From contig NW_003137832.1 in NCBI RefSeq assembly GCF_000003605.2, forward strand, positions 21,742 through 42,186: a stretch of DNA of 20,445 nt, in the 5' to 3' direction. The notes under the pieces were generated by a model that did not search any database, had not been told where the DNA came from, and was given only the letters and a program-made list of their open reading frames with translations. This DNA comes from Saccoglossus kowalevskii (lineage: Eukaryota > Hemichordata > Enteropneusta > Harrimaniidae). Within the stretch, counting starts at the first letter, position 1. Every line of letters begins with the position of its first letter. Position numbers and translations under genes: made by a program. Positions 1 through 20,445 of this stretch are shown piece after piece.

Positions 1-540
1 AAAAACTAGGAAAAAAGATGTTTTACTTTGCTTTTCTGCATGTACTTTCCATACATTCTGATGCAGATTTATTTTCGCTCTGTAGACAAATGTAAACACA
101 CTGTAAAGGAGTTAATTATACACTGGGTTTTAATTTTGCTTATTTCGCTGACTGGAAAATGCGCTAAATTAAAACTCAGTGAATATGTAAAATTTAGCAT
201 AGAACACATTACCTAGATGATAAAACTGTGAATTTAAAACCCAATGAATATGCCTGAAATGGTAAATCAGCGGAATTTAAACCCAGTGAAAATTAGTCAT
301 TTTACAGTAGTAAATTGAATTGAATAAGATACAATCAAATATGGTAGTTGGATAAATAATACAGAGTGGGGGAATAAAAAATGTGGATATACTGATGTCC
401 AATCTCCTGATCAGGATTTGAGTAAGTGATACTCATTGCAATCAGCACATTGGTGAACAACTGCCAATCAGAAAGTGATTCTTTCAAAGAAGACAGTATT
501 AATTAATCATCACTCACTCACTATATAAGGCAAGGTTAGC
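1..540. repeat. Degenerate AT-rich interspersed repeat, no gene
   Basis: No coding exon was recognised. Between about 160 and 295 there are three diverged copies of a short motif of the type 'aatttaaaacccagtgaatatg' fragments (near 163-188, 229-252 and 269-292). This looks like a decayed interspersed repeat. The short open frame across 28-216 runs into this repeat and has no recognisable domain. Confidence 0.3.
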
Positions 541-547
541 TGATATG

Positions 548-548
<1 letters not shown>

Positions 549-602
<54 letters not shown>
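549..602. repeat. (TA)27 microsatellite
   Basis: A perfect run of 27 TA dinucleotides, followed by a short imperfect continuation (ctagtatatat). A tyrosine-isoleucine run in a minus-strand frame here is only this repeat read as protein. Confidence 0.97.
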
Positions 603-603
<1 letters not shown>

Positions 604-1780
604 TAGTATATATCTGTGCGAGTGCGTTAGTAGTGTAGTGAGAAATGCTTCATCTGAGAAAATTATATATAGGATAAAAATATGAAAACATTGTTTTCTA
701 TCATTATCCATGTGAAGCCCTTGGATTAAGTTAAAACGTTAAATTAAAACGTTAAGTTAAAACTTCTGCTATCACTATAACTGTTATGTAATCAAATGAT
801 ATCCATGGTGACATGAAGGAATATTTATCCAGTGTATAATAAATATATTCATTCATTGTATATTCTTGTTTAAATTTACAAATATTTTATGATTACTGAT
901 TAATTCTACTATTGATTCCAATATTGAATTCAAACACAGCATTCAATAAAAGCTGATATCTGATATGATAATTTTATTTATCATTTTAATTTTTTAATTA
1001 CCTGTACAAATATTTTTTACCAGGGTGCATGGATCATCTTAGTTTATGTAATAAGACTGTATATTTAAATCTACTGTGAGTACATCTAGAGAAATTTTTT
1101 ATTGTGCTAATGCAAAAATAGGTAGGCATGCTTGGAATTAGTGACTAGTATTCAATAGTTTTATCTAACTGATATTATGATTGTATGATCTCCAGATACA
1201 AAACTAATAAAAGAACAAACAAAAACGTTATTTGTGTTGATTCTATTAAGTGTATACACAATATGCATTTACCGGTAATATCAAATACAATGTGGATGAC
1301 AACATATGCTAATTTGTTTAACCTGCATCAGACAAAATGTATTGATAATATAACATTGAGTTTAGAATTAATGCTTTAATGACATAAAAGTAATTGTCAT
1401 ATTCTATTTATACATGACAATGTGAGGGAGCCAGTGCTAGTCTTCTGAGGTCACCACTGCCGACAGCTAATACACTTAAATATATTAAACTTTGAGTCAC
1501 ATGAACATGAACGTTTATAAATACACAACACAACATTTCTTACTCAGTTGACCAATTCACATTCTAACTCTTCACTTCTAACAACGAACTTGTTTCCTTT
1601 GTGGGTGTCATAAAACATAATTATCTTTTATTGGCCTGACCAAAACATGGCTGAATTCAACTTCCAACTGTTCTCAGTATAATTTACCATCCTATAATTT
1701 AATTACATGTAACCGTGACAATTAAAATGGTGGAGTTGTTGCACTTTACACTCACAAATCCTTGTCTTTTACCTGCATTG
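603..1780. other. Non-coding AT-rich stretch
   Basis: Nothing with a recognisable domain, RNA fold or clean repeat was seen. A 64-codon plus-strand frame at 1185-1379 has low-complexity composition and no family resemblance. Confidence 0.4.
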
Positions 1781-1789
1781 TCACATTCA

Positions 1790-2052
1790 AAATTATGCAC
1801 TGTGAATCGAACCCACATAAATAACAAAAAGATGATCATAGGCGTTAAGTACCGTACATCTCATATGAATATTTTGACAGTTGAATATGTCTACACCAGT
1901 TGTCAGCCAAGGGTACTGATTCTATTATACTTGGCGACATGAACATTGACACTTCTGTTGATTCCCCACCTGCCGCTCACCGTGATACTATCTCCAATTC
2001 GTATATAGTATTGGAATCTAAATTTTCCTTCATTGCTATTATCTGCAGTTAG
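1790..2052 (+). pseudogene. Relic of a LINE apurinic-type endonuclease domain
   Basis: Two adjacent reading frames match the C-terminal half of the exonuclease-endonuclease-phosphatase domain of non-LTR retrotransposons. The first frame (about 1800-1890) reads NNKKMIIGVKYRTSHMN, matching the usual 'xIIGVxYRPPxxN' strand. After a frameshift near 1890-1900 the second frame reads KGTDSIILGDMNIDTSVDS, matching the '(K)DxIIxGDFNID' strand that holds catalytic Asp and Asn residues. It then continues through AHRDTISNSYIVLESKFSF to a stop at 2050-2052. No reverse transcriptase was found next to it, so this is an isolated decayed fragment. In life the domain nicks target DNA to prime reverse transcription. 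The clade cannot be assigned. Confidence 0.6.
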
Positions 2053-3759
2053 AGCTGCGCAAGCTTTCAAGAGGTAGCCCACATTGACATACTAACATTA
2101 TAATATTGCAATTTTTATGAAATATTTGCACATAATTTGGTAACAATAATTTAATATGTTTTGTACTCAAATGCATTGAAACTAATGCAAGCATTTCAAA
2201 CACGTTTTCTCACAGCTGTTTTTATGGCAATCTCATCAATTGCTATGTCAAGTTCAATTTTGAGCAAGTGCTATATACAAGGTAAGAACTAGATGTTAGT
2301 AATATGCTTTCCAAGATCTGTCAATCAAATGGGCAAGGTTGTGATAGTTATGCTATTTTTCTAACTTGGAATGAGTGTGATCTATGGTGACACTGGTGTA
2401 TATCACTCACCATAAATATTTTCTACTATTTGTTTATCATTGGTATACTTTCAGCATCACACACAGACACATTATCTGTATCTTTTCTTCCTCAAAATCA
2501 CATGATTAATCAATCAGGCATGTTAAAATATAACATGAATAGAATTACAGCAATTCCAGGCACTGATTTGACGCTGAAGTAGTGCTAGATGTTGATAACT
2601 TACTACAATAGGTTACACACTTTGTTTTCAAATTTACAGAAGTTGTAATATCGTTCTGAATATATGTAGACAATGTACAGATTATAGCGCCCTCATACGA
2701 CAGCCAGAAGTGTTTAGAATAAAAGGGAACCCAGTAGCTGCCTTGTGATTCTTCCTTAATAATTTTAGCAATATTGCCATGTATCGATCTATAAATAGCA
2801 TTTGGATTGTTTACAGACTATACAATTTTCTTACATAAGTACTGGATTAGTTGTTTTCATAGATTCGTTTACATTCAGCATATATCATTGGTTGATTTCT
2901 GACAGTTTGTGCCGTTTTTAATATAAATATCCATTGCACTGTAAGGGTTTCCATTGAGATTTTATACAATGGTCAGGGTGAGAAATGACTTACTGTAAAT
3001 TTACCATTTTTTACCTTTCTGTTGTGAAGCTTGAAAAGCCTATTTGCAGACGACACAACAATCAATTGGTCAAATTCGTTTATGAATGTTTCTCAAACAC
3101 CATACAAATATGATTACATCTCAGGGTTATGAATGAACTTGATCGAAATGAAAGAAAACCTGACATGAATAATCAGTATTAATATTATGTGTATCATAAA
3201 TTTTGAAGTTACCAATTTTATATTGACTGCACGAATACCACTAGACTGTACGAACAAATGCACAGACTATGAGAAAACAATGGCGCGACATAATTTCTTT
3301 TCTAACTTTCTAAAATGAAGATATTAATATACTGAATATCTGCAACAATAGTTGGATTTCAATTTGTTTATTTGGAAAAAAAGAAGAAGAAAATGTTATT
3401 AAATAATGAAAAAAGGTTTGTTCATATTTCATGTTTAGAGAATACAATTGTGGTCAAGTTCAAAAAAATAGGTCAGGTGACCGTGGGAACTCGCCTTTAA
3501 TTCATATATAAACTGGCTCAAACCCTCCGTAAATAAATAAACATACGATATATTTTCTAACGGGGATAGCGGTATTTCCTTTTTAGCTTGAATAATGCTG
3601 TGACATTCACAGAACACCGTTTAATACCACTAGGTACAGCTGACTATTTTAATGATCAATTGATACACAGCATCCACTGGAATGTACAGTTTTAATATTA
3701 CTCAAAATATTCACAATGTAATGTAAAACACATTGAAATAGCTACATGCCATTTAGCGA
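2053..3759. other. Non-coding stretch
   Basis: AT-rich with no recognised gene. Just past the endonuclease relic a short HIDILT-like reading (near 2082-2097) may be a remnant of the LIDHIxTN strand of the same domain. A 60-codon minus-strand frame at 3435-3617 contains a chance LTYFF string but has no splice acceptor or supporting exon. Confidence 0.35.
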
Positions 3760-3925
3760 ATTTGACTCAATACATAAAATATAGCAAAATCTTAATTTAG
3801 CTAAAATGATAATAATCTCATTGTGAGAATATATACTTTATTCTAAATTAGCGACATCGTGAATTAGTGAAATTACAGATTAGCTAAATTAGCTAAAAAT
3901 GACATGCTAGCTAAAAAGACGTGTT
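3760..3925. repeat. TTAGC-rich degenerate repeat
   Basis: The motif ttagc(t/g)aaa recurs at least six times in about 160 bp (for example 'aatttagctaaaatg', 'aaattagcgacat', 'agattagctaaattagcta'). Together with the similar block near 160-295 this suggests fragments of one dispersed repeat family with an unclear class. Confidence 0.3.
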
Positions 3926-5390
3926 AACAGTCATTAATGAAAACGTCGCATACATTGTGTACAATTCATCATGTTGACCATCTATATCACGCCATCAACA
4001 TACGTCTAGAACTGATGCTAAGCTGCAAGACATCCAGCCCAATCAAATAACAACGTATATTTTTATCAACGCAGAGCCCGAAATTAACAAATATTCTGAA
4101 ATCAATTTCAAGACTCGTGTCAGCAGTAGTAGTCACATACAGCAAGTTTTAGTACGTCTTTATGGGCTTTCTGTGTAAAGGTTACTAATATCAAGAAATT
4201 GGGTATTACATTTCAAGTGTAAGTACCGGTACATTTATTACATTCTTCTCCATATATGGGCATTCATGGCAAGGAAAGTGTACGTGTGATCGTCTTCTTA
4301 TCCCCGGGAGTGCCCCCCCCCCCGAATTGGAATTTGGCACGCATGCTGCAACACAAATACGGTTAATATGGATGGTTTTCAAACAGATAGTCAAGTCTAA
4401 GCACATATTAAAATCGATAAAAAGGATAATTTTTCTAACATGAAAAGATAACCGCAACAATGCTTATTTTTCAATATGCATGTGTTAATGTTAATCTACC
4501 TGGCGAACCAACCGGCGAATCTCCGGGGTGAATCTGCATCTCATCCTAGGTGACGTTCAGAATTACGATGATTTCCCTTCCAAATAGGGTTTGCTATTTA
4601 TGTTTCGTATTTGGAATGGATAGTTTTTTCTTTTCCAAATGTATGTACGTATTTAGAGGCGTGTTTGAACATGGGCGTGTTATCACACTAGTAATAACAT
4701 TCTAGAGATTGAATGCACTTGGTGGAAATAAACATCCAATCCAATCTTTCTGTCGTATACTCTAAATTCTTGTGGCAATATCAACTTTTTTATTATAATA
4801 TAAACCATTCTGTCTATCACACACACATTGTACAGTACTATAAATATATTGAGGCCAACGAATTGTGTGTATTTCCGACATTTGAAAAGTGGTATCAACG
4901 AGGAACCAAAGACACAAACACAATGGTAACAAATGTAATACATAAAATAATACGCTTTCACTTCACATCAATAATTATTACCAAGTCTATTAACAAGTTA
5001 AATTAGAAAACAACAATGGGACAACTTTCTAATCGCATTAAACGAACATTCGCTTAAGATTCTTGACCGTCATCAATATCACATATTTTTCCCTGATTGT
5101 TGTCATTCTCATCATAACAAACAATAACTTTCACTGTAAAACAAGAATTCCGGCTCTGAATTGGTGCGATTTTCAGCTAATCATTGGGTGGGCGACACGT
5201 CACCGGCAATAGGATTGTTTCACGGTTACTAAAAGTAACTGTAATTTATTGTACACGGCCAGTGATTATACAAAACATGTACGTTACATAGATAATTTCC
5301 AAAAAGAGTTTACTAGATAATCAAAACTCGTACTCAATATACTAATTCATAGATGTTTAAACAAATGAATTAGTAAAATTTAAAATAAGT
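3926..5390. other. Non-coding stretch with C11 tract
   Basis: No recognised gene. There is a run of 11 C residues at 4313-4323. Overlapping frames on both strands at 4683-5006 (92 and 97 codons) are hydrophobic and AT-rich, but show no family signature and no codon regularity. Confidence 0.35.
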
Positions 5391-5861
5391 TTAATTTGAG
5401 CAAAGTTGCTGACCGGCAAGGAATCGTACACAAATTCGATACGCTTTTGTTGGTATTCGTAGATTGACATAGAAGACTAATTGCATATGCAACAACGCCA
5501 AATACTACAATGAACGACATAAAGAACGTTTCGCGTTTTAACCAATTGTCATCGATACCCATACCCAATATCTTGCTTTCTACAATTTGGTAGTATTTCT
5601 TCCAGTCATTGAATAATTGCCGCAGTTTAATTTTCTGTCCACAAAGACACAGACAAACTGTGATATTAAAAACGCAATGCATAAACCACATATGTGAATA
5701 TGTGATCATTCGTGTCTTTTGGAATCTAGAATACTGATACCTCGTTAATCGAACCAATTGATCAGAAGCAGCAATGTGTTGTGAATTGTACCTAACTTTC
5801 TTCTTATCACATTGTCTATCTTGAAAAATACGGAATATTCCCGAATACAACCATAATTCGG
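5391..5861 (-). pseudogene. Gustatory-receptor-like (GRL) pseudogene fragment, TM1-TM3
   Basis: This is a broken paralogue of the intact receptor gene at 11767-14051. Read on the minus strand, one frame (5861 to about 5746) gives a first membrane helix containing RRKLGTIHNTLLLLINWFD. It then meets a stop, and a shift near 5745-5755 joins it to the next frame (RYQYSRF). That frame gives TM2 (CVFNITVCLCLC, against CACNATLCFINC in the intact gene) and intracellular loop 1 (LRQLFNDWKKYYQIVESKIL, against LTHFLKVWQRKCQSERSVKL). TM3 follows with VVFGV identical in both. A second shift near 5480 restores LVFYVNL, against FFYQNL. The fragment stops before TM4, and no downstream exons were found. It has no good start codon. 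The shared positions fall in order over about 110 residues, so homology is well supported although identity is low. Confidence 0.72.
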
Positions 5862-7840
5862 CTATGTATGACGTTGGCCCGGCTTGTAATCATATTTTTC
5901 TGTACTCACTGATATATCAATGTATGAACTCGTGTTTTTTCATTGCCACGTTCCAAAATTCCAAAATATCCTGATCAGTACCTACTTAAAAATTCTGAAA
6001 TATCAATATCTACCAGCCACAAATGAAATGATACTGTAACTACTGCGAAATATCGGATATTTATAATATTGTGATTTCTAATTATATACATATAATTTAG
6101 AAGTGCAGAAAAATCACCCAAATTGGTTAAGCGTGACTCAATTTAATAAATGTGTAAGTTGTAATGGAGCAATATACATTAAACTGCATGTTGTCATGGA
6201 AACAAATAAAAAACTCAAAAGTCACGTATAAACCATACAGTCATTGAGTGTAAACAATTAGTCATATGTATGTGGCACCGATAGCAGAGAATATTGAGTA
6301 TTACAGGATTCAATTCAGTAGTCATAGATACAAGTAGGAAGTGCTGTTGATATGAACACTCATAACTTCCAACAATGCACCATAGCGGTTACAGTCAGAG
6401 AACATCTCATAGTAGAGCATCCAGCAACCCAACCCACAATCTTAAAATGAGGATGAATGCGTGACATTTATATGATTTTGGAATAACTTTGAACATTCAA
6501 AGATTACACGAATGAGTGCTTAGATAATATAAATTCTCGGAATAACTATTCCAGTGCTATATATGCATTATTTCCTCTGCAAGTGTTTTGTGTCGACGTG
6601 TATGAAGCCAAGTCAAAATGTCCTCTAATATACAATAACTTATGTTGATTATGTAAGGTTGGAAATGATACTGTAACTCGGATCATAAAGAAATACTCAA
6701 CATATATACACAGCACAGCACGGCAACAAATCGACGACACAAACATGACGCAATAATCTGTATATCGACAACAACAATCTGAAAAACACATCTACATATA
6801 CTAGAATATAATACACAAGCATATTGCAATATAATATCATATTTAGTATATCGAAATATAAATTCCAAGAACACAACAATTAACCTGCAAATAATACACA
6901 AACCCCTACTAGGCGTGTTAGCCTCGTTCGATGCCTTCAGATTTCTAGCTTTATAACGTCGATTCTAACTCGCGGGTCACAAAACGTCAAGCGATACGTA
7001 GTCATAATCCGTATATCTAAATAATGACATAAAACAATACGTAGTCACAATCCGTGGTTCAACGGGTTGTATATGTGGACGTCGAGGTAGATAACTGTTA
7101 AGTGATATCTTCACAATTACAGTTTTCGAAAATATCTGTCAAAAACAAAAAATATTATGGCATCCAATAATTAGTTGAGGTAGTTTTGTACTGGAAACGT
7201 TACGAATGTTTTTTGCTTACTAAATACGTTCATGTTCACTCTCATTGACGTACGACCAAAGTTTGTGTTATTCGGGGTCCAACAATTGGGTCCCTGTTGT
7301 TATCGTTCTGATTTGTTTGTTTGTTTTTACTTACAAGAAAACCACTGAATGGAACAGTGTAATGTGATATGATGACGATGTGTTATGTAGTTTGGCTGTC
7401 ATCTTTAATTTCTTCGATAGGAAAGTACTTAGATCCGATTTTTTTTACAACGGTGCATCTTTTAATCAGTCATAGATTTCGTCTGACAAATATTACCACA
7501 ATTTGGGGAAATTGTATCACACGAGAGCTGTGACCGAACATCTCAAAGCAATGGACAAAGCAATGACAAAATTATTTTAATCCGTTACATGGATTGGCCG
7601 CCATCTTGACTTTCTGCCAAAAATATTCAGACATTTGTTTAAAATGAATGGTTCTACAGATTACAATTCGAAAATCGGGTTGAAGAATCTTTGGTCGCCT
7701 TAACGAAATATAAATATTTTGCATTAGTCACCTGACTCATCAATTTCGATTGGTTGCATACATGAATTGGTTGACATTGATCGAGGGATTTAACCATGAT
7801 TGCAGATATAAACCTGTAACCAATGTGTTGGCATATTTTA
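5862..7840. other. Non-coding stretch
   Basis: No recognised gene. Three overlapping minus-strand frames at 6546-6901 are short and cysteine/valine-rich, without matching motifs. A direct repeat of about 20 bp (atacgtagtca[t/c]aatccgt) occurs near 6994-7012 and 7039-7057. The rest is AT-rich and featureless. Confidence 0.35.
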
Positions 7841-8325
7841 ATAAATGCATTCCCATGTTGCGAGTCTAGTTACGAATCTGATGTTTGTAATGCAAATAGC
7901 AACGGTGATCTTTTAAACAATACCACTTTTTTTCAACTATATAAAACATTACAAAACTCAAAAGAAAAAAACACAAGATACATAGCTATTTGACGTCAGA
8001 TAAAGAGAAGTAACCAATAACTTGGTATAAGCATATTTAATATCCTCTTAAGAGGTATGCACTATAGATTTTTGAGTTTCAATTTTAATCAACAACAATT
8101 TGCATACTTAATTTCGATTTTTTGCTAATATCCAGGTAAATATTCATTCAAATGATACTCGAGTTATTCTCAATCGTAACTTATGAAATTTGCACTATGT
8201 AATAAAGTTTTTTTTAACTATATGAACAATACAAAACACAAGGTCAAAAGAACGAAGTACATACCTTATTGGCAGATAAAGAAAAATTACATTTAAGAAA
8301 ATAATCAGATTTCTTTAAATTTAAA
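7840..8325 (-). repeat. Two diverged tandem copies of a ~280-bp segment, probable LINE 3' UTR
   Basis: The stretch at about 7925-8012 and that at about 8205-8292 align with roughly two-thirds identity by eye. Both have a T-run, then 'aactatat', 'acaaaac', 'caaaagaa', 'tacata' and 'cagataaag' in the same order. Weaker similarity extends upstream of each (around 7845-7925 and 8140-8205). They lie immediately downstream (minus strand) of the LINE stop codon, so they may be its duplicated 3' untranslated region. A 12-bp perfect palindrome, cctcttaagagg, sits at 8044-8055. Confidence 0.45.
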
Positions 8326-8986
8326 TTAGTGTGCGATTTTAAAATACAATAAAGCTTTCTCCCATTTATCTATAAACTCTCCATATTGTTGGATTGTTTT
8401 TGCCATACGTTTCTCCAGGTCTATTATTTGTTTTATACTGTCAACATAAGTATTATAATTTGGTTTGAGATTGTTAAATCTTACTCTGTACAATTCATAT
8501 TTTCCAAGTAGTATTAAGTGCTTCCACAAGGCCTTTGATTGAATTCCTTCTATAATATTGAAAATAATATCTTTCTTTCCAAGTGCAGTGTCTATAAACG
8601 TGATTTTTGTCCATAAAGTTTTGAAAGAGTTCCAAAATGTCTACTTTCCTTACATTCCCACAACAAATGTTCTAAATCCTCTGTCTGGTCACAGTGTTTA
8701 CGTTTATCATCATCAATCTTTTGGTTGAGTTTTAGAAATGAATTTGTTGCGAGAATACGATGGAGTATTTTATATTGAACATTTTTCTTGAACAGTTATT
8801 TGTTTCACGTTTAACCAAATTGCCCGCCAGTCAACGTGTCCCACATATCCCTTTCTGTTGAAAGTGTCTGTGGCAGATGCTTTTTCAAATTTATTAGTTT
8901 TCAGATCGTTATAAAAATGTTGACATTTATATTTTGACAGTTTAGAGGTCACATTCTCTTTCTGTCGCACGGGTAAGATTTTAATG

Positions 8987-9784
8987 TTATTTCCATTGGC
9001 TGGGTATAGCAACTATAATGCTATTGTAAGTGAGAAAATCGACTTTTATATTATATTTACTTTTAAATTGATTGTAAGTTAGGATATTTCCGTCATTGTC
9101 AACCAAGTTGCTCATGGATTTTACTCCTCTATTTACACAGTCGCGGTAGAAAACAAACTTTCCTCCCACGAGTATATTTTTATTATTCCAGATAATGTAT
9201 TGGCTAGGCCGGTCATTCACCGGATCGTTACATTTTTTGGTAAATTCTGCCCAAAATGTAAGAATTTGTTTGTAAAAGCTAGGGACATTGACTGGAAGAC
9301 GATCAACAGAATAGTCACAGTTTAACAGAAATTTCAATCCGCCCAATTTATTAAAGAAATAGTTTGGTATGTGCATCCATGGTGCTTGTGAGTCTATGGT
9401 TTTGTTAATCCAATATAATTTTAATGCCTTGTTCATTAGTTCAAGGTCCATAATTGTTACACCACCCTGTGAATCGTCTCCAATCATAGTTGAATTCTTA
9501 ACATGATGCTTTTTACCTTTCCACAGAAAATTAAACAGAAAAGAGCTGGCTTGTTTAACTAATTGGATTGGTACTGATAAACTATTCATAATGTAGATTA
9601 ATTGTGATGCACCAAAGCACTTTCCTAAAATAGCTTTTCCTTGGATGGTCAAGTCCCGTGATTTCCAAATGTTTAGTTTATTTTTCATTTTTTGTAGACT
9701 ATCCACAACATTTAGTCTTTCATTTTCAATTTTATTATGGCCCAAATAAGCACCTAGGACTCTTACCGGATTATTTGTTGGCAA
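8987..9784 (-). pseudogene. LINE ORF2 segment: RT thumb/linker, 265 codons open
   Basis: This is the longest uninterrupted part of the decayed LINE. It begins within a frame shared with the preceding RT block (GILPTNNPVRVLGAYLG on the minus strand), so the first methionine is not a real start. Recognisable elements in order are VRVLGAYLGHNK (end of the palm), NIWKSRDLTIQGKAILGK, LFNFLWKGKKH, GGVTIMDLELMNKALKLYW and the IIWNNKNILVGGK region. All are characteristic of L1/Tx1-type ORF2 proteins between the RT and the C-terminal cysteine segment. A frameshift at about 9000 passes the reading to the next frame (8770-9012). Confidence 0.8.
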
Positions 9785-9990
9785 TATGCCCTGTGGAAGC
9801 TCCCATACCCCTTACCAAGAAGTACAAGTTCTGTTTTATCTAAGTTAAGCGCTAAACCAGATAATTTGGAAAAATTTGACAAAATATTTAGAGAAACTTT
9901 AAGAATCAGTGTTGTATCATCTGTATAAGCAGAGTATTTTTTGATGGCCAGAGGGTAAAATAATACCTTTAACAAGTACGTTACTTCTAA
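9763..9990 (-). pseudogene. LINE ORF2 segment: reverse transcriptase YxDD block
   Basis: This frame carries the RT catalytic signature YTDDTTLILK (DD encoded at 9916-9921) followed by NLDKTELVLLG, the usual next motif. The stretch before YTDD is shorter than normal for the family, indicating an internal deletion as well as the frameshifts on both sides. Confidence 0.8.
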
Positions 9991-10350
9991 TACAGCTAAT
10001 AACTCGATCGAAATGACAAAAAGTGCAGTTGACAGAGGGCATCCCTGTCTTACACCTTTATGCAGATTAAACCACCCATTGCTGGTACCCCTATTGATTA
10101 CACAACTTTGGGTTTTTGTATAAAAAGTCTTAATCCATCTAATTAATGACGGGCCAAAACGAAAAAGTTGTAAGGCTCTGAGTCAAAGGCTTTTGCATAA
10201 TCTAAAAACAGTAGTGCACCTTTGTTCCCTGTTTCTTCACACCATTCAATAATGTCACTTAATAAACGAATGTTTTCTGTGATCCGCCGACTGATCCTCA
10301 TAGATAATAGATGGCAATACTACTTTATATTGTTTTATATTGGTTGATTC

Positions 10351-11045
10351 TCAACATCCACAGATCACAGATGTTGAGCACAATGTTGTTACATTATTTG
10401 CACGTGAATCCTGCATGGCCATATTGAAAAATTGTCCAAATACAACATGCTTTGAGTAACGTGACACGTCGAATCAGGTCACCTGATTTAATTTAAACTG
10501 GCTTCGAATTGGCCTAAATATGTAGAAAACATTCTAGAAAGTAATGACATGGATCTATGGAAATGAAATAATCCAAAACCCAAAATGGATTTTAACAAAA
10601 TCAGTAAATCTTTAAAACACTACTGTTGGATTAAACGAAACGTTAAACAAGAAAATTACACAATGGAACCTTATGATCATCACGGAATCTCATTTGTCTT
10701 CAAAATTAGGTAAAGCTCTTTAGATCTTGAAGGTAACAAAATGGGATAGGAAAATTACAGGGGTAATGGAATTTCTGGAGTCTGCAATCAGGGCACAGAA
10801 GACATTTACCACTTTATGTAGGTAATCTAATCATATATAGAAATGAGTTTTATTTAGCATTAGTTGAATCTTCATCACATTAGCATTCTTTCAGGGGAGT
10901 TAAACTATAGATTCAATTTCTATTTTGGTGATACACTATGGAGCATAAAAGAGAATGTGGGAAATACCTCACCAGCTTTAATTAGGAAATGATGAATGTA
11001 TTTAGAGAATGTACTATTTTTTCATGCTACCGATACAAAGGTTGG
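10351..11045. other. Intergenic stretch with small palindromes
   Basis: No gene was recognised between the LINE and the receptor promoter. Two hairpin-forming sites are visible: ctcaacatc/gatgttgag (about 10352-10380, 11-nt loop) and aatcaggt-c-acctgatt (10472-10488). Confidence 0.4.
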
Positions 11046-11049
11046 AAAA

Positions 11050-11050
<1 letters not shown>

Positions 11051-11115
<65 letters not shown>
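11051..11115. repeat. (ATT)n microsatellite
   Basis: An uninterrupted ATT trinucleotide repeat of 65 bp, about 21.7 units. It lies about 530 bp upstream of the probable receptor promoter. The polyisoleucine frame on the minus strand is an artefact of this tract. Confidence 0.97.
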
Positions 11116-11645
11116 CACATGTAATAACTTCATAAAAATTGCATGCAACGATGCCTTATGAATGGCTCTACACACAAAAATAACAGCCTGCCACCTGACC
11201 TTGAATGTTATCATTCATATAAACATTATCAGGTCATACATTAACCCGCTTCCGCTTAAGCCCCGGCAAAGCTGCTTGTAACTTTAATTTCACTTTAAAT
11301 TATTCAAGTATCCTAGAAACGGGACGGTCATGCAAACATTACTTAGAGTAAGCATATTGGCGAAATCTCACGCATATATACTTGAAACAGTAAAAGTGTA
11401 TGCTTCAAGATGATTTGCGGAGGGAAAAGTAGCATTTGTATGTATGTGTATCAGTCAGTTCCAACTACTGAATCATGTACATAAAAATGTAATAGTTTTA
11501 AAATCCGCAATGTATATAAACTTAGACGATATATAATACTTAATACATGTAACTATGCACAGTGCAATCAAGTTTGTAAACACAATTCAACGTCATTAAA
11601 CATAACTTTCGAATCGAGACTGCTTGTCAAATAATCGAGAGCTCA

Positions 11646-11682
11646 TATAAAAATGTGGTTTGCTAGGTGGAATTTCACATCG
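11646..11682 (+). promoter_or_regulatory. Possible core promoter of the GRL gene
   Basis: A TATA-like tataaaa (11646-11652) is followed 30 bp later by an initiator-like tcacatc (11676-11682). The spacing suits a TATA/Inr promoter and would leave a 5' UTR of about 90 nt before the ATG at 11767. In an AT-rich genome this match can arise by chance. Confidence 0.35.
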
Positions 11683-11766
11683 CAAGAGTATGCCGTGCTT
11701 CTACGTATTTGAAAGTCGTTTATATCAACTGAGCTTCAATACATCAATAAAGCAGCATTATTTAGC

Positions 11767-12849
11767 ATGACTGATCGACGATTTGGACGAAATGTTCAAA
11801 TCCACCCAAGCGAATCTCAACAGAAGCTGCACAGTGTCTCGCAAAACACGGATGAGAATAACAAAGAGACAAGTAATGACACCCCGGACGATGATATTTT
11901 CCTAGATCGGATTGAGCTTTACAAGGGCATGAAGCTATTATTCGTTTCTATGACGCTGCTTGGTTTACACCATTTGCCAACTGTTACCTACCCGAAAAGC
12001 AAGTTAGAAGATTGTAAGTTCTATTTTATTCGCGCTTACTGCTTTACGGTCTCCACGATGCTCTGGTTTTCGTTTTTCCGTTATGTTCCTGCGGTGTGGA
12101 TGTCCAAAGACAGCGATAGTTTTATTGTAATTGTATCAGTTATGGGTTGGTCATTCCAGTGTGCCTGCAATGCAACACTCTGTTTTATTAACTGTTACTC
12201 TTCAAGTCGACTCACACATTTCCTTAAAGTGTGGCAAAGAAAATGTCAGTCCGAACGTAGCGTGAAACTTGGATTGAATTTGAACCATGATAGACTCAAG
12301 AAAAAAGTAACCGTCGCAGTTGTATTTGGCGTATTCTTTCTTTTTGCAATCAATTTTCAGTTTTTCTACCAAAACCTCTGGGCATCCGATGATTTGAAGA
12401 AGCAAGTAGAACATATTAGATGGCCTTTCGGAGAAGGTGGTGTCATGATCGTGTTAATATTCCTCGCCTTTGCCTCTGCAGCGTTTGTTTTTCCGTTATT
12501 GCAGTTTGTTTTTGTGTGCAGAACTTTATCCGAAGGTATGGTGAAATTGAATGAGTGTTTAATGCGTCAAATAAGGAAAAACGGGACGTTTTTAGGTGAC
12601 CTGGGAGAACTACGAGAGGAGCATCAATGTCTATGCAACGCTATTGAGAATGCTGATGTGTTGTATGGACCGTTTAATCTGATCACCTTCAGTAGTGGTT
12701 TAGTCATTGAAATGTTTTTACTTTATAAGATCATAGCGTATTACAATACGCTGTCAGTATCGGTGATAACTGCGGCTTTATTCTGGATGGTTTATGTATT
12801 TTTCAGTATGTCCCTTGTGTGTTGGTGTGCTGCTCTGTTACACAAAAAC
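11767..12849 (+). CDS. GRL gene exon 1 (codons 1-361, N-terminus to end of TM6)
   Basis: A single 1083-nt exon carries six of the seven membrane helices. It ends after His-Lys-Asn at a consensus donor (aac|gtaagt). Reading through the donor adds only seven residues to a stop at 12871-12873, which would give a protein lacking loop 3 and TM7; that product is an intron read-through, not the likely protein. Confidence 0.9.
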
Positions 12850-14051
12850 GTAAGTATACATACTTATTCATAATTCTTATATTGGATACAGCTTTACAAT
12901 CTTCTCGAAGTGAATACTGAATCTAGATTCGTTATCTGGGATGTCCTTTTTTATTTTAGGCTCACCAACCAGTACATTGTCTACATCAAATATCATTTAA
13001 AGTGTATCCAGATAATACATCATTAATGCAGGTAAGTAAATATATAAAGAAAGATTCACAGATAACATAGAACAGACACACTCAACAGTGTACAATTCGA
13101 CCATTAATTGATTTTCGTAGATCTTTTCACGACCCAGGGATGATCTGAAGTTGTATACAAAATAAACAAAACAAATCATATATTGTTAGAAAGATACAAT
13201 TCTAATCATCAGCTTTAAGGGGTCGTACGACGAGGTTTGACCTCTTGTTCATATACATTGAAGTCCACCTATTATTCTTTCACTGATTTGATCATTTTTG
13301 TGATCTAATGCCCATGTATTTGATTGATTGTATTGTGACTATGAAAATGAACGTTCTCCTTTTTAACTTTAATTAAATAATCTGCCGTTAAGGTTAAGGT
13401 TAAGGTTCGTGTGCAATTATATTCATACCTGTATTTCACAGTGAAGATGGCTACCTGTGTGTTATATATTTTTAGTTAACTCTATGTGTGAATTGTGTGA
13501 AAATTTTATTTGTTCCTCAAACTAGTGAAGTGTGTGCGTGTTTCTCTCGAAAATAGGCCTTTTTTTAGTTTTTTTCCAATCTAACAGACGTACGGAAAAC
13601 ATGTTAAAAATATGCCACGAACCTGGGTCTCATCCTTAAGTATGTTTTTTGTACCCGACAGATATGACTTAGGGTGTTTAAAACATTGTAATTGTTTGTA
13701 TTCCGATAATATTTTTTCTTCAGATGACGACGTTCTTGTTCAAACTCCATGGAAGCAGTATTGGCTTTACATTGTGGGGTTTAGTCTGTATAACAAAGGA
13801 ATTCGTTATAACGGTAAGTACATTTGTGAAACGGGTGATTCTTATGGAGCAGTATGGTCTGATTGTGACACACCAGTACTGATTACCAAAAATTATATGT
13901 TAAATACATAGTTAAATACGGTGTTAAATACATAGTTAAATATATCATGTCGTATCTTCATTCACTTTAGTATGTCTAATATTTACTAATTGTTTTGCAG
14001 GTTGTTGGAGTATTTGTTACATACTTTGCATTGATGGTACAGACGATTTAA
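11767..14051 (+). CDS. Gustatory-receptor-like (GRL) seven-transmembrane protein, four exons, 431 aa
   Basis: The gene is a join of 11767-12849, 12960-13031, 13724-13813 and 14001-14051. It encodes a chemoreceptor-superfamily membrane protein (7tm_7/GRL group, the non-GPCR ion-channel-type family of insect taste and odorant receptors). Order: hydrophilic N-terminus (1-52); the family's N-terminal LG..P segment (LLGLHHLP, 64-71); TM1 about 84-111; TM2 about 118-144; TM3 about 180-205; TM4 about 225-252; intracellular loop 2 with LGELREEHQCLCNAIENAD (279-297), matching the conserved 'L..L...H..L......N' pattern; TM5 about 302-326; TM6 about 331-358; and TM7 from IGFTLWGL to the end. TM7 ends TYFALMVQTI, fitting the TY-x5-Q(F) signature (T422, Y423, Q429) with the terminal Phe replaced. 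All three introns are phase 0, and all donors read GTAAGT. The start is the first ATG in the frame and has A at -3. Length is normal for the family. Ligand is unknown. The gene appears intact. Confidence 0.88.
12960..13031 (+). CDS. GRL gene exon 2 (codons 362-385, intracellular loop 3)
   Basis: A 72-nt phase 0-0 exon between ttttattttag and gtaagtaaat. It reads AHQPVHCLHQISFKVYPDNT and four more residues. The position, the leading Ala and the short helical loop match the small penultimate loop exon of GRL genes. Intron 1 is 110 bp. Confidence 0.82.
13388..13407 (+). repeat. Short (TTAAGG)3 hexamer array in GRL intron 2
   Basis: Three tandem TTAAGG units plus TT. This is too short to be more than a microsatellite. 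It lies within the 692-bp second intron, in which nothing else was seen. Confidence 0.6.
13724..13813 (+). CDS. GRL gene exon 3 (codons 386-415, TM7 first half)
   Basis: A 90-nt phase 0-0 exon between attttttcttcag and gtaagtacat. It contains FLFKLHGSSIGFTLWGLVC and then ITKEFVIT, which closely resembles the conserved 'F.L.L....IGFT.WG.F.I....(I/L)T' segment of the family. The larger open frame over 13612-13911 is a different frame and only overlaps this exon. Intron 2 is 692 bp. Confidence 0.88.
14001..14051 (+). CDS. GRL gene exon 4 (codons 416-431 and stop, TM7 second half)
   Basis: A 51-nt last exon after tgttttgcag. It reads VVGVFVTYFALMVQTI and stops at TAA (14049-14051). It joins in frame to ITKEFVIT of exon 3, giving the family's contiguous '..T-(I/V)VG...TY.....Q' ending. 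Intron 3 is 187 bp. Confidence 0.88.
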   Translation, partial: VVGVFVTYFALMVQTI

Positions 14052-14330
14052 TAAATGTACATCTTTCGGGGTCACTCGGGTAAACCTTACATGGATGAAC
14101 TGTTTCTGAATGCACAAATCACGTAACTTAAAGTCAGTGACTCACCTCTTTCACCGGGGTATATACTGGTATATGTACTATTTTACGGGATATTCATCTT
14201 CATCTATAAATTGTAATTTATAGAAATAGTAGGTAATCTTAGTCATTGGTAATTATTCAATATATGACGATTATTTATTTTAATATAACCAGATATTTCG
14301 GGCAATAGCTCCACTTCAGTGTAATATCTC

Positions 14331-14336
14331 AATAAA
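14331..14336 (+). terminator. Candidate polyadenylation signal of the GRL gene
   Basis: AATAAA lies 280 bp after the stop codon and would give a 3' UTR of about 300 nt. Another AATAAA overlaps the stop itself (14050-14055) and would give almost no 3' UTR. Confidence 0.4.
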
Positions 14337-14359
14337 ATTTTTAGTATTTGATAATGTTT

Positions 14360-15460
14360 TAAACGATTTTGCCAAATTCATTGATAATAGAATATACGTT
14401 CTGGGCTGGCGCTTATCAATGTGCGAGGTTTGGATATTTCACTTCTAAGAAGATAACATAACATCACTGGATCACATTCAGTTGCCACCTTATGGTACTT
14501 TTTCGGCTGATAGTAAACAATAAACTGTGTGTGGTTAACAAATACGGAAGAAGTATTCGGAATTTCAGTTTGAAAGTCATTATAATGTTCGTGATGATAT
14601 ATTGATTCTTACAAGATTTCAATTTTTTTCTACCTGACTGATTATGATCGATAATAAAGATATAACACTATACATCACATGGAGAACATCACATGGATAC
14701 GTGTGCATAGAATTATTACTTGGGTACTATATACAAATGTACAGGTACCGGTATATGCTGAAATCAAACACCCAGTGTGCTATCATTGTAGCAGTTATTT
14801 TTATACACGCCCCTAATATTCCTTAAGGTTTGCTCCGTCCTACATAACCAGCAAGTTGAGTAACTATTTCCATGCCTCACATGAACATAAAAAGTGTGTG
14901 AACATTAGGGGCACAGTCCGCGTAGTACTGTCCTAAATCATTACATACATGTATCTCTTCATTTATCTGTTACTGTTAATACGTACGGGCTTATCCCGGA
15001 CACTCGGCACAACGTGGGAAAGCATGGGGTTACTGCTGGTTATGGTCCCTGCTACTGATCACAAGTCTCTATACTCTGTAGTTATTGTATGCCACACATA
15101 TAAAGGCAAGTGATCTCTGAAGTCATAACATTTTGATCATTACAACAATATTAATTAAGTGCTGAGCATGATGAATTCCCTAAATTACTAAATATACTAC
15201 CTTCAACATCCTTTCCAATACCCATTTAACTGGCTGTAAGCATTTTGAATACCTGTTGTTTTCGCACACTAGTTTAGGTGGCCCTAAACACCCTTTTTAG
15301 TGACCTCAAGTTCTGAAATGGCAATGCTCATACAAACGTGCAGTACATGCATGCATGCGTTAGAGTTGACTTGGTAATCAGTATTGTCATATACACAACA
15401 TGTACGTATAGTCATGATCTAACAGAAAAATCATAGTACCCTGAAAGCCAATAACCGACA
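14360..15460. other. Intergenic stretch with weak inverted repeats
   Basis: No gene was recognised. Two weak inverted pairs are visible: gcccctaatatt (about 14810) against aacattaggggc (about 14901), and cataaccagca (about 14842) against tgctggttatg (about 15036). They may belong to a decayed MITE, but no boundaries or target duplication could be set. Confidence 0.3.
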
Positions 15461-15470
15461 GGGTTCTAGA

Positions 15471-15528
15471 TAGCTCAATGATCAGCAAGTTTCTCAGATC
15501 GAATGTTGTGCGAGCTGTGTTCGAACCT
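15471..15528 (+). repeat. tRNA-derived SINE head (A and B boxes)
   Basis: An RNA polymerase III A-box-like tagctcaatgat (15471-15482) and a B-box-like tgttcgaacct (15518-15528) have start positions 47 bp apart, close to the spacing in tRNAs. The flanking 7-mers do not pair as an acceptor stem, so this is not a functional tRNA gene. A decayed tRNA-derived SINE or tRNA pseudogene fits best. The body and tail were not delimited. Confidence 0.5.
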
Positions 15529-15737
15529 AACATTTGCGGTTTCTTCTTGCACAGTGAAACTGTCAGTGTTGCATATTGATATGTTATCTGTATAAAAGTA
15601 CTATTTTTTTTTACACGAGAACAAAGATTTGATAAAATGAGTGTGACCCAAAAACAGGACATTTAGTGTATATAAAGCCGGAAAAGTACTAGGATTAGGC
15701 CAGACTACAAGGACTCTGCAGACTTAAAACCCCACCC

Positions 15738-15780
15738 TAGACTGGCACAGTCGGGCGATTAATTTGTGTTTGTAGTTTAA
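15738..15780 (+). repeat. Left TIR of the outer transposon, outer part
   Basis: This pairs with 17318-17360. Its main differences are a five-base block (tcggg against ccacc) and a base or two in the T-run. It is cut at gtagtttaa by the nested insertion and resumes at ttaaggccac (16231). Confidence 0.8.
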
Positions 15781-16229
15781 ATAAATCACCCCGACTGGTT
15801 TATTCTGCATGGCCATCTATCTCAACGGGTAATTATGTTAATGATTGTTCTAATTGACAATCATCTAAGCCAATCACAACGTCCATTTAACTGACCTCTG
15901 ACCGAGAAGACGTCGGCTGATTATAGCAGCCAATAAAAGAAAATTTCACTACATCTAGAAACTACATTAAAACCTACGTTTTATAGTTTCTATGCTACAT
16001 TCCAAGTCTATTTACAACGACTACGACAAACTTGAATTTCAACGTGCTGCCATGTTGGGTCTGCAGTGTGACCTTTACCATGTTGACCTCATTATTCACA
16101 TATTTCTGCGCCCACCTCATTACAATATGTGCATTCATGAATATTTAATAGCAATGAATTTCCTACAGAATAAACCAGTCGGGGTGATTTCGCTCTAACA
16201 CCTCCATTGTGCGATTTTTTAAAATTTTA
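15781..16229. mobile_element. Nested inverted-repeat element (MITE-like) inside the left TIR
   Basis: A perfect 25-bp inverted repeat, aaatcaccccgactgg plus tttattctg, lies at 15783-15807 and 16166-16190. The insert interrupts the outer element's TIR, and comparison with the intact right TIR shows the empty site. TTTAA flanks the insert on both sides (15776-15780 and 16230-16234), a likely 4-5 bp target duplication. The left inverted repeat is almost at the insertion edge, but about 39 bp of extra A/T-rich sequence follow the right one. Inside is a hairpin (agaaacta/tagtttct with an inner aaaac/gtttt stem, 15957-15991). The 68-codon frame across it is not a recognised protein. Confidence 0.7.
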
Positions 16230-16230
16230 T

Positions 16231-16268
16231 TTAAGGCCACACTGATTTAATTTTATGGATGACATCCT
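16231..16268 (+). repeat. Left TIR of the outer transposon, inner part
   Basis: The segment ggccacactgatttaatttt through gacatcc matches the reverse complement of 17285-17320 with few differences. This shows it was contiguous with 15738-15780 before the nested insertion. Confidence 0.75.
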
Positions 16269-17246
16269 CTGAAGACCCCAAAACTAATGCGAGAGGGCGA
16301 AAAAAAAAAATCTTGCCAAAAAAAAATGCTGCTAAAACCACAGGACTACGGAGCTGTTATTACGAATTGGACCACAGTGTATCAAAAAAACAACAAGTCT
16401 TGATTTGAAGGAGGCACATGTTGATGTACACATCTCGTACTACAATACTGTCACAGGTATCACCTTTGATTTTGAAAAGGCAAGTGGATAAGGCAGGTGT
16501 TAGCTTTGCCAAAGACATACACATCAACTCAATAATGAAGAAAAACTTACTGTGTTGTATTGAAAAAAAAAAATTTAATTAAAATGAACAATAAGTTTGT
16601 CAACAGCAACCTGGAAATTAACTATTACTGACTGTAATATTACAAAATATTACTGACTGTGTGTGCAAGCAAATTATCCAAATCAGAAAATGAAAAAAAA
16701 AATAAGAAACTTTTCTTTACCCCGAAAGGGGACTTCGGCCGAGGAGCTTCCGCTGCTTTCGTTGCAGTTTTGTCGACTTCAATGCGAACAAAGCAACCAA
16801 ACTGACTTGTCGCCTGACCAACTTTTAGGCCACCATACACCTCCACTTCTCTCCCATTTCTCTCATCATTGCAGAAGCAACACGGGACAGCCACTACAAT
16901 AGGACAATATGTCCTTAAAGTTGTCTGGGCAAAACTCGCTTGCCGCTACCTCCGTTTTACCCCTTAACTTGTATGCTCACATATTTTGGTGGTGTGGTCA
17001 CCACGTTTGATCACTTATGACAAAATTGGCACGTTTTGTGACAATCTCCTTCCCATAGGTCTTTGCGCTTTACGTAACGTGCATCTAACTGTGCAGAGTT
17101 TGGTTTTGAGGTAGTCCATAACGAGTTTTACGTCAAGTCGGCACTTTGCGACAATACGAGTCGGCAAGTTCCGGACAGAAAACCGATCTGTGGAGACTCG
17201 TCGTCGGATATTTGTTTTTTTTTGGACAGGCGAAAACTAATACGCA

Positions 17247-17284
17247 CGCGCGCGCGCGCGCGCGCGCGCGCGCGCGCGCGCGCG
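17247..17284. repeat. (CG)19 microsatellite
   Basis: A perfect 38-bp alternating CG run in an otherwise AT-rich window. It ends exactly where the right TIR of the outer transposon begins (17285). Confidence 0.97.
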
Positions 17285-17360
17285 GATGTTATCCATAAAA
17301 TTAAGTCTGTGTGGCCTAAACTACAAAAAACAAATTAATCGCGGTGGCTGCGCCAGTCTA
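17285..17360 (-). repeat. Right TIR of the outer transposon
   Basis: An uninterrupted 76-bp inverted copy of the split left TIR. It serves as the reference for the empty site of the nested element. Confidence 0.8.
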
Positions 17361-17369
17361 ACCCCACTC

Positions 17370-17920
17370 CTACATTTCTGTGACAAGTCCTTCTCACAAT
17401 ACGCCTCATCTGTTCAGAATTTATACACCAGAGGAGTACTTGTGATTCAGGAGAAATGATAAATTTTGATGAAATTTTGGCTGCTATCTTGAGTCTGATC
17501 ACAAAAATTAATGGAATAGTTAGAGATCTATTTGGATTCAGTAATTTCGTGAATCACATTATGTTTGAGAGTAATACCACATAACAAATTAGTGTACTTC
17601 AAAATTTAAGTATGTGCAATACACTCACTGCAGATCATTCCACACTTGTAAATTCGCTCAGTCAGTTTAAAGACTATTGCAATTTTACATATGATAAAAA
17701 AGGTTAATACATTATACAGCTAACAAGGAAGATAACGCATGGTATGATTTAATTCAGTATTGATATTTTGTTCTTGCACTATGCACTCGAAAAAATATCA
17801 ATGCTTCTCGCAATATCTCCTATAATGGCCCAGAAAAACCTCTGAATATATATATTAATGCATGCAAAACAATGTACAGTAAGGATAAAACAAGTCCAAG
17901 CACACAAATTAAATCCCCAA
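17370..17920. other. Intergenic stretch
   Basis: Nothing recognisable was seen between the transposon and the probable 3' end of NDUFA4. Confidence 0.4.
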
Positions 17921-17922
17921 GT

Positions 17923-17932
17923 TTTATTTATT
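17923..17932 (-). terminator. NDUFA4: Candidate polyadenylation signals of NDUFA4
   Basis: Two overlapping AATAAA hexamers on the minus strand (complement of tttatttatt). They would give a 3' UTR of about 500 nt from the stop at 18425. A single AATAAA also overlaps the stop codon region, and another lies at 18085-18090. Confidence 0.35.
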
Positions 17933-18424
17933 TCAAAAAATGAAATGTGCAGCATTTAGTGATTTTCCCTGACAACCTCAAATTTACACACAAGCTAGTA
18001 TTGTCAATCAGTATAATCAGAGTGAAAAACATGCATATACGAACATTAAACCTACATGTTGCATATTCATACAAATGCGGTGTGTTTATTGTATCCAAAA
18101 TAAATTGACAGTGTTGAATATAATTTGAGTGCAAACTACCCTGGAATTCCTATAAACCCTGTAGTTCTTGCTGTAACTGGCCATGACATTCAATTAATCA
18201 CATGATTTGACACGTACTTTTGAAATTAATGTTATGAACAATTTGTATTTTCAATTTGACAAGATTGCATTATGGCTTGTTGTTAAACACTGATGTGAAT
18301 AGAAATATAAACTAGACTCAAACTTCTTGTAATAGAAATAAATGTTGTACTAAGCCTAAGTTTTCATTACAACAAAAAACGAGGTGCAGATTTCAGCATT
18401 AAAACATTCTTCTTGATAGCTACT

Positions 18425-18496
18425 TTATTTTTTCTCGTCAATTTCAGGATGAATCTTTTCTTTGCTTTCATAATCAATTTTGCCAGCTGAGTAGAA
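18425..18496 (-). CDS. NDUFA4: NDUFA4 last coding exon
   Basis: A 72-nt exon after the acceptor gtttttgcag, encoding FYSAGKIDYESKEKIHPEID, EKK and a TAA stop (18425-18427). Confidence 0.9.
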   Translation of the reverse strand, partial: FYSAGKIDYESKEKIHPEIDEKK

Positions 18497-19703
18497 CTGC
18501 AAAAACAAAAACAATAGTAAACTGTTTAAAACATGAATACATGCACACACTGATGGTTGTCGACCCTAACCTCACATTGACACTTGTTTTCAACCATTTT
18601 CCCTCACTGCAAGATGATTTTCAACCATTTTCCCCACACTGACATTGATGGTTTGGAACCATTTTCCCTACACTGACACATGTTTGTTGGCAACTATTTT
18701 CCCCCACACTGACACATGTTTGTTGGCAACTATTTTCCCCACACTGACACATGTTTGTTGGCAACTATTTTCCCCACACTGACACATGTTTGTTGGCAAC
18801 TATTTTCCCCACACTGACACATGTTTGTTGGCAACTATTTTCCCCACACTGACACATGTTTGTTGGCAACTATTTTCCCCACAATGACACATGTTTGTTG
18901 GCAACTATTTTCCCCACACTGACACATGTTTGTTGGCAACTATTTTCCCCACACTGACACATGTTTGTTGGCAACTATTTCCCCCACACTGACACATGTT
19001 TGTTGGCAACTATTTTCCCCACACTGACACATGTTTGTTGGCAACTATTTTCCCCACAATGACACATGTTTGTTGGCAACTATTTTCCCCACACTGACAC
19101 ATGTTTGTTGGCAACTATTTTCCCCACACTGACACATGTTTGTTGGCAACTATTTTCACCACACTGATAATTTACAACCATTTCCCCACACTGACATTGA
19201 TGGTTTGGAACCATTTTCCCCACACTGACAATTCACAACCCTTTCTCCACATAGGTCATATATGGAAGTAATGTTGAACTGTAAAGCTTAGCAATTTAAA
19301 TTTCATGAAACAAAATTTTCTAATCGTTACCATACAAGTATCAAACAATGAGCACAGATTTTAATTACACGTCTGAACCTAACAATACATTGGGTATTTA
19401 TGGTTTATACCATCAAACATGCAACATTGACCAAGTAAGTTAGAAATAGTTTGCAAAATCACTAGTTCAATACAGATCTCTTGTAGAATTGAATACAAGT
19501 GCCTTGATTCAAAATGGAAAAAAATTCCAGCTGACTTAACACTGACAATGCCACAATACATATGGTTTTAGTAGTCTGGATGTCAACATGCTAAAAAATG
19601 ATAACTCAAATGTATGAATTAAAGAGTTATTGACTGACTGACCTTAATATTTTCATTGGGCTTGATCTTCTTCCAGGGGTGTGGGTTATTCTTCTTGTCC
19701 CAT
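18425..19703 (-). CDS. NDUFA4: NDUFA4 (cytochrome c oxidase-associated subunit), 3' end, partial
   Basis: Two minus-strand exons (19643-19703 and 18425-18496) join to encode the C-terminal 44 residues of NDUFA4. This is a small inner-mitochondrial-membrane protein first assigned to complex I and now placed with cytochrome c oxidase. The joined reading is WDKKNNPHPWKKIKPNENIK followed by FYSAGKIDYESK and a charged tail. It matches the family's conserved WDR.NNPEPWNKL.PN...KFYSVN.DY ending. The splice is phase 0 between Lys and Phe (aag|gtcagt, tttgcag|ttc). The first residue of the upstream exon is split: its codon ends in A, and Ser is expected from the family's NPDVS/C-W. Exons for the mitochondrial N-terminus and single membrane helix lie beyond 20445. 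The tail (KIHPEIDEKK) is slightly longer than in vertebrates. Confidence 0.9.
18560..19250. repeat. Degenerate related units flanking the minisatellite
   Basis: On both sides of the uniform array lies a 34-bp relative of the unit in which the middle reads ttgatggtttggaacc instead of the tgtttgttggcaac segment (18636-18669 and 19188-19221). Further shortened units with ttcaacc/ttcacaacc centres are at about 18570-18635, 19161-19187 and 19222-19249. All keep the cactgaca and attttcccc ends. Confidence 0.85.
18670..19160. repeat. 35-bp minisatellite, 14 copies, in the last NDUFA4 intron
   Basis: Tandem 35-bp units start at 18670, 18706 and then every 35 bp to 19126. The unit begins acactgacacatgtttgttg, continues gcaactatttt and ends cccc. 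Copies are nearly identical. Variants include acaatg at 18881 and 19056 (exactly five units apart), one extra C in the first copy, and ttccccc near 18981. The array fills nearly half of the 1146-bp intron between the two NDUFA4 exons. Confidence 0.97.
19643..19703 (-). CDS. NDUFA4: NDUFA4 penultimate exon
   Basis: A 61-nt exon after the acceptor ggggcgccag, encoding one split-codon base and WDKKNNPHPWKKIKPNENIK. The frame stays open upstream of the acceptor to about 19864, but that extension does not resemble the family (it lacks the membrane helix and NPDVS), so it is intron. Confidence 0.88.
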
Positions 19704-20445
19704 CTGGCGCCCCGAAAGGAAGATATATCAATAAATATGTTAATAATGTAGTGAAAGCCATGGGCAAGATCAATAGTTGTTGGGGCAGGCTTAAGCAATG
19801 TTGATCCCTTCCTTACACAAGATTCCTTAAAATTAGTTAGTACCCAGGCAAAACATGCCACCAAAATCTTAGAAACGCATAATACTAAGAAAATCGGTAT
19901 GAATCATACGACTTGGGATCAGACACTGCATATGACATGCAGATAGCATGAAGAAAGTATTCAATTCAATGCTATAATAAAAAGATATACTACACTGGTG
20001 ATATGGGTAGGGTTAGGGGGGTTTAGTTTATTATAAATATTTATCAGTGAGAAAAAGCATTTGAGAACTAGAGCATCCCAAGCAGATCTGCACAAATAAG
20101 GTAATGAGGCAATTTAACAGTATTTGCCTTGAACTTTGAAGTGCATAGAGCACAGAAAGTGTTAGAAGGATCACATAGTGGTCAGTCAGAGTTCAACATC
20201 CTTGTGCCCATTTACTTCTAATAAATAAAAGCTCATAAAAATTAATTTTCCTACTGTCCATCCATGCAAACAATAAAACCCACTGGTACTATTTCATGCA
20301 TGTGATTAGTCTGGCTAACTACAAGTGAAGAATGATTCATTGCTCGTGAACATTCCAAGGGATCTTTATGAGCACAGTCATAAAACTCATCTCAACATAC
20401 AATGTTACACAGGAAATTAAACTGTACATGCTTCAACAGCCAACA
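19704..20445 (-). other. NDUFA4 upstream intron (partial), no other gene seen
   Basis: The next upstream NDUFA4 exon, expected to encode the membrane helix and end near NPDVS, was not found in this stretch. The intron therefore exceeds about 740 bp. The sequence is AT-rich and otherwise featureless. Confidence 0.5.

Follow-up and report, generated by a model that had tools for sequence, protein, structure and literature searches.

A four-exon gene was identified on the forward strand of the 20,445-nucleotide stretch of DNA that was analyzed as a whole (the window). The exons join to 1083 + 72 + 90 + 51 nt, giving 1296 nt or 431 codons plus TAA, and the ATG at 11767 is the first Met codon after an in-frame stop at 11710. 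Exon 1 (11767..12849, + strand; 361 codons) would encode the N-terminus, a hydrophobic segment (S0) and TM1-TM6, and exon 2 (12960..13031, +; 24 codons) the predicted intracellular loop 3. An S7a-like segment and the putative start of TM7 are located in exon 3 (13724..13813, +; 30 codons), and exon 4 (14001..14051, +; 16 codons plus TAA) carries the predicted pore helix TM7/S7b with the sequence TYFALMVQT. The length of each exon is a multiple of three, and the introns at 12850..12959 (110 nt), 13032..13723 (692 nt) and 13814..14000 (187 nt), all on the + strand, are in phase 0 and bounded by GT-AG (3/3 for both). This arrangement, with junctions at 12849/12960, 13031/13724 and 13813/14001, had been proposed in a sequence-only reading of the locus, and it proved open and in frame at every base given; the joined exons likewise show the three phase-0 C-terminal introns that had been claimed. 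The same reading let a 368-codon ORF end at the first donor. A frame of 368 codons does run from the ATG to its own stop at 12871, but the donor lies seven codons earlier and exon 1 is thus the shorter unit given above.

The donor sequences of introns 1, 2 and 3 are AAC/gtaagt, CAG/gtaagt and ACG/gtaagt. Scored as matches to MAG/GTRAGT, they reach 8, 9 and 8 out of 9, respectively, and are the top three among the GT sites of 11767-14100, eight of which score at least 7. Seven acceptors exceeded a pyrimidine fraction of 0.70, led by the one at 12960 (0.86) and including that at 13724 (0.79). The acceptor at 14001 falls under this threshold, and an unused acceptor at 13971 lies above it (0.79); from 13971 an in-frame TAA is met two codons on, making TM7 impossible from this site. 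Intron 2 is situated directly before the exon of S7a and the TM7 start, and intron 3 interrupts TM7, with six residues between it and the TY of the motif that follows. Set beside the text of PMC9998090, the three phase-0 C-terminal introns resemble those described there for Gr genes. Based on consensus only, a weak candidate TATA-like word is found 5′ of the ATG at 11646..11652 (+), with two more at 11513 and 11530, and a candidate AATAAA polyadenylation signal at 14331..14336 (+), with others at 14050 (overlapping the stop), 14519 and 14653.

A second open frame of interest, with 169 codons, is located at 5380..5889 on the minus strand, opposite in orientation to the intact gene. Its part at 5688-5494 aligns with residues 128-189 of the gene product (TM2-loop-TM3) at 29% identity over 65 columns. 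The alignment scored 36.2 bits without and 31.6 bits with composition correction, and 2000 shuffled versions of the fragment, uncorrected, reached 29.3 at most. No Pfam match was obtained with the 169-aa fragment at E up to 10, and a tblastn search of the gene against the window, also at E up to 10, revealed no C-terminal exon below the fragment on the minus strand; a TM7 belonging to the fragment was not found in the window. The fragment is probably a degraded second gustatory-receptor-like (GRL) gene, because the frame stops soon past the region of similarity and stops are frequent in the three surrounding frames, and its presence suggests a local gene family. Alternatively, it may be one exon of a gene whose other exons are far away or have diverged.

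Broken retrotransposon-like open frames occupy 8326-10182 on the minus strand. An RVT_1 match (E 2.9e-9) lies inside 9763-10182 (minus), and two database proteins are related to the neighbouring ORF 8987-9811, one of them, 38% identical, carrying PF13966. A minisatellite extends over 18587-19251, with a 35-bp unit repeated in 17.7 copies at 18622-19230; periods of 34 bp and 61 bp overlap with it at the two ends. Despite the window-wide CpG depletion, a (CG)21 tract is present at 17243-17284 in a surrounding stretch of 38.5% GC; tracts of this type can form Z-DNA. The CpG observed/expected ratio is 0.74 for the whole window and 1.01, that is undepleted, for exon 1 (11767-12849). Among invertebrate genes, high CpG tends to go with low methylation and restriction to certain tissues, and as a weak lead the CpG level of exon 1 would suit a receptor. 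Scans of the window with Rfam at gathering thresholds and for tRNAs yielded nothing.

In the Pfam search, the 431-aa product matched 7tm_7 (PF08395, insect chemosensory receptors) with an E of 3.1e-9 and a score of 37.1 bits, the cut-off being 26.6, and no second family was listed besides it at E up to 10. The match covers residues 56-429 on profile positions 2-365 of 370, and this near-full-length match of the complete splice model is an independent test against chance. The profile search had been suggested together with the sequence-only reading, and the membership in the 7tm_7/GRL superfamily that was postulated there is borne out above the curated cut-off over nearly the whole profile. Judged by its sequence, the product belongs almost certainly to the 7tm_7/GR-GRL superfamily. 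The best score was obtained with the last 178 residues alone (E 2.6e-11, 43.9 bits, profile 215-365), in agreement with PMC7746228, according to which the superfamily can be aligned with more confidence in its C-terminal half. Exons 2-4 alone (70 aa) still matched 7tm_7 as the only family (E 5.7e-4, 19.7 bits, under the cut-off), and exon 1 alone (361 aa) gave no match at E up to 1. A plain ORF call does lose the diagnostic part of the protein, as had been pointed out, and ORF-based annotation can easily lose the pore helix of this family. A single row from NCBIfam, at E 0.52, was rejected as a chance match.

The Pfam controls comprised eight sequences searched at E up to 10. No match was returned for the model without exon 2, without exon 3 or without exon 4 (0/3), for exon 1 joined to shuffled versions of the C-terminal 70 residues (0/2; two of the three shuffled C-termini made were scored), or for one chimera in which a shuffled exon-1 core, restricted to residues 41-361, preceded the true exons 2-4. 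The HMMER filters discard most matches above about E 0.1, and an absent match thus means nothing stronger than about E 0.1. Since the chimera was unmatched although exons 2-4 match alone, filter or context effects can account for the lack of a match when a construct is long. The exon-skipping controls are therefore weaker than they appear, and it is the positive matches that carry the argument.

The length of the product, 431 aa, is inside the family range of about 350-500 aa reported in PMC7746228. Kyte-Doolittle peaks above 0.9 were observed at residues 55-73, 92-110, 120-138, 181-199, 226-244, 305-323, 333-351, 390-408 and 413-431. These nine hydrophobic segments are compatible with S0, TM1-TM6, S7a and TM7, in an assignment guided by the known fold, which would give inside stretches of 91, 42, 60 and 61 residues and outside loops of 9, 26 and 9. 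Intracellular loops longer than the extracellular ones are a family criterion in PMC7746228, with which the hydropathy pattern is consistent, as a fit to the family and not as a blind proof. The S0-like N-terminal segment (residues 55-73; 11929..11985, +), where the Pfam match starts, is to be expected, since for several members predictions show an additional segment at the N-terminus, which may correspond to the re-entrant helix of Orco (PMC7746228). Folding of the exon-1 protein without an alignment produced a poor model (pLDDT 44.8, pTM 0.29), and a fold search with it against the PDB gave 0/27 matches at E up to 0.001; in view of the pLDDT, the model was dropped as evidence either way.

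The predicted TM7 ends in TYFALMVQTI, in which the nine residues encoded at 14019..14045 (+) have the form T-Y-h5-Q-T. The family form is TYhhhhhQF, or more broadly (T/S)Yhhhhh(Q/K/E)(F/L/M), a motif described in PMC7746228 as diagnostic, not definitive, with divergent members known. Three of the four specified positions (T, Y and Q) are kept and the final F/L/M is replaced by Thr; the TY-x5-Q ending that had been read from the DNA thus holds, and the last position departs from the family form. Across all six frames, the window contains a single TYhhhhhQ, at 14019, for an expected number of 0.06, and the looser (T/S)Yhhhhh(Q/K/E) is expected 0.345 times in window-like sequences, both expectations being derived from 200 order-1 Markov sequences. 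Forms of the motif ending in F or in F/L/M were absent from the six-frame translation of the window.

Searches for relatives were made in several collections. Among 2317 candidates from 5.8 billion predicted proteins, no relative of the gene product was found at E up to 0.001, and residues 250-431 had no relative among 159 candidates from the same collection at E up to 10. The LINE-like ORF 8987-9811 retrieved only its two proteins among 186 candidates, suggesting that animal sequence is sparse in this collection, and the missing GRL matches thus carry little weight. A phmmer search against PDB chains at E up to 10 gave no match, insect chains being included as far as the searched copy has them.

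The product might be an arthropod gustatory receptor and not a GRL from outside the arthropods, a reading otherwise compatible with the best explanation given below. The match to 7tm_7 above its cut-off speaks for this possibility, and insect proteins are the main source of that Pfam model. Several weak leads point the other way: the modest 7tm_7 score, the unmatched PDB chains in the copy searched at E up to 10, the CpG observed/expected ratio of the window, and an excess of TACCGGTA (3 against 0.11 expected). CpG depletion and an excess of TACCGGTA fit a marine invertebrate better than an arthropod, and do not decide the matter. We consider an arthropod origin improbable. A recently silenced GRL, in which the frame is still open and transcription or splicing has been lost, is more improbable still. 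Such a fate would resemble that of the probably degraded neighbour, a partial relative only 6 kb away, and the reverse-transcriptase relic shows that repeats have been active in the window; against it stand 431 codons free of stops and frameshifts, GT-AG boundaries at all three junctions, donors that outscore every other in the region, and a Pfam match over almost the full length. That the gene encodes a membrane protein of six helices terminating at the 12871 stop codon, and that exons 2-4 are read together by chance, is suggested by the seven open codons past the donor and can practically be dismissed, as the first 361 of the 368 residues of such a protein match no Pfam family at E up to 1, exons 2-4 alone match only 7tm_7, and the sole TYhhhhhQ of the window sits in these exons.

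The locus is thus best, and very probably correctly, explained as an intact GRL gene of an invertebrate, whose product would be one of the four subunits of a ligand-gated cation channel. Taken for itself, ligand-gated channel function of the product appears likely by homology, and according to PMC9998090 it is not known for most family members whether they are ion channels. The structure of BmGr9 (PMC11100771) is a tetramer with a cytoplasmic anchor formed by S2, S4, S5, S6 and S7a and a pore formed by S7b. The Thr residues of its motif make up a hydrophilic ring, Tyr touches pore lipids, Gln rotates into the pore upon opening and Phe plugs the closed gate (PMC11100771). By analogy with insect Gr and Orco structures, the N-terminus of the product would lie inside the cell and four subunits would assemble via cytoplasmic helix extensions, and a cation pore in the centre would be lined by the TM7b helices, which exons 3 and 4 encode. 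Opening could then be caused by a small molecule that binds among S1-S6, via movement of S7b, with the motif Gln turned into the pore. With Thr at the position of the gate Phe, the hydrophobic plug would be weaker, and gating might be changed or a partner subunit needed. That the gene encodes a GRL with a modified pore, in which Thr for the gate-plugging hydrophobic residue would make a homotetramer leaky or differently selective, or would make the protein an obligate partner subunit, is a tentative and rather doubtful extension of the comparison with BmGr9. If the partner-subunit reading were true, Orco-like heteromers would exist outside insects. The stimulus of the product may be chemical, but also light or developmental. 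Other roles in the family are not chemosensory, and PMC7746228 cites light sensing in C. elegans and, for Nematostella, a possible involvement in the patterning of the apical body. Little work has been done on the GRL proteins of animals other than insects, and with its exons properly joined the intact gene provides a GRL protein that can be tested.

GRLs are present in many invertebrate phyla (PMC7746228, PMC9998090), and surveys of animal GRLs are cited in PMC7746228 (Robertson 2015, Saina 2015, Eyun 2017); the gene is a further member of this known, ancient family, and its kind is already known. It resembles the GRLs of molluscs, annelids, echinoderms, hemichordates, cnidarians and placozoans in size, in the 7tm_7 domain and in the phase-0 introns at the 3′ end. 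The likeness extends to a hydropathy compatible with seven TM segments, a predicted inside N-terminus, long putative cytoplasmic loops and the T, Y and Q of the motif, whereas the last motif residue is Thr here and F/L/M in theirs. The domain plan is shared with BmGr9, the fructose-gated channel of an insect (PMC11100771); its motif reads TYLVILIQF, compared with TYFALMVQT here, and Thr takes the place of the gate residue F444. With insect odorant receptors and Orco, the gene has the superfamily and the TM7 motif region in common, but its three C-terminal phase-0 introns and the T, Y and Q of its motif fit the GR/GRL type.
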